Assembly (NCBI GenBank): GCA_903892995.1
Contig: CAITKP010000063.1
Span: 1 to 64,000, forward strand
Direction: 5' to 3'
Length of the DNA stretch: 64,000 nucleotides
Origin: an uncultured Campylobacterales bacterium
Lineage (GTDB): Bacteria > Campylobacterota > Campylobacteria > Campylobacterales > Sulfurimonadaceae
This document shows, piece after piece, positions 1-64,000 of this stretch. The stretch's first letter is position 1. Each line of letters starts with the position of its first letter. The notes under the pieces were generated by a model that ran no database searches, was not told the origin of the DNA, and saw only the letters and a program-made list of their open reading frames with translations. Made by a program: the position numbers and the translations under genes.

Positions 1-112
1 CCGAAGGGTAAAAAAGAGGCCCGCATCTCCTGCGTTGTATCTTCTTGGGTTAGCTACGGCTAGCCCTGTGAAGATACGCCTTGGAGCTACAGACCTCTTT
101 TTTATTTATCGT
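1..112. other. Long imperfect hairpin, candidate structured RNA or bidirectional terminator
   Basis: The outer arms AAAAAAGAGG and CCTCTTTTTT are perfect complements. Inside them GTATCTTC pairs with GAAGATAC, and GGGTTAGC pairs with GCTAGCCC around a TACG loop. Further pairs (CTCC with GGAG) extend the stem. The A6/T6 ends would let it terminate transcription in either direction, but the roughly 95-nt folded body is long for a terminator. It lacks the GGAA loop of SRP RNA and I recognise no known RNA family. The left part may be cut by the window edge. Confidence 0.45.
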
Positions 113-168
113 ATACTTGGTTAATCGTATTTGGTATAAGTTGGAGATGAAATATACACTGCAATCTT

Positions 169-1260
169 TTAGTCACCAAGTGCCCACTGCGAAAAGGGCA
201 ACATTTCGACTTTACTGATGGGATGACTGATTTCTCCCTCTTTACTCATAGTCACACAGGTGATTTTTTGAACTTGATTTGAAAAGATAAAGGCTTCAAT
301 GGATTCTAATTTTTTAAACATTATCCGCTCCTCTGCAAAGGGCATACATAAGATAACTTCACTTTTTTGCGGGATATAAAACTCTATTCCCTCTTCATAA
401 AAAAACTCATAATCCCCTTTTAAAAGCTCTAAAAATACAATGTTTTCAAAGACTCTTGCAAAGTTTTTTTGTATGGTCAGGGTGCTTTTAAAGATAATAT
501 CACAAAGGTAGATTTTTTTTGTCGCACTTGGAAATCCAAGTTTTGAGAGAGCAAAAAGATAGCCATCTTGAAGCATTGACTCAAAAGTTTTGTAAAGCAT
601 ATCTTTGGAGATTTTTCTTTTTGCCTTGAGCTTTTCATAGATATTGAAAGCGGAGAGTTTTTGGCCAAGTGATTTTGTTGCCGTTACCAAAATGTCAAAT
701 TCCAGTGGAGAAAGCGCATACCGAAACTTTTCTTGAATATATTTAGCACGGTTGTCACTTGAGATTTTGTGCATCGCCGCAAATCCTCCAAGCTGAAGAT
801 AATGAGAAATAGCAGTAGAATCATAACGGCTTTCAAATGCCAAAAACTCCTCAAAATCAAGTGGAGTAAGCCTTTTAGTAATAAGAAAATCTATTTCTAC
901 ATATTTGCGTGAACAAACGATAAGTTGTGAGACATTGACTGTTTTTACTTCAGGCGAGTAGTTGTCTAAAACAAGAATAGAGATTTTATTTTTCGTACAA
1001 AAATCTTGGAGATGCAAGTTGAGCTCATCGATCTCAATACGAATATCATCAAGGTCTATATAAAGATAGGAATTTTTCTTACATGTAAGCAAATAAGCCT
1101 TCACTAGTTCACTTTTACCACTTTGTGCAATTCCGACTATTTGATAACTTTGCTCATCAAGTTGGAGTTTACGTTCAACATAATGGTTACATGTAAGATC
1201 TATTTTATAAAGTTCATCGAGTAGGATTTCCATAATTTTCCAATTTTTTAGATTCCACAA
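169..1260 (-). CDS. Predicted AAA-type ATPase (DUF4143-like C-terminus)
   Basis: A 363-aa cytoplasmic protein with a Walker A motif (GIAQSGKS, about residue 45) and a hydrophobic Walker B-like strand ending ILVLDNY. The layout, an N-terminal P-loop domain followed by a winged-helix and nuclease-like C-terminal half, matches the archaeal-type ATPase/DUF4143 group common in Campylobacterota. The role in that group is unknown. The start is TTG, chosen because AAGGAAG lies 8 nt upstream. An internal ATG at residue 10 is the alternative. Two copies of the TTACATGTAA palindrome lie inside the gene, encoding LTCK and LTCN. It diverges from the S10 operon. Confidence 0.6.
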   Translation of the reverse strand: MWNLKNWKIMEILLDELYKIDLTCNHYVERKLQLDEQSYQIVGIAQSGKSELVKAYLLTCKKNSYLYIDLDDIRIEIDELNLHLQDFCTKNKISILVLDNYSPEVKTVNVSQLIVCSRKYVEIDFLITKRLTPLDFEEFLAFESRYDSTAISHYLQLGGFAAMHKISSDNRAKYIQEKFRYALSPLEFDILVTATKSLGQKLSAFNIYEKLKAKRKISKDMLYKTFESMLQDGYLFALSKLGFPSATKKIYLCDIIFKSTLTIQKNFARVFENIVFLELLKGDYEFFYEEGIEFYIPQKSEVILCMPFAEERIMFKKLESIEAFIFSNQVQKITCVTMSKEGEISHPISKVEMLPFSQWALGD

Positions 1261-1325
1261 TTATATCACTTCCTTTTAAAAAGGAAATGAATTTTATAAA
1301 AAAACAATTTTTACACCCTAAATCC

Positions 1326-1354
1326 TTGAATATTTGAGGCTAGTAAGATATAAT
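1326..1354 (+). promoter_or_regulatory. S10 operon sigma-70 promoter
   Basis: TTGAAT (-35) and TATAAT (-10) are separated by exactly 17 bp, about 55 bp before rpsJ. This is the only strong promoter I see upstream of the operon. Confidence 0.7.
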
Positions 1355-1409
1355 TACGCTCCCTTAAAATAGTTAGGCTTGACCTGACGAGTTCTTTAGA
1401 AGGAAAAAC

Positions 1410-1721
1410 ATGGAAAAAATTCGTTTGAAATTGAAAGCTTATGATCATCGTGTACTCGATCGTTCTGTAGCGTCAATCGTAGAGGCTGTAAAGCGTACAG
1501 GTGCACATATTCGTGGACCAATCCCTTTGCCAACAAAGATTCGTAAATATACAGTTTTGAAATCTGTTCACATCAATAAAGATTCTCGTGAACAATTCGA
1601 GATCCGTATGCATGCACGTTTGATTGATATCGTTTCTGCTACGCCAGAGACTGTTGACTCACTCATGAAACTTGATCTTGCACCAGAAGTAGACGTAGAA
1701 GTACGTTCTATGGATAAGTAA
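1410..1721 (+). CDS. rpsJ: 30S ribosomal protein S10
   Basis: First gene of the S10 operon, 103 aa, the full family length. The conserved S10 core is visible, including GPIPLPTKI and the HARLIDI segment. S10 binds the 30S head and in other bacteria also acts as NusE in antitermination. The start ATG is preceded by AGAAGGA. It lies 11 bp before rplC. Confidence 0.97.
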
Positions 1722-1732
1722 GGAGATAGGGT

Positions 1733-2308
1733 ATGGAATTTATTGTTGAAAAAATCGGCATGAGCCGTACTATCACAGTACCAAGTAAACCTGTTACTTT
1801 ATTAAAAGTAAAAGAAGCAAAAGTATGTGAAGTTAATAATGGTGTTGCTATCGTTGCTTACAACAATGGCAAAAAAATGAATAAAGCTGTAGAAGGACAA
1901 CAAAAGAAATACTCTTTGTCTTCTGAGTTTAACCGTTTTGTGACAATGACTGTTGCAAATACAGAAGCTGGCGATTTAGATCTTAGCCCTCTTGCAGAAG
2001 CTAAAATTGTTAAATCATCTTTTTCTACTAAAGGTCGCGGTTTTTCTGGTGCTATGAAGCGTTGGAACTTTGCTGGTGGTCCAGGTGGTCACGGTTCACG
2101 TTTTCACAGACTAGTAGGTTCAATCGGTAATGCTGAATGGCCAGGTCGTGTACAACCAGGTAAAAAAATGCCAGGTCAATATGGTAATACAAAAGTTACT
2201 GTAAAAAATGAAATTATCTCTTATGACGCTGAAAACGGTGTACTTGTTGTTACTGGATCAATTCCAGGTGCTAACGGTGCATTAGGTCGTGTAAAGGTTG
2301 CTAAATAA
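1733..2308 (+). CDS. rplC: 50S ribosomal protein L3
   Basis: A 191-aa L3, somewhat shorter than the roughly 209-aa E. coli protein. The conserved tip loop that reaches the peptidyl-transferase centre is visible ([10 protein letters not shown] and KKMPGQYGN). GGAGATAGGG precedes the ATG. Its stop codon overlaps the rplD start (TAATG), indicating translational coupling. Confidence 0.97.
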
Positions 2309-2922
2309 TGAGCGCTATAGTACTTAATGAAAAATTTGAAAAAGCATCTGAGGCGGCATTACCAGCGAGCTTTAGTGGGATTAACTCTCACAACTTATAC
2401 CTTTATGTAAAGTCTTACCAAGCAGGATTACGTGCTAATACTGCTGTTGCAAAGACTCGTGCAGAAGTAAGCGGTGGTGGTAAAAAACCATGGGCTCAAA
2501 AAGGTAAAGGTGGAGCGCGTGCTGGTTCAAAACGTTCACCACTATTTGTTGGTGGGGGTCAAGCTTTCGGTCCAAAAAACAACCGTAACTATGATCTTAA
2601 AATCAACAAAAAGCAAAAGAAGCTTGCTCTTAAATTTGCTTTAGATCAATTAGCAAACAATGGGAAACTATTTATAGTTGATTCTTTAGAAGTTGCTTCT
2701 GGTAAAACAAAAGACGCAATGGCGATATTTAACGCTCTTGGTCAACGTGATGCATTGTTTGTAAAATCTATTTTAGATGAAAAAACATTCTTAGCATTCC
2801 GTAACGTTCAAGCTGCTTATGTAGTTGAAGAAAATGAGTTAAATGCATTCTTGGCTGCGACTTATCGTTCAGTAGTGATCGAAAAAGCGGTTTGGGAAAA
2901 TCTTGTAAGAGAGGCTGAATAA
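2308..2922 (+). CDS. rplD: 50S ribosomal protein L4
   Basis: A 204-aa L4 with the exit-tunnel extension rich in Gly and basic residues ([23 protein letters not shown]). In E. coli L4 also represses the S10 operon through its leader. Here the leader is only about 50 nt and no obvious L4 hairpin was seen. It overlaps both neighbours by one base. Confidence 0.97.
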
Positions 2923-3203
2923 TGGCAGATATTACAGATATCAAATCTATTATATATACAGAAAAGACTCTTGGTCTTCAAGAAGATGGTGTAATCGTTG
3001 TACAAACATCTCCTCGTATGACTAAAACAGGTCTTAAAGAGGTGTTTAGAGAGTATTTTGGAATTGTTCCAACTCAAATAAACTCATTAAACCAAGCGGG
3101 AAAAGTAAAACGTTTCCGTGGTATCGCTGGTAAACAAAACAACTTTAAAAAGTTCTATGTAACACTACCAGAGGGTGCACAAATAGAAAGTTTGGCGGTA
3201 TAA
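2922..3203 (+). CDS. rplW: 50S ribosomal protein L23
   Basis: A 93-aa L23, the docking site for SRP and trigger factor at the tunnel exit. The family features SIIYTEKT and the C-terminal basic strand ([12 protein letters not shown]) are visible. Coupled to rplD by TAATG overlap and one base from rplB. Confidence 0.96.
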
Positions 3204-3204
3204 G

Positions 3205-4044
3205 ATGGCAATTAAAACTTATAAACCAACAACACCAAGTCGTCGTTTTTATACTAACGTTGACAGCAGTGATATTACTGCAAAAGCTAGTGTTCGTTCA
3301 TTACTTGTAAAACTTCCTGCACATGCTGGACGTAACAATAATGGTCGTATCACATCTCGTCATAAAGAAGCTGGTGCGAAAAAACTTTACCGTATCATCG
3401 ATTTTAAACGTAACAAATTAAACGTACCTGGTACTGTAGCTGCGATCGAATATGATCCATACCGTAACTGTCGTATTGCACTTATCAACTATGCTGATGG
3501 TGAAAAACGTTATATCCTTCAACCAAAAGGTCTTAATGTAGGAGATGTTATCTCTTCTGCTGAATCTGGTCTTGACGTTAAAGTTGGTAACGCTATGAAA
3601 CTAATGAGTATTCCAGTGGGAACAACTGTTCACAATATCGAGCTTAAGCCTGGTAAAGGTGGTCAAATGGTTCGTTCAGCTGGAACAAGCGCACAAATCA
3701 TGGGTCGTGATGGGAAATATGTTTCTCTTCGTATGCCATCTTCTGAAATGCGTTTAGTATTAGGTGAATGTTTTGCAACTGTAGGTGTAGTAGGTAATGA
3801 AGAATATATCAACATCGTAATCGCGAAAGCTGGTCGTTCTCGTTATATGGGTGTCCGTCCTCAGACTCGTGGTTCTGCAATGAACCCAGTTGATCACCCG
3901 CATGGTGGTGGTGAAGGTAAAACGAACTCAGGTCGTCATCCAGTTACTCCGTGGGGTAAACCAACGAAGGGTGCTAAAACTCGTCGTAAAAAAGCTAGTG
4001 ATAAACTAATTATTACTCGCCGTAAATCTAATCCGAAGAGGTAG
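3205..4044 (+). CDS. rplB: 50S ribosomal protein L2
   Basis: A 279-aa L2, full length. The conserved segment around the essential His ([14 protein letters not shown]) and the basic C-terminal tail are present. L2 is needed for subunit association and peptidyl transfer. It sits between rplW and rpsS in the standard S10 order. Confidence 0.98.
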
Positions 4045-4048
4045 TTAA

Positions 4049-4327
4049 ATGGCAAGAAGTGTAAAAAAAGGTCCATTTGTTGATGACCATTTGATGAAGA
4101 AAGTTGTAACTGCAAAAGCTGCAAAAGACAACAAACCTATCAAAACTTGGTCACGTCGTAGTATGGTTCTTCCAGAGATGGTTGGTTTGACATTCAATGT
4201 TCACAACGGACGTCAATTCGTACCAGTATTTGTATCTGAAAACCATATTGGTTATAAACTTGGAGAATTCGCTCCAACTCGTACGTTCAAGGGCCATAAA
4301 GGTTCTGTTCAGAAAAAGGTAGGTTGA
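4049..4327 (+). CDS. rpsS: 30S ribosomal protein S19
   Basis: A 92-aa S19 with the typical start [14 protein letters not shown] and the 16S-binding segment [10 protein letters not shown]. It contacts the 30S head together with S13. It ends just before the GTG start of rplV. Confidence 0.97.
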
Positions 4328-4329
4328 TC

Positions 4330-4647
4330 GTGGCTAGAGCATTATTAAAATTTATCCGTGTTTCACCTATTAAATCACGTCTTATCGCTCGTGAAATTCA
4401 AGGTATGAATGCAGAGCTTGCACTTGCAGCTTTAGAATTCACTCCAAACAAAGCGGCAAAAATTATTGCTAAAGTTGTTGCATCTGCAGTAGCAAATAGT
4501 GGTAGCGAAGCAGAAGATTGTGTTATCACATCTTGCCGTGTTGATAATGGTCCAGTACTAAAACGTTTCCGTCCACGTGCTCGTGGTATGGCATCTGGTA
4601 TTCGTAAACCAACAGCACATATCTTAGTAGAAGTAGAGGGTAAATAA
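4330..4647 (+). CDS. rplV: 50S ribosomal protein L22
   Basis: A 105-aa L22 starting at GTG (reads M-A-R-A-L-L-K-F). The ORF track begins six bases earlier at a TTG inside the rpsS stop region. The GTG is preferred because it gives the conserved N-terminus and lies at good distance from AAAGGTAGG. The exit-tunnel hairpin ([18 protein letters not shown]) is visible. Confidence 0.95.
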
Positions 4648-4649
4648 TT

Positions 4650-5372
4650 ATGGGACAAAAAGTTAATCCTATTGGCCTTCGCCTTGGTATCAACCGTAAC
4701 TGGGAAAGCCGTTGGTTTCCTAACTTTAAAACTGCTGCGGGAAATATTGGTGAAGATCATAAAATCCGTACATATTTAAAGAAAGAGCTTTACTATTCTG
4801 GTGTTTCTAACATCGTTATAGAGCGTACTGTAAAACGTTTACGTGTTACTATTATTGCTGCTCGCCCTGGTATTATCATTGGTAAAAAAGGTTCAGATAT
4901 CGAGAAATTGAAATCTACTCTTGAAAACCTTATTGGTAAACCAGTTTCTGTAAACATCAAAGAAGAGAAAAAAGCACAAGCTTCTGCTCAACTTGTTGCA
5001 GAAAATGTAGCTACTCAACTTGAGCGTCGTGTTGCTTTCCGCCGTGCGATGAAAAAAGTTATGCAAGGTGCACAACGTTCTGGTGCAAAAGGTATTAAAG
5101 TATCTGTTGCTGGACGTCTTGGTGGTGCTGAGATGGCTCGTACTGAATGGTATTTAGAAGGACGTGTTCCACTTCATACTTTACGTGCGAAAATAGATTA
5201 CGGTTTTGCTGAAGCGCATACAACTTATGGTTGTATTGGTGTTAAGGTTTGGATCTTCAAAGGCGAAGTTCTAACTAAAGGTATTCCTGCAGAAGCAAAA
5301 GAAGAAAAAACTGAGACACGTCGTCCAAGTAAACGTGCTCCACGTCGCGAAAATAGCGGAAAGGCTGAATAA
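4650..5372 (+). CDS. rpsC: 30S ribosomal protein S3
   Basis: A 240-aa S3. The start [13 protein letters not shown] and the KH-domain motif ([13 protein letters not shown]) are clear. S3 lines the mRNA entry channel. The C-terminus carries a charged Lys/Arg/Glu tail typical of the family. Confidence 0.98.
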
Positions 5373-5374
5373 TT

Positions 5375-5800
5375 ATGTTACTGCCTAAGAGAACTAAATA
5401 TCGTAAAGTAATGAAGGGTCGTAACCGTGGTTACGCTCGTAGCGGTTATACACTGACATTTGGAAGTATCGGATTTAAAGCTGTTGAAGCTGGCCGTATA
5501 AACTCTCGTCAAATTGAAGCAGCTCGTATCTCTGCAACACGTCATATTAAACGTAATGGTAAAATCTGGATCAGAGTATTCCCTGCAAAACCATTAACTG
5601 CTAAGCCTCTAGAAACTCGTATGGGTAAAGGTAAAGGTTCAGTTGATCAATGGGTAATGAATATTAAACCAGGTCGTATCATATTTGAAATGGGTGGTGT
5701 TAACCACGATTTAGCTCGCGAAGCTTTAACTCTTGCGATGCATAAATTACCATTCAAAACTAAAATAATCACTGCGGAGATGAACAATGAAATATTCTGA
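5375..5800 (+). CDS. rplP: 50S ribosomal protein L16
   Basis: A 141-aa L16 (starts [14 protein letters not shown]; contains [13 protein letters not shown]). It helps organise the tRNA sites of the 50S subunit. Its last 14 bases overlap the rpmC reading frame. Confidence 0.97.
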
Positions 5801-5972
5801 TTTAGCAGGCAAGAGTGCAGCTGAGCTTCAAGCAATGCTTAAAGAGAAAAAAACTGAGCTGTTTACTTTGAAAATAAAACAAAAAATGATGCAATTAACT
5901 AATAATAGCGAACTTCGTTTTGCTAAAAAAGATATTGCACGTATCAACACTGCGCTTAGCGCAATGAAATAA
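5787..5972 (+). CDS. rpmC: 50S ribosomal protein L29
   Basis: A 61-aa two-helix L29 ([14 protein letters not shown]). The start lies inside the end of rplP, with GGAG about 6 nt upstream, so translation is probably coupled. This is the largest overlap in the operon (14 nt). Confidence 0.94.
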
Positions 5973-5981
5973 GGGTTGGTA

Positions 5982-6233
5982 ATGACACATAAACGTGAAA
6001 TTCAAGGTAATGTAATTAAGATATCTGGTGATAAAACTGTATCTATTCTAGTAGAGCGCCGTGTAATGCACCCAAAATATCATAAAGTTGTTAAACGTTT
6101 TAAAAAGTACCTAGTACATGATGAGCGTAACGAACTTAAAGTTGGTGATGAGATCCTAGCGGTTGAATGTCGCCCTTTATCAAAAAGCAAATCTTATAGA
6201 TTGAAAAGCGTTATAGTAGGAGTAGAAGCATGA
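5982..6233 (+). CDS. rpsQ: 30S ribosomal protein S17
   Basis: An 83-aa S17 with the OB-fold signature ([29 protein letters not shown]). The ORF track starts at an upstream TTG. The ATG at 5982 is preferred, 6 nt after AAGGG and giving the usual N-terminus (MTHKREIQG). Stop and rplN start overlap as ATGA. Confidence 0.95.
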
Positions 6234-6598
6234 TTCAAAGTTTTACTCGTCTAAACGTTGCAGATAATACTGGTGCAAAAGAGATCATGTGTATCAAAGT
6301 TCTTGGCGGATCTAAAAAACGCTACGCAACTGTTGGTGATGTTATCGTTGCTTCAGTAAAAAAAGCTATTCCAACTGCTAAAGTAAAAAAAGGTGCAGTT
6401 GTGAAAGCGGTAGTTGTTAGAACTAAAAAAGAGGTACAACGTGAAAACGGTTCATTGATCCGTTTCGATGACAACGCAGCTGTTATCTTGGATGCAAAAC
6501 GTGAACCAATCGGTACACGTATATTTGGACCAATCAGCCGTGAAGTTCGTTATTCAGGTTTCATGAAAATCGTATCTCTCGCGCCGGAGGTTGTATAA
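6230..6598 (+). CDS. rplN: 50S ribosomal protein L14
   Basis: A 122-aa L14, full length. The signature [19 protein letters not shown] is near the N-terminus. It sits at the subunit interface. Overlaps rpsQ by 4 bases and rplX by 1. Confidence 0.98.
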
Positions 6599-6828
6599 TG
6601 GCAAAATTTAATTTCAAAAAAGGTGATACTGTAGAGATCATCGCTGGTGACGATAGAGGCACTAAAGCGGAAGTTCTAGCAGTAATGCCAAAGAAAAACA
6701 AAGTAATAGTACAGGGTTGTAAAATAGCTAAAAAGACTGTTAAACCAACTGAAGAAAATCCAAAAGGCGGCTTTGTAAACAAAGAGATGCCAATTGATGC
6801 TTCAAATGTACGCAAAGTGGAGGCATAA
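6598..6828 (+). CDS. rplX: 50S ribosomal protein L24
   Basis: A 76-aa L24 with the KOW motif (KKGDTVEIIAGDDRGTKAEV). It is shorter than the roughly 104-aa E. coli protein. An assembly-initiator protein near the tunnel exit. Confidence 0.95.
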   Translation: MAKFNFKKGDTVEIIAGDDRGTKAEVLAVMPKKNKVIVQGCKIAKKTVKPTEENPKGGFVNKEMPIDASNVRKVEA

Positions 6829-6831
6829 TTC

Positions 6832-7377
6832 ATGGCACGTTTAAAAGATAAATATCTTGCAATGAAACCTGAACTTCAAAAAGAGCTTGCAATCGCAAAC
6901 ATCATGGATGTTCCAGCTGTTGATAAGATCATGATAAGTGTTGGTGCTGGTTTTGCTATGAAAGATAATAAACTTATCCAAAATATCGAAGATACAATTA
7001 CAGCAATCGCTGGTCAAAAAGCTACAACAGTTATCGCTAAGAAATCTGTTGCAGGTTTTAAAGTACGTGAAGGTATGCCTGTAGGTGTTAAAGTTACTCT
7101 ACGTGGCGAAAGCATGTACAACTTTCTTGACCGTTTGATCTCTGTAGCACTTCCACGTGTTAAAGATTTCCGTGGTGTTGCTCGTAATGGTTTTGATGGT
7201 CGTGGTAACTATAACTTTGGTTTGCAAGAGCAATTGATTTTCCCTGAGGTTAATTATGATTCTATTATGCAAATTCACGGTATGAACATTACTATCGTTA
7301 CTACTGGTTCAGACGATAAACAAGCGTTTACATTACTCGAAAAAATGGGTATGCCGTTTGCAAAAGGAAGAGAATAA
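6832..7377 (+). CDS. rplE: 50S ribosomal protein L5
   Basis: A 181-aa L5 that binds 5S rRNA in the central protuberance. Conserved segments include [21 protein letters not shown] and [16 protein letters not shown]. It overlaps rpsZ by one base (TAATG). Confidence 0.97.
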
Positions 7378-7562
7378 TGGCTAAAAAGTCAATGATCGCG
7401 AAAGCGCAAAGAACTCCTAAATTTGAAGTTCGTGGTTATACACGTTGTCAGATTTGTGGTCGTCCACACTCTGTAATCCGTGATTTTGGTATCTGTCGCG
7501 TTTGCTTTAGAAAAATGGCAAATGAAGGGTTAATCCCAGGCGTTAGAAAGTCTTCTTGGTAA
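7377..7562 (+). CDS. rpsZ: 30S ribosomal protein S14, zinc-binding short form
   Basis: A 61-aa S14 of the C+ (zinc) type. Two CxxC pairs are visible (CQICGRPH and CRVCF), forming a zinc ribbon. Followed by the only sizeable gap in the operon (92 bp), which holds one TTACATGTAA palindrome. Confidence 0.96.
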
Positions 7563-7654
7563 AATAGACTGGCAAGTTTCCTTACATGTAAGGAGATCTT
7601 GTTTAGTATTCCAAGTGGAAACTCTTAACTGCTTAATAGCAACAAGGAAAATAA
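7563..7654 (+). promoter_or_regulatory. rpsZ-rpsH intergenic leader with nested palindrome
   Basis: This 92-bp gap contains CCTTACATGTAAGG flanked by CAAG and CTTG, forming a nested dyad. A short GTTTCC/GGAAAC pair lies on either side. It is the only copy of the genome-wide palindrome in the S10-spc operon. It could be an RNA processing or attenuation site, but no T-tract follows, so termination is unlikely. Confidence 0.4.
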
Positions 7655-8050
7655 ATGATTAATGATTTAATTGCAGATGCGTTAACACGTATTCGTAATG
7701 CTGCTATGCGTAGACTTGATGTAACTACTTTAGTTCACAACAAATCAGTTGAAGCAATAGCTAATATATTAGTAGAAAAAGGTTACATTGAGAGCTGTAA
7801 CGTTGTTGAAGACGGCGTTAAAAAAACTATCAATGTTGTATTAAAATATGATGAAAACGGTAAAACTGTAATCAATGAATTGAAACGTGTATCTAAACCA
7901 GGTCGCCGTGTTTATAAACCAGCATCTGAAATCAAACGTTTCAAAAACGGTTATGGAACAATCATTGTAAGTACATCAAAGGGCGTAATTACTAACGATA
8001 AAGCACATGAGCTTAACGTTGGTGGCGAAGTTCTTTGTACAGTATGGTAG
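7655..8050 (+). CDS. rpsH: 30S ribosomal protein S8
   Basis: A 131-aa S8 ([13 protein letters not shown] at the N-terminus, [12 protein letters not shown] and GGEVLCTVW at the end). A primary 16S binder. In E. coli it represses the spc operon. AACAAGGAAAATAA supplies the ribosome-binding site. Confidence 0.97.
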
Positions 8051-8060
8051 GAGGTAGAAG

Positions 8061-8597
8061 ATGAGTCGTATTGGAAAAAGTCCCGTAGTATTTTCTTCGG
8101 ATGTTAACGTAAGCGTTGACGGTTCTATCATTACTTTTGCAAAAGGCAAAGACAGTGTTGTTTTAGATACTAAAGGAAATGTTGGTATCGCTGTTGAAGG
8201 TAACTCTTTAACGTTCAGCAAAAACTCTGACGCACGCCAAGATCGTGCATTTTGGGGAACTTACCGCGCACTAGCAGCAAATATTGTAACTGGTTTAACA
8301 ACTGGATATACAAAACAATTAGAGATCAACGGTGTTGGTTATCGTGCTGCAGTAAATGGAAGTGTACTTAATTTACAACTTGGTTTTTCTCATGACATTA
8401 ATTATGAAATTCCTGCTGGAGTTGAAATTTCTGTTGATAAAAATATTATTACTGTTAAAGGTATTAATAAACAAGAGATTGGTCAAATATGTGCTGAGAT
8501 TCGTGCATTCCGTCCGCCAGAGCCTTACAAAGGTAAAGGTGTTAAATATGTTGGTGAAGTTATCGTGCGTAAAGCCGGTAAAACATCTAAGAAATAA
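8061..8597 (+). CDS. rplF: 50S ribosomal protein L6
   Basis: A 178-aa L6 made of two similar folds. The C-terminal signature [16 protein letters not shown] and the start SRIGKSPV are diagnostic. TAGGAGGTAGAAG gives a strong Shine-Dalgarno. Confidence 0.97.
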
Positions 8598-8610
8598 GGG
8601 AGGTTGCTAG

Positions 8611-8967
8611 ATGAATGTTAAAGTTATGAAACAGAAATTGGCTAAACGTATTCAACGTAAACGCCGTATTCGTTCAAAAATCTCTGGTTGTGCTGCACTT
8701 CCTCGTGTTTCTGTATTCCGTTCAAACAGATATTTGAGTGCTCAAGCGATTGATGATACTGCGTCAGTAACATTGGCTGCTATCCATTCAAAAGCGAATG
8801 GTCTTCGTGCAAACAAAGATGGTGCTGCTGCATTAGGTGCTGCATTTGCAGAAACACTAAAAGCTGCTGGTATAACTGCAATCGTTTTCGATCGTAATGG
8901 TTACCAATATCACGGTGTTATCGCTGCGTTTGGTGATGCTCTTCGTGCAAACGAAATTAAGTTCTAG
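8611..8967 (+). CDS. rplR: 50S ribosomal protein L18
   Basis: A 118-aa L18 that binds 5S rRNA. The basic N-terminus ([15 protein letters not shown]), [13 protein letters not shown] and [12 protein letters not shown] are conserved. GGGAGG lies upstream of the ATG. Confidence 0.97.
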
Positions 8968-8972
8968 GGGTC

Positions 8973-9416
8973 ATGATGCAAATCAATAGAGAAGATTTTG
9001 AAGAATCAATCGTAAATATTGGTCGTGTGACCAAAGTTGTTAAAGGTGGTAGACGTTTCCGTTTTACTGCACTTATTGTTGTCGGTAACAAAAATGGTAC
9101 TGTTGGATATGGTGTAGGTAAAGCGAAAGAGGTACCAGATGCTATTCGTAAAGCAGTTGATAATGCATTTAAAAACTTGACTACAGTTAAGATTAAAGGT
9201 ACTACAATCGCTCACGATATCGAGTGCAAATATAACGCAAGCCGTGTTCTTTTGAAGCCAGCTTCAGCAGGTACGGGTGTTATCGCCGGTGGAGCTGCTC
9301 GTCCAGTTCTTGAGTTAGCGGGTATCAAAGATGTCTTGACTAAATCAATCGGTTCTAACAATCCAAATACTTTGGTACGTGCTACAATTGATGCACTATC
9401 AAAAATTAAAGGATAA
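8973..9416 (+). CDS. rpsE: 30S ribosomal protein S5
   Basis: A 147-aa S5. The double-stranded RNA-binding fold ([20 protein letters not shown]) and the C-terminal [18 protein letters not shown] are clear. Two adjacent ATG codons are possible starts. No L30 gene follows, matching other Campylobacterota. Confidence 0.97.
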
Positions 9417-9419
9417 GCT

Positions 9420-9818
9420 ATGGCATTAGAAAACTTAACTCCTGCAGAGGGTTCTGTAAAAAACAGAAAAAGAATCGGTCGCGGTCACGCGTCTGGTACT
9501 GGTAAAACTTCTGGTAAAGGTCACAAAGGTCAAAAAGCACGTTCAGGTTACAATGCAAAACGTAACTTCGAGGGTGGACAACAACCTCTTGCTCGTCGTT
9601 TACCAAAAATTGGTTTTACTGTACAAAATCAAAAACCATACGTAATTAATGTTGAGCGTATTTCTGCTGTTGCAGAGCTTGCAGAAATTACAATGGAAAC
9701 AATCCGTTCAGTTCATAAACTGGGCAAATCTGTTGTTAGAGTGAAACTTGTCGGTTCAACTGCTAAAGATTTAGCATCTAAAATCAAAGACGAAAACGTT
9801 TTAACTACAGGTAAATAA
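9420..9818 (+). CDS. rplO: 50S ribosomal protein L15
   Basis: A 132-aa L15 with the Gly/basic N-terminal extension ([21 protein letters not shown]). It ends 2 bp before secY, so no rpmD lies between them. Confidence 0.97.
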
Positions 9819-9820
9819 TT

Positions 9821-11083
9821 GTGAATAAAAATCTCGTAAATAAGATACTTATTACGGTTGGTTTTTTATTCATCTACCGCTTACTGGCTTATGTGCCAGT
9901 ACCCGGTGTTGATGCTTCTGTCATCGCTTCTTTCTTCAACACTCACAATAACGATGCTTTAGGACTTATGAATATGTTCAGTGGAAACGCTGTTCAACGT
10001 CTTTCTATTATTTCATTAGGGATTATGCCTTATATTACTGCTTCAATTATTATGGAGCTTTTAGCGGCTACTTTTCCTGCACTTGCTCAAATGAAAAAAG
10101 AGCGTGATGGTATGGTGAAATATATGCAGATTATTCGTTATGCAACTATTGTAATTACAGTTATTCAAGCAATTGGAGTAAGTATCGGCTTACAAAGTAT
10201 GACAGGACCAACTGGTAATAGTGCTATCTTAATAGATCACAACACTTTTATATTACTATCTGCAATCTCAATGCTTGCTGGAACAATGTTACTTATGTGG
10301 ATTGGAGAGCAGATAACTCAAAGTGGAATCGGAAATGGTATCTCTTTGATTATCTTTGCAGGTATCGTATCAGCTATACCAACAGCTATTGGACATACAT
10401 TTACTATGATCAATACAGGTGAGATGAACTTTTTGACTCTTCTTGCAGTGCTTGCACTGATACTTGGGACAATAGGTGTCATCATCTATGTTGAACTTGG
10501 TGAACGTCGTGTTCCTGTGACATACGCGAAAAAAACTATGATGTTAAATCAAAATAAACGCGTTATGAACTATATACCTATTAAAGTGAATCTTGCTGGT
10601 GTTATTCCAGTAATCTTTGCTAGTGCTATTTTGATGTTTCCTATGACTGTGCTTTCAAGCTCTCATAATCCAACAATTCAAGCAGTAGCGGATTATTTAC
10701 ATCCAGGTGGATACTTTTTTAACTTTCTAACTTTCGTATTTGTTGTATTTTTTGCGTTTTTTTACTCATCAATTACTTTCAATGCAAAAGATATTTCAGA
10801 AAATTTGAAACGTCAAGGTGGTTTTATTCCTGGTATTCGTACAGGCGAAGCGACTAAAAACTTTTTAAATACAACTGCAAGTAATCTTACTTTTACTGGT
10901 GCACTTTACCTTGGTTTGGTTGCAACTTTACCGTTTATGATTATAAAGGGTATGGGAGTGCCATTTTACTTTGGTGGAACAGCAGTTTTGATCGTCGTTC
11001 AAGTTGCACTTGATACAATGAGAAAAATAGAAGCTCAGATCTATATGAGTAAGTATCAAACACTAAGTGCGGTTGGTCTGTAA
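9821..11083 (+). CDS. secY: Sec translocase channel subunit SecY
   Basis: A 420-aa, ten-helix membrane protein forming the protein-conducting channel with SecE and SecG. The N-terminus (ITVGFLFIYRLLAYVPVPGVD), the MPYITASIIMELL segment and the cytoplasmic loop GERRVPVTYAKK are typical. The start is GTG, directly behind rplO, as in other spc operons. Confidence 0.98.
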   Translation: MNKNLVNKILITVGFLFIYRLLAYVPVPGVDASVIASFFNTHNNDALGLMNMFSGNAVQRLSIISLGIMPYITASIIMELLAATFPALAQMKKERDGMVKYMQIIRYATIVITVIQAIGVSIGLQSMTGPTGNSAILIDHNTFILLSAISMLAGTMLLMWIGEQITQSGIGNGISLIIFAGIVSAIPTAIGHTFTMINTGEMNFLTLLAVLALILGTIGVIIYVELGERRVPVTYAKKTMMLNQNKRVMNYIPIKVNLAGVIPVIFASAILMFPMTVLSSSHNPTIQAVADYLHPGGYFFNFLTFVFVVFFAFFYSSITFNAKDISENLKRQGGFIPGIRTGEATKNFLNTTASNLTFTGALYLGLVATLPFMIIKGMGVPFYFGGTAVLIVVQVALDTMRKIEAQIYMSKYQTLSAVGL

Positions 11084-11085
11084 AA

Positions 11086-11844
11086 ATGGCGATTGCTATT
11101 AGAAAACCTCAAGAGATTGAAAAACTTCGCGCTGCTAACAAAATTGTTGGCGGCGCTCTGCAACTATTAAGAGAAAATACTAAAATCGGGGCTTCATTAA
11201 AAGAACTTGACGCTATGGCAGAGGATTATATTCGCTCTCATGGTGCAAAACCATCTTTTAAGGGTTTATATGGATTTCCAAACTCTGTATGTACTTCACT
11301 CAATGAAGTTATTATTCATGGGATTCCAACAGATTATAAACTCCAAGAGGGTGATGTGATCGGTTTTGATATTGGGACTGAACTTAGTGGGTATTTTGGA
11401 GATGCAGCGATATCTGTAGGAGTTGGTCAAATAACTCCAGAAGATGAAGCTTTGATCGCATGTGCTAAAGATACTTTGTATCATGCAATCGAAAATATTC
11501 AAGAGGGAATGCGCTTTAAAGAGCTTTCTTACTTGATGGAACAGTTTATTTTATCAAGAGGTTTTGTACCTTTGAAAAACTTTTGTGGTCATGGAATAGG
11601 CAAAAAGCCACATGAAGAGCCTGAGATCCCAAACTATCTTGATGGAGCAAATCCAAAAGCTGGTCCAAAGATCAAAAATGGCATGGTCTTTTGTTTAGAA
11701 CCTATGATCTGTCAAAAAGAGCCAAAGCCTGTAATACTGGAAAATGGCTGGGATGTAGTTAGTACCGACGGTTTACGCGGTTCACATTATGAGCATACTG
11801 TCGCTGTGATAAACGGCAGAGCTGAAATATTATCTCTACCATAA
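11086..11844 (+). CDS. map: Methionine aminopeptidase type I
   Basis: A 252-aa metalloprotease removing the initiator Met. Metal ligands are readable: the two Asp in DIGTE and GDAA, His in [13 protein letters not shown], and Glu in LEPM and EHTVAV. The fold starts directly without an N-terminal SH3 linker, so it is a type Ia enzyme. It lies 2 bp after secY. Confidence 0.97.
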
Positions 11845-11863
11845 GAGAAATAAGGATTTAAAG

Positions 11864-12082
11864 ATGGCAAAATCAGACGTTATCGAAGTTGATGGCAAGA
11901 TTGTTGAAGCTTTACCAAATGCAACGTTTCGTGTAGAGCTGGATAATGGTCACATTATATTGTGTCATATCGCTGGAAAAATGCGTATGCACTATATAAA
12001 GATATTACCGGGTGACCGTGTAAAACTCGAACTTACTCCATACTCTTTAGACAAAGGCCGCATTACTTATAGATATAAGTAG
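11864..12082 (+). CDS. infA: Translation initiation factor IF-1
   Basis: A 72-aa OB-fold protein with the family motifs [13 protein letters not shown] and [13 protein letters not shown]. Last gene of the operon. The rpmJ-rpsM-rpsK-rpsD-rpoA-rplQ block that follows in several relatives is not here. A convergent gene and a hairpin come next. Confidence 0.97.
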
Positions 12083-12090
12083 GTAATTTT

Positions 12091-12136
12091 TACTTTTATA
12101 TGTAAGGGTAAGTTTACAAACCTTACATGTAAAAGA
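12091..12136. terminator. Bidirectional terminator built from palindrome copies
   Basis: CTTTTATATGTAAGG and CCTTACATGTAAAAG form a 15-bp stem with one mismatch around a 12-nt loop. The right arm contains an exact TTACATGTAA. It sits between the convergent infA and rhodanese genes, followed by TTATTTT on the + strand. Confidence 0.65.
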
Positions 12137-13021
12137 TTATTTTGAAAACAACTCCCACTTAAAACGCTCCATCGGAGTATCGTCTTTGTTGCCCCATTCA
12201 CGCATAGAAGCATCATAAAGCTTTGTATTTTTAACTCCAAAATGTGCATAAAGAATATACCAGTTCATAGAAGCTTCAAGCCCTCCAGTACAATAAGAGA
12301 TCACTTCATCATTTTTATCTATGCCATGTCCAACTAAAAGTATCTTTTTCAATTCATCATCTGAGCGTAACATCTCATCTTTATTGAATTTATCTTTCCA
12401 AAAACTCGACATAGCGCCTTGAATATGACCATATCTTTTTACGCCAACAGAGGGTGCTGTACCATAGTAGATATCCGTAGATCTTGCATCGATCATTGGC
12501 AGTTTAGATATTTTACTTTTTACATAATCAAGATTTACTAGAATATCTGGGTTGTAGTGAGCGGTGAAGTTTCCATCTTTTGGCAGACTTATAGCCGTTG
12601 ATGAGAGAATATTACTCTCAAATGTCCAAGCAAGATATCCACCATTTAAGATACTTACATCTTTAGCACCATTGACGATGAGAATAAGCGCCATATAGCT
12701 CTCTTTGAGAAGATCTTTTGGGTTTCCGTGGCCATAGATCACAATAGAAGAGTTGTCATTGATCCCAAGATCTCTTGCAAGTTTTTGTACATTTTGAGCT
12801 TGCTTCATTATTGCGTAGGAGCCAACTTTTTCTCTAAATTTTTCGATATCTGTAAGAATGGCATTTTTAATATGCCCCTTTTTATAGGTCGCTTCATCTG
12901 AAATATCAAGAATGAGATAATGTTTATCATCAATATGTTTTTTTAATTCATCAACTGAGATAAATCCATCATTTGCAAAAAGCGAAAGATTTAAAATCAG
13001 CAAGAGAAAAAGAGATCTCAT
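12137..13021 (-). CDS. Periplasmic tandem-rhodanese sulfurtransferase
   Basis: About 294 aa with a signal peptide (MRSLFLLLILNLSLFA) and two rhodanese domains. The C-terminal domain holds the active-site loop YCTGGLEA. The N-terminal domain lacks an equivalent Cys and is probably structural. Thiosulfate or mercaptopyruvate sulfurtransferase activity is likely, fitting a sulfur-metabolising host. The ATG at 13021 is preferred over the track start (TTG at 13024). It overlaps the stop of the upstream gene by one base, so the two form an operon. Confidence 0.85.
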   Translation of the reverse strand: MRSLFLLLILNLSLFANDGFISVDELKKHIDDKHYLILDISDEATYKKGHIKNAILTDIEKFREKVGSYAIMKQAQNVQKLARDLGINDNSSIVIYGHGNPKDLLKESYMALILIVNGAKDVSILNGGYLAWTFESNILSSTAISLPKDGNFTAHYNPDILVNLDYVKSKISKLPMIDARSTDIYYGTAPSVGVKRYGHIQGAMSSFWKDKFNKDEMLRSDDELKKILLVGHGIDKNDEVISYCTGGLEASMNWYILYAHFGVKNTKLYDASMREWGNKDDTPMERFKWELFSK

Positions 13022-13320
13022 CAAAAATTCCCGCCATTTCTAAACTCAGCAATCTCAGATTCGACCATTTCATTTATCATAATTGTATAAAGTTTAGAGA
13101 TAAGGTTTGGAGAGAGGTTATATGCAAGCGCTCTGTGGCGTACACGCTGCATAACAGCTTCCATTCTCTCTGGCGCTTTTACCTCTTCGATGCTCTCTTT
13201 GAATGCTGCTGCTTGTCTTACATAACTATTGCGCTTTGCGATGAGCTCCACGATCATATCATCGAGTTGATCAACTTCATCTCTAACTTCTTGGAGTGAT
13301 GTACACTGTTTGATTTCCAT
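13021..13320 (-). CDS. Chorismate mutase AroQ/PchB-family protein
   Basis: A 99-aa all-helical protein with the pattern of type II chorismate mutases and isochorismate-pyruvate lyases (VRDEVDQLDDMIVELIAKR, YVRQAAAFK, PERMEAVMQRVR). It resembles the PchB-like branch more than the AroQ domain of PheA. The real substrate cannot be told from sequence. It is first in an operon with the rhodanese. Confidence 0.75.
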   Translation of the reverse strand: MEIKQCTSLQEVRDEVDQLDDMIVELIAKRNSYVRQAAAFKESIEEVKAPERMEAVMQRVRHRALAYNLSPNLISKLYTIMINEMVESEIAEFRNGGNF

Positions 13321-13473
13321 ATCATATCCTTATATTGTTTATTTAAATTGCTAAAATAGTAGCCCATAAAATCTGAAAAAGAGTGTAAGAAAAAAGAGAT
13401 AGATTCTCAATTAACACTTTTGTAACTATTATGTTATATAATACCGTTACTCCTTAAATTCAAAGCTTGATAT

Positions 13474-13500
13474 CTAAGTAATAGCCTCCCTGTTACTTAG
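13474..13500. terminator. Hairpin at the end of the MCE operon
   Basis: CTAAGTAA and TTACTTAG form an 8-bp stem around an 11-nt loop. It overlaps the last codons of the lipoprotein gene. On the minus strand AT-rich sequence follows, compatible with transcription termination. Confidence 0.4.
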
Positions 13501-14149
13501 AATCTTTTAACACTTTTAACTTCTCTTCACTTCTCTTTCTCTCATCTTCATCTGTACTCTTTGATATGTAAAATTCTAGCCAACTTAGCACATTTTTTTT
13601 GTATCCATAAAATGATGCCTCATCAATTATGGCTTTTATACTGCTTACATGTAAGCTATTTTGTATCAATGATGCCATAATCATTTTACAAAGCAAGTCA
13701 TCTGTAGCTAAAAGCTCTTTTTCTGCATTAGCATAATTTCTTTGTAATACAAAAGAGGCAAAAGCTTGATATTTTTTTGGAAGATTTTCAATATCTTTGG
13801 CATCATAGTTATTGTGTAAAAAAAGATAATAACTATGAAGTTTTGCATCCTTCACAAGAGGCTCAAGGAAGAGATACTCTTGGCATTTATCCTCTTGTAA
13901 AGTGCTTACATGTAAGGCACATTCGCTTAAGTAAATGGTTGCTAAGGTTGTGAAATCTGCGCTTTGCTTTGCATATTTTATGGCACGTTTAAGATCTGTT
14001 TTTGAGAGAGCATCCTCATTTTGTAAAAAATATTTTTGATGGCTCTCATAAGCATTGACACTTTGAATCTGCCAACTGTTTTTTGGAGAAGATGAGGCAC
14101 AAGCAGAGAAAAAAACAAGGCTACATGTAAGCAAAAACGAGCGTATCAT
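13493..14149 (-). CDS. Lipoprotein of the MCE/Mla-type operon
   Basis: A 218-aa protein with a lipoprotein signal (MIRSFLLTCSLVFFSAC, Cys at position 17). The rest is helical, and I do not recognise its family. Its start overlaps the MCE gene stop by 4 bases (ATGA), so it probably works with the transporter. It carries two exact and one near copy of the TTACATGTAA palindrome, read as LHV or LTCS. Confidence 0.6.
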   Translation of the reverse strand: MIRSFLLTCSLVFFSACASSSPKNSWQIQSVNAYESHQKYFLQNEDALSKTDLKRAIKYAKQSADFTTLATIYLSECALHVSTLQEDKCQEYLFLEPLVKDAKLHSYYLFLHNNYDAKDIENLPKKYQAFASFVLQRNYANAEKELLATDDLLCKMIMASLIQNSLHVSSIKAIIDEASFYGYKKNVLSWLEFYISKSTDEDERKRSEEKLKVLKDSK

Positions 14150-15081
14150 GGAAGGGTTACCTCACTTTTGTTATTATTGTTGAGTAGAGAATCCACTTTA
14201 TCCATCACTTTATTTGTTTTATCGAGTCCCACTTCTATCTGCTCTTTGATGGCTCCTAAATCTTTGTCATAAGCGCCAACAGCATTGATAGTTCCATCTA
14301 ATGCTTGGAGTTTATGTTGTACATCTTTCATAATAAGATTTATATTATTAAGCGCTTCTGTGGATGGTTTTACCATTTTAGAATCAAGACCACCAATGAG
14401 TCCGTCTAGTTTTATGCTGATCTCATGCACCTGCTTCATTGTTTTTTGCGTTTCATTAAGAGAGCCGATAAGTGCATCTGTACTGCCTTGATTGCCTGTA
14501 ATAGTTGTGAGTAATGCTTTGTTTTGAGCAAAACGTCCTGTCACAACTTCAATGTTTTTGATACTATTGTTAAATGCTCCATCCTCATTTGAAAAGGTGG
14601 AAGTGATCGTTTCGATATTGTCTATGATATTGATCATTTTCGTGATTGCGGGTTGGAGTTTTGTGATCATATCGTTAATATCATCGCTCTCTACAAGTTG
14701 CAAAGTTGAGTTAGGTTTGAGCGGCATATTGCCAACGGTGGTTAAAACCTCTATATGTGGAGAGCCGATCAGCGGTTTTACTAAAAGAAGCATAGAGTAT
14801 TCACAGATCCATTTGCTATTTTCTTTGGAGACAGAAAATTTTATATGTACATTTCCTTTGTCTGTGAGCTCGATATTATCAATAGTTCCAATATCAAAAC
14901 CTGAGTATTGCAGGGGCATCCCAACTTTAAAAAGTGCGGCTGAGGGAGTATAAAAATCATAACTATAACGTTTATCAAATGCCCCTTTCTCTTTGAGAAT
15001 CAGGAAAAAAAAGAGACCTAAAATAGTAATAAGTACAATAACAAAACTCCCAACGGCAAGTTTCATTTTACTATATGGCAT
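14146..15081 (-). CDS. MCE-domain (MlaD-like) lipid-transport protein
   Basis: A 311-aa protein with one N-terminal membrane helix (about residues 8-30) and an MCE domain (about residues 38-120; VGMPLQYSGFDIGTIDNIEL). A long C-terminal helical region follows. MlaD-type proteins form periplasmic hexameric rings that shuttle phospholipids between membranes. It lies downstream of the permease and degenerate ATPase, in the order seen in Campylobacterota Iam/Mla operons. Confidence 0.85.
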   Translation of the reverse strand: MPYSKMKLAVGSFVIVLITILGLFFFLILKEKGAFDKRYSYDFYTPSAALFKVGMPLQYSGFDIGTIDNIELTDKGNVHIKFSVSKENSKWICEYSMLLLVKPLIGSPHIEVLTTVGNMPLKPNSTLQLVESDDINDMITKLQPAITKMINIIDNIETITSTFSNEDGAFNNSIKNIEVVTGRFAQNKALLTTITGNQGSTDALIGSLNETQKTMKQVHEISIKLDGLIGGLDSKMVKPSTEALNNINLIMKDVQHKLQALDGTINAVGAYDKDLGAIKEQIEVGLDKTNKVMDKVDSLLNNNNKSEVTLP

Positions 15082-15512
15082 AAATCTCCTTCGTAGTTAG
15101 TTTTGTTATTTTGCATATCAAGTATGATTATATCTTGTTTTATATCCAATTTTGAAATCACATCACTGATCTCTTTTATCTCTATAAGAGTTGAAATAAG
15201 CGTAAAAGGCGTGACAATAAAAATCTTTTTATTATCACTGAGCATTGCACGGATAAGCATCGCGCAGAAGATCTCAAATTGATTACATGTAGGCACTCTT
15301 GAACTTGCGATTGCTTCAAGTGAGATGGCTTTTAAAAGTTGTAAAACCTCCTCTTGGGCAAGATTAGGAGGTTTATAGTGGTGTACCTCTTGGATGAGTG
15401 CAATATTTTCTACAATATTGAGATTGGAGATAAGCGGAATATCCTCTTTTACAAGGACATAATCCTCGGAGTGCTCAATATAACTTTGGAGTTCTTGGTA
15501 GTGATTGAATAG
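15063..15512 (-). CDS. Degenerate ABC ATPase-like protein lacking Walker A
   Basis: The ORF track shows only 77 aa from a GTG. The same frame stays open upstream to about 15512, just inside the end of the permease gene. The extended translation reads ...DYVLVKEDIPLISNLNIVENIALI... and aligns by eye with the Q-loop-to-Walker B part of MlaF-type ATPases. The normal N-terminal 80-90 residues with Walker A cannot fit, because the permease gene occupies that place. The signature motif region (CNQFEIFCAMLIRAML) has no SGGQ, and the Walker B region lacks the Asp-Glu pair. No ATG/GTG/TTG exists in the extended part, so the start is unclear. It overlaps the MCE gene by 19 bp. Confidence 0.5.
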   Translation of the reverse strand, partial: LFNHYQELQSYIEHSEDYVLVKEDIPLISNLNIVENIALIQEVHHYKPPNLAQEEVLQLLKAISLEAIASSRVPTCNQFEIFCAMLIRAMLSDNKKIFIVTPFTLISTLIEIKEISDVISKLDIKQDIIILDMQNNKTNYEGDLCHIVK

Positions 15513-15514
15513 TT

Positions 15515-16303
15515 TTACAGTGATTGCAGCAGTAATGATAGCACCTCGATGGCAAAGATAGCAATAAACAGTTTCATCATCCCATTTAAGACAGAGATTG
15601 GAATTGCACTGTAGTTTTGCATAGTTTTGAGTCCGCTATAGATTGGAATGAGCATAATAACAAATCCAAAAGCGAGGCTTTTAAAGAGTAAAATAGCTAA
15701 ATCTCGAACTTGGATTGAGCTTATAAGCATTTTGATATAGGACGCAAGATCCATCCCCATATAAAAAAGAGTAAAAATATAACCACTTGCAAGCATGATA
15801 ATGGCAAAGATGAGCGAGAGGGAGGTGACACTCAGCATCCCCGCAAAGATACGAGGAATAAAGAGATAATCGATAAGATCTATTTTGAAATGCTCTAGGG
15901 TTCTAAGCTCATTATTGACTTTCATAACGGCAATCTCTGTGTTGACAGCAGTGCTTGAACGCAACGAGATCATAAGAGCGGTAAAAAATGGAGCAAACTC
16001 ATCAAGCGTGAAGTGGATGATGATCGAGCCAATCTGGTCTTGAAGAGAATAATCAAAGGCGAGTGAAACAACAAATCCAATAATCACAGAACCAAATAAA
16101 AAAGCTAAAAATGTAAAAAATGGGATTATCTGCACAGCGGTAAAATAGACCTGTCTTGTAATGACCATCATCATGGCAGGATTGTAACTGCTGGGAATGA
16201 GCATATGGACAATGCAGATGATGGCAAATTTGAGGGCTTCATAGAGTGAAGAGGTGTATTTAATGGCAGTATCACCGATCTTTTCAATGAATGATAAAAT
16301 CAT
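15515..16303 (-). CDS. MlaE-family permease
   Basis: A 262-aa multi-helix inner-membrane protein. The family core is visible (DEFAPFFTALMISLRSSTAVNTEI and MKVNNELRTLEHF). MlaE permeases pair with an ATPase and an MCE ring to move phospholipids across the envelope. Here the partner ATPase encoded next door looks incapable of binding ATP, so a full ATPase elsewhere may serve it. Confidence 0.85.
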   Translation of the reverse strand: MILSFIEKIGDTAIKYTSSLYEALKFAIICIVHMLIPSSYNPAMMMVITRQVYFTAVQIIPFFTFLAFLFGSVIIGFVVSLAFDYSLQDQIGSIIIHFTLDEFAPFFTALMISLRSSTAVNTEIAVMKVNNELRTLEHFKIDLIDYLFIPRIFAGMLSVTSLSLIFAIIMLASGYIFTLFYMGMDLASYIKMLISSIQVRDLAILLFKSLAFGFVIMLIPIYSGLKTMQNYSAIPISVLNGMMKLFIAIFAIEVLSLLLQSL

Positions 16304-16323
16304 CTATCCTCTCCTATTTAAAA

Positions 16324-16635
16324 TCAAAAAAAGAGCCAAACAAGCAAAGCAAAACCTACCGCAAGGTTTGTGTAACTGATTCCATCTTCAAACATCATTA
16401 TAAGCATCTTATAGTAATACTCCATCTCAATGGCATTACTGAGCAAAAGCTGTGAGGAAGCATAGGCGGTGATATCGCTTCCATAAAAATAGGCGATGAT
16501 TTCAGGAAGGATAAAAAATAGAATTACGCCTAAAAATCCCCAAACACTCTTTTGTGGTTTCATTGAGATGAGTGTTCTTTGTGCTACAGGATTTTGGGCT
16601 ATTCTTTTTGCTTTTTCTTGTAATTTTTTTCTCAT
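16324..16635 (-). CDS. Small membrane protein, unknown
   Basis: A 103-aa protein with a basic N-terminus and hydrophobic segments at about residues 31-51 and 85-103. I do not recognise a family. It lies 20 bp upstream of the MlaE-like gene on the same strand and is probably the first gene of that operon. A TTACATGTAA palindrome lies just upstream (16658-16667). Confidence 0.5.
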   Translation of the reverse strand: MRKKLQEKAKRIAQNPVAQRTLISMKPQKSVWGFLGVILFFILPEIIAYFYGSDITAYASSQLLLSNAIEMEYYYKMLIMMFEDGISYTNLAVGFALLVWLFF

Positions 16636-16713
16636 GTTCTTTTAACTTTCAAATACTTTACATGTAAGATACCACGTATTTGCTTTAATTTTAAAGCTTT
16701 ATAGAGGGAATTT

Positions 16714-17571
16714 TTACTCTCTATAATAAAAGTTTTTTACCTTTCTTTGAAGTTTTCCAAAAAAACTGTTGTCATTATCTGTATGCTCATAAGCAGTTTT
16801 TGGAGGATGATACTGGTTTGAAGGTTTTGGTTTTGGCAATCTTGCTGCATACTCTTTTGCAGATTTACTCATCTGCGGAAAAAAAGATATTCCAGATAGC
16901 TTTTCAAGTTCTGCGATACTAATGATTTTGTATTCATATTTTGGATTATTCTCTGTTAGATATACAGCGCCTTCACCACTTGAGGGGATATAAATCGCTT
17001 TAAATACATGAGTCGGAATCCGTACTTTATTGCCGATGTAATGAGGGAATCTATCAAGAAACAAAGGACCGGTGATAACATAGATCTCTCCTTGTTTTTT
17101 TGCCAAATAGCGTGTTGTACTCTCTATATCCGACCAGATACCGGTGTTGTTTTCATGATTTTGAGGAATCATATTTGCCAAAGTAAAACATTCAGAATTA
17201 CTTTGGGGTGTGTCAAAATCACCACTAGGGCTGAGGTGACCTCTGTCATAATGTGAATGGAGATAGTCTGAGAGTTCCGCTCGCTCATCGAGACTGAGAT
17301 GCTCATCAGGATGAAAATCATTTTCACGTTTTGCTTTTTTCATAAGCATAGACCTTGTGAGATGTTCGCCACTCCACAGCGCTGTTTTATACACTCCTGA
17401 GTGCATAAGGGCAAACTGTTTATAGCAAATTTCTGTTGTTTTTGGTAACAAATTTTGGTTGATAATATTTGGAGCAGTGTCTCCAAAGTAGATGCCGCTA
17501 CAACTAGTTGGAGTAGCTTTTAATGTAAGAGAGAGTGAAAATAAAAGGAGAAATAAGTTGAAAAATCGCAC
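16714..17571 (-). CDS. Secreted DNA/RNA non-specific endonuclease (DRGH family)
   Basis: A 285-aa protein with a signal peptide (FFNLFLLLFSLSLTLKA). The catalytic motif YDRGHLSPSGDF (about residue 109) and the metal-site region ANMIPQNHENNTGIW define the EndoG/NucA superfamily. It is probably periplasmic and degrades external or stray nucleic acids. Nothing nearby suggests a toxin-immunity pair. Confidence 0.85.
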   Translation of the reverse strand: MRFFNLFLLLFSLSLTLKATPTSCSGIYFGDTAPNIINQNLLPKTTEICYKQFALMHSGVYKTALWSGEHLTRSMLMKKAKRENDFHPDEHLSLDERAELSDYLHSHYDRGHLSPSGDFDTPQSNSECFTLANMIPQNHENNTGIWSDIESTTRYLAKKQGEIYVITGPLFLDRFPHYIGNKVRIPTHVFKAIYIPSSGEGAVYLTENNPKYEYKIISIAELEKLSGISFFPQMSKSAKEYAARLPKPKPSNQYHPPKTAYEHTDNDNSFFGKLQRKVKNFYYRE

Positions 17572-17630
17572 ACAAAATCCTAAAATGATGATATAAATAG
17601 AGAAGGTTGGTCTAAAAGAGAAAGACTCTT

Positions 17631-18608
17631 TTAGATAGGAAGAACGCGAATCTTGCTTGAAAGTTTCTCTTTTAAAGTGCTTTCAATCGCGTAAAGTGTA
17701 CCAGTTGTTGAACTCGCACAGCCGTTACATGCACCAATATAGCGAATATATACATCGATATAATCTTCGCTCTCTTTAATGTCGATGACTTCCATATTTC
17801 CACCATCCATGATGAGGAATTGGCGAACGTTTTCATCGATGACACTATCGATTGCTTTGATCTTTTGAACAAGCGTCATAGTTGCAAAATCACCGCTGAT
17901 TCCAGCTTCTGCTGCTGCTTTCATCTTCTCTTCATCCATTTCACGGCGAGTATCTTTTAAGATATCTACCAAATACCATTCGCGCTCTTCGTGACCACCT
18001 GGCTTGATACAAGATTTACAAAAACCACCCGCTTTTGTATAGTCTGTGATCTGCTCGATAGTTTTAAGGTCATTAAGTTTAATGACCTCTTTGAGAGTCT
18101 TAAGAGATACACGCGCACATTCACACACGATGATCTCCTCTTCAAAACTCTCAGCATCAACGCCAAGGTAAAGACCTGCCGCTTTTTTTATGACATCATA
18201 CGCCATAACTGAGCAGTGCATCTTTTGTGGTGGAACTGCAGGGACATCTGGCGTGTCACGAAGTGCTGCTTCAACATCGATATTTGTAATCTTGACCGCT
18301 TCTTGAACAGTTTTACCGATACAAAGCTCAGTCATAACATCACTACTTGCAATGGCCGTCCCACATCCAAAACTTCTAAATTTAGAGTTTACGATCTTGT
18401 CTGTATTTGGATCGATCTCCCAGTAGAGGCGCACCGCATCGCCACAGCTCTCAGCTCCAAAATCTGCAACGATGAGCTTATTTCCACGAGAAGATGCTTC
18501 CTCTTCACTAATCTCACCTTGGTGTTGAGGATTATTCATAAGGCGAGTTACTTTATCTGAGTATGCATCCCATAAAGATTCGCCGATTAGATCATTTTTT
18601 GCCATCAT
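17631..18608 (-). CDS. nifU: Fe-S cluster assembly scaffold NifU
   Basis: A 325-aa modular NifU. The N-terminal IscU-like domain has three Cys (AESCGD, FGCGTA, HCSVMAYD). The middle has a [2Fe-2S] BFD-like domain (CECARVS ... FCKSC). The C-terminal Nfu domain has CNGC. Campylobacterota use this NIF pair as the general Fe-S assembly system. It is therefore not evidence for nitrogen fixation. It lies downstream of nifS, 140 bp apart. Confidence 0.93.
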   Translation of the reverse strand: MMAKNDLIGESLWDAYSDKVTRLMNNPQHQGEISEEEASSRGNKLIVADFGAESCGDAVRLYWEIDPNTDKIVNSKFRSFGCGTAIASSDVMTELCIGKTVQEAVKITNIDVEAALRDTPDVPAVPPQKMHCSVMAYDVIKKAAGLYLGVDAESFEEEIIVCECARVSLKTLKEVIKLNDLKTIEQITDYTKAGGFCKSCIKPGGHEEREWYLVDILKDTRREMDEEKMKAAAEAGISGDFATMTLVQKIKAIDSVIDENVRQFLIMDGGNMEVIDIKESEDYIDVYIRYIGACNGCASSTTGTLYAIESTLKEKLSSKIRVLPI

Positions 18609-18684
18609 ATTTTCCTTAATTTTATTTCATTCTTTTTCTGGCTTCGTTTAGAAGCAAGCTTCAGTAGCCTCAGCGGCCAGCGAA

Positions 18685-18709
18685 GCTAAAGGGATTTTAT
18701 TCCTTTAGC
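18685..18709. repeat. Hairpin between nifS and nifU
   Basis: GCTAAAGG and CCTTTAGC form an 8-bp stem around an AT-rich loop. The surrounding 140-bp gap also holds GAAGC/GCTTC pairs. It may modulate nifU expression relative to nifS, or be an RNA processing site. Confidence 0.4.
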
Positions 18710-18748
18710 GGACTAATTAAATAGTGGGTGCCATAAATCGCAAAGCGA

Positions 18749-19972
<1,224 letters not shown>

Positions 19973-20088
19973 TTAAATTTTTCAAATATTAAAGAAGAGT
20001 AAAATTGTCCTCTTTTTGTTAATGAGATAATAATACCTTACTCATTTAAATAAGCTTAAGCAATATTAAGCTTTGGGATTGTTTAAGG

Positions 20089-20094
20089 TATAAT
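20089..20094 (+). promoter_or_regulatory. Probable -10 element
   Basis: TATAAT lies about 20 bp before the ATG of the 161-aa hypothetical gene. No convincing -35 was found. Confidence 0.4.
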
Positions 20095-20112
20095 TTCGTA
20101 AAAAGGGTTTTT

Positions 20113-20598
20113 ATGTGTAATTTCAATCACTTAACACAAGATGAAAAAGATAATCTTAAACTGCAAATACAAGATATCGTAGGAAAAATGGGAGGATTGA
20201 ATTTTTTTCTCTCTTTTATTGAAAAAATGCGTCTTTTAAAGCCTCATCCACTCTCTGCAAGAAACTCAAAAGTAAGCATAGAGAGATTTGAGATTTCGTG
20301 GGACAAAGTGATTTTTTTAGATAAAGTGACTTTGCTAGAAAGCATTATCAAATCAAACAAAGATGAGAACGGCTACACAATTAAGTTTAACAAAGAGGAT
20401 AAAAAGAGTAAAAATATTGTCAATCTTATCCGTACACTTTCTGTTATCACTTTTCAATTTAAAGCTTCCAACAGCATCGCCCCAATAGAGCTAAAGATAT
20501 TTAATAAAATAGAAGAATCTAGCGCAGAGTTAAATCCACTTTTTGTGACACTATTTTTCTGTTATGTGAATTTTGTGAAGAATGTTTTGAAAGATTAA
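20113..20598 (+). CDS. Hypothetical protein
   Basis: A 161-aa protein I do not recognise. It is Lys- and Ile-rich, with no signal peptide or clear membrane segment, although the C-terminus is hydrophobic (NPLFVTLFFCYVNFV). It converges with the next gene and their ends overlap by 4 bases. Confidence 0.5.
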   Translation: MCNFNHLTQDEKDNLKLQIQDIVGKMGGLNFFLSFIEKMRLLKPHPLSARNSKVSIERFEISWDKVIFLDKVTLLESIIKSNKDENGYTIKFNKEDKKSKNIVNLIRTLSVITFQFKASNSIAPIELKIFNKIEESSAELNPLFVTLFFCYVNFVKNVLKD

Positions 20599-21062
20599 TT
20601 GTAAACTACTAATCCATAATCATCTCTAAGATTATAAAAAGTTGAATTTGCGGTGATCTCAAGGTCTTTGAGACGACCTAAGTGTATCATCGCATCTTTG
20701 TTGACTTTGATGCCAAACTCCATAAAAAATTTTTTAATATTGACAAATTTCACATCTTGAACGTACTTATATTCAAACTCTTTGTAGAGCTTCATTTTTT
20801 CATAGCTAAAGATATGTTCACTTACATGTAATTGATCGGAGGCAAAGCGAATAGGTAAATATCCCGAGAGGTCTGTTAATATAGGTTCTATAAATGTATA
20901 TTTTGGAGGCAGTTTGTTCTTTTGCACAAATATATACTTGTTGTTGAGTTTGATATGAGGTGTCTCTTTCCAATACTTATATAGAGGATTAGAAAGGTCA
21001 AGTTTTTCGCGGACTTCCCGCCAGAGCCAATAAGAGTTTAACATACTAGGTAAATGTGACAT
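20595..21062 (-). CDS. Hypothetical protein
   Basis: A 155-aa, aromatic-rich and soluble-looking protein. No motif was recognised. It carries one TTACATGTAA palindrome read as LHV. The convergent overlap with the 161-aa gene is the only context clue. Confidence 0.5.
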   Translation of the reverse strand: MSHLPSMLNSYWLWREVREKLDLSNPLYKYWKETPHIKLNNKYIFVQKNKLPPKYTFIEPILTDLSGYLPIRFASDQLHVSEHIFSYEKMKLYKEFEYKYVQDVKFVNIKKFFMEFGIKVNKDAMIHLGRLKDLEITANSTFYNLRDDYGLVVYN

Positions 21063-21147
21063 AAAAGGATTTTACAAAAATAGATGTTGCATTTTGCTTA
21101 ATTTAAGAACAAAATGAGTATCATTTCAACCTTCAATATAAATAATT

Positions 21148-21223
21148 GCTCGCATAACTCAGTTGGTAGAGTGTTACCTCGACAAGGTAAAAGTCACAGG
21201 TTCGAGTCCTGTTGTGAGCACCA
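21148..21223 (+). tRNA. tRNA-Val(GAC)
   Basis: A complete 76-nt cloverleaf with encoded CCA. The acceptor GCTCGCA pairs with TGTGAGC (one G-T), and the T arm is ACAGG/CCTGT. The anticodon loop reads TCGACAA, giving anticodon GAC. Position 33 is C instead of the nearly universal T, which is unusual. Confidence 0.88.
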
Positions 21224-21515
21224 TTTAAACAACTTCATATATAACTTACAAATACCCTAGATTACAACATCCTAGGATTAAAATAATATAGCATAAAACG
21301 CCAATTCTAAAATCTGATGAAGTGCTCTTTGATACAATTACGAAATCTTATTCTATAGCTTAACCGTCTGTTACAGTTATTATTTGAATTGGCGATACTT
21401 AAAAAGGTACTGTATTTGATAAATTAGCTTCTTGGAAGTGGCACATTTCTGGCACAGTTTTGACACAATGAGTTTTAATAAGTCTTTGAAAGTGCCTAAA
21501 ATAAGGCTTTGAGAG
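21224..21515. other. Non-coding gap between tRNA-Val and tRNA-Leu
   Basis: No credible gene is present. Near 21434-21470 three related heptamers occur (GGCACA, GGCACA, GACACA) about 11 bp apart. They resemble recombinase arm sites next to tRNA genes. No integrase is present, so this may be a scar of an old insertion or chance. Confidence 0.3.
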
Positions 21516-21600
21516 TGGTGCGGACAAGAGGACTTGAACCTCCACACCTTGCGGCACCAGATCCTAAGTCTGGCGTGTCTGCCAATTTCACCATGTCCGC
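21516..21600 (-). tRNA. tRNA-Leu(TAG)
   Basis: An 85-nt class II tRNA with a long variable arm. The anticodon loop is CTTAGGA, anticodon TAG. CCA is encoded. First of five minus-strand tRNAs. Confidence 0.95.
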
Positions 21601-21669
21601 ATGGATATTTGGAATTTTATCCAAATATTTGTTTTTTTATTCTTAAATTTCGAAAAATTTATTTTTTAG

Positions 21670-21746
<77 letters not shown>

Positions 21747-21763
21747 ATGCTATCGACGAACTT

Positions 21764-21840
21764 TGGTGCGCCCGATAGGATTCGAACCTATAACCGCCGG
21801 ATTCGAAGTCCGATACTCTATCCAGTTGAGCCACGAGCGC
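21764..21840 (-). tRNA. tRNA-Arg(TCG)
   Basis: A 77-nt cloverleaf with anticodon loop CTTCGAA (anticodon TCG) and encoded CCA. It lies only 17 bp from tRNA-Arg(TCT), so the two are probably one transcript. Confidence 0.92.
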
Positions 21841-21886
21841 ACTGTTTAAATATCTTTTTAGTGTTATTTTTTATATTTTAAATTTA

Positions 21887-21964
21887 TGGGGTGGGATGCG
21901 GGGCTCGAACCCGTGACCCTCGGCACCACAAACCAATGCTCTAACCAACTGAGCTAATCCCACC
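21887..21964 (-). tRNA. tRNA-His(GTG)
   Basis: A cloverleaf with anticodon loop TTGTGGT (anticodon GTG). It has the extra 5' G opposite C73 that identifies tRNA-His. CCA is encoded. The T stem has one A-C mismatch. Confidence 0.93.
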
Positions 21965-21990
21965 ATCTAATTGTTTTTAAATATAAAAAA

Positions 21991-22068
21991 TGGTCGGGGT
22001 GAAAGGACTCGAACCTTCGGCCCCTTGGTCCCAAACCAAGTACTCTAACCATACTGAGCTACACCCCG
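21991..22068 (-). tRNA. tRNA-Pro(TGG)
   Basis: A 78-nt cloverleaf with anticodon loop TTTGGGA (anticodon TGG) and encoded CCA. The acceptor CGGGGTG pairs with CACCCCG. Probably the promoter-proximal member of the minus-strand tRNA cluster. Confidence 0.94.
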
Positions 22069-22223
22069 ACCTGTTCAGCTAACTCAGGATTTTCATCGCT
22101 GATTAGTGAGGCGAAATTATAGTTAATTTGTAATCATTTGTCAATACATTTCTAAATTTTTTTCTTAAAAAGGTATAATTTTATAAATTATAGGGACTTT
22201 ATAGGTCTAGAGGAGCGAAGTAA

Positions 22224-22496
22224 ATGAATATTCAAGAGGAGTGTTTAGAGGTTCTAAAAGAGAAGGGTATCAATCCTATATCGACAATCGATTTTGATGT
22301 GAATGGAGAGCTTCATTCTCTCTCTTTTGAATGGATTATTGATGCATATACACAAGCTTCTACAGAGTCAAAGTTAGTATTTTTGACAGCTTTAAAAAAG
22401 GCTGTGATGGCTGATAATATGGGAATAGAAAAGTTTTTTGAGGGGATGGGTAAGTTACTACTTATGACCCATCTCTCTGAAAATATAGAAGTTTAA
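22224..22496 (+). CDS. Hypothetical protein
   Basis: A 90-aa, acidic, helical protein ([25 protein letters not shown]). No family was recognised. AGAGGAGCGAAG provides a good ribosome-binding site. It converges with thiG, overlapping by 4 bases. Confidence 0.55.
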
Positions 22497-23269
22497 AACT
22501 GTATCAACCCGTCAATCGGTGAAGAGGCTGTTGCATAAGGACGTTTTGGAATGCGTCCTGCAAGGTAGCTTATGCGTCCTGCGATAACGGCGTGCTTCAT
22601 CGCTTCAGCCATGAGCATTGGGTCGTTTGCTTGTGCGATAGCAGTGTTTGTTAAAACGCCATCAGCCCCGAGTTCCATCGCATACGCTGCGTCACTCGCA
22701 CAGCCGATGCCCGCATCTACGATTACTGGTACTTTAATGGCATCGCGGATAAAAACTATGTTGTAAGGATTTTGTATCCCAAGACCACTGCCAATAGGTG
22801 CAGCCAGAGGCATCACAGCTGCTGCTCCTGCATCTTCAAGACGTTTTGCCATGATAGGGTCATCTGAGGTGTAAGCCATGATAGTAAAGCCCTCTCTAGC
22901 AAGAATTTCACACGCTTTTATGGTCTCTAAAACATCAGGATAAAGCGTTTTTTGAGTATCGCCAATCACTTCAAGTTTTATGAGATCGATTCCTGTTGCT
23001 TCACGTGTAAGACGAAAAGTTGTGATCGCTTCTTCAGCAGTTGTGCATCCAGCAGAGTTTGGCAAAAATTTTACATTTGTTCCTCTAAAAGTATCGCGAA
23101 GATTCTCTTTTGCAGGGTCTGTGATGTTCAAGCGACGTACAGCAACAGTTATAAGTTCACTTCCTGATGCTAAAGTAGCGATTTTTGTTGTTTCAAAATC
23201 TTTATATTTTCCACTTCCGACGATTAAACGGCTATCGAGTTCATAATTTCCAATTTTTAATTTATGCAT
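22493..23269 (-). CDS. thiG: Thiazole synthase ThiG
   Basis: A 258-aa TIM-barrel enzyme making the thiazole phosphate moiety of thiamine from DXP, ThiS-thiocarboxylate and dehydroglycine. The N-terminus ([16 protein letters not shown]), the Schiff-base segment LIKLEVIGD and the phosphate-binding [20 protein letters not shown] are typical. No thiS, thiF or thiH is adjacent. Confidence 0.95.
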
Positions 23270-23319
23270 AAAAATCTATTCCTTATTTTGATATATTGAA
23301 GTTTATAGCATAAGCTATC

Positions 23320-23877
23320 TTATAATTTATATAAAATTTCTGCAATAGTTTGAGGTAACAGTTGATATTCAAGCTCTTTGATCTTACATGTAAAGCTTTG
23401 TAGTGTTTCATTTTCACTTTTTTCAAAACTTGCTTGCGCGATGATTTGGCCGCCATCAAGCTCTTCGTTAACGAAGTGAACACTGATTCCGCCTATGCTG
23501 TCTTCGCTTAAAAATGAGTCTTCAATCGCATTTGCACCTTTATGTTTTGGAAGCAAAGAGGGATGCAGGTTGATCGCTTTGATGTTTGTTGTAAAAATAG
23601 GTGTCAAAATCCGCATAAATCCTGCTAAAACAACTAAATCGGGATTATAGCTTTGGATAAGTTTTACGAGTTCTGCATCATAAGTCTCTCTTGAAGAGAA
23701 GTTTGTATGCTCTAAAATTTCACTTTTAATATGCTTAGCATCTAAGCCCTCAAGCCCTTTGGCACGGGCTTTATTGGTGATTGCACAAACCACTTCGCAT
23801 TGATGAGGATGAAGGGTGTCGATGATATTGTGGAGATTTTTTCCCTCTCCGCTAAAAAGGATGACAATTTTTTTCAA
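23320..23877 (-). CDS. purN: Phosphoribosylglycinamide formyltransferase
   Basis: A 185-aa folate-dependent formyltransferase of purine synthesis. The start VILFSGEGKNLHNII and the active-site stretch NLHPSLLPKHKGANAIED are conserved. It overlaps the nnr gene by 4 bases. One palindrome copy lies near the 3' end and is read as LTCK. Confidence 0.92.
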   Translation of the reverse strand: MKKIVILFSGEGKNLHNIIDTLHPHQCEVVCAITNKARAKGLEGLDAKHIKSEILEHTNFSSRETYDAELVKLIQSYNPDLVVLAGFMRILTPIFTTNIKAINLHPSLLPKHKGANAIEDSFLSEDSIGGISVHFVNEELDGGQIIAQASFEKSENETLQSFTCKIKELEYQLLPQTIAEILYKL

Positions 23878-25265
23878 AGAGTTTTTATTCCATTTATGAG
23901 GTCATTTGGAGAGAGCGAGAAGTTAGCTCCCTCATAGTTAAGAGCGAGTTTTGTATGTGCGAGCGAACCCGAGATTGCTGCATCAAGAGGAGCATAACCT
24001 TGCGCTAAAAGTGAAGCGACAAGCCCTGCTAAAACATCTCCGCTACCCCCTTTTGCTAAAACATTTGTTCCATGAGGATTTACAAATATTTGATTGTTTT
24101 GAGCTATAAGTACATTTGCACCTTTAAGAATTAAGACACTATTTGGGTGTTTTTTTGCGAAAAGTTCTGCATATTTAAAACGATTTTTTTGTAACTCATC
24201 CACTGAAATATGGGCAATATCGCTTACATGTAAGAGTTGTGTAAACTCTTTTGGATGGGGTGTTAGGATGATGTTTTCACGCACCAAAAGAGTGTTTATA
24301 AGCGGATGATAAAAGATATCTGCATCGAGTAAAAGCGGCAGAGTATTATTTAAAAAACTATCCAGTTCACTTTGGCTAAACTCTACGCCAAGACCCATTC
24401 CAAGGGCGAGTGCTGTGGTGTTTTTTGGAAGTTGATGCGAGAGCATAAGCTCTGTTGGAATTGTAAGATTTTCATTGCTCAAAAGTGTGACTAGGGCTAC
24501 TCCAAAACGAAATGCCGCAGATGCACACAGCACACTCGCTCCAAGTTTCTCTCCGCTTATGACGCCAAGATGCCCGAAACTCCCTTTATGTGAGTTTTGA
24601 ATCTCTCTTCTTGGGAGGTTCATATCTTGTAAATCGAGTAGTTTTACATTTGAGGGTTTTTCATAAACTTCACGTGCCACACCAAGATTTAAAACTTTGA
24701 TCACGCCGACTCTGTCTTTTGCACAATCGCTAAAAAGGGATTTTTTTAAAGCCCCCATCGTGAGTGTAAAATCAGCTCTAAAACTTTGTTCATCGCAGAT
24801 TCCATTTTCATATAAACCTGTTGGAATATCACAAGCTATTTTTACGCCATTAAAGGCATTTAAAGTGCTTACATGTAAGCTTGTTTTCTCATCTAAAGCA
24901 CGACTGAGACCAGTTCCAAAAAGAGCATCTACAATGATATCTGCTTCGCAAATTTGATCAATAATGCTTACATGTAAGCGTTGAATGCGTTCATATTGGA
25001 GTTTTGCCATAGGGCTTGAGGGAGGCCTCTGAAGAAAAAGTTTTACATGAAAATCTTTGTGCAGTAAACGCGCCAAAGCCATTCCATCAGCGCCATTGTT
25101 GCCAGAGCCACAACAGATCAAAACATCTTTACATGTAGGAAAGTTTTGAGTTATAAAATCAGCCATTCCATCGGCTGCATGCTCCATCAAAATATCTTCA
25201 CAAAGCAGTAGTTCATCATAGCAACGCTGATCTAAACTACCAACTTCATCGAAAATATTTTGCAT
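23874..25265 (-). CDS. nnr: Bifunctional NAD(P)H-hydrate epimerase/dehydratase
   Basis: A 463-aa fusion. The N-terminal YjeF_N epimerase domain (about 1-205; CCGSGNNGADGMALARLL) is followed by an ADP-dependent dehydratase domain (about 215-460; TPHPKEFTQLL, LKGANVLIA, GTNVLAKGGSGDVLAGL). Together they repair hydrated NAD(P)H. The gene contains three exact and one near copy of TTACATGTAA, the highest density in the window. They are read mainly as LHVS. Confidence 0.93.
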   Translation of the reverse strand: MQNIFDEVGSLDQRCYDELLLCEDILMEHAADGMADFITQNFPTCKDVLICCGSGNNGADGMALARLLHKDFHVKLFLQRPPSSPMAKLQYERIQRLHVSIIDQICEADIIVDALFGTGLSRALDEKTSLHVSTLNAFNGVKIACDIPTGLYENGICDEQSFRADFTLTMGALKKSLFSDCAKDRVGVIKVLNLGVAREVYEKPSNVKLLDLQDMNLPRREIQNSHKGSFGHLGVISGEKLGASVLCASAAFRFGVALVTLLSNENLTIPTELMLSHQLPKNTTALALGMGLGVEFSQSELDSFLNNTLPLLLDADIFYHPLINTLLVRENIILTPHPKEFTQLLHVSDIAHISVDELQKNRFKYAELFAKKHPNSVLILKGANVLIAQNNQIFVNPHGTNVLAKGGSGDVLAGLVASLLAQGYAPLDAAISGSLAHTKLALNYEGANFSLSPNDLINGIKTL

Positions 25266-25267
25266 TT

Positions 25268-26002
25268 TTACTCTTCCATAAGATATTCGTTGATGGTTAC
25301 CATACTTGTTTTGATATCATTGAAAAGAAGGGTTCTGTTCGCTGTTCTTTGTTGAAATAGAAACTGATTTTTTTGTAATGTTTTTAAAACAGCCGTATTG
25401 TAGTAATCAAGATTTGAACTTTTTCCGACAAATAAAAATGTGAAAAGCAGTTTGAGTTGAGCATTTTCAAAAGTTTGGTGCGGTTGTGTTAAAAATGTAA
25501 TCCCATATTTTTTAAGATTGAAGAGACTTAACATGTAAAGTAAAAAATCCTCAAAACGTGTATAAAATCCATTGAGATTTGCGATATCGTGGAAAAAGTA
25601 GTAGTAATTTTCCAAGAGTTCTGGCAGTTGAAGTGTTTGGGTTAACTTACTTTTGATATCTTTTTTTGTTGCAAAAAAGTTTGGATTGACCGCCATATAG
25701 ATATGTTTTTTCTCTTTAATAAGCGCTTGAAACTCTTCTAAAAAACTTTCTGTTTCATCATATTGAATGTAGTTGAAATGCTCATCTTTATAACGAAGTT
25801 CTATCTCATCTGCATGAGAATTTGAAAAATCTAAATAGAGTGTAGCTACATTGTTGTCAATAGCATAATTTCTGATTCTACAAGCTAAATTGGTCTTTCC
25901 AGAGCCCTCTTCACCCAAAATAAGAGTGTTCGTTGTAAGTACTCTTGGCTTTAATTTTAATGAATCGATACTATTTTCATAAGTTCCTATTAAATCTCTC
26001 AT
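25268..26002 (-). CDS. P-loop ATP-binding protein, unknown role
   Basis: A 244-aa protein with a clear Walker A (GEEGSGKTNLA, about residue 31). No standard Walker B Asp-Glu was found. It resembles small AAA/HerA-type ATP-binding proteins of Campylobacterota. It sits 2 bp before the nnr gene in the same orientation. Confidence 0.6.
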   Translation of the reverse strand: MRDLIGTYENSIDSLKLKPRVLTTNTLILGEEGSGKTNLACRIRNYAIDNNVATLYLDFSNSHADEIELRYKDEHFNYIQYDETESFLEEFQALIKEKKHIYMAVNPNFFATKKDIKSKLTQTLQLPELLENYYYFFHDIANLNGFYTRFEDFLLYMLSLFNLKKYGITFLTQPHQTFENAQLKLLFTFLFVGKSSNLDYYNTAVLKTLQKNQFLFQQRTANRTLLFNDIKTSMVTINEYLMEE

Positions 26003-26073
26003 TATCTCTCTCCGACAATTTTATTTTATAGGTGCATTATACCAAATGCAGATAAAAAAGGTATAATCACAAT

Positions 26074-27036
26074 ATGAATTATAAAGAGATCGCACAACAA
26101 ACTTTAGAGATAGAAGCGAAAGCTTTGATGGATGCTGCAAAGGGCATGGATGATGTTTTTGACAGAGCTGTCGAAATCGTACTCGCATGCCGTGGAAAGC
26201 TCGTTATTACGGGCGTAGGGAAATCTGGATTGATCGGTGCCAAGATGGCTGCAACTTTTGCATCAACTGGTACACCGAGCTTCTTTTTACATCCTACTGA
26301 AGCACTTCACGGTGACCTTGGAATGATAGGCAAAGATGATGTTGTGATCGCTATTAGTTATAGTGGAGAGAGCGAAGAATTAGGCGCAATTTTACCTCAT
26401 GTAAAGCGCTTTAACGTGCCACTTATCGGCATGACAAAAAATCCTCTTTCCACACTTGGTAGATACAGTGATTTAGTGATTCCTGTAGTTGTTGAGAAAG
26501 AAGCATGTCCCTTAGACATCGCGCCGACAAGTTCGACAACTCTGACGTTAGCACTTGGCGATGCTTTGGCAGTTTGCTTGATGAGAGCTAGAAATTTTCA
26601 AAAAAGTGATTTTGCTTCTTTTCACCCAGGTGGATCGTTGGGCAAAAAACTGTTTGTAAAAGTGGGCGATTTGATGAGAAAAGAGGATCTGCCTTTTGTG
26701 AGTCTAAATACAGCGATCAAAGAGGCAATACTCAAAATCAGCGAAGGGCGCTTAGGGACAGTTTTGATCGTAGATGATGAAAAAAAACTGCTTGGAATTT
26801 TGAGCGATGGCGATGTAAGACGTGCGCTTTTAAGAGATGATTTTTCTCTTGAAGCACCCGTTGGCGAGTATGCTACATTAAATCCATTTGTGATAGATAA
26901 CAAAGAGATGCTCGCGAGTGAAGCTTTGGGTATGATTGAAGCAAGGAAGATACAGCTTGTCGTTATAACAGACAAGACTGCGAAGGTAGAGGGCGTACTG
27001 CATATTCATACGCTTGTAGAAAAGGGTATATCGTGA
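26074..27036 (+). CDS. kdsD: Arabinose-5-phosphate isomerase
   Basis: A 320-aa enzyme converting ribulose-5-P to arabinose-5-P for KDO and lipopolysaccharide synthesis. An N-terminal SIS domain (GVGKSGLIGAKMAATFASTG; FHPGGSLGKKL) is followed by two CBS domains (about 205-320). Its stop codon overlaps the start of the pseudouridine synthase gene. Confidence 0.93.
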   Translation: MNYKEIAQQTLEIEAKALMDAAKGMDDVFDRAVEIVLACRGKLVITGVGKSGLIGAKMAATFASTGTPSFFLHPTEALHGDLGMIGKDDVVIAISYSGESEELGAILPHVKRFNVPLIGMTKNPLSTLGRYSDLVIPVVVEKEACPLDIAPTSSTTLTLALGDALAVCLMRARNFQKSDFASFHPGGSLGKKLFVKVGDLMRKEDLPFVSLNTAIKEAILKISEGRLGTVLIVDDEKKLLGILSDGDVRRALLRDDFSLEAPVGEYATLNPFVIDNKEMLASEALGMIEARKIQLVVITDKTAKVEGVLHIHTLVEKGIS

Positions 27037-27977
27037 TGAGATTAAACAAGTTTATAGCACACTATTCAAGCTATTCAAGACGAGAAGCAGATAAGGCGAT
27101 AGAAGCTGGCTATGTAAGAGTTGATGGAGAAGTTGAGATAAATCCCGCAACGCAAGTGGATGAGAAATACTCAAAAGTCTCAATAAGCGGAAAAAAAGTG
27201 ACTCCAAGCGAGCAATATACTGTTATTGCCTACAACAAAGAGAAGGGTGAATTGGTCACAAAAACTGATCCAAGAGGAAGAAAAACTATCTACGATACGC
27301 TTCCAAGTAAATATAAACATTTCATTCCAATCGGGCGTTTGGATTATGCAACAGAGGGATTGCTTCTTTTAACAGATGCTTCTCGCGTGGCAACTGCTTT
27401 GATGACTTCGAGTATGGAGCGTGTGTATCGCGTCAAAGTAAAAGGTGAAATCACCGAAGCGATAGAAACCGCTATGAAAAATGGTCTTGAACTCGAAGAT
27501 GCTTCGCAGGGTGCGCATGAACTTAGTGAAATAGGTTCGATGAATTTTGCTCCTTTTTATGCATATAAAATCATCAAAAGTACACCGATGTATTCGATAC
27601 TCAAGATTGCAATCGGCGAGGGACAAAACCGTGAAGTAAGACGCTTTTTCGCACACTTTGAGCGAGAGGTTGTTGATTTAAAACGCCTTAGTTTTGGGGG
27701 AATCGAGCTTAACAACCTTCCAAACGGCAAGGTGAGATTTCTTACAAGAAGCGAGTATGGGCACTTGTATGATTTCATGAAGCACCATGATCGAGAAGAG
27801 AAAGAGAAAGCACCAAAAACAAAAACTCCAAAAACTGAGTTTAAAGAGGAAAAATCTTCCAAAAAAGAGTTTAAAAAAGATTTCAAATCCAAAGACTCAA
27901 ACAATAAAGAACCAAATAAAAAAGATAAATATGGTAAAAAAGATCTAAAAAATTCAAAAAAAGGACCAAGAAAATGA
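27036..27977 (+). CDS. RsuA/RluB-family rRNA pseudouridine synthase
   Basis: About 313 aa. An N-terminal S4 domain (LNKFIAHYSSYSRREADKAI) is followed by a catalytic domain with the Asp motif GRLDYATEGLLLLTD. The last 60 residues are a Lys-rich disordered tail. RluB-type specificity is likely but not certain. The ATG at 27036 overlaps the kdsD stop; the track starts at a GTG one codon earlier. Confidence 0.85.
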   Translation: MRLNKFIAHYSSYSRREADKAIEAGYVRVDGEVEINPATQVDEKYSKVSISGKKVTPSEQYTVIAYNKEKGELVTKTDPRGRKTIYDTLPSKYKHFIPIGRLDYATEGLLLLTDASRVATALMTSSMERVYRVKVKGEITEAIETAMKNGLELEDASQGAHELSEIGSMNFAPFYAYKIIKSTPMYSILKIAIGEGQNREVRRFFAHFEREVVDLKRLSFGGIELNNLPNGKVRFLTRSEYGHLYDFMKHHDREEKEKAPKTKTPKTEFKEEKSSKKEFKKDFKSKDSNNKEPNKKDKYGKKDLKNSKKGPRK

Positions 27978-28372
27978 AAAAAATGAAGTTTCCCACAAGT
28001 CATAAAACACAATTGATGGACATAAGCAAAGAGGTTGGTGAAGAGGTTATAAAATCAGGCGTTAAAGATGGTATTTGTGTAGTTTTTACTCCACATACAA
28101 CAGCAAGCATCTTTATGTTTGAAAACCAAGATCCAGCACTTCGCCGTGATCTTTTAAATGGTTTGAGCCGTGTTGCACCGATGGATATTGAGTACCAACA
28201 TACTGGTGCAAATGCCGCAGCACACCTTAAAAGTTCTCGTATGGGAAACTCAGTTACGATTCCAGTTGTGAACGCAAAACTCACACTTGGAAAATGGCAA
28301 GGTGTCTTTTTTGGAGAGTTTGATGGTCCTCGCCAAGCTCGTGAAGTTTATATCAAGATTATCGCTGGATAA
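27974..28372 (+). CDS. YjbQ/UPF0047 family protein
   Basis: A 132-aa protein with the UPF0047 signature (TPHTTASIFMFEN, the His residues of the metal site, and FGEFDGPRQAREVYIKI). Members bind metal and have weak thiamine-phosphate synthase activity. The physiological role is unsettled. Starts and stops overlap both neighbours. Confidence 0.85.
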   Translation: MKKMKFPTSHKTQLMDISKEVGEEVIKSGVKDGICVVFTPHTTASIFMFENQDPALRRDLLNGLSRVAPMDIEYQHTGANAAAHLKSSRMGNSVTIPVVNAKLTLGKWQGVFFGEFDGPRQAREVYIKIIAG

Positions 28373-29550
28373 TGGATTTTACCCATCATTTTCGACCAAA
28401 AAATTTTGATGAGATTGTGGGACAATCCCATTTAGTCTCTCAAGATGCTCCACTTCGCCGTTTATGTGAAAATGGCTCTCTTGGGCATAGCTTTTTTTAT
28501 GGCACTCCTGGAAGTGGCAAAACTTCGCTCTCTCGTGTTATCGCAAATGTGATGCAACTTCCTTTTTATGAATTTAACGCAACCTCTCTCAAAGTAGAAC
28601 AACTTCGTAAAATCTTTGATCAATATGAAAATACTCTTCAGCGACCGCTTGTTTTTATTGATGAAGTGCATCGTCTTGCCAAAAATCAGCAGGAAGTGCT
28701 TTTGCCAGTGATGGAAAAAAACTCTATTTTACTTATTGGTGCTTCTACTGAAAATCCATTTTTCTCTCTTACTTCGGCAATGCGTTCACGCTCTATGCTT
28801 TTTGAACTTAAAAGAATATCAGCGCAAGAGATGAATATACTTTTAGATAAAGCGCTTACATGTAAAGGGCACTTTGCATGTGCCGATGATGCGCGAGAGT
28901 ATTTGATTGTGAGTTCAAATGGCGATGCACGGGCGATGTTGAAGCTTTTAGAGTTTGCCTCAGCTCTCTCAACAGAGATAACACTAGAACTTTTAAAATC
29001 GCTTCGTCCAACGGCTCAAAATGATGGAAGCAGTGATGCTACTGTGCATTATGACCTTATCAGTGCGCTTATAAAATCGATTCGTGGAAGTGATGCGGAT
29101 GCGGCGATATACTATCTTGCACGACTTATTAAAGCGGGAGAATCTGCTGATTTTATCGCACGCCGTTTAGTAATACTTGCAAGTGAAGATGTAGGAAATG
29201 CTAATCCTCAAGCGCTTACTCTTACTACTTCTGCGATGAGTTCAGTTGCAAAGATCGGCTATCCAGAAGCACGCATCATCTTGGCGCAAGCAGTCGTTTA
29301 TTTGTGTGCTTCACCCAAATCAAATAGCGCGTACAATGCTATAAATAGTGCTTTAAAAGCGGTCGAAGAGGGTGTGATTTTAGAAATCCCAAAAAATATA
29401 CAGCAGAATAATAAAGGGTATTTATATCCACACGATTTTGGCGGTTATGTAAAACAGCAATACTTAACAAAAAATTTGAAGTTTGTAGAGTTAAAAGATA
29501 TCGGTTATGAGAAAAAGATGAAAGAGTGGATGGAGATTATAAAATCTTAA
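28372..29550 (+). CDS. rarA: Replication-associated recombination protein RarA
   Basis: A 392-aa AAA+ clamp-loader-like ATPase acting at stalled forks. Walker A (GTPGSGKTSL), Walker B (LVFIDEVHRL) and sensor 1 (GASTENPFFSL) are clear, followed by the MgsA/RarA C-terminal domain. One palindrome copy occurs inside, read as LTCK. Confidence 0.93.
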   Translation: MDFTHHFRPKNFDEIVGQSHLVSQDAPLRRLCENGSLGHSFFYGTPGSGKTSLSRVIANVMQLPFYEFNATSLKVEQLRKIFDQYENTLQRPLVFIDEVHRLAKNQQEVLLPVMEKNSILLIGASTENPFFSLTSAMRSRSMLFELKRISAQEMNILLDKALTCKGHFACADDAREYLIVSSNGDARAMLKLLEFASALSTEITLELLKSLRPTAQNDGSSDATVHYDLISALIKSIRGSDADAAIYYLARLIKAGESADFIARRLVILASEDVGNANPQALTLTTSAMSSVAKIGYPEARIILAQAVVYLCASPKSNSAYNAINSALKAVEEGVILEIPKNIQQNNKGYLYPHDFGGYVKQQYLTKNLKFVELKDIGYEKKMKEWMEIIKS

Positions 29551-29623
29551 GAGTAAATTTTTTTGAACTCTTAAAAACGAAGTTTTTATAGCTTTAGGGG
29601 GTTGTAGGGACAAATGTCCCTGC

Positions 29624-29652
29624 CACTAAAACGGACTTTGTTCGTTTTAGTG
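29624..29652. terminator. Bidirectional terminator between rarA and rplT
   Basis: CACTAAAACG and CGTTTTAGTG form a perfect 10-bp stem between convergent genes. A second small dyad (GGGAC/GTCCC) precedes it. Confidence 0.65.
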
Positions 29653-29660
29653 TATAACTT

Positions 29661-30014
29661 TTATAGTGCCGCTTTAGCAGAAGCTGCAACTGCGCTAAAC
29701 GCTGCTGCATCATTCATCGCCATATCAGCAAGAATTTTACGGTCAAGCTCGATGCCAGCTTTTTTGAGACCATTGATGAAAGATGAATAGTTGATGTCAT
29801 TTAAACGACATGCTGCATTGATACGAACGATCCATAAACGACGGAATTCGCGTTTATTTTGTTTACGGTCACGGAAACCATAGTACAATGAACGTTCAAC
29901 TTGCTCTTTTGCTTTACGGTAGTGTTTACGACGACCACTGTAGAAACCTTTTGCAAGTTTTAATATTTTTTTGTGACGTGCTCTACGCACAGTACCAGTT
30001 TTTACTCTTGGCAT
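29661..30014 (-). CDS. rplT: 50S ribosomal protein L20
   Basis: A 117-aa L20 from the ATG giving [16 protein letters not shown]. The track start is 24 bp upstream. The basic N-terminal helix and C-terminal [13 protein letters not shown] are typical. It lies 102 bp after rpmI. infC is not adjacent, unlike in the usual infC-rpmI-rplT order. Confidence 0.96.
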
Positions 30015-30116
30015 ATTATTTTCCTTTTCTTTACCCAATCAGCATTTTGCGATAGGTGCCACTCTTTGTTGGTGGACTTGCCCACGTTGTATGTGGAGAT
30101 GTAAGAACGCTTAAAA

Positions 30117-30308
30117 TTAAGCGATCATTGCCTTAATATTTTTTTCGTCAACTTTTGCTACCACTTTTGGTGTATTTTGTTTACGACGAGTACCTGCATC
30201 TTGTTTTGTCAAGATATGGCTTCTAAACGCTGTTCCACGTTTAACTGTACCATTTTTCTTGAATTTAAAACGCTTAACAGCGCCTTTTACCGATTTCATC
30301 TTTGGCAT
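30117..30308 (-). CDS. rpmI: 50S ribosomal protein L35
   Basis: A 63-aa L35 starting MPKMKSVKGAVKRFKFKKNG. The ORF track adds 36 codons upstream. The internal ATG preceded by AGGAGAG is clearly right. First gene of the L35-L20 pair. Confidence 0.96.
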   Translation of the reverse strand: MPKMKSVKGAVKRFKFKKNGTVKRGTAFRSHILTKQDAGTRRKQNTPKVVAKVDEKNIKAMIA

Positions 30309-30462
30309 CTGGCTCTCCTTTTGTAAAATTCTAAAAGCTGTAAAAACAGACTTTAAGGGCGAAAGTATATCTAAAAAAAGGGAAAAAAAGAAATAGATTT
30401 TATGCCCTTTTGACAATAGTTGAAGTAAAATGTATAAAAAGATTTTAGAATTAGGATGAGAT

Positions 30463-31800
30463 ATGGAAGTTCAAAACATCATGGAAGTCGCTACAAAGGA
30501 TGTGTTGACAATTTCTGAAGATGAATTGGTCACAACAGCGATTACAAAGATGTATGAACATAACCATAGAGATATTGTAATTCTGACAAAAAATCGTAAA
30601 AAATATGGGATGCTCAGTACGGTTGATCTTATTAAGATGAAAAAAGAGGGATTTGATTTTGATTGTTCTATCTCTTCGATTCCTATACGCCATATAGAAA
30701 CTATTACAAAAAAAGCAACTGTTTTAGATGCTTTGAGTATGATAAAAAGTTTTAATTGCCCTATCTGTGTTGTTGATGAAGGCAATGATTTGTGTGGATT
30801 TGTTTCTTATCATGATATTGTTTCATCGATTGATCCGAGTGTAATGTTAGAACGCAGGATGGTTGGAGAGTTCTTAATAGCAGCAGAGCCTAAAAAAGCT
30901 TCCCAAGAGAGCTCTTTATGCGATATTTTAGGGATGTTAGATCAGCGTATTTATGATTGTGTCATTTTGACTGATGATGAGAATAGATCCGTTGGTATCA
31001 TCACGACAAAGGATGTCGTAAAGTTTTTTCAACACAATACTGACATGAAACAAAAAGCTAAAGAGTTTATGGTTCAACCACTTTTAACAATTAGCTATAG
31101 CACTTCGATTAAAGAGGCTTTGAGTTTTATAACTGATAAACATTTTAAAAGACTTATTATCGCTGATGACAATGGCAATGTCATAGGTCAAATAACTCAA
31201 GAAGATCTTTTGGCTAAGATCTATTCTCGCTGGGCAAGTATTATGAAAAGCAGTCATAATGAGCTTGAAGAGATCAATAGAATACTCAATGAAAAAGCCT
31301 CAGAATATGAGCTAATGTCTGTCACCGATTCTTTGACAAGTATCTATAATAGAGGAAAATTTGAAGTAGAACTTCACAAAGAGATCCATCGTGTGACGCG
31401 TTATAAAACAGATATGTTTTCATTGGTCTTTTTTGATATCGATAATTTTAAAAGGATCAATGATACATATGGACATATCACAGGAGACAAGGTCTTAAAA
31501 ATCATCACAGGACTACTCAAAGAGTCTTTAAGACTTACAGATGTATTTGCTCGTTGGGGTGGAGAAGAGTTCGCAATCATTATGTCGCATACTTCTTTGG
31601 AAGAAGCATCTTATGTCGCAGAAAAACTGCGTAAAAAGATTGAACAACAGCATATTGAAGAGGTTGGAACTGTTACATGTAGCTTTGGTGTAAGTGAATT
31701 TATTCATGGAGACAGTATTCAATCGCTTATGTTACGAGTAGATAACTACATGTACGAGGCTAAAAAACAGGGCAAAAATAGAGTAGTCACTTCTCTTTAA
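30463..31800 (+). CDS. CBS-domain diguanylate cyclase
   Basis: A 445-aa cytoplasmic protein. Four CBS motifs (about residues 1-250) probably bind adenine nucleotides. A GGDEF domain follows with the active site RWGGEEFAI. The inhibitory I-site RLTD sits five residues upstream of it, so product inhibition by c-di-GMP is likely. It may link energy state to c-di-GMP. It converges with the yjdF-like gene. Confidence 0.9.
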   Translation: MEVQNIMEVATKDVLTISEDELVTTAITKMYEHNHRDIVILTKNRKKYGMLSTVDLIKMKKEGFDFDCSISSIPIRHIETITKKATVLDALSMIKSFNCPICVVDEGNDLCGFVSYHDIVSSIDPSVMLERRMVGEFLIAAEPKKASQESSLCDILGMLDQRIYDCVILTDDENRSVGIITTKDVVKFFQHNTDMKQKAKEFMVQPLLTISYSTSIKEALSFITDKHFKRLIIADDNGNVIGQITQEDLLAKIYSRWASIMKSSHNELEEINRILNEKASEYELMSVTDSLTSIYNRGKFEVELHKEIHRVTRYKTDMFSLVFFDIDNFKRINDTYGHITGDKVLKIITGLLKESLRLTDVFARWGGEEFAIIMSHTSLEEASYVAEKLRKKIEQQHIEEVGTVTCSFGVSEFIHGDSIQSLMLRVDNYMYEAKKQGKNRVVTSL

Positions 31801-32414
31801 TCCCTCTTGTGCAAGTCGCGTCTTTTCATCCAAAAGATTACCAAAGAAACAACTGCTCCGATTGCATCGCTGAGCATATCTTTTTGAGCATCCCAGATAT
31901 CTCCTTGAGAACCTAGAAACTCTAAGCCAGCTTCTGGGTTCATATTGACCGCGTAGATCCACTCAAATATCTCATATAATGAAGCCACACTTAAAATAAA
32001 AAATAAACCAAAAATAGTTGCTAAAAGTGGAGTTGCCCATTTTTTTCGTGTAAGGAGTTCTGCAGCAGCATAGGCGTAAAGTCCGATAGAAAAATGAGCA
32101 AGTCTATCAAAATTGTTTCTTTGAAAGTCAAAAAGATCGGTAATAAAATCAAAAGGAACATTTGCAAAAGTATAGTATCCCCCAACAGTGTGTAAAAACA
32201 TCCAAAGCGACATAAGTGTGTATGCCGTATTACTAAATCTAAATTTTTTAAAAGTAGCGATAAAAAGAGCAAATACGATCAAAATAGGGGTATCTTCAGC
32301 GATCCAGTCCACTCTGTCATGTGGATGAATACCTAAAACAATAAAAAAAGCAAGAAAGATAGCTGCGAGAAAATAGGGATAGAATCTAAAAAATGTTGTA
32401 GCTATCTCTCTCAT
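31797..32414 (-). CDS. YjdF-like (DUF2238) inner-membrane protein
   Basis: A 205-aa protein with five or six hydrophobic helices. The family segments are visible: NFDRLAHFSIGLYAYAAAEL, SLYEIFEWI and GDIWDAQKDMLSDAIGA. Function is unknown in the family. The 3' end overlaps the convergent GGDEF gene by 4 bases. Confidence 0.8.
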   Translation of the reverse strand: MREIATTFFRFYPYFLAAIFLAFFIVLGIHPHDRVDWIAEDTPILIVFALFIATFKKFRFSNTAYTLMSLWMFLHTVGGYYTFANVPFDFITDLFDFQRNNFDRLAHFSIGLYAYAAAELLTRKKWATPLLATIFGLFFILSVASLYEIFEWIYAVNMNPEAGLEFLGSQGDIWDAQKDMLSDAIGAVVSLVIFWMKRRDLHKRD

Positions 32415-32514
32415 GATGTTACCTTTTGTAGGATGAATTTCACTTATATTTTATCAGATATAGTAAAAATTAATAGAATTTTTATTACTATAAAAGAAAA
32501 AAATGGGGAATTGC

Positions 32515-32955
32515 ATGGAACTAAAAATTACAGATGGTGAACTTGGCGTTCGTCCTCCAGTTACAAAGCCACATCCTGGTTTTTTTGTTCAAGTAGGCGA
32601 AGAGAGATTTAGAAAGCTTGTAGATGATCATTATGAAATGATTCGTAACAGCGATATTGCCTTTTTATTCCCTGTTTTTGATGAAGAGGAGTTTTCACAA
32701 GCAAAGAAAAATGCAGCGGACTTTTTTATTCAGATTTGTGGCGGGCATGCTTATTTTGCAGAGAATCGCGGTGAACCGAGAATGGTAGGCCGTCATGCAC
32801 CGTTTCGCATTGATGAAAAAGCAAGAAGAAGATGGTTGGAATTTTACGCACAGCTTTTACCAAAACTAGAAGATGAGGGTGTAAGTGCAGAATATATCAA
32901 ATCTTTTTGGGATTATATTGATATCTTTTCTACTTGGATGATTAATACAAAATAA
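32515..32955 (+). CDS. Truncated hemoglobin (group II-like)
   Basis: About 146 aa with a 2-on-2 globin pattern. GGHAYFAENRGEPRMVGRHAPF contains the proximal His (RHAPF) typical of group II/TrHbO proteins. It probably handles O2 or NO under microaerobic conditions. Start ATG 32515 is preferred, with GGGG 6 nt upstream. The track starts 12 bp earlier. Confidence 0.85.
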   Translation: MELKITDGELGVRPPVTKPHPGFFVQVGEERFRKLVDDHYEMIRNSDIAFLFPVFDEEEFSQAKKNAADFFIQICGGHAYFAENRGEPRMVGRHAPFRIDEKARRRWLEFYAQLLPKLEDEGVSAEYIKSFWDYIDIFSTWMINTK

Positions 32956-32972
32956 AGGGGTTACCCCACTCA

Positions 32973-32997
32973 AGGGTGCTTACGCATGTAAGCCCTT
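32973..32997. terminator. Bidirectional terminator with split palindrome
   Basis: AAGGG-GCTTAC pairs with GTAAGC-CCTT around GCAT, between the convergent globin and hisJ genes. It looks like the 14-bp palindrome GCTTACATGTAAGC with two extra bases in its centre. Confidence 0.55.
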
Positions 32998-33776
32998 TAA
33001 AACTCTATGAAACTTCTTTCTCTTTTTTTAAATATTGCACATTTTGTATAGCCTATTTCATGAGCCAAAGAAACAACTGTTTCATCAAAAAGCCCTACTT
33101 GCTCAGGTTTATGCGCATCCGAACCAAAAGTAATTGGGATATCTAAAGAGAAAGCAACTTCAAGTAACTCTTTTGATGGATAGGTCTCTTCTATTGGCTT
33201 TCTAAGCCCCGACATATTGATCTCTAAGACCATATCAGCATCTTTTATGGCCCTAAGAGCATTTTGTGCAATAAGACGGATATCTTTTTTTGGCATAAAT
33301 TTAAACACTTTTATAAGATCAAGATGCCCAGCTATATCAAACTTTTTCGAGTTTGCCATCGCTTCAATCGCGTCGAAATATTTTTGCCAAATTTCATCAA
33401 TATCTTCATTCTCATAGCGACCTATAAACTCAGGATTGTCAAACCCCCACTCATCTATGAAGTGCACAGAACCGATGAGATAATCCACATCAGCATTTAA
33501 AACTCTCTCATCCATATGATTGCTGAAGTAATCTACCTCGTAACCAAGCAGAATTTCTATTTTATCTTTGTATTTTGCTTTTGTGTCATTGACCATCTTT
33601 TCATAGAGTTCCATCTCATCAAAACGCATACGATAACTTGGGTCAAAACTCATTGGAGCATGATCTGAAAACCCAAAATATTTGATCCCTTTATTTATAG
33701 CTGTTTCTATGTATTGAGATAATTCTCCCTCTGCATGATTACAAAGAGGTGTATGATTGTGCAAATCTACTAACAT
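32997..33776 (-). CDS. hisJ: Histidinol-phosphatase, PHP family
   Basis: A 259-aa PHP-fold metallophosphatase. Motifs include LVDLHNHTPLCNHAEG, YFGFSDHAP and ITFGSDAHKPEQVG. It catalyses the last phosphatase step of histidine synthesis, or a related sugar-phosphate dephosphorylation. Divergent from cheZ. Confidence 0.82.
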   Translation of the reverse strand: MLVDLHNHTPLCNHAEGELSQYIETAINKGIKYFGFSDHAPMSFDPSYRMRFDEMELYEKMVNDTKAKYKDKIEILLGYEVDYFSNHMDERVLNADVDYLIGSVHFIDEWGFDNPEFIGRYENEDIDEIWQKYFDAIEAMANSKKFDIAGHLDLIKVFKFMPKKDIRLIAQNALRAIKDADMVLEINMSGLRKPIEETYPSKELLEVAFSLDIPITFGSDAHKPEQVGLFDETVVSLAHEIGYTKCAIFKKRERSFIEF

Positions 33777-33846
33777 TTTTTCAAATCTCTTTTTTTTTAA
33801 AGTTTATCTTGCTATTATAGTACAAATAAGTTTCGGAGCAGTTTTG

Positions 33847-34557
33847 ATGACACAAGAAGAGTTAGATGCTTTAATGAATGGCGATTTTAATGATGTTGAA
33901 GATGAGATTATCGAGTCCGATAGTCTTGAAGATGATGAGCCAACTGATGAAGTAGTAAAAGAGGTCAATACGCAAGCTGCTGAATCTACCTACAGAGCAA
34001 GCAGTACTGGAAGTTGGCCACCGCCGCCACCTGATGATGATCATAAAGTTGTACATCAGCTTGATGATGTGACAAAAGAGAGTGAAGAAAAAGCATCTGA
34101 GATTTTTGATATTATCGAAAGTATCAGTGATGACCTTATGGCAAAAGAGGAATCAGCTAATTTTTGTATAGATGCATTTAGTGATAATGTAAAACTTTTT
34201 ACAACTTTGACTGAAAAATTTCCTCATATTCAGACTTTTATGACTGCAAAAGAGCAAAATGAAGAGGCTCAAGAAAAGATTCAAGAGATATTAGATTCTC
34301 TTCAAGATAGTGGAAACTCTTTGATGAATGTAATGGATATTATGCAGTATCAAGATATTCACCGTCAAAAAATTGAACGCGTTATCAATGTAATGCGTGC
34401 ACTTTCAAACTATATGAATGAACTTTTTGCAGGAAAAATAGAGGATGAAAAGCGTGTTGGTTCAGCTGTACATATTCATGGCGATGACACAACAGAAGAT
34501 GTTGTAAACGCAGATGATATTGAGGCGCTTCTTGCGCAATTTGGCACAAACAGATAG
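33847..34557 (+). CDS. cheZ: Chemotaxis phosphatase CheZ (epsilon type)
   Basis: About 236 aa. The central helical hairpin carries QYQDIHRQ, matching the catalytic Asp-xxx-Gln of CheZ that dephosphorylates CheY-P. The C-terminus (ADDIEALLAQFG) resembles the CheY-binding tail. The N-terminus (MTQEELDALMNG) resembles the FliM CheY-binding peptide. The start at 33847 (GGAG 8 nt upstream) is preferred; the track runs 90 bp further upstream into the hisJ promoter. Confidence 0.8.
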   Translation: MTQEELDALMNGDFNDVEDEIIESDSLEDDEPTDEVVKEVNTQAAESTYRASSTGSWPPPPPDDDHKVVHQLDDVTKESEEKASEIFDIIESISDDLMAKEESANFCIDAFSDNVKLFTTLTEKFPHIQTFMTAKEQNEEAQEKIQEILDSLQDSGNSLMNVMDIMQYQDIHRQKIERVINVMRALSNYMNELFAGKIEDEKRVGSAVHIHGDDTTEDVVNADDIEALLAQFGTNR

Positions 34558-34575
34558 AATTCGAAAAAAATTAAA

Positions 34576-34612
34576 GCCTTACATGTAAAGTGGATTTTTA
34601 TGATGTAAGGCC
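34576..34612. terminator. Hairpin after cheZ using the palindrome
   Basis: GCCTTACAT and ATGTAAGGC form a 9-bp stem between cheZ and the U32 peptidase gene. The left arm is part of an exact TTACATGTAA. Confidence 0.5.
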
Positions 34613-34629
34613 TATAAAATAGAGAAGAT

Positions 34630-35922
34630 ATGCAAAAAGTAGAATTGCTCTCCCCCGCAGGGAACTTAGAAAAACTCCGTATTGCCATCGATTTTGGTGC
34701 TGATGCTGTATATGGTGGTGTTAGTCACTTTTCTCTGCGTATTCGCTCAGGTAAAGAGTTTACATTTGAAGATTTTAAAGAGGGTATTGATTACGCTCAC
34801 TCAAAAGGCAAAAAAGTCTATGCGACCATTAATGGTTTTCCTTTTAACTCGCAGCTTTCACTCTTAAAAAAACATATCCTTGCCATGGCAGAACTTGGTC
34901 CTGATGCTATCATCGTAGCAACTCCAGGGGTTTTAAAGCTATGTCATGAACTTGCTCCTCAAATCCCTTTGCATCTTTCAACTCAAGCAAATGTCTTAAA
35001 TGTTTTGGATGCAAAAGTCTATTATGATATGGGTGCAAGACGCATTATTGCAGCTCGTGAGATATCTTTAAAAGATTTGTGTGAGATTAAAAAAGAGTTG
35101 CCTGATTTAGAGATTGAAGTATTTGTTCACGGTTCTATGTGTTTTGCGTATAGTGGAAGATGTTTGATCTCTACGCTTCAAAGTGGGCGTGTTCCAAATC
35201 GTGGAAGTTGTGCGAATGATTGCCGTTTTCCTTATGAACTCTACGCTGCAAACCCAGAAACGGGCACGCTCTTTAGGCTTGAAGAGGATCCAGGAATCGG
35301 GACTTACATTATGAATTCTAAAGATCTCAACCTCGCGTCACATATCAAAGAGATTTTAGATAGTGGCTGTGTGGATTCTCTTAAAATCGAAGGACGCACA
35401 AAAACTTCTTATTATGCAGCAACAACAGCAAGAGCGTATAGAATGGCGATTGATGATTATTACGCGGGAACTTATGACTCAGCAAAATATCAGTATGAGC
35501 TGGAATCTTTGCAAAACCGCGGATATACAGATGCATACCTTGTAAGCCGTCCATTTGAAAAACATGATGGACAAAGCCTTGATTTTACTATGCAACTAGG
35601 TACGCATCAAGTAAGTGCGATGGTAAGCGAAGATGGAGAACATTTTTTATGTAAATATAAAACTTTGCCAAATGAAGAGCTTGAGATCGTCGCTCCGCTA
35701 GATACAAAGTTTAGTGAGATAGACAATGAGATAGGCTCAGTTTATCAAAAAGATGGGAAATGGTATATGTGCTTCAAAAAACTTGTCGCTCAAAATAAAA
35801 AGATTTGGGAAGAGGTGCATAGTGGAAATCTCAATCCGATAGAACTCCCTTTAAAGTTACCTCCATTTACTTTTTTAAGAATACCAGCGACAGAAGATAT
35901 GGGAACAAACCCAAAAATTTAA
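34630..35922 (+). CDS. U32-family peptidase / TrhP-like protein
   Basis: A 430-aa protein. The diagnostic region with clustered Cys is visible (HGSMCFAYSGRCLIS ... RGSCANDCRFPYEL). Related YegQ/TrhP proteins act in prephenate-dependent tRNA hydroxylation and carry an Fe-S cluster, so protease activity is doubtful. The gene is followed by a palindrome and purE. Confidence 0.88.
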   Translation: MQKVELLSPAGNLEKLRIAIDFGADAVYGGVSHFSLRIRSGKEFTFEDFKEGIDYAHSKGKKVYATINGFPFNSQLSLLKKHILAMAELGPDAIIVATPGVLKLCHELAPQIPLHLSTQANVLNVLDAKVYYDMGARRIIAAREISLKDLCEIKKELPDLEIEVFVHGSMCFAYSGRCLISTLQSGRVPNRGSCANDCRFPYELYAANPETGTLFRLEEDPGIGTYIMNSKDLNLASHIKEILDSGCVDSLKIEGRTKTSYYAATTARAYRMAIDDYYAGTYDSAKYQYELESLQNRGYTDAYLVSRPFEKHDGQSLDFTMQLGTHQVSAMVSEDGEHFLCKYKTLPNEELEIVAPLDTKFSEIDNEIGSVYQKDGKWYMCFKKLVAQNKKIWEEVHSGNLNPIELPLKLPPFTFLRIPATEDMGTNPKI

Positions 35923-35944
35923 CTTTACATGTAAGGAAAAAAAT

Positions 35945-36439
35945 ATGAAATTTGTCTCGATAATAATCGGTAGTAAAAGTGATTTCGATGTTATGAAATC
36001 ATGTTCGGATACGCTTGAAGCGTTTGGTGTGAGTTATGAACTTATTATTTCTTCGGCACACCGTTCTCCTGAACGTACGAAAGATTACATTATAAATGCA
36101 GAGAAAAAGGGTGCTCAAGTTTTCATCGCAGCAGCTGGGATGGCGGCGCATTTAGCGGGTGTTTTAGCTTCAAAAACTGTCAAGCCTATTATTGGTGTTC
36201 CTATGAGTGCCTCTGCATTAAGTGGGATCGATGCACTTCTTTCAACAGTTCAAATGCCAGCTGGAATGCCAGTTGCTACAGTGGCAATAGGAAAAGCAGG
36301 TGCGATCAACTCAGCTTATCTTGCGATGCAGATATTAGCGCTAGATAATGAAGATTTAAGTGCAAAACTTAAAGAGGATCGTATTGCAAAGGCAAAAAAT
36401 GTTGAGATAGATTCTATGGAGATAGAAACGATACTCTAA
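35945..36439 (+). CDS. purE: N5-carboxyaminoimidazole ribonucleotide mutase
   Basis: A 164-aa PurE of purine synthesis. SKSDFDVMKSCSDTLEAFGV, SAHRSPERT and AAGMAAHLAGVLA are conserved. The palindrome upstream (35925-35934) runs directly into the TAAGGA ribosome-binding site. Confidence 0.95.
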   Translation: MKFVSIIIGSKSDFDVMKSCSDTLEAFGVSYELIISSAHRSPERTKDYIINAEKKGAQVFIAAAGMAAHLAGVLASKTVKPIIGVPMSASALSGIDALLSTVQMPAGMPVATVAIGKAGAINSAYLAMQILALDNEDLSAKLKEDRIAKAKNVEIDSMEIETIL

Positions 36440-36456
36440 CGAACAAAAGGATTGTT

Positions 36457-36942
36457 ATGAATTTAAACTGGATGAGCATCGAAGAGTACGCGGATTTAAC
36501 AGGCTTAGAAGTATCAGCTATCAAAGAGTTGGTTGATCGTGATAAGCTTATTTCTAAAGTGGAGGATGGCGTTATCTATATAGATCCATCAAAAGGGGCG
36601 AGCGAGATAGTCCCCGCTTCGCTTCAAAATATCTCGATGGCAACTCATTCAGATATGATTGTTCCTGCCCAATTTGTTGAAAAAACAATAGGAACAATCA
36701 TCAACCTTCATGAAAAAGTGCTTGACGCAAAAGATGAGACCATCGTTTCTATCAAAAACGAAAATCTCTTTTTAAAAGAAGCGCTCGCTTCACTTCAAGA
36801 GCTTTATGAAGAGGATAGAAAAACTATAGCAACTCTTACAAGCCAACTCAAAATCTCTCAACAAGAGGTTGAATTTATGCGAAGAAAATATAAACTGATG
36901 TGGGGAAAAGTAGTCGATAACTACTCAGTATCTGAGTCGTAA
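36457..36942 (+). CDS. Coiled-coil protein (DUF3972-like)
   Basis: A 161-aa protein. The N-terminal MerR-like helix-turn-helix segment (WMSIEEYADLTGLEVSAIKELVDRDKL) is followed by a long coiled coil (about 90-145). It looks like the Campylobacterota family DUF3972, function unknown. Overlaps the next gene by 1 base. Confidence 0.6.
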   Translation: MNLNWMSIEEYADLTGLEVSAIKELVDRDKLISKVEDGVIYIDPSKGASEIVPASLQNISMATHSDMIVPAQFVEKTIGTIINLHEKVLDAKDETIVSIKNENLFLKEALASLQELYEEDRKTIATLTSQLKISQQEVEFMRRKYKLMWGKVVDNYSVSES

Positions 36943-37799
36943 TGAATATCGATGAAGCCTGTATTGGTTGTATAATCAACCAAAGTGCAAAAGTCGCTTC
37001 TGCAATCGGGGCGGATGAAGTTTTAACGCAAAAACTCATCTCCTCCGTCACACAAAGCTCTAAAAATTTCTCTTTTTCTCATACTCCTCCAGAAGTTGCC
37101 ACCGATGTTTATGAGCTGATGGCACAAATCGCAAATAAAGCTGATCTTTATGATGAAGTCAAAATCCATTCAACACAAAAAGCACTCTCTTTTGTCCCAT
37201 TTTTAGAAGAGACAATCGCAAATTCGCAAGATAAACTCTTAAGTGCTACAAAAGTAGCAATAGCAGGAAACGTGATCGATCTTGCCGCGGAAGTGGAGTT
37301 TGATTTGGCGGATGAAGTTGAGAAGATATTTGAAACTGATTTTGGTCATGATGATTTTTTGAAGTTGAAGAAACTTTTAGAGGGTGCTAAAACTCTACTT
37401 GTCATTGGCGACAATGCAGGAGAGCATATTTTTGACTATCTTTTTATTCAAACCCTTCAAATCCTTTATCCTCAGCTTCACATATCCTATATGGTTCGAG
37501 GTAATCCAATCATCAATGATGTAACTATGAAAGAGGCAAAAGAAGCGGGGTTTGATACCTTATGCAATCTCGTCGATAGCGGTGTGAATACCCCAGGATT
37601 TGTATATGAACGGGCAAATAAGGAGTCACAACAGCTTTTTGATGAAGCGGATGTTGTCATCACAAAAGGGATGGGAAACTATGAGTGTCTCTCTCCTTCT
37701 CCCAGAATAAATCTCTGTTATCTTTTGAAAGTAAAATGTGGTGTTGTAGCATCCAGCCTTGAAAAAAGTATTGGCGATATCATTTGTAAAGTCGTTTAA
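36942..37799 (+). CDS. DUF89 / ARMT1-like metal-dependent phosphatase
   Basis: A 285-aa protein with the DUF89 motifs CIGCIINQ, VIGDNAGEHIFDYL, RGNPIINDVTMKEA and TKGMGNYE. Members dephosphorylate damaged or overflow sugar and cofactor phosphates. The exact substrate here is unknown. Confidence 0.85.
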   Translation: MNIDEACIGCIINQSAKVASAIGADEVLTQKLISSVTQSSKNFSFSHTPPEVATDVYELMAQIANKADLYDEVKIHSTQKALSFVPFLEETIANSQDKLLSATKVAIAGNVIDLAAEVEFDLADEVEKIFETDFGHDDFLKLKKLLEGAKTLLVIGDNAGEHIFDYLFIQTLQILYPQLHISYMVRGNPIINDVTMKEAKEAGFDTLCNLVDSGVNTPGFVYERANKESQQLFDEADVVITKGMGNYECLSPSPRINLCYLLKVKCGVVASSLEKSIGDIICKVV

Positions 37800-37856
37800 A
37801 TGAGTTTTATAAGACGAAAATGTATAATCATTTAAATTGAAAAAAAAGGGTTGCGT

Positions 37857-39134
37857 ATGAAAAAATTATCACTTGCTGCGATTGTGGTACTTTGTGCAGT
37901 ATCTGCATCAGCTATGGAGTTTCAAACTCTAGGATATCAGTCTGTTTCTATGGGTGGTGCAGGAGTGGCTTCCTCAAGTGGTTCATACGCAACATATAAC
38001 AATCCAGCGCTCCTAGCAAAGAGCAAATATGATGCAGAGATCGCACTCAGTGCAGGTATCGGTGCGCATGACCATGGCGCGGGAGCTTCATTTGCCGCTT
38101 TAAATGATAGTGGGTTTATTGATACGATTGATAAAGCGAATAATAATTACACATCTCTTTCAACCCAAGATAAACAAAATCTTATTAGTGGCAAAGATAT
38201 TATTTTAAATATGGATGGAAACTCTCTAGAAATAACACCTCAAGCCGCACTTGCGATGCAATTTGGTAGTTTTGGTTTGGGCGTTTTTGCTACTTCTGAT
38301 ATTGTTGCGACAGCACATATAGACCAAACTCATAATCAACTTATTTTTAAAAATGGATCGAATTATGCCAAAATTGATGATGCTGGAGTAATGACAACCA
38401 GTGCAAGTGACACCTATGGATATAGTACAAATTCAATTGAATATGCGATGAATAACGGCTTAAGCTACGTCCAAGCCAAAGGCATAGTCGTCGGTGAAGT
38501 TCCTCTAGCATACGGTTATAACTTTGCTCTTAGTGGCGGCGATGTGATGGTCGGTGGCGCTGTGAAGTATATGCAAGGTGTTACTTACACGCAAAAAATG
38601 AAGATCGATAACTCAGGAACTGCAAGTAGCAGCGAAAAATTAGATAAGACAACTTCATCTTTTGGTGTGGATTTGGGTCTTGCATACCAACCATATTTTT
38701 CAAAAAATCTCACACTTGCTCTTGTGGCAAAAGATATCAACACGCCTGAATTTAAATTTGTCGATGGCACGAAAGTAAAACTCGATCCAATGGTAAGAGC
38801 AGGGCTTGCTTACAATATTTTTCAGTCCTTAGAAGTTGCTGCAGATATCGACCTTACTAAAAACAAAACGCTTGTGTCGGGTACAGATTCTCAGATGTTT
38901 GGAGGCGGGTTGAACTACCATCCAGTATCTTGGTTCTCAATCCGTGGCGGAGCGATGCAAAATCTTGATGCAAAAGATAAAGCAGGTATCATCTATACAG
39001 CAGGTCTTGGCTTTGGTCTTAAATGGCTTCAAGTAGATCTCTCAGGACAAATGGCTTCTAAAACCACAACGGTTGAGGGTACCTCATATCCAGAGTATGC
39101 AAAAATCAATCTTGCACTTCTCTCTCGCTGGTAA
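37857..39134 (+). CDS. TraF-like outer-membrane protein
   Basis: About 425 aa with a signal peptide (KKLSLAAIVVLCAVSASA). MGGAGVASSSGSYATYNNPALLA near the N-terminus resembles the TraF_2/FadL-like beta-barrel family. No conjugation genes are nearby, so a plasmid role is unlikely. The start at 37857 has AAGGG 6 nt upstream; the track starts at TTG two codons earlier. Confidence 0.7.
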   Translation: MKKLSLAAIVVLCAVSASAMEFQTLGYQSVSMGGAGVASSSGSYATYNNPALLAKSKYDAEIALSAGIGAHDHGAGASFAALNDSGFIDTIDKANNNYTSLSTQDKQNLISGKDIILNMDGNSLEITPQAALAMQFGSFGLGVFATSDIVATAHIDQTHNQLIFKNGSNYAKIDDAGVMTTSASDTYGYSTNSIEYAMNNGLSYVQAKGIVVGEVPLAYGYNFALSGGDVMVGGAVKYMQGVTYTQKMKIDNSGTASSSEKLDKTTSSFGVDLGLAYQPYFSKNLTLALVAKDINTPEFKFVDGTKVKLDPMVRAGLAYNIFQSLEVAADIDLTKNKTLVSGTDSQMFGGGLNYHPVSWFSIRGGAMQNLDAKDKAGIIYTAGLGFGLKWLQVDLSGQMASKTTTVEGTSYPEYAKINLALLSRW

Positions 39135-39140
39135 GAGCAT

Positions 39141-39926
39141 ATGAAAATTTCAGTAAAACTACTTGGCATACTTGGTTTACTTCTTACATGTAATCTGTTT
39201 GCTGAAGAAAATAATGTTAAATACTCAATTGCCCTTGTGGGAATGAGTATGGATTATAAAGAGTATGACTCTGCAAATACATTTTTAGACAGTGAGACAT
39301 CTTCACTTGGTAAAATCAATGGTTATAATATGAGCCTTGGATACCTTTTTAACAGAAGCAGTGTTAGCGTTGATGAGATATATATAGATCTCATGCGTTT
39401 GGGTACTTTTACTGCATACGATGGTTTTATCCGTGGGACAACTACGCCACATAAAGGTACGACTACAAATAAGTTTATAGATGCTTCTCTTGGCTATAAA
39501 CACACTTATCGTTTTAATAATCGCTTTGACATATATTATGGCCTTGGATTTGGATACCATGCATGGGATAGAAAACTCTCTTCAATTCAAGACGAGTTGT
39601 ATGAATGGCACTCTATACGGCCAATTATCGGTACAACCCTGAGAATGCAAAAATTTAATTTGGGAATATTTACAGAATATCAATATGGCTTTAACACGAA
39701 AATGGGCGCTTCAGACACTAATGATAGCTATAAGCTGGGTGGAGCAAATATTTTCGTTGTTGGTTTTCCGCTTCGGTATGATTATAGTGATAAACTGGAA
39801 TTTTTTACTCAATACACACTCTCAACACAAACTATAAAAGCATCAAATGTTGTCAATGGACTTCTTGAACCCGACAGCACAAGCTATCAAAACTATCTCA
39901 AAATCGGTGCGACATTTAAGTTCTAA
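39141..39926 (+). CDS. Predicted outer-membrane beta-barrel protein
   Basis: A 261-aa protein with a signal peptide (MKISVKLLGILGLLLTCNLFA) and alternating aromatic strands, ending in Phe as many barrels do. It lies 6 bp after the TraF-like gene, so the two are co-transcribed. The palindrome encodes LTCN in the signal peptide. No family was recognised. Confidence 0.6.
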   Translation: MKISVKLLGILGLLLTCNLFAEENNVKYSIALVGMSMDYKEYDSANTFLDSETSSLGKINGYNMSLGYLFNRSSVSVDEIYIDLMRLGTFTAYDGFIRGTTTPHKGTTTNKFIDASLGYKHTYRFNNRFDIYYGLGFGYHAWDRKLSSIQDELYEWHSIRPIIGTTLRMQKFNLGIFTEYQYGFNTKMGASDTNDSYKLGGANIFVVGFPLRYDYSDKLEFFTQYTLSTQTIKASNVVNGLLEPDSTSYQNYLKIGATFKF

Positions 39927-39969
39927 ACCTTTTTAGCTATAATTACGCAATTTTTTACGCGAGGCAGTT

Positions 39970-40851
39970 ATGATCACTTTTAGCGAGATGTTACTAAAAC
40001 TACAAGAATTTTGGATGAAACAGGGCTGTAATATCGTCCAACCTTATGACATCCCTGCAGGTGCTGGAACATTTCACCCTGCTACTTTTTTACGCTCTTT
40101 AGATTCTACTCCTTGGTCTGTGGCGTATGTCGCACCCTCTCGCCGTCCCACTGATGGGCGTTATGGCGAAAATCCAAACCGTCTTGGAAGCTACTATCAG
40201 TTTCAAGTGCTTATCAAACCAAGTCCGAAAAACATCCAAGAGTTGTACCTCAAAAGTCTAGAGTTTTTAGGTCTTAATGTTGCAGATCACGATATCCGTT
40301 TTGTCGAAGACAACTGGGAATCTCCGACACTTGGTGCTTGGGGTCTTGGTTGGGAAGTTTGGTTAAACGGTATGGAAGTCACGCAGTTTACCTACTTTCA
40401 ACAAGTTGGCGGTGTCGTGTGTGATCCTGTGGCTGTTGAGATAACTTACGGAACTGAGCGTTTGGCTATGTATCTTCAAGGTGTGGATACTGTTTTTGAT
40501 ATCGTTTGGGGTGAAAACGAACATGGCAAAACTTTGTACCGCGATATCCACAAAGAGGGCGAAATAGAGTTTAGTAAATATAACTTTGAAGTAGCAGACA
40601 CGGCGATGCTTTTTGCAGAGTTTGAGTCAAAATCAGCAGAGTGTAAACGCTCTTTAGATGCGGGACTCCCACTTCCTGCGTATGATTTGTGTATGTCTGC
40701 TTCACACACTTTTAACACCCTTGATGCAAGAAAAGCGATCTCTCAAGCAGAACGTCAAAACTACATCCTCAAAATCCGCGAACTTTCCCGCGGATGTGCA
40801 CAACTTTACAAAGACCAAGAGAGTGAACGTAACGTAAGAGTAAAAGCGTAA
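39970..40851 (+). CDS. glyQ: Glycyl-tRNA synthetase alpha subunit
   Basis: A 293-aa class II synthetase subunit. [29 protein letters not shown] and [20 protein letters not shown] are diagnostic. The beta subunit glyS is not in the window. 9 bp upstream of mutY. Confidence 0.97.
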
Positions 40852-40866
40852 CGCTTCTCATTGCGT

Positions 40867-41805
40867 ATGAAACAAGCCCAAAACTCTCTTTTAAAATGGT
40901 ATGAAAACTTTGGTCGCCATGAGCTTCCATGGCGAAATACCGATGATGTGTATCATATTTATGTGAGCGAGATAATGCTGCAACAAACGCAGGTAAAACG
41001 CGTGATGGAGGAGTATTATCCACAGTTTTTACAAAAATTTCCTACTTTAAAATCTCTTGCTTCTTCCAAAGAGGAAACAGTTTTAGCTGCATGGAGCGGG
41101 CTTGGATACTACTCACGCGCGCGAAATTTGCACGCAACTGCAAGGCTTTGTCAAAACACTTTACCAACAACTCAAAAAGAGCTTCTCAAACTTCCTGGAA
41201 TCGGGCGCTACACAGCAAGTGCAATTTGTAGTTTTGCATATCATCAAAATGTTGGCGTTGTCGATACTAATATTGAGCGAGTGATTAAGCGCTATTTTGG
41301 GCTGCTTGGAGAAAGCGTAGAGACTCTTTGGAAAAAAGCGGAGAGTTTTGTAAACCCAGCGCAGCCGACTCTACACAATCAAGCCCTGATGGATTTGGGT
41401 TCTCTTGTTTGTTTGCCAAATAATCCTAATTGCCAAACCTGTCCACTTCAGCTTACATGTAAGGGAAAAACAGAGCCAGAACTCTATACGCAAAAGAAAA
41501 AAACAGTGTATGAAGCGATGGAACTTTTTTATGGAGTCGCACTTCGTGAGGGCAAAATTGCTCTTTTACTCTCAGAAGGCCCGATGTATAAAGGACTTCT
41601 TGAGCTTCCAAGTGTTGAACCGATAGAGGAGAATTTTATAGCGCAGTTTAAACACTCTTACACAAAATATCGCTTACATGTAAGGCTTTTTCTTTTAGAA
41701 GATGCACCCCAAAATGGTTTATGGCTCTCTCTTGATGAGGCAAAAACTGCACACATCTCCTCTTTGAGCGCAAAAGCACTTGAGTGCATAAAGGATAGTA
41801 TGTGA
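40867..41805 (+). CDS. mutY: A/G-specific adenine glycosylase MutY
   Basis: About 312 aa. It removes A mispaired with 8-oxoG. The HhH-GPD region (LPGIGRYTASAICSF), the catalytic Asp (VVDTNIERV) and the [4Fe-4S] Cys pattern C-x6-C-x2-C-x5-C are visible. The fourth cluster Cys lies in LTCK encoded by an exact TTACATGTAA copy. A second copy lies at 41674, read as LHVR. Start 40867 is preferred over the track TTG. Confidence 0.95.
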   Translation: MKQAQNSLLKWYENFGRHELPWRNTDDVYHIYVSEIMLQQTQVKRVMEEYYPQFLQKFPTLKSLASSKEETVLAAWSGLGYYSRARNLHATARLCQNTLPTTQKELLKLPGIGRYTASAICSFAYHQNVGVVDTNIERVIKRYFGLLGESVETLWKKAESFVNPAQPTLHNQALMDLGSLVCLPNNPNCQTCPLQLTCKGKTEPELYTQKKKTVYEAMELFYGVALREGKIALLLSEGPMYKGLLELPSVEPIEENFIAQFKHSYTKYRLHVRLFLLEDAPQNGLWLSLDEAKTAHISSLSAKALECIKDSM

Positions 41806-44027
41806 CACTTATTGGACAGATTGAGACTATTCTTTTTGAAGATGATGGATTTTTTATAGCGCGTCTAAAAACTGGCGACAAAGTAAGCGGAAGCTATTAT
41901 GAAAGTGATGTTGCAAACCTTAAAGATGCCGCAATCACACTAAAAGGCGAGTGGGAAGAGCATAAAAAATATGGCAAGACTTTTAAGTTTGAATCCCTTC
42001 GTGTCAATCAAAACGAGCTTTTTTTCTTTTTAAATCGCATCGTCAAAGGGTTTACAAAAAAACTCTCAGCCGAGCTAATAGAGAAGTTTGGCGAAAAGGG
42101 ACTTATCGAGATACTCGACAATGATATCCAGAGACTTTTAGAGTTTAGCGGTATCAAAGAAAAACGCCTCAAAAAGATTCAAGATTCATGGAAAAAGTTC
42201 CGTTCAATGCGAGAACTTGGCGAGTTTTTAAGCCCTTATGATGTGACTCCAACACTGCTTACAATGATCGCAACAGCGATGAAAGATGTGCAAGAACCCT
42301 CGAAAAAGATCAAAGAAAATCCCTATATTTTGACCAACATAAGTGGCATCGGCTTTAAGCGTGCGGATGAGTTGGCTTTAAAGATAGGGGTCGCACCAGA
42401 AGCTGACAATCGCATAAGCGCTGCGATGGATTATGCACTTTTAAACTACTGCGAACAGCAGGGAAATAGTTGTGTTGAGAAAAAAGTTCTCTTTTCTTTG
42501 CTTGATGAGCTTTTAGATTTTAGCGAGAAGCAAAATCTCTATGAAGCAGCACTTATCGAGAGAGTGAGCGAGCAGAGCATTGTTTTGATGAAAAACGATC
42601 GCGTTTCTCCTGCAAGACTTTATGATGCTGAGAAATTTTTATATGATGATTTTAAGGCACGTGCTAAAGTAGATTGTGGAGTTATCTCTACAGATTTGGA
42701 TGAGTTTTTAAAAAATAGTGATTTGAGTCTTGGAGATCAACAGCGTCAAGCCGTGGAGATCATCAACAATGGTGCGGGAATACTTTTCTTAGTCGGATAT
42801 GCGGGAACGGGAAAAAGTACCACTTCAAGAACTATTTTAAATCTTCTACATGTAAAGAATAAGGAGATTATGACTTGTGCACTTAGTGGCATTGCCTCAC
42901 AACGTATTGCCGATACAACGGGGTTTGAAAGTGCAACGATCCAATCACTTTTGGTTCGTTATGAGGACAGAGATGAGTTTCCATTTTCTGTCCTTTTGAT
43001 AGATGAAGCCTCGATGATAAACTCGACACTTTTTGCACGCCTCATCGCAAAGGTCAAAAAAGAGTGTGTGCTTATCATAGTGGGCGATGATGCGCAGCTT
43101 CCACCCATCGGGGCTGGAAATGTGCTCAGTGACTGTTTGACTTTAGAGATTGCTCCCATCATCAAACTCACTCGCATCTATCGTCAAAGTGAAGAGCAAG
43201 CGATCACGCTCATTGCCAATGATATCCGCCAAGCCATAGTGCCGCAATACCATCAAAAATATGATGACTTTGAGTTTATTGATGTCTCTATCTCCAACTA
43301 TTATGCGATGAAAAACTCCCTTTCTCAAAATGAGTTTTCAGCACTTCGTGAAGAAAATTCGGCGGATATCTTGGCGACAATCATGCATGAAGTCGTTAAA
43401 GTGATAGAAAAAGCGAGATTGCGTTTAAAAAATAGAGAGATAGCATCTTATCTAAACTATTTTCAAGTGATCACACCGATGAAAGGCGGGACTCTTGGCA
43501 CAGATAATCTCAATAAAATCCTGCAAACATATTTTAATCCTAATCCAAAAAAGTTTGTGCGTAAAGGTGGCAGTGAGTTTCGTTTAATGGACAAAGTGGT
43601 GCATACAAAAAATGAAAATATGACATCATGGAGTGCTGAGGGGTTTAAGGAGAGAGAAGATTCTAAAGAGAAAAGAGTGTTTAATGGCATGAGCGGCTTA
43701 CTCTTTCGCATAGATGAGGATGAGGAACAAGCCTATGTTTACTATCCAAATGAGGATATGGTCGTGCTTTATGAGTATGAGCAACTAAAATCCCATCTTA
43801 TGCTCTCTTATGCGCTCACAATCCATAAAGTTCAGGGAATGGAGTATGATATCGTCGTGATTCCAATGAGCTTTTCACACTACATCATGCACAACACAAA
43901 ACTTATCTATACCGCTATCACAAGGGCAAAACATCGCTGTATTTTAGTAGGAGAGAGCGGAGCATTTGAGTCCGCTTGCCGTCGAGTAGATGTCACAAAA
44001 CGCGATACTGTACTTTTGGAGTTGTAA
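41802..44027 (+). CDS. recD2: RecD2-family DNA helicase
   Basis: A 741-aa superfamily 1B 5'-3' helicase. The N-terminal OB/HhH region is followed by Walker A (GYAGTGKSTTSR), Walker B (LLIDEASMIN) and the C-terminal VQGMEYDIVVIP ... YTAITRAKHRC. No recB or recC is nearby, which fits the stand-alone RecD2 type. Start is GTG overlapping the mutY stop, AAGGA upstream. Confidence 0.88.
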   Translation: MTLIGQIETILFEDDGFFIARLKTGDKVSGSYYESDVANLKDAAITLKGEWEEHKKYGKTFKFESLRVNQNELFFFLNRIVKGFTKKLSAELIEKFGEKGLIEILDNDIQRLLEFSGIKEKRLKKIQDSWKKFRSMRELGEFLSPYDVTPTLLTMIATAMKDVQEPSKKIKENPYILTNISGIGFKRADELALKIGVAPEADNRISAAMDYALLNYCEQQGNSCVEKKVLFSLLDELLDFSEKQNLYEAALIERVSEQSIVLMKNDRVSPARLYDAEKFLYDDFKARAKVDCGVISTDLDEFLKNSDLSLGDQQRQAVEIINNGAGILFLVGYAGTGKSTTSRTILNLLHVKNKEIMTCALSGIASQRIADTTGFESATIQSLLVRYEDRDEFPFSVLLIDEASMINSTLFARLIAKVKKECVLIIVGDDAQLPPIGAGNVLSDCLTLEIAPIIKLTRIYRQSEEQAITLIANDIRQAIVPQYHQKYDDFEFIDVSISNYYAMKNSLSQNEFSALREENSADILATIMHEVVKVIEKARLRLKNREIASYLNYFQVITPMKGGTLGTDNLNKILQTYFNPNPKKFVRKGGSEFRLMDKVVHTKNENMTSWSAEGFKEREDSKEKRVFNGMSGLLFRIDEDEEQAYVYYPNEDMVVLYEYEQLKSHLMLSYALTIHKVQGMEYDIVVIPMSFSHYIMHNTKLIYTAITRAKHRCILVGESGAFESACRRVDVTKRDTVLLEL

Positions 44028-44053
44028 ATGGTGAGCTTGAGTAAGCTCACCAT
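44028..44053. terminator. Hairpin after recD2
   Basis: ATGGTGAGCTT and AAGCTCACCAT form a perfect 11-bp stem with a 4-nt loop immediately after the stop codon. There is no clear T-tract. Confidence 0.5.
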
Positions 44054-44110
44054 ATAAGAATATCGCTCAACATACCATGTTGCGAATAGAGCTTAGACAA
44101 TATAGGCTAC

Positions 44111-44599
44111 TTAGTCCTTGAACTTTTGCTTACTGCAAGTTCCTTTCTTCGCCATGTCCAGCTGGGAAATCGATTTTTTCGCTTCAGCTTCCTCTATTAA
44201 CTCTAAATTAGCACCATTAATGAGAACGCCTATCTTGATATATTGTCTAATAAAGTAATTTTTCCCACTCTCTGTTTTTATAAAGAGATTGTTAGGTGAA
44301 AACTCTGACTCAGTCGAAATTGTATGCCACGTATCTCCTTTTATATCTTCATAAAAGAAAATATGAGGTGCAGACTCACCAATACATTTATCATCAACCC
44401 ATATATCTTTCTTTAAACCGAGTCCTGACATTGAATCTCTATAAATATACAAACCTGCATTTCCTCTGGAAGGCAAGTTGAAAGACTTGGCTTTTATAGA
44501 AATTTCTTTACTTTCCATCGGAATAGTGGTACATCCATTAAGCAACAAAAGACCAACTATGGATAAGCCTAATTGTGTGTTCATTGATAATAATTTCAT
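44111..44599 (-). CDS. DUF2846-like lipoprotein
   Basis: A 162-aa protein with a lipobox (LLLLNGC) and the DUF2846 pattern GNAGLYIYRDS ... DDKCIGE. Function is unknown. Last of three lipoprotein genes in one operon. Confidence 0.65.
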   Translation of the reverse strand: MKLLSMNTQLGLSIVGLLLLNGCTTIPMESKEISIKAKSFNLPSRGNAGLYIYRDSMSGLGLKKDIWVDDKCIGESAPHIFFYEDIKGDTWHTISTESEFSPNNLFIKTESGKNYFIRQYIKIGVLINGANLELIEEAEAKKSISQLDMAKKGTCSKQKFKD

Positions 44600-44602
44600 T
44601 TT

Positions 44603-44950
44603 CTACTTTTTAGGATATGCTGTAGCCGTAATAGTGGTTGTATATACAGTACCAACAAGGGCATATGTCCAAGATTCCTCAATTTTAATATCGGTAATAT
44701 AATCATCATGAGCTTGTGCCAATAATTGATTGTAGGCTCTTACATGGCGAGTATTGATATCGATAGGAATAAATAAAAGTAATTGAAATCCACTTTCTGA
44801 AGCGGTAATTGTTCGTCCTTTATCTTTTACATCGGCGTAATTTTTTGGATCAATACTCTTGAATGAGATAGGCTTACCTGCACATCCAATGAACCAAACA
44901 GCAAAAATTGCAACTAGCGCAATACTCAAAAGTTTTTTAAAAAAATTCAT
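44603..44950 (-). CDS. Small lipoprotein
   Basis: A 115-aa lipoprotein (AVWFIGCAG). The C-terminal half (YITDIKIEESWTYALVGTVYTTTITATA) resembles its upstream neighbour, suggesting paralogs. It overlaps that neighbour by 4 bases (ATGA). Confidence 0.6.
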   Translation of the reverse strand: MNFFKKLLSIALVAIFAVWFIGCAGKPISFKSIDPKNYADVKDKGRTITASESGFQLLLFIPIDINTRHVRAYNQLLAQAHDDYITDIKIEESWTYALVGTVYTTTITATAYPKK

Positions 44951-45354
44951 TCTTTTATCTCCTTAATTGCTTCACCTGTGATTGTAACTGTTCTTCCTGT
45001 GCCAAGGACCCACCAAAACCAATCTTCTTGATAGGTAACATTCACAAGTCCTGTTGCATCAGGAACACTCTTTACTGCGTTTTGATACGCTCTCTCACTT
45101 CTTGAATTCAGTCCTATTGGAACAAAGTAATAGGCTGTACCAAGCAAGCCAAGTGAACCAGTCCCTTCGCCTTTTGTTTGACCAAGTGTCTGATATTTTG
45201 TAGGTGGTGTTTGTTCGATCTTTACTTGATGAGATGAACATCCAGAGAGTAAAAAAAGAGCTATTGCAGGAACAATAATCTGTGATCGTAGCATTGGTTT
45301 CATACCGAGTCTCCTTAATATTTTAAACTTTAGAATCCATTTCAGGGAACGCAT
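44947..45354 (-). CDS. TRL-like lipoprotein
   Basis: Up to 135 aa; the likely lipoprotein start is the ATG giving MKPMLRSQIIV, with lipobox LLSGC. The pattern LGLLGTAYYFVPIGLNSRSERAYQNA followed by TYQEDWFWWVLGTGRTVTITG matches TRL-like proteins. First gene of the three-lipoprotein operon, divergent from the XRE regulator. Confidence 0.6.
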   Translation of the reverse strand: MRSLKWILKFKILRRLGMKPMLRSQIIVPAIALFLLSGCSSHQVKIEQTPPTKYQTLGQTKGEGTGSLGLLGTAYYFVPIGLNSRSERAYQNAVKSVPDATGLVNVTYQEDWFWWVLGTGRTVTITGEAIKEIKE

Positions 45355-45442
45355 TTTTTAATATATGCTAAATCTAACTTTTTTCTATCATATTTAGCTT
45401 TTGACACTATATATATGGTTGCATTAAAATCATCTGAATTCA

Positions 45443-45469
45443 TATAATCCAACACTATATAAGGTGTTG
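45443..45469 (+). promoter_or_regulatory. Promoter with overlapping inverted-repeat operator for the XRE gene
   Basis: A -10 (TATAAT, 45443-45448) is followed by CAACAC-N8-GTGTTG (45450-45469), ending 7 bp before the regulator start codon. An operator at the expected transcription start suggests autorepression. Confidence 0.45.
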
Positions 45470-45476
45470 AAATAGC

Positions 45477-45764
45477 ATGTATGAACAATTGGATATCGAA
45501 GCGAATGAGCTCTTAGACTTAATCTCATCCAATGTTGTTAAATTTAGAAAAGCTAAAGGGTATAGTCAACTCAAATTAGCAACAGAGATGGGTTATAGCA
45601 GCGCATCCTATTTTGGGTGTATAGAAATTAGAAAAAATGGTCAGCATTTCAACATTGTTCAGCTTTATAAAATCAGTAAGATACTCGACATCCCAATATA
45701 TAAGTTTTTTGAACCAGTTGATCAATCCACGAAACAAAGTACAGAATTAGCTAGCTTAAGTTGA
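45477..45764 (+). CDS. XRE-family transcriptional regulator
   Basis: A 95-aa protein with a helix-turn-helix (about 15-75; FRKAKGYSQLKLATEMGYSSASYFGCIE). It probably controls itself and perhaps the divergent lipoprotein operon. No Shine-Dalgarno is visible upstream of the ATG, so the transcript may have a very short leader. Confidence 0.75.
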   Translation: MYEQLDIEANELLDLISSNVVKFRKAKGYSQLKLATEMGYSSASYFGCIEIRKNGQHFNIVQLYKISKILDIPIYKFFEPVDQSTKQSTELASLS

Positions 45765-45908
45765 GCAATGACACATAAAGGTCACATATATTTTTTTGTA
45801 CCTTGTGTTAAAAAAGCAGTTTTAATCAATAGTTAGGTAAAATGCTTAGCCTTGAATATGTAGGTACTTAGTGACTTTGAAAGTGATTTACTACATGGTA
45901 AAATTTTT

Positions 45909-45984
45909 CTCTCCATCGCTTAACAGGATAAAGCAGTCCCCTCCTAAGGGATAGCTCCAGGTTCGATTCCTGGTGGGGAGACCA
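45909..45984 (+). tRNA. tRNA-Arg(CCT)
   Basis: A 76-nt cloverleaf. The acceptor CTCTCCA pairs with TGGGGAG (one T-G). The anticodon loop CTCCTAA gives anticodon CCT. CCA is encoded. The last 35 bp are duplicated exactly at 46697-46731, so this gene is an integration site. Confidence 0.93.
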
Positions 45985-45993
45985 GCTATTATT

Positions 45994-46335
45994 CTATATG
46001 GTTTTTAGTAACTTCTCAATATCATTTTTAAGCGGTAGTAGTTTTGTATTTATGATATCCCATATCTCATCAGCATCTATACCAAAATAATCATGAGCGA
46101 TAATATTTCTAAAGTCTTTGACTTTTTGCCATGGTATTTCATTATGAGTTGCTTTAAACTTTTCATCAAGTCTTGAAATAATTTCGCCAATTACTACAAA
46201 CTGCATCATGGATGCATCAAAACTTTTTTGATCGTGGTAGAAGTCATTAGCATCTGTAAACTCTTTTGAATACAATTCAATCTTCTCGATAGATTCAATA
46301 AGTGCTTTGAGATTAAAGCTAATATTATGAGACAT
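45994..46335 (-). CDS. hepT: HEPN-domain toxin, HepT-like
   Basis: A 113-aa helical HEPN protein. RNIIAHDYFG contains the RX4-6H ribonuclease motif (R-N-xxx-H) plus the Tyr of the HxY variant that MntA-type antitoxins AMPylate. It overlaps the upstream mntA-like gene by 11 bases. Together they form a type VII toxin-antitoxin pair. Confidence 0.85.
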   Translation of the reverse strand: MSHNISFNLKALIESIEKIELYSKEFTDANDFYHDQKSFDASMMQFVVIGEIISRLDEKFKATHNEIPWQKVKDFRNIIAHDYFGIDADEIWDIINTKLLPLKNDIEKLLKTI

Positions 46336-46627
46336 ATAATGTATCTTTTAAAATCTGTTCTTTTGCGTAAGGCTTGAGATATTTTTCACGAGCGATATCT
46401 ACACTGCGTTCAAATGATGTAGATAAAAATTGTCGAAGTGCATTTTTAAGTTCATAAACGTTTTGAGTGTTCTCTTCAAGTTCAATAACAAGATCGACGT
46501 CACTGTTTTCATTTTGTTCATTACGTGCAAATGAGCCAAAAAGACCTATCTTGCTGACATGGTACTGTTGTGACAATAGTGATCGATTTTCTTGTAAGAA
46601 ATTTAATATTTCATCCCGCGTCTTCAT
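46325..46627 (-). CDS. mntA: Minimal nucleotidyltransferase antitoxin, MntA-like
   Basis: A 100-aa protein with the polymerase-beta motif GSFARNEQNENSDVDLVIE. MntA proteins neutralise HepT by adding AMP to its Tyr. No Shine-Dalgarno is visible on its strand, and the leader looks very short. It is the first gene of the pair. Confidence 0.87.
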   Translation of the reverse strand: MKTRDEILNFLQENRSLLSQQYHVSKIGLFGSFARNEQNENSDVDLVIELEENTQNVYELKNALRQFLSTSFERSVDIAREKYLKPYAKEQILKDTLYVS

Positions 46628-46644
46628 GAGGAGAATTGTATCAT

Positions 46645-46678
46645 ATTCACTAAATTATAAAATACATTATTAGTGAAT
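46645..46678 (-). promoter_or_regulatory. Inverted-repeat operator upstream of mntA-hepT
   Basis: ATTCACTAA and TTAGTGAAT (9-bp perfect arms, 16-bp spacer) enclose an AT-rich promoter-like stretch (TTATAATTTAG on the minus strand). A likely autoregulatory site for the module. Confidence 0.45.
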
Positions 46679-46696
46679 AAACAAATATTTGCATAT

Positions 46697-46731
46697 GATA
46701 GCTCCAGGTTCGATTCCTGGTGGGGAGACCA
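46697..46731 (+). repeat. 35-bp att-like direct repeat of the tRNA-Arg 3' end
   Basis: Identical to tRNA positions 45950-45984, including the T arm, acceptor strand and CCA. It starts in the 3' strand of the anticodon stem, so it cannot itself form a tRNA. Confidence 0.9.
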
Positions 46732-46779
46732 TTTTTTAGGTACTCACCACAAGATGTTATGTTTTAAAACGAGCTGTTT

Positions 46780-48132
46780 TTAGGCATGAAACATATCTGC
46801 GTATAAACGTTTTGCCCATGCGTCAAGCAGCTTACCATTTTCAAGACCTACTTTGCCTTTCCACTGCTCAGACATCTCAACATTTGTGAATCCTGCAAGT
46901 GTTTTGCCTTCAAATTTATATTGCGCTCTGATTGAAATTGCACGTTCAGGTTTTGCGGATACTGATGAATAGCACACAGTCAGTGGAGATACCCAAGGAA
47001 TGTCATTTCCATCTTTTATTCTTTGTGCTATCAATTGACCAAGATAGCGCCCCTCAGTATTGGAAGTATTTCCAGATTTAGAGTAACCCATAGGACGAGC
47101 ATCACCTGAGACAAAGATATTTTTGTTTTCTACCCCGATTGCTTCATAGGTAAATGGGTCGATATTTCCCTCCATTTTGTTAAATGCAGTATCTTGTGCT
47201 ACACCACAAACTTCAAGAAGTTTTCCACCACGGACATGCGGATAAAATGCTCCATCAGCAAATGTATAACTCTCTTCCATTTCGCCAATAACAACTGTTT
47301 TTTTATCGAGATCGATACTTATGATTTTGGCATTTGGTACATATTGGATGTAATCTTTGTACATCTCGTTAAAGGCTGATTGGAATCCCTCTTTTTTGAT
47401 GGTGATCTCTGCATTCTCATCGAGTAGAAGCACTTTTCCTTTTATTTTGTGTTTTTTGAAATAATCAGCAATGAGACAAGCTCTTTCATAAGGAGCAGGA
47501 AGACATCTGTAGTTGCCACCTGGTACTGTGAGGATGAAGTTTCCACCTTTGAAGTTTTGTACCTTGTTTTTGAGTGTCATATGTTCACTGCCTGGAATAA
47601 ACGCAGCTGGATATTCCGTACGCAATCTTTGCTCTGTCACAAGATCGATTCCCCACGGAGCATAATCATACTCTATTCCAGGAGCAAGCACTAAGTAATC
47701 ATATTTAATGTCCCCATTGCTAGTTTTGAGAATTTTATTTGTTTTATCTACGCCTACTGCTGTTGCATTGAAAAAATTATATTGATTTTCACGAGCGGCT
47801 TGTAGATAGTCATGCGTTAAAAACTCCAAATCAACTTCGCCTACTACATAAAGGTTACTAACAGGACATGAAATAAACTCAGATCTTCGCTCAACTAAAA
47901 CGACATCAGCATTTGGAGCAAACTTTTTTGTGTATTTAGCAACAGCTAAACCTGACCAACCGCCACCTACAACAACGACTCTTGGGCCTGTTGCTTCTGG
48001 AAGTGGAGCTGGTGAGCCAACACCAACGGCTAAAACAGTTGTTTCTTTTGACTCTGATGCACTCACACTCGCAGCAAAAGTTGCAGCAACGGCACTTACT
48101 AAACTATATTTAAGTATGTCTCGACGGTTCAT
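46780..48132 (-). CDS. FccB/SoxF-like sulfide dehydrogenase flavoprotein
   Basis: About 450 aa with a twin-arginine signal (NRRDILKYSLVSAVAATFAAS), so exported folded. FAD-binding VVVGGGWSGLAVAKY is present. A Cys at FISCPVSN matches the residue that covalently anchors FAD in flavocytochrome c sulfide dehydrogenase. Two further Cys (NYRCLPAPYERA and TVCYS) match the redox disulfide. It likely oxidises sulfide or polysulfide. No cytochrome subunit is adjacent. Start is the ATG after AGGAGTT. Confidence 0.85.
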   Translation of the reverse strand: MNRRDILKYSLVSAVAATFAASVSASESKETTVLAVGVGSPAPLPEATGPRVVVVGGGWSGLAVAKYTKKFAPNADVVLVERRSEFISCPVSNLYVVGEVDLEFLTHDYLQAARENQYNFFNATAVGVDKTNKILKTSNGDIKYDYLVLAPGIEYDYAPWGIDLVTEQRLRTEYPAAFIPGSEHMTLKNKVQNFKGGNFILTVPGGNYRCLPAPYERACLIADYFKKHKIKGKVLLLDENAEITIKKEGFQSAFNEMYKDYIQYVPNAKIISIDLDKKTVVIGEMEESYTFADGAFYPHVRGGKLLEVCGVAQDTAFNKMEGNIDPFTYEAIGVENKNIFVSGDARPMGYSKSGNTSNTEGRYLGQLIAQRIKDGNDIPWVSPLTVCYSSVSAKPERAISIRAQYKFEGKTLAGFTNVEMSEQWKGKVGLENGKLLDAWAKRLYADMFHA

Positions 48133-48370
48133 AGTAACTCCTGATTTTTTATAAATTTTTAAAATATTACTCGACAATCTTATAACTATTACAATTAAAT
48201 GAAAGTTAGAAAATTTATCTACTCTAGGCTATCTTACAGGCAGAGAAGCATAAAGAGACTGCAATATGCTCATGAACAAAATTATCTTACATGTAATAGG
48301 ATAAATAGAAAAAATTTGCTAAAATTTGTTGAATAATATTTACAAAGAAACTAAATACTTGGAGGAAAGA

Positions 48371-50047
48371 GTGGAACTTATGAACCATATGACTATAAAA
48401 AGTCGATTACTGCTTTTAGCAGCTATTACCGGGTTGGGTGTTATTTTTATTGTGTTTATTGGATGGCGAGGTATAGAAACCATAGCTAAAGAAAATAATG
48501 AGCTTGGCGTTGTTCGTGTACCATCGCTAGAAGGTTTGATGGAGATGCGTCTTGGTTACAATGAAGTACTCATCCAGCAATATCGGGCAAGAGGATTTAT
48601 TGGTGATCCAGATCGTGCAAAAAAATGGGCTGATTGTGTTGAAAAAACAGATAAAGGTTGGGAGAGATATAAAAAAGGATATGATCTTTATGCTTCGCTA
48701 CCTCAAACTCCAGAAGAAGCCACTGAGTGGAAGCTTTATGAAAAATCCATGGCACAGTGGAAAGATATCAGTGATAAATATGAACATGATATAGTTGGAC
48801 CTTTGGCAAAACAGACCAAACAGATGAGTGATACTGTTATATATGATGAGATGACAAAGTTTACAGAAGGAAGTCGTAAGATTCGACGCGAGATGATAGA
48901 TCATATGAGCGTGATTTCTAAGATCAATGTAGATGTCGCAGATGCTTCTGTAAAAGAGGGACAAAAAAGCGCATCGACTGCAAAAACATTGATGCTGGCA
49001 CTGGGCATTGTTATATTTGTTATGGTTGTGACCTTAGCACTTGTGATTATGAACAGTATCGTTAAATCATTAAATATGATGAGTACTACTATGGAATATA
49101 TTGCTCAAAAACGTGATTTTACAGTTGATGTAGAAGCTAAAGGGGAAAATGAGATCGCTGATACATTAAGAAGGTTTAATATCCTCATTCAAGCTGTGAG
49201 AGAGGCATTTAGTATGGCTAAGAGCGCTTCTCATGAAAATATGTCAGTGGCTGCTGAGCTCAGCTCAACTTCACTTGCTATTGGAAAACGTGCAGAACAT
49301 GAGGCTCAAGTTGTCAGCAGTACGACAAATGAAGCGCAGATCATGTCAAGAGGTATTAATGAGTCTTTGGCAGATGTTGAAGTTACAAAAAAAGAGATTT
49401 TAGAAGCAAAACAAAGTTTAGATCTTGCAAGAAAACAGCTCAACACGATGACAGAGCAACTAAATCATACAGTTGAAGTAGAAGCAGAGATCAATCAGCG
49501 TCTTAACACGCTTAGCCATGATGCAGATCAAGTAAAAATAGTTTTGACAGTGATTGGAGATATTGCTGAGCAAACAAATCTTTTAGCATTAAATGCGGCC
49601 ATAGAAGCAGCGCGCGCTGGTGAGCATGGACGCGGTTTTGCCGTTGTTGCTGATGAGGTAAGAAAACTCGCAGAACGTACTCAAAAAAGTCTTCTTGAGA
49701 GTAACGCGACGATTAATATTATCGTTCAAGGGATCAATGATATTACTGATCAAATGAATGCAAATGCACAAAATATCGAGGCTTTAAGCGAGTCATCCGA
49801 GGAAGTGAATCTTCAGATGAACACTACTGTAAGCATTGTCGATAAAACTGCGATTACTGTTGATTCACTTGCAAAAGTTTCTATGGAATCTACAAAGAAA
49901 ACAGAATCTATCATCACTCAAATCGATTCGATCAATACACTTTCATCTTCAAATGCACGTAGTGTAGAAGAGATAGCATCTGCTGCTGAACATCTTCATG
50001 CAATGACTGAAAAGCTCAGTACACAGCTTGGAACATTTCGCACTTAA
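48371..50047 (+). CDS. Methyl-accepting chemotaxis protein
   Basis: About 558 aa. It has an N-terminal membrane helix, a periplasmic four-helix sensor domain (about 30-200), a second helix ([20 protein letters not shown]), HAMP, and the signalling hairpin tip [20 protein letters not shown]. The GTG at 48371 is preferred because GGAGG lies 5 nt upstream; the ATG at 48380 is the alternative. The 4HB sensor suggests a small-molecule ligand; which one is unknown. Confidence 0.9.
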
Positions 50048-50058
50048 ACTTAAATCTA

Positions 50059-50082
50059 CGCATTATCCTCTTGGATAGTGCG
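50059..50082. terminator. Hairpin between MCP and cheR
   Basis: CGCATTATCC and GGATAGTGCG form a 10-bp stem with one G-T between convergent genes. AGTTAAAAAA follows. Confidence 0.6.
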
Positions 50083-50084
50083 AG

Positions 50085-50873
50085 TTAAAAAAGGTCTGCA
50101 TGACCAAAAAATATCTCTCTTGTTGGTTCCTTTAGCATACTTTGTAAAATATTTTTAGCCTTGGATTTTGTTTCTTTATCAAAATATATCAGCATATTTC
50201 TAGAAAATATAAAATCAAACTTTCCAAGATTTAAAAACTCCGCATCAAAAATATTGATCTTTTTAAACTCAGTAGAGTTTTTTGCCTCCGCTTTGAGGAT
50301 ATAGGAGGATTCCTCTTTATAAAAATATTTTTCTCTTAACTCTTGAGAAAGGTTTTGAACATTTCTTTCATTATAAACAGCATTTTTAGCTTTTTCTATA
50401 ACCTGTCCATTGATATCTATACCTAAAATAGAGAATTTTTGAGCCGAAATATTGGCTTCTAAAAAGGCTATAACAATAGAGTAAACCTCTTCACCGCTCG
50501 CACAAGGAGCACATAAAATATGAACGGGAGTCTGTACGGTTTTGATATCTTCTACAAGTTTTTCTAATTGTTTATATTCTCGATTGAAATATGTTTCATT
50601 TACTGTGAGATAATCGATGAGCTCTTGTGTTGTGAGTTTATCTTTAACAATAAACTGAAGACACTCATTGAAATTTTTGTATCCTCTTTTCATGCAAAAA
50701 GCGCTCATTTTATTTTTTAAAATAGTAAGTTGCTTATCGAAATTGACACCTGTTTGCTCTTTAAAATAGCTTGCGATAGGTGTGACATCATCAAAAGAGT
50801 AGGATTCAAGTGTTGGTTGTATCTCACACTCTTCGCTCTCTTGGACTTTTTTCTTTTTAAAAAAATTAAACAT
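50085..50873 (-). CDS. cheR: Chemotaxis methyltransferase CheR
   Basis: About 262 aa. The SAM-binding segment ILCAPCASGEEVYSIVIAFL and the catalytic-domain end FIFSRNMLIYFDKETK are clear. The start at 50873 (MFNFFKKKK) is inferred from GGAGCAG upstream. It overlaps the cheB stop, so the two are coupled. The basic N-terminus KKKK is unusual. Confidence 0.9.
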   Translation of the reverse strand: MFNFFKKKKVQESEECEIQPTLESYSFDDVTPIASYFKEQTGVNFDKQLTILKNKMSAFCMKRGYKNFNECLQFIVKDKLTTQELIDYLTVNETYFNREYKQLEKLVEDIKTVQTPVHILCAPCASGEEVYSIVIAFLEANISAQKFSILGIDINGQVIEKAKNAVYNERNVQNLSQELREKYFYKEESSYILKAEAKNSTEFKKINIFDAEFLNLGKFDFIFSRNMLIYFDKETKSKAKNILQSMLKEPTREIFFGHADLF

Positions 50874-51438
50874 ATTCTGCTCCAAACTCTTTAATGGCAA
50901 CGATGATTTCATCGAGCGAGAGCACGTTTATATTTTCAACTACCTCTTTCGCTCGCATAGGCATACCATAAACGATAGCACTCTCTTGTGATTCAGCAAT
51001 GAGAGAGCTTGCACACTTAGAGAGATCTAGCATTCCGCTTGAACCATCATCACCGATCCCAGTTAAAATAATAGCCATAATTTTATAACCCCCGCATAGG
51101 ACAACGCCAGAGGAAAAAAGTTCACTGATATCTGGATTGTATTGGGAGTATTCATCCTCTTGGGCGCACAGAGTTATGGTCTCGTCGATCATCTTAAATT
51201 TACAATTTTTTTCACACACATAGATGGTTTTGTTTTTTAAATAACTTGTATCCTCTACTAAAGTGACAGTGAGTTTAGAAATCTCATTTAAACTTGCTGC
51301 AAAGCTTTTAAGATACTCTGCGCCCATGTGCTGCGCTATGACTATTGTGGCATTAAAAGTGGATGGCAGAGATGAGACTATTTTTTGAAGATGGCCAGGC
51401 CCTCCAGTTGAGGAACCAATAAGTATAATATTTTGCAA
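50866..51438 (-). CDS. cheB: Chemotaxis methylesterase CheB (no receiver domain)
   Basis: A 190-aa stand-alone catalytic domain. The triad is visible: Ser in GSSTGGPG, His in AQHMG and Asp in GIGDDGSSGM. The regulatory receiver domain of classical CheB is missing, as known in Campylobacter, so it cannot be switched on by CheA phosphorylation in the usual way. Confidence 0.92.
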   Translation of the reverse strand: MQNIILIGSSTGGPGHLQKIVSSLPSTFNATIVIAQHMGAEYLKSFAASLNEISKLTVTLVEDTSYLKNKTIYVCEKNCKFKMIDETITLCAQEDEYSQYNPDISELFSSGVVLCGGYKIMAIILTGIGDDGSSGMLDLSKCASSLIAESQESAIVYGMPMRAKEVVENINVLSLDEIIVAIKEFGAEYV

Positions 51439-51544
51439 AATAGAGTTCCACGTTTAGATTTTTTAAGAGTAACAATATTTTATCCTATATATTGCGCTTA
51501 GAGAATTTATTTGTTAAAATTCTAAAAAATCAAAGGAGTACCTT

Positions 51545-51676
51545 ATGTCAGATGATTATGATTACGATGATTCAGAATATGATTATGATGAAGAAAATGA
51601 AAGCGAAGATTATGATGACTACACTGCAATTGAGGATGAAGATTCGCAAGGTTTAGATGAAGATGATGAATACTAA
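51545..51676 (+). CDS. Tiny Asp/Glu/Tyr-rich protein
   Basis: A 43-aa ORF too short for the track, preceded by AAAGGAG 7 nt upstream of the ATG. By hand count 24 of 43 residues are Asp or Glu and 7 are Tyr; there is no Lys, Arg or His. It begins MSDDYDYDDSEYDYDEE. It is followed by a strong hairpin. Sits between cheB (divergent) and a PAS sensor. No family was recognised; it may be a DNA mimic, a metal (Ca or Fe) binder, or a regulator of a basic partner. Confidence 0.6.
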   Translation: MSDDYDYDDSEYDYDEENESEDYDDYTAIEDEDSQGLDEDDEY

Positions 51677-51706
51677 AACTTTGAGTCTCTAATCTCTTTT
51701 TTTTAA

Positions 51707-51733
51707 ATGAAACCCAGTGTCTATGGGTTTCAT
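51707..51733. terminator. Perfect 10-bp hairpin after the acidic ORF
   Basis: ATGAAACCCA and TGGGTTTCAT form a perfect stem with a 7-nt loop. A T8 run lies just upstream rather than downstream, so on the + strand it is an imperfect terminator. Confidence 0.55.
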
Positions 51734-51858
51734 CCTCCCCCAACTTTAATTCAATTTTTTCTTTACATGTAAGCTTTAAAAGCAATTTATATTTATTCTT
51801 TTCTATAACTGGAATATAATGTGGTACAATTAACAGAATATGTTGAAAAGGGAAATAA

Positions 51859-52242
51859 ATGAATGAGTATGTGTTAAAAAGCGATGACTTTCTAGTTTCA
51901 CAAACTGATGAGAAAGGTATTATCCTTTTTGCAAATGATGATTTTTGTAAAATAGCTGGATATACGCTAGAAGAGTTGGTTGGAAAACCTCATAATATTG
52001 TAAGACATCCAGATATGCCTCACGCTGCTTTTAAAGATCTTTGGGAAACTGTTAAACAAGATAAAATTTGGAATGGGTATGTTAAAAATAGTACAAAAGA
52101 TGGCGGGTATTACTGGGTATATGCTACAGTTTATCCAATGTATGACAAAGTGCGACAAGCAAAGACATACATATCATGCAGAAGAAAGCCTTCAAAATCA
52201 GAGATAGAAGAAGCCAAAAATCTGTATAAAAATTTAAAATAG
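51859..52242 (+). CDS. PAS-domain redox sensor (CetB/Aer-like)
   Basis: A 127-aa protein consisting of a single Aer-type PAS domain (FCKIAGYTLEELVGKPHNIVRHPDM and WNGYVKNSTKDGGYYWVYATVYP). Such domains bind FAD and sense redox state. The gene is 11 bp upstream of an MCP with no periplasmic sensor. The pair matches the split CetB/CetA energy-taxis system of Campylobacter. Confidence 0.82.
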   Translation: MNEYVLKSDDFLVSQTDEKGIILFANDDFCKIAGYTLEELVGKPHNIVRHPDMPHAAFKDLWETVKQDKIWNGYVKNSTKDGGYYWVYATVYPMYDKVRQAKTYISCRRKPSKSEIEEAKNLYKNLK

Positions 52243-52253
52243 GGTATGAGTAG

Positions 52254-53369
52254 ATGAATAGATTACAAAAAAACATAGTATTAGTTGGCGTTTTTGGAGT
52301 TTTACTTTTTTCATTTTTATTTACAGAGTCTTTCTTTGTGCTTGTGAGCTTAGCTGTTGTTGCATTTGTTGTGGCAATGGTACTTCAAAATTTGGACTCT
52401 TCTTCATCAAATACTGATAATATTGAGTTACTCAAAAAAATAGATGAGATGATAGATTTTGAAAGAAACAACATAAGTCTTAACGAAAATACAAACGATT
52501 TAGTAGAAAAAGAGTTGAATATACTGTTAAAAAAATATTCTAAAACTATTTTAGATGACACAAAAGTAGCTGGAGAGATGGTTCTTTTGGCAGATAAAGT
52601 TGCAAAAGGGCACTACTCTTGCAGAATTAGTTCAGATACAAAAACTCCATATGTACATGTTCTAAAAAATAGTATGAATAATATGATTGACTCTTCAGAA
52701 AAAAATCTTGACAACGCTATAACGACGCTCAAAAATTTTTCCAATGGCAATTTTAACTCTCGAAGCAGTGTACATGTAGAAGCAAAAATGGCTGAACTTT
52801 TAAACAATATTAACGCGTTGGGTCAATCTCTTCAAAATATGGAGCAAGAGAACAAAGACTCAAACCAACATATCATGGAATCCGCAGGTGCGCTAAATGA
52901 TACTATTGAGACTATCACAAATACAACTATTGTAGATTTTAAAAATATGATCAACAACATAGTTGAGCGTATCCATTTTGTTTCTCAAAAAGAGAATGAG
53001 ATGGTTGCAAATCTCCAAACGCTTGTAACGCATGCAAATGAAACGAAAGCGATACTACAAACGATCGGAGATATCGCAGATCAAACAAATCTTTTGGCAT
53101 TAAATGCGGCCATAGAAGCAGCGCGCGCAGGTGAGCATGGACGCGGATTTGCCGTTGTTGCAGATGAGGTTAGAAAACTCGCAGAACGTACTCAAAAAAG
53201 TCTTGCAGAGACTTCAGCAACCACAAATGTACTGATTCAGTCGATCTCTGACACTTCAGAGAGTCTCAACAAAAATGCAGATGATGTCAATGAAATCTCT
53301 GATGAAGTGGGTGAAGTAAGTTATAAAATGGATGAGATTATTGTAACTTTAAAAAATCTTACGAAATAA
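52254..53369 (+). CDS. Methyl-accepting protein lacking a sensor domain (CetA-like)
   Basis: A 371-aa protein. Two close N-terminal membrane helices (about 8-45) leave no periplasmic domain. A HAMP-like region and the conserved hairpin tip [23 protein letters not shown] follow. It probably transmits signals from the PAS protein. The hairpin-tip DNA is nearly identical to that of the MCP at 48371-50047. Confidence 0.82.
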
Positions 53370-53705
53370 ACTCTTACATGTAAGCATCTTCTTAATATTT
53401 AAAAAGTGCTTTACATGTAAACCCCTTCATTATATTTTTTTCCCACTAAAACAGCTCAACTCTTATCACATTACTATCACAAACAAAGATGAATTCATAA
53501 AAGCATAAAATTTCTTTTTCTGTTTGAAATGTGATAAATTTAAAATAGATCCCCCTGTTTTAGGGAATTAATGAGAATAAAATGTGATATTTAATGCTAG
53601 CTTATAGTTAGTATAATATTAATATTTATAATATTTAAAAACAATTAAGCTTGGTACGGTTAAACTTTTCGAGATTAAAAAATCTTATACTTAATGAAGG
53701 AGTCA
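53370..53705 (+). promoter_or_regulatory. Regulatory gap upstream of the flavoprotein-Rieske operon
   Basis: 336 bp without a gene. Two palindrome copies (53374-53383, 53411-53420) can pair as a terminator hairpin for the CetA-like gene. Four copies of TGTGATA occur (53464-53471 and 53475-53481 on minus; 53530-53536 and 53583-53589 on plus). A -10 like TATAAT lies at 53612-53617. This looks like an activator- or repressor-controlled promoter. Confidence 0.5.
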
Positions 53706-55079
53706 ATGATGGCACTATCAAGAAGAGACGCAATGAAATTTACTGGCCTAGCAGCAGTTACTGCGGCAGTAAGCGGTTATGCAAAAGATAACAAAGGAGG
53801 AGCAAATACTTCGGCAAAAGCTCCAGCGACAGGAATTTTACTTTCACCAGCTCCAATTCCAGCAGCAAAAGGACCACGTGTTGTGATCGTTGGTGCAGGA
53901 GCTTCAGGTTTGACTATTGCAAAATATGTAAAAAAAACAAACCCTAAAATTGATGTTGTATTAATGGATAAACGTTCTGTATTTATGTCTGGTTTTATCA
54001 GCAACTTGGTTGCAACAGGCGTTTTACCACTTGATTTTATAACTCATGATTTCTTAGAAGGTGCTCGTAATGGTAACTATACATTTTTACAAGCAACAGC
54101 ACATGAGATCGATCGTACATCTAAAATTGTTTATACAAATGAAGGTACGGTTAAATATGACGTACTTGTATTGGCTCCAGGGATCGATTATGATTACTCT
54201 AAATGGAGTAAAGGTGATGTTGAACTTGAAACAGCACTTAAAACGAAGTTTCCAGGTGCATTTATTGCAGGTAGTGAGACATTAACTCTAAAATCAAAAA
54301 TTGAAAATTTAGAGGGCGGTGTGTTTGTTCAAACAGTGCCAGGAGGAAACTACCGTTGTTTACCTGGACCATACGAAAGAAGCTGTTTGATCGCGGATTA
54401 TATGAAACGCAACAAGATCAAAGGTAAAGTACTCGTTCTTGATGAAAATGCAGATATCACGATTAAAGCACAAGGGTTCCACTCTGCTTTTGATACACTT
54501 TATAAAGATTATATCGAGTACGTTCCAAATACAATCATTACAAAAATCGATCCAGATAAACAGATTATCAGTACTGAAATGGATGGAGACCTTCATTTTG
54601 ATGATGCAGCGCTTTATAGTCACGTTCGTGGTAATAAAATACTTGAAATCGCTGGTGTTGCAAAAGATAGCGTATTTAACAAAGCTGAGGCAAACATCGA
54701 TCCATTTACATACCAAGTTATCGGCGATAAAAATGTATTTTGTACGGGTGACGTTCGTCCGATGGGATTCTCTAAATCAGCAAATACAGCTAATACAGAG
54801 GGTAAAATCGTTGCTAAAAATATCGTTAAATATCTTGCTGGCGAAGAGCTTGGTAGAAAAACATGGAGCTCACCGCTTACTGTTTGTTACTCAGCAGTTC
54901 AAGGTAAAGAGATGCGCGCTATCTCTGTTCATGCAGAATACGCATATGATGAAGCCAAAAAATCATTTGCCTTTGCAAATGCTGGAACAAGTGAAAAATG
55001 GGATGGCAAAGAGGGGCTTGATGGCGGTAAAGGTCTCGTTGAGTGGGGCAAAGGGATGTATAGAGAGTTCTTCAACTAA
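53706..55079 (+). CDS. FccB-like flavoprotein paralog lacking the FAD-anchoring Cys
   Basis: About 457 aa with a Tat signal (LSRRDAMKFTGLAAVTAAVSG). FAD-binding VVIVGAGASGLTIAKYVKK is present. The two disulfide Cys are kept (NYRCLPGPYERS and TVCYS). The Cys that binds FAD covalently in FCSD is replaced (FMSGFISN where the other copy has FISCPVSN), so FAD should be non-covalent. Followed by Rieske and cytochrome genes. Start at 53706 after AAGGAG. Confidence 0.82.
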   Translation: MMALSRRDAMKFTGLAAVTAAVSGYAKDNKGGANTSAKAPATGILLSPAPIPAAKGPRVVIVGAGASGLTIAKYVKKTNPKIDVVLMDKRSVFMSGFISNLVATGVLPLDFITHDFLEGARNGNYTFLQATAHEIDRTSKIVYTNEGTVKYDVLVLAPGIDYDYSKWSKGDVELETALKTKFPGAFIAGSETLTLKSKIENLEGGVFVQTVPGGNYRCLPGPYERSCLIADYMKRNKIKGKVLVLDENADITIKAQGFHSAFDTLYKDYIEYVPNTIITKIDPDKQIISTEMDGDLHFDDAALYSHVRGNKILEIAGVAKDSVFNKAEANIDPFTYQVIGDKNVFCTGDVRPMGFSKSANTANTEGKIVAKNIVKYLAGEELGRKTWSSPLTVCYSAVQGKEMRAISVHAEYAYDEAKKSFAFANAGTSEKWDGKEGLDGGKGLVEWGKGMYREFFN

Positions 55080-55088
55080 ACATCTGCA

Positions 55089-55153
55089 CTTGCATGGAGT
55101 ATTCCATGCAAGACAAATTTAAGAAATTTTGGATTCTTTAAATTTGTCTTGCA
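55089..55153 (+). promoter_or_regulatory. Overlapping alternative hairpins between flavoprotein and Rieske genes
   Basis: Hairpin 1 is CTTGCATGGA/TCCATGCAAG (55089-55112, perfect). Hairpin 2 pairs 55107-55125 with 55134-55153, about 19 bp with one bulge. They share TGCAAG, so only one can form. Possible attenuator, or an RNA stability element setting subunit ratio. Confidence 0.5.
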
Positions 55154-55204
55154 ATCTATCTTGTATGGCAAAAGATGATGAGAAGAAAATATAGGAATTA
55201 AAGA

Positions 55205-55933
55205 ATGGAACGTAGAAGTTTTCTAAAAATTATCGCAGCAGGAGCTACCATTGTAGCGGTGAACCCTTCATTGATTGGCGGTACTCTTTATGCTGCTGAT
55301 GGACGTATGTTTAAAGCATATGAAAAAGCGCAGATCGTAGATGCTGCAGGTGTGCCTATAAAGGCCTCTTCATTAGAAAAAGAGGTTACTTATATTTTTA
55401 ACTATCCCTTTAATTCTACACCTTGTATGTTAGTCAACTTACCTGAACCAACTGAGCAAGAAGTGAGTTTAAAATCAGAAATCGGTGAAGAGTATTTATG
55501 GAAAAGTGGCGTAGGTGCTAAGAGAACGATAGTCGCATATAGTGCTATTTGCGCTCATCAATTGACACATCCTACACCTAATGATAGTTTTATCAAATAT
55601 GTTCCTAAAGCAACACCGACAATGGCATACGCAAAAAGTGGAATCATAGTTTGTTCATCACATCTTTCAGCATATGATGCGGGAGCTGGTGCTAAAGTGT
55701 TATCTGGTGCAGCACTGCAACCTCTTGCAGCAGTTGTTTTAGAAGTCGCGGCAGATGATACGATCTGGGCAGTTGGCGTACTTGGATCAGATAAATTTCA
55801 AGACTATTTCAAGGCGTTTAAACCTGAATTAAAAGAGTTTTATGGCGGAGTAGCAGAGGCAAAAACATTAGTCTCTATCTCTGCAAAAACAGTGAAATTG
55901 ACAGAGTATTCTAAAGAGATTATTCAATATTAA
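55205..55933 (+). CDS. Tat-exported Rieske-type iron-sulfur protein
   Basis: A 242-aa protein with a Tat signal (ERRSFLKIIAAGATIVA). The ligand pattern is C-x-H (ICAHQ) and C-x-x-H (VCSSH), as in Rieske [2Fe-2S] proteins. The loop Cys that make the disulfide in bc1 Rieske proteins are absent, and the spacing between the two boxes is long (about 31 residues). It probably carries electrons between the flavoprotein and the cytochrome encoded on either side. Confidence 0.75.
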   Translation: MERRSFLKIIAAGATIVAVNPSLIGGTLYAADGRMFKAYEKAQIVDAAGVPIKASSLEKEVTYIFNYPFNSTPCMLVNLPEPTEQEVSLKSEIGEEYLWKSGVGAKRTIVAYSAICAHQLTHPTPNDSFIKYVPKATPTMAYAKSGIIVCSSHLSAYDAGAGAKVLSGAALQPLAAVVLEVAADDTIWAVGVLGSDKFQDYFKAFKPELKEFYGGVAEAKTLVSISAKTVKLTEYSKEIIQY

Positions 55934-55944
55934 AAGGGAGTATT

Positions 55945-56358
55945 ATGAAAAAATTAGTTTCGGCACTTGCGCTTGTATCTATTTTAGCAGTTTCATCGCA
56001 AGCTGCAAAACAAGTAGATACTCGTTTGGAACTTATGAAAGATATGCGCACAATGATGGATGCAATGGAGCAAATTCAACGTGGCGGTTTATACAGTTCG
56101 ACAGATGATATGAAAGTAGGGGTTAAAAAACTTCAGGGAACACTCAAATCTTTAGAGAGTGAAAATGTAAAAGCTATCTTGCCTAAAGATCAGGTTTACG
56201 CTTATAAGTTTGCTCAAAAAACTGCTCAAATGCTTCGTATGTACTCAGATGATATGGTTACATCTATAGACGCAGGTAAAATGGATAATGCGCTAGATGA
56301 TTACACGCAACTACTCAAACAGTGTACGTCATGCCATATCCGCATTCGTAACTGGTAA
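55945..56358 (+). CDS. Class II-type monoheme cytochrome c
   Basis: A 137-aa protein with a Sec signal (KKLVSALALVSILAVSSQA). The single heme motif CTSCH lies near the C-terminus, as in cytochrome c-prime/c556 four-helix bundles. A Met-rich first helix (KDMRTMMDAMEQ) may supply a sixth ligand. It lies 11 bp after the Rieske gene and is the likely electron acceptor. Confidence 0.85.
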   Translation: MKKLVSALALVSILAVSSQAAKQVDTRLELMKDMRTMMDAMEQIQRGGLYSSTDDMKVGVKKLQGTLKSLESENVKAILPKDQVYAYKFAQKTAQMLRMYSDDMVTSIDAGKMDNALDDYTQLLKQCTSCHIRIRNW

Positions 56359-56413
56359 ACACCTCATTTACCTCCCAAATCTCTGGGAGGCACTCTCTTT
56401 TCTTTCTATACTT

Positions 56414-56977
56414 TTAAAGCATATGTCCCATCTCATCACGCTTTACATGTAAATAATCTTCATTATACTTATTTGGCTTGATGATGATAGGCAAACGTTC
56501 TACGATCTCTACATCTTGAAGTGATTGGATTTTGGCAGGGTTGTTTGTCAGGAGTCTAATTTTTTCAATTCCAAAATGGTTTAAAATAAAAGTTACAATC
56601 TCATAAGTCCGCTCATCTGCTGCAAATCCCAGTTGATGATTGGCTTCTATGGTATTAAACCCTTTATCTTGCAACGCATAGGCGTTTATTTTATTTAAAA
56701 GGCCGATATTTCTTCCCTCTTGACGTAGATAGATCACCATTCCATGATGCTCTTCGGCCATTTGTAGCGCTACTTCAAGTTGGTCTCGACAGTCACATTT
56801 TAAGCTTCCAATAGCATCACCCGTGAGACATTCTGAATGAACACGCACAATAGGAATCGCCTCGAGAGGTTCTTTATAAATGACAAGATGTTCTTTAATC
56901 CCCTCTTTAAACGCTTTGACTTTAAAATCTCCAAAACGAGAGGGAAGGTTTGCGATTTCAGATATAGTTATTTTCAT
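56414..56977 (-). CDS. ribA: GTP cyclohydrolase II
   Basis: A 187-aa stand-alone RibA of riboflavin synthesis. The zinc ligands (HSECLTGDAIGSLKCDC) and the catalytic region YLRQEGRNIGLLNK are clear. The palindrome overlaps its C-terminal codons. Confidence 0.94.
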   Translation of the reverse strand: MKITISEIANLPSRFGDFKVKAFKEGIKEHLVIYKEPLEAIPIVRVHSECLTGDAIGSLKCDCRDQLEVALQMAEEHHGMVIYLRQEGRNIGLLNKINAYALQDKGFNTIEANHQLGFAADERTYEIVTFILNHFGIEKIRLLTNNPAKIQSLQDVEIVERLPIIIKPNKYNEDYLHVKRDEMGHML

Positions 56978-57042
56978 TTGTTTAAACTTTAAATAGATAG
57001 AATAAGATAAAAATTATATCCAATAATGATAAAGGCACAATT

Positions 57043-58017
57043 ATGTTTCAACGTTTTCGCAGAACAAGACTCAATCCTCAACTTCGCAAACTTGTAAGAG
57101 AGACAACTGTAAGTGTAGATGATTTTATCTATCCTCTTTTTGCACGCTCAGGTGAGGGGATCAAAACAGAAGTCGCTTCGATGCCAGGTGTTTTTCAGAT
57201 GAGTATCGATGAGATAGTAAAAGAGTGTGAGGTGTTAAAATCTCTTGGAATTTATTCTATTATTTTATTTGGAATTCCTGATGTTAAGGACTCTATTGGT
57301 TCAGATGCACTGAGTGAAAACGGCATTATCGCTCAGGCTGTTCGTGCTGTAAAAAAAGCTCATCCCGAGATGTTTGTGGTCACTGATCTTTGTTTTTGTG
57401 AATACACAGATCATGGGCATTGCGGTATCATTGACCATGTTCACGAGACAGTAGATAATGACGCGACTTTAGAGATATCCGCTTCTCAAGTGCTTGTGCA
57501 TGCAAAAGCAGGAAGCGATATGATCGCGCCATCGGGAATGATGGATGGGATTATCGAGACACTTCGTACAACGCTCGATGCAAATGGTTATGAAAACTTG
57601 CCTATCATGAGTTACTCTACAAAATTTTCAAGTGGCTATTATGGGCCATTTCGTGATGTAGCAGAATCGACTCCATCTTTTGGAGATCGTGCAAGTTATC
57701 AGATGGATCCGGCCAACAGACGTGAAGCGATTGCCGAGAGTATTGCAGATGAGCGTCAAGGCGCAGATATCTTGATGGTTAAACCAGCGCTTGCATACTT
57801 AGACATTATCCGAGATATCAAAGAAAACACCTCTCTTCCTTTGGCTGTTTATAATGTAAGTGGCGAATATGCAATGCTAAAATTTGCAGGAATGAATAAT
57901 TTGATAGATTATGAACGTGTTGTGATGGAAACAATGATCGCTTTTAAACGAGCAGGGGCAGATATTATAATCTCTTATCATGCTAAAGAGGTTGCAAAGA
58001 TTTTGCAAAAAAAATAG
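57043..58017 (+). CDS. hemB: Delta-aminolevulinic acid dehydratase
   Basis: A 324-aa porphobilinogen synthase of heme synthesis. The zinc-site Cys ([16 protein letters not shown]), the first Schiff-base Lys region ([15 protein letters not shown]) and the second ([12 protein letters not shown]) are present. Confidence 0.96.
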
Positions 58018-58082
58018 ACTTATCTTTCTTAAAGTAAGTTAGCAATAGAATACATCCATTGATTTTTAAAGGAAATATTTAA

Positions 58083-59003
58083 ATGAGACATTTTTTAACG
58101 CTCAAAGATTTTACAAAAGAGGAAATTTTAGAGATTATAGATCTTGGGCTTGAAATAAAAAAAGATTTAAAAAACGGAATCCACAAGGATTATATGCCGA
58201 AAAAAACTTTGGCGATGATCTTTGAAAAAAGCTCGACTCGCACGCGTGTGAGTTTTGAAACTGGTATCTATCAGCTTGGTGGGCATGGGCTTTTTCTATC
58301 AAACCGTGATATCCATTTAGGGCGCGGAGAGCCTGTCAAAGACACTGCACGCGTTATTTCTAGTATGTGTGATATGGTTATGATTCGTACTTTTGAACAC
58401 TCTAAACTTGAAGAGTTTGCTTCATTTTCAAAAGTGCCTGTTATCAATGGTCTCACAGACTCTTACCATCCAGTGCAACTGCTTGCTGATTATATGACAA
58501 TGATAGAGTATGGTGTGGCTGAGGGCGCAAAAGTCGCGTATGTAGGCGATGGAAACAATATGACGCATTCATGGCTGATGTTGGCTGCAAAACTTGGATT
58601 TGAGCTACGCATTGCAACACCTGTAGGGTATGAAGTCGATTCTAAAATTTTAGAAGATGCCTATGCACTCGCAAAAATCAGCGGAGCAAAAATCTTTGTT
58701 TCAAACGATCCAAAAGAGGCGATCAAAGGTGCAACAGTAGTGACAACTGATACTTGGGCATCGATGGGTCAAGAGGATGAAAAAGAGGAGCGAGTAAAAG
58801 TATTTGCTGGCTATATGGTTGATGATTTGATGATGTGTTTAGCCGAAAAAAATGCAAAATTTCTCCACTGTTTACCTGCTTATAGAGGTCAAGAAGTGAG
58901 TGAATCTGTACTAGAAGGACACGCAGATATCGTTTTTGATGAAGCGGAGAACCGTTTACATGCACAAAAAGGATTGATGGTTTGGCTTGACCGCCAAAGA
59001 TAA
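58083..59003 (+). CDS. argF: Ornithine carbamoyltransferase
   Basis: A 306-aa enzyme of arginine synthesis. The carbamoyl-phosphate motif [12 protein letters not shown] and ornithine-site residues ([13 protein letters not shown]) are clear. Confidence 0.95.
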
Positions 59004-59029
59004 AATCTTAATTTAATCAAGGGATTTTT

Positions 59030-60217
59030 ATGAGAGTTTTGATATTTGTAGCACTGTTGATTTCATTTGTTTATTCAGCTGAGGTTGTGAAAGTTGAAGA
59101 GAAATATCAAGATTCTACAAAATGTCAGGCTTGTCATAATCACCTTGTAAAAGATTGGCAACACTCATGGCATGCACGCTCTTATGAAAAAAATGATGAG
59201 TATTTTCGTGCATCTTTAGAGTATGTCAGTAAAAAATCCCACAAAAGTCTTAATGCAGTTAAAGTTGAGTGTGCAACATGTCACAATCCCCGCATCTCAG
59301 TTACCAGCACAAGCAAAGCGTATGAAATTGACGCTGTTTTAGGGCTCGATAAAAACTCAAAAGTCAATAAAGCAGTTAATGATACGAGTATCAGCGAGGG
59401 GATCAACTGCGTTGTTTGTCACAACATAGACAAAATTCATGATAATCTTGATGCTTCAAAAAGAGGAATGGATAGGGTTACTTGGCTGAAATCTGGTGTG
59501 ATGAGCGGACCGTTTGATGATGCAACTTCACCTTACCATAAAACAGAAGCCAGAGATTTTATGGATAAAAATCCAAATAAGCTCTGTTTTGTGTGTCATG
59601 CAAATGATCATACAATCAAAGGCGATATGTTTATCAATATGGAAGCTGAGTATAAAGACAATACTCAAAAATGTGTTGTATGTCATATGAGCACTAAGAA
59701 AGAGCTTTATGCTGCTACGCTTAGAATCGATCATGGAAAACCAAAAGCACGCCAGATTAGAGAGCATGGATTTAGCGGAGCGCACACCGCATCAATGTGG
59801 AAAGATGCCTTACATGTAAGTACAAAAGTGGAGGGTGGTGATCTTGTTATTACACTAAAAAATGATCTTCCACACAATCTTCCAAGTGGATTTGGCTCAC
59901 GCGAAATTGTGCTAGATGTTGAGTACACGAGTGCAGCGAAAGTAGTTTCAAAAGAGTCTGTGTCGTTAACGAGACACTATCTCAATAAATACAAAAAACC
60001 AACAATCGCACATACATCTGAGACATCCTCAGCAGATGAATCGGTTCCAGCCAAGGGTGAAAAAACTATTAGAGTGAAGTTAAACAAAAGTGCCAATGGT
60101 GCGAATGTAGCTGTTTCTTATAGATTGGTGAACGATGAAGTGAGAGGTCTGCTTGAGTTAAAAGAGCCGATCTGGTCGCAAAAGATGGTGATTTTTAAAG
60201 GTGCTGTAAAGTTCTAA
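59030..60217 (+). CDS. Periplasmic pentaheme cytochrome c
   Basis: A 395-aa protein with a signal peptide (VLIFVALLISFVYSA). Five CxxCH motifs occur (CQACH, CATCH, CVVCH, CFVCH, CVVCH), all in the first 230 residues. The C-terminal 150 residues look like a beta-rich domain without heme. It resembles cytochrome c554-type multiheme proteins; no hydroxylamine oxidoreductase gene is adjacent. Electron partners are unknown. The palindrome at 59810 encodes LHVS. Confidence 0.85.
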   Translation: MRVLIFVALLISFVYSAEVVKVEEKYQDSTKCQACHNHLVKDWQHSWHARSYEKNDEYFRASLEYVSKKSHKSLNAVKVECATCHNPRISVTSTSKAYEIDAVLGLDKNSKVNKAVNDTSISEGINCVVCHNIDKIHDNLDASKRGMDRVTWLKSGVMSGPFDDATSPYHKTEARDFMDKNPNKLCFVCHANDHTIKGDMFINMEAEYKDNTQKCVVCHMSTKKELYAATLRIDHGKPKARQIREHGFSGAHTASMWKDALHVSTKVEGGDLVITLKNDLPHNLPSGFGSREIVLDVEYTSAAKVVSKESVSLTRHYLNKYKKPTIAHTSETSSADESVPAKGEKTIRVKLNKSANGANVAVSYRLVNDEVRGLLELKEPIWSQKMVIFKGAVKF

Positions 60218-60221
60218 AGTA

Positions 60222-60259
60222 GTTTACATGTAAGCCATTTCACAGGCTTACATGTAAAC
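60222..60259. terminator. Perfect 15-bp bidirectional terminator made of two palindromes
   Basis: GTTTACATGTAAGCC and GGCTTACATGTAAAC pair perfectly around ATTTCACA. Each arm contains an exact TTACATGTAA. It separates the convergent cytochrome and trpS genes. An A8 run follows on +, that is, T8 for the minus transcript lies on the far side. Confidence 0.75.
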
Positions 60260-60272
60260 AAAAAAAATGTAA

Positions 60273-61238
60273 TTAGTATCTGATACCAACGGCGGAGCGT
60301 ACTTTTTCTATGACCTCTGCAGCTGCGGCGGATGCTTTTTGTGCGCCTACATGTAAGATGTCGCGCACTTCATCTTGATGAGAAGCATAATATTCTCGTC
60401 TTTGTCTGTATGGCGTGTAATACTCCCAGATCACTTCAGAGAGATAGAGTTTAAAGTGTCCATGACCCTCTCCACCCTTTTTATAGCGCTCTTGCAGGGC
60501 GATGCGTTTTTCATCCTCCAAGAAAAGTTTTGCGATGTTATAGACGTTACACCCCTCATACTCTTTTGGATCTTCCATTGGTACATTTTCAGTGACGATC
60601 TTTTTGATGACCTTTTGCTGCGCTTTCTCTTCGCCAAAGATATTGATAGTATTTCCATAGCTTTTTGACATTTTTTGTCCATCAGTTCCAGGGACTGTTG
60701 CGACATTTTCATCTACTCGGTAAGTTGGAAGTTTTAAGATGTCACCATAAGCGTTATTAAATCGAATAGCGATGTCACGTGCGATCTCTACATGCTGAAT
60801 CTGATCTTTTCCAACAGGCACGATTTGGGGAGAAAAAAGCAAAATATCTGCCGCCATCAAGACAGGATAGGAAAATAAAGAGTGGTTTGTCGCAAAACCA
60901 CGCGCCGTTTTATCTTTGTAACTATGCGCCCGCTCTAAAAGGCCTGTTGGAGTAAATGAGGAGAGAACCCAGTAGAGCTCTAGTACCTCTTTGACATCTG
61001 ACTGCACCCAAAACGTGGATTTTTCTGGATTCATACCAAGCGCTAAAAAGTCAGTTGCTGCTTGCATTGTGAGTGCTTTTAATCTTTCACCATCATTGAC
61101 AGTGGTCATCGCATGATAGTTTGCGATAAAAGCAAAGATCTCATTTGTGTTTTGCTCATCAATCATCGGTTTGATAGAGCCAAAGTAGTTGCCTATATGA
61201 AGGTCGCCAGAGGGCTGGATTCCGGTCAAAAGTCTCAT
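60273..61238 (-). CDS. trpS: Tryptophanyl-tRNA synthetase
   Basis: A 321-aa class I synthetase. The HIGH-like motif (QPSGDLHIGNYFGS) and KMSKS (GTDGQKMSKSYGN) are present. Full length. Confidence 0.97.
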   Translation of the reverse strand: MRLLTGIQPSGDLHIGNYFGSIKPMIDEQNTNEIFAFIANYHAMTTVNDGERLKALTMQAATDFLALGMNPEKSTFWVQSDVKEVLELYWVLSSFTPTGLLERAHSYKDKTARGFATNHSLFSYPVLMAADILLFSPQIVPVGKDQIQHVEIARDIAIRFNNAYGDILKLPTYRVDENVATVPGTDGQKMSKSYGNTINIFGEEKAQQKVIKKIVTENVPMEDPKEYEGCNVYNIAKLFLEDEKRIALQERYKKGGEGHGHFKLYLSEVIWEYYTPYRQRREYYASHQDEVRDILHVGAQKASAAAAEVIEKVRSAVGIRY

Positions 61239-61344
61239 AAAGTTTCCATTTTTAAATTATTTTGTCGAAATTATATCCAATTCAGTTTCGCTGTGCTATT
61301 CTTTACCCAAATAAAGGCACTTGCTGCTTCATAAAGGATTTACC

Positions 61345-61674
61345 ATGAGTGTACAAATCAGAGCAAAAGATATAACCCTAACAGATGCGACAAAAGCACA
61401 TATCAATGCTGCAATCGATACATTTAGAAAATTCAAATTAGATATAACTACTTACAATGTCAATATCGCAAAAGAGAAAAAGGGTGTAAGCGTGGAGTTT
61501 GATATTCATATCGCTCATGCTCAGCCTGTTGTGATCTCACAAACTGATAGTGATCTTGATGTCGCAATCGATCTTGCGATCGATCGTACTTCAAAAGCGC
61601 TTCGCCGTTTGCATGATAAAGTAGTCTCCCACAAAGCAACATCTCTCAAAGATGTAGAGGTTGCCGAAGTTTAA
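61345..61674 (+). CDS. hpf: Ribosome hibernation promoting factor, short form
   Basis: A 109-aa HPF/YfiA-type protein (VQIRAKDITLTDATKAHINAAI; LDVAIDLAIDRTSKALRRLHDK). It binds the decoding region of idle ribosomes. The long-form dimerisation domain is missing. Start chosen at the ATG after AAAGGATTTACC; the track begins 24 bp upstream. Confidence 0.85.
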   Translation: MSVQIRAKDITLTDATKAHINAAIDTFRKFKLDITTYNVNIAKEKKGVSVEFDIHIAHAQPVVISQTDSDLDVAIDLAIDRTSKALRRLHDKVVSHKATSLKDVEVAEV

Positions 61675-61710
61675 GTATAATACCGCCAAAATTTTAGGCG
61701 GTATTTAAGC

Positions 61711-62313
61711 ATGATAAAAACCCTTCTTTTTCTTACTATTTTCACATCACTTTTCGCTCAAAATGATTATGATCTTCGTGTTGCTTATGGACGTGCAGAT
61801 TCTCACGATTTAGCCTACATCGCAGTTGGAGATATGGCTCCTGACTCGGCTAAGGGACGTGTTTTAATGCTTGATGGTGGGTATAAGATGATTGAAAATG
61901 CTTTTAAACTTCCACTAGATATTTATGTGCAAGGCGGATTTGCGAAGTTTTTGGAAAATGGTTATGGCGCTGATGTGTATGAAAATACACTCTATGTTAA
62001 AGGGTATTATAATTTTGACTTTTGGCAAAATAAAGTTCGTTTAGGAGCTGCTGAGGGTGCTTCATATACATACGGCACGCTTTATGTTGAAAAGCTTGAA
62101 TCCCAAAAAAAGGGTGGAAATCTCTCTCATTATTTGAACTATTTAGAGCTGAGTTTAGACTGTGACCTTGGAAAACTTGTAAAATATGAGCCACTCAAAG
62201 ATCTCTATCTAGGTTTTGTTATAAAGCATAGATCGGGAGTGTTTGGGCTTATCAATAACGTAGTGCATGGTGGTTCAAACTATGAAGCTGTGTATTTAGA
62301 AAAGAAATTTTAA
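61711..62313 (+). CDS. Predicted exported beta-rich protein
   Basis: A 200-aa protein with a short signal peptide (IKTLLFLTIFTSLFA). Strand-like repeats and a C-terminal Phe suggest a small outer-membrane barrel, loosely like lipid A deacylase (PagL-type) proteins. No catalytic motif was confirmed. 15 bp upstream of hemJ. Confidence 0.5.
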   Translation: MIKTLLFLTIFTSLFAQNDYDLRVAYGRADSHDLAYIAVGDMAPDSAKGRVLMLDGGYKMIENAFKLPLDIYVQGGFAKFLENGYGADVYENTLYVKGYYNFDFWQNKVRLGAAEGASYTYGTLYVEKLESQKKGGNLSHYLNYLELSLDCDLGKLVKYEPLKDLYLGFVIKHRSGVFGLINNVVHGGSNYEAVYLEKKF

Positions 62314-62328
62314 ACAAAGGTATATGGT

Positions 62329-62772
62329 ATGTATAATTGGATTATTTGGTTTCATGTAGCTTCATTTGTGTCGTGGTTCGCGGCTATTTTTTATCTTCCT
62401 CGTCTTTTTGTGTATCACAAAGAGCATGAAGAAAACGCTGGATTTTTAGAGGTTGCAAAGATCATGGAGTACAAACTCTACAAATATATCGGAGTTCCTG
62501 CAATGTGGGCGACTATTTTGAGTGGAGCGACGATGATCTATCTTTCAATGAGTCTTTATGAGGTAAACCTCTTTGCTACAGGTGGATGGTTGCATGCAAA
62601 ACTCTTATTTGTAACTCTGCTTGTTATCTATTTTATCTCTTTGGGAATGATCCGTAAAAAATTGGAAAACGGTACATGTAACAAAAGCGGAAAGTTTTTT
62701 AGATACTACAATGAAGTACCGACGGTCTTACTGCTTTTAATCGTAGCAATGGTCGTTGTAAAGCCTTTTTAA
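62329..62772 (+). CDS. hemJ: Protoporphyrinogen IX oxidase HemJ
   Basis: A 147-aa membrane protein with four hydrophobic helices. The HemJ pattern WIIWFHVASFVSWFAAIFYLPRLFVYH at the N-terminus and the LHAKLLFV segment are conserved. It catalyses the penultimate heme step in organisms without HemY or HemG. hemB lies in the same window but not in the same operon. Confidence 0.88.
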   Translation: MYNWIIWFHVASFVSWFAAIFYLPRLFVYHKEHEENAGFLEVAKIMEYKLYKYIGVPAMWATILSGATMIYLSMSLYEVNLFATGGWLHAKLLFVTLLVIYFISLGMIRKKLENGTCNKSGKFFRYYNEVPTVLLLLIVAMVVVKPF

Positions 62773-62808
62773 ACCCTTTTTCACACTTACTAAATCATCA
62801 AAAATAAC

Positions 62809-62833
62809 TTACATGTAAGCACTTTACATGTAA
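62809..62833. terminator. Tandem palindromes after hemJ
   Basis: Two exact TTACATGTAA copies 15 bp apart (62809-62818 and 62824-62833) can form one long or two short hairpins after hemJ. Likely termination or another palindrome-dependent function. Confidence 0.5.
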
Positions 62834-62909
62834 GCAAACTCCTTCACAAAAACAAACCCTCTTTAGCATTAAATCTTCAAGTTAACCTCTTATAAAGCCG
62901 ATTTGAGAG

Positions 62910-62915
62910 TATAAT
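62910..62915 (+). promoter_or_regulatory. Probable -10 of the adhesin-like gene
   Basis: TATAAT about 47 bp before the ATG. No clear -35 was seen. Confidence 0.4.
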
Positions 62916-62961
62916 AAGAAACAATAACTTTTTTTTAAACCTTATTTTTGGACGGCCTATT

Positions 62962-64000
62962 ATGAAATTTACAAATATTTTTTCGAGATTTTTAACAATT
63001 TTTGGACTTCTATTGATATTGAGTGTGAGTGGATGGGGGGCTTGTGGAACTTCAAATGGATCATGGACGCCTTCTTCAACTGCAACAACTGGGAGTGTTA
63101 CAACTACTGCTGAATATTACACTATTTCAGTTGTAGCTGCAGAAAATTTAAATATTTCCGTACAAAATACCTACTCTGGGGGTAGCACAAGAACACTAAC
63201 TGCGACTCTATATCCAGATAATGGGCTGTGTACTACTACATCTCTATGGAACACTACTATTGTTAAAAATACTACACAACCATCGGGAAATATTTTTGTC
63301 ACCGCTGGAACATACACATTAAAATTAGTAAGTAGTTCATCGAATAGTACTGGGTATTCTCTAACAGGCTTATTTACTCCGCCTCCGGCAGTAACTGCAA
63401 CAACGATGTCTGTAAATGAAAACGCTGCAGTTGGAACAGTTGTCGGTACTGTCTATGCAACAAATTCTCCTACAAGTTTCATACTAACCAATACAAATGG
63501 AACCGCACAGTCTCTATTTGACATCAGTGCATCAGGGCAGATAACAGTTCATAGTGGTGCAGTCCTTGACTATGAGACCACTCCTTCTTACACACTAAAA
63601 GCTACAGCCACTAACAGTGCGGGAAGTGGTTCTGCTAATATCACGATTAATCTCAATAATATCACTGGTCCAACAATTACATCTGCGCAAACATTTAGTA
63701 TTGTAAGCGGATCAGCAAATGGAACTTTTATTGGATCATTAGCCGTAACAATTCCTACACCGTTACCTTTTGGAAACACTATAACGTCATATACATCCAG
63801 CGATTCTGCGTTTGCCATCAGCAACGCAGGGGCTATTACCGTAGCTGATAGCGCTGGATTAAGTGTTGGTACTCATACCGTAACTGTAATCACAACCAAT
63901 GCAGAGGGAACTGATAGTAAAACTATTACAATAACTGTTACTGCTCCTTCTGCCAACCTCGCCCTTACAAATACTGATAGTCCTGATCCTGTGATTACAG
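62962..64000 (+). CDS. Large secreted cadherin/DUF11-repeat protein (5' part)
   Basis: An open frame of 346 codons, cut by the right window edge and so missing from the ORF track. A signal peptide (FLTIFGLLLILSVSGWGA) is followed by a Thr/Ser-rich region. A cadherin-like repeat comes next (FDISASGQITVHSGAVLDYE), then a second Ig-like repeat, then the start of a DUF11-like domain (LALTNTDSPDPVIT). It has almost no Lys or Glu. Probably a giant surface adhesin; its secretion genes are not in the window. Confidence 0.75.
   Translation, partial: MKFTNIFSRFLTIFGLLLILSVSGWGACGTSNGSWTPSSTATTGSVTTTAEYYTISVVAAENLNISVQNTYSGGSTRTLTATLYPDNGLCTTTSLWNTTIVKNTTQPSGNIFVTAGTYTLKLVSSSSNSTGYSLTGLFTPPPAVTATTMSVNENAAVGTVVGTVYATNSPTSFILTNTNGTAQSLFDISASGQITVHSGAVLDYETTPSYTLKATATNSAGSGSANITINLNNITGPTITSAQTFSIVSGSANGTFIGSLAVTIPTPLPFGNTITSYTSSDSAFAISNAGAITVADSAGLSVGTHTVTVITTNAEGTDSKTITITVTAPSANLALTNTDSPDPVIT

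Follow-up and report, generated by a model that had tools for sequence, protein, structure and literature searches.

A conserved operon for an FccB-like flavoprotein, a Rieske protein and a cytochrome in Campylobacterota, a candidate periplasmic route of sulfide oxidation

Introduction

A set of three genes encoding an FccB-like flavoprotein, a Rieske protein and a c-type cytochrome recurs in Campylobacterota as a real, conserved and under-described operon, which is a variant of FccB/SoxF-type sulfide oxidation. Judging from sequences, structure models and analogy with characterised enzymes, these genes probably encode a periplasmic dehydrogenase of sulfide or sulfane sulfur that uses the Rieske protein as an electron relay. 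Among the sulfur oxidisers of vents, caves and groundwater the Campylobacterota are prominent, and the conserved set is a sign of an electron route in microbial sulfur oxidation that has been little studied.

The window analysed here is a stretch of 64,000 nucleotides from a Sulfuricurvum-like member of the Campylobacterota, whose genome holds soxXYZAB and soxCDYZ clusters, both on other contigs. Its first-pass annotation had placed three genes in a row, and the corresponding open reading frames are present on the + strand, each preceded by a Shine-Dalgarno-like sequence in the raw sequence: the flavoprotein gene (53706/53709-55079), the Rieske gene (55205-55933) and, 11 nt downstream of the latter, the cytochrome gene (55945-56358). 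The longest flavoprotein reading frame begins at 53694; since homologs begin at its residue 6 (ATG at 53709) and the Shine-Dalgarno-like AAGGAG lies at 53697-53702 (+), the start at 53706 that had been annotated is better than that of the longest frame.

Conservation and linkage

Whether the three families travel together was among the checks that the first-pass annotation had proposed, and the gene order is conserved across many Campylobacteria genomes. In our survey of 298 genomes a Rieske ortholog occurs in 25, after exclusion of four weaker matches (E ~5e-4), all from a single genus of family f10, as other Rieske proteins. FccB was found in 49 of the 298 genomes and all 25 Rieske carriers fall within these 49, for which the hypergeometric p of 4e-23 overstates independence, as the genomes are related. 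A tblastn search placed an FccB gene within 4 kb of the Rieske gene, in the same orientation, at 25/25 other survey loci and at 77/80 loci of a second collection, which has some contigs in common with the survey set; the FccB gene of L054 was found by the same tblastn search. The three loci without FccB in the second collection are L092, which ends at a contig edge, and L070 and L101, both with full flanks. A strain-specific arrangement is thus ruled out by the 25 carrier genomes and the neighbouring FccB in both collections, and chance adjacency by the linkage statistics, the linkage being far beyond chance.

The cytochrome gene is a less constant member, found by tblastn beside the Rieske gene in 16/25 survey loci and 64/80 loci of the second collection; about a third and a fifth of these loci, respectively, hold no recognisable cytochrome by the Rieske gene. 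Gaps between the Rieske and cytochrome genes are mostly 0-14 nt across loci. The best matches of the window's Rieske protein, at 84-88% identity, come from Sulfuricurvum metagenome-assembled genomes, and none of the plasmids searched for Rieske relatives carries one. A few loci are unusual in their own right: L091 appears to hold both versions of the module (types A and C, described below) in tandem, the type A version with SoxYZ; genome G250 has two Rieske copies (L035, L038) at contig ends, which may be in tandem; and L065, a 4.4 kb contig labelled Petrimonas (Bacteroidota), carries a Sulfuricurvum-type module and is probably a binning error.

Flavoprotein

The annotation of the first gene product as a Tat-exported FccB-like flavoprotein is well founded. 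It matches Pfam FCSD_central (E 9e-27; 93.9 bits, cut-off 27) and the Tat model TIGR01409 (18.3 bits, cut-off 16.7), and its best PDB match is the FccB of A. vinosum (1fcd, E 2e-41). The catalytic pair, Cys161 and Cys337 of A. vinosum, is kept in 95/95 full-length flavoproteins, that of the window included; the latter belongs to the SoxF/FccB superfamily. The FCSD-flav_bind domain is not detectable in the window protein. Cys42 of A. vinosum FccB attaches FAD covalently, and the corresponding position is Gly in the window protein and in 15 other type A proteins, 16 of the 27 flavoproteins nearest the window type, the rest having Cys; this loss touches the subtype and the mode of FAD binding rather than membership of the superfamily.

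Two flavoprotein types, about 30% identical, pair with the Rieske protein, namely type A, to which the window's belongs, and type C. On the Rieske tree the flavoprotein type switches six times, at least four of the switches being forced by well-supported branches. Because the flavoprotein type has switched beside a retained Rieske gene, the Rieske protein, usually together with its cytochrome, is the constant core around changing flavoproteins. The same switches beside the same Rieske could also be read more simply, as those of an ordinary Fcc/SoxF-type sulfide dehydrogenase for which Rieske and cytochrome are one of several acceptors with no new function, a reading that agrees with the plain FccB homology and with an Aquificota flavoprotein that works alone (PMC3504083). 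We nevertheless regard it as unlikely, for every genome of the survey with the Rieske ortholog also has FccB, and a pairing kept through at least four switches of the flavoprotein type suggests a specific need.

Rieske protein and cytochrome

The second product, annotated at first pass as a Tat-exported Rieske-type protein, has the signal RRSFLK with its twin arginines, a Rieske fold in its structure model and the ligands C116-x-H118...C150-x2-H153, which are invariant across 22 aligned orthologs. It is without disulfide cysteines. Pfam gave no match for this protein, and its NCBIfam matches are below cut-off (soxL2, 88.8 vs 582; AioB TIGR02694, 46.2 vs 95.65 bits), so that by the curated TIGR02694 cut-off it falls outside AioB, the Rieske subunit of arsenite oxidase. 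PDB sequence matches are to Sulfolobus SoxF and AioB, and the predicted fold (model pLDDT 84) is closest to AioB (E 7e-8), followed by Sulfolobus SoxF 1jm1 (E 5e-7), both with a Foldseek probability of 1.00. We therefore call it AioB-like.

For the third product a Sec-exported class II cytochrome c had been annotated. A Sec-type leader and a single heme site, CTSCH, at the C-terminus bear out most of this, and the predicted model is a four-helix bundle with cytochromes b562 and c' as its nearest matches, thus combining in the model the C-terminal CxxCH and the bundle that mark class II (c'/c556). The class assignment is likely rather than proven, because the Pfam Cytochrom_C_2 score is sub-threshold (20.8 vs 26.5) and no structure match falls below E 0.01. 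This c'-like monoheme protein with its C-terminal CxxCH is the cytochrome adjoining the flavoprotein-Rieske pair, and an FccA-type cytochrome gene was not found in that place.

SoxYZ and the intercistronic hairpin

As a conserved unit the annotated three-gene module stands, but it is incomplete as a description of the family, as most type A operons also carry dedicated SoxYZ genes, which the operon of the window lacks. SoxYZ is present in 23/37 type A loci vs 0/65 type C loci, and in the loci that were checked with Pfam both SoxY and SoxZ were confirmed. In the loci most closely related to the window (L060, L062-L065, L068) the genes run fccB-soxY-soxZ-rieske-cytC; L061 has soxZ too (soxYZ being listed for L060-L065 and L068), and L066 and L067 are without soxYZ, like the window. 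As the window and every type C operon do without it, SoxYZ is no general requirement of the module.

In the window the site of soxY and soxZ is occupied by a gap of 125 nt between fccB and the Rieske gene (55080-55204). Flank alignments match the left part of this gap, including a hairpin, to the fccB-soxY spacer of the relatives and the sequence to the right of it to the start of their Rieske gene, and as flanks and hairpin thus align to both sides of the relatives' soxYZ, the sequence fits a loss of soxYZ in place. The hairpin itself, a conserved RNA element after fccB (55107-55152, +), is 45-46 nt long and 87-89% identical in L060 and L064; its consensus fold shows compensatory changes in 9 of 19 pairs, and its single-sequence z is -3.0. 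It is conserved in Sulfuricurvum-type operons, and a search of Rfam gave no credible match for it. A short upstream stem (55089-55112) overlaps its 5' arm through a common GCAAG arm, and the two structures may compete (region 55088-55152).

The C-termini of the module's SoxY proteins read GGCG, GGCS or similar, which is the reactive-cysteine arm of the sulfur carrier. On the SoxY tree, which has long branches, all 17 module sequences form one clade (support 99/98), apart from the SoxY of soxXYZAB and soxCDYZ clusters. In five genomes (G031, G053, G057, G139, G250) the module's SoxY is the only one found, and neither SoxB nor SoxC is present there above cut-off.

A dedicated SoxYZ raises the question of whether the module acts as a sulfane dehydrogenase on SoxYZ-bound sulfane sulfur, taking the place of SoxCD so that thiosulfate or sulfide is carried beyond S0. 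An FccB enzyme withdraws two electrons from sulfide, whereas oxidation of sulfane sulfur to the sulfonate level takes six, and SoxCD uses molybdenum, a chemistry that counts against such a replacement. SoxC is missing from 8/17 SoxB-bearing module carriers vs 0/8 SoxB-bearing non-carriers of the window's family (Fisher p 0.026, a value that counts related genomes as independent), and published Sulfuricurvum genomes are without soxCD (PMC4288042). The genome of the window, however, has both soxXYZAB and soxCDYZ, and five carriers with SoxYZ have no SoxB for the release of sulfate. The replacement of SoxCD thus has modest support, weakened by shared ancestry and by the chemistry, and we hold it to be improbable.

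The absence of SoxYZ from type C operons bears on yet another reading, in which Rieske and cytochrome would be fed by some other donor, quinol or else SoxYZ itself, while the flavoprotein would work in the reductive or regenerating direction, as has been considered for the way SoxF stimulates the Sox system. A precedent may be seen in Chlorobaculum tepidum, where, going by the title of a reference cited in PMC3504083, a soxF-encoded flavoprotein stimulates thiosulfate oxidation. Beside the module, however, there is no conserved gene for a membrane cytochrome b or a quinone site, and the Rieske protein resembles AioB, not the Rieske proteins of bc1 complexes, all of which leaves this reading very doubtful to us.

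Proposed electron route

In the dehydrogenase with a Rieske relay that we favour, the exported flavoprotein would, by homology, oxidise sulfide or thiol-bound sulfane sulfur at its Cys-Cys disulfide, which adjoins FAD. The reduced FAD would then pass single electrons to the exported Rieske protein, as the fold and the obligate gene pairing suggest, with the Rieske protein standing in for the cytochrome subunit FccA and acting like AioB in arsenite oxidase; it would in turn presumably contact and reduce the c'-like monoheme cytochrome, from which electrons would enter the respiratory chain. In type A operons the gene content suggests the operon's own SoxYZ as sulfur acceptor. Because this pair is absent from the window strain, the sulfur there might be taken up by either of the genome's two other SoxYZ pairs or be released as polysulfide or S0. 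A chain from a sulfur compound through FAD and [2Fe-2S] to heme had been proposed in the first-pass annotation, and it is a reasonable inference, because both catalytic cysteines are kept and the Rieske protein shares its fold with AioB. Chemically the relay can be dispensed with, given that horse cytochrome c is reduced by the Aquificota enzyme DhsU1 in the absence of a Rieske protein (PMC3504083).

More tentatively, one may conceive of a third, autonomous Sox branch, possible though rather speculative, in which FccB loads or oxidises sulfur on the dedicated SoxYZ and Rieske and cytochrome carry the electrons, without SoxB or SoxCD and with flavoproteins interchangeable on one electron-transfer core. 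For the handling of sulfane sulfur in strains without soxCD or soxB, the FccB-Rieske-cytochrome unit with its own SoxYZ clade is a concrete candidate route.

Neighbouring genes

A second FccB-type flavoprotein is encoded at 46780-48177 (-); it has no Rieske neighbour, keeps the FAD-linking cysteine and is about 71% identical to the Rieske-paired flavoprotein of L049. Between the two flavoprotein genes (48326-53369) lie genes for two methyl-accepting chemotaxis proteins, a PAS protein, CheR and CheB, possibly serving energy or redox taxis linked to sulfur. A multiheme cytochrome gene (59030-60217) was considered as a part of the module and dropped, being also present in module-free relatives and missing from several carriers. 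It lies beside hemB and the next gene, and this block adjoins the module in several families (L048, L055, L126).

Comparison with known systems

The first-pass annotation knew of no described enzyme with this combination, which has to be corrected in one respect: a 2012 study of the Sulfurihydrogenibium-related LSSB of the Aquificota had described a cluster that joins dhsU1, dhsU2 and sox genes with genes for a Rieske and a cytochrome-like protein, and recombinant DhsU1 is a monomeric, active sulfide dehydrogenase that oxidises sulfide with cytochrome c (PMC3504083). Compared through its published description (PMC3504083), the LSSB cluster likewise has a Tat-exported monomeric FccB-type flavoprotein by Rieske, cytochrome-like and sox genes, but two flavoprotein genes flank its Rieske gene and its sox genes are soxXYZAB, whereas the module described here has a single flavoprotein and a c'-like cytochrome, and its SoxYZ, where present, is of a third clade. 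As for the Campylobacterota operon, we found in the open-licence literature no description of it and no role assigned to its Rieske protein. A 2015 review knew of no Sulfurimonas genome with Fcc at that time (PMC4584964), and Campylobacterota papers, in the portions available to us, list Fcc copies without Rieske partners (PMC12403661, PMC10066037, PMC4288042), the flavoprotein there being named Fcc and the rest of the unit omitted. The non-canonical Fcc of 'Sulfurimonas pluma' likewise comes from the Campylobacterota and has been proposed to take over sulfide oxidation from Sqr; it differs in that the main text makes no mention of a Rieske or SoxYZ partner (PMC10066037).

With FccAB of A. vinosum (1fcd) the module shares the FccB fold family, the central domain and the catalytic cysteine pair, yet a Rieske gene stands where an FccA-type cytochrome would adjoin, and in the window protein Cys42 is missing and no FCSD-flav_bind domain is detectable. 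SoxF/SoxEF of Paracoccus and Chlorobaculum is likewise an FccB-type flavoprotein tied to the Sox system, but in the module a Rieske protein and a c'-like cytochrome replace its cytochrome partner and the SoxYZ clade is a separate one. In the module a Rieske protein would serve a flavin-dependent sulfide dehydrogenase, the flavoprotein being swapped repeatedly around a fixed electron-transfer core. For that Rieske protein the best fold match is AioB, a subunit that docks with cytochrome c552 (entry 8ed4) and that likewise relays electrons from a catalytic subunit to cytochrome c; unlike AioB, the module's Rieske protein has a flavoprotein rather than the molybdenum protein AioA as its partner, is about 26% identical to AioB, has a longer stretch between its ligand motifs and scores below the curated cut-off of that family.
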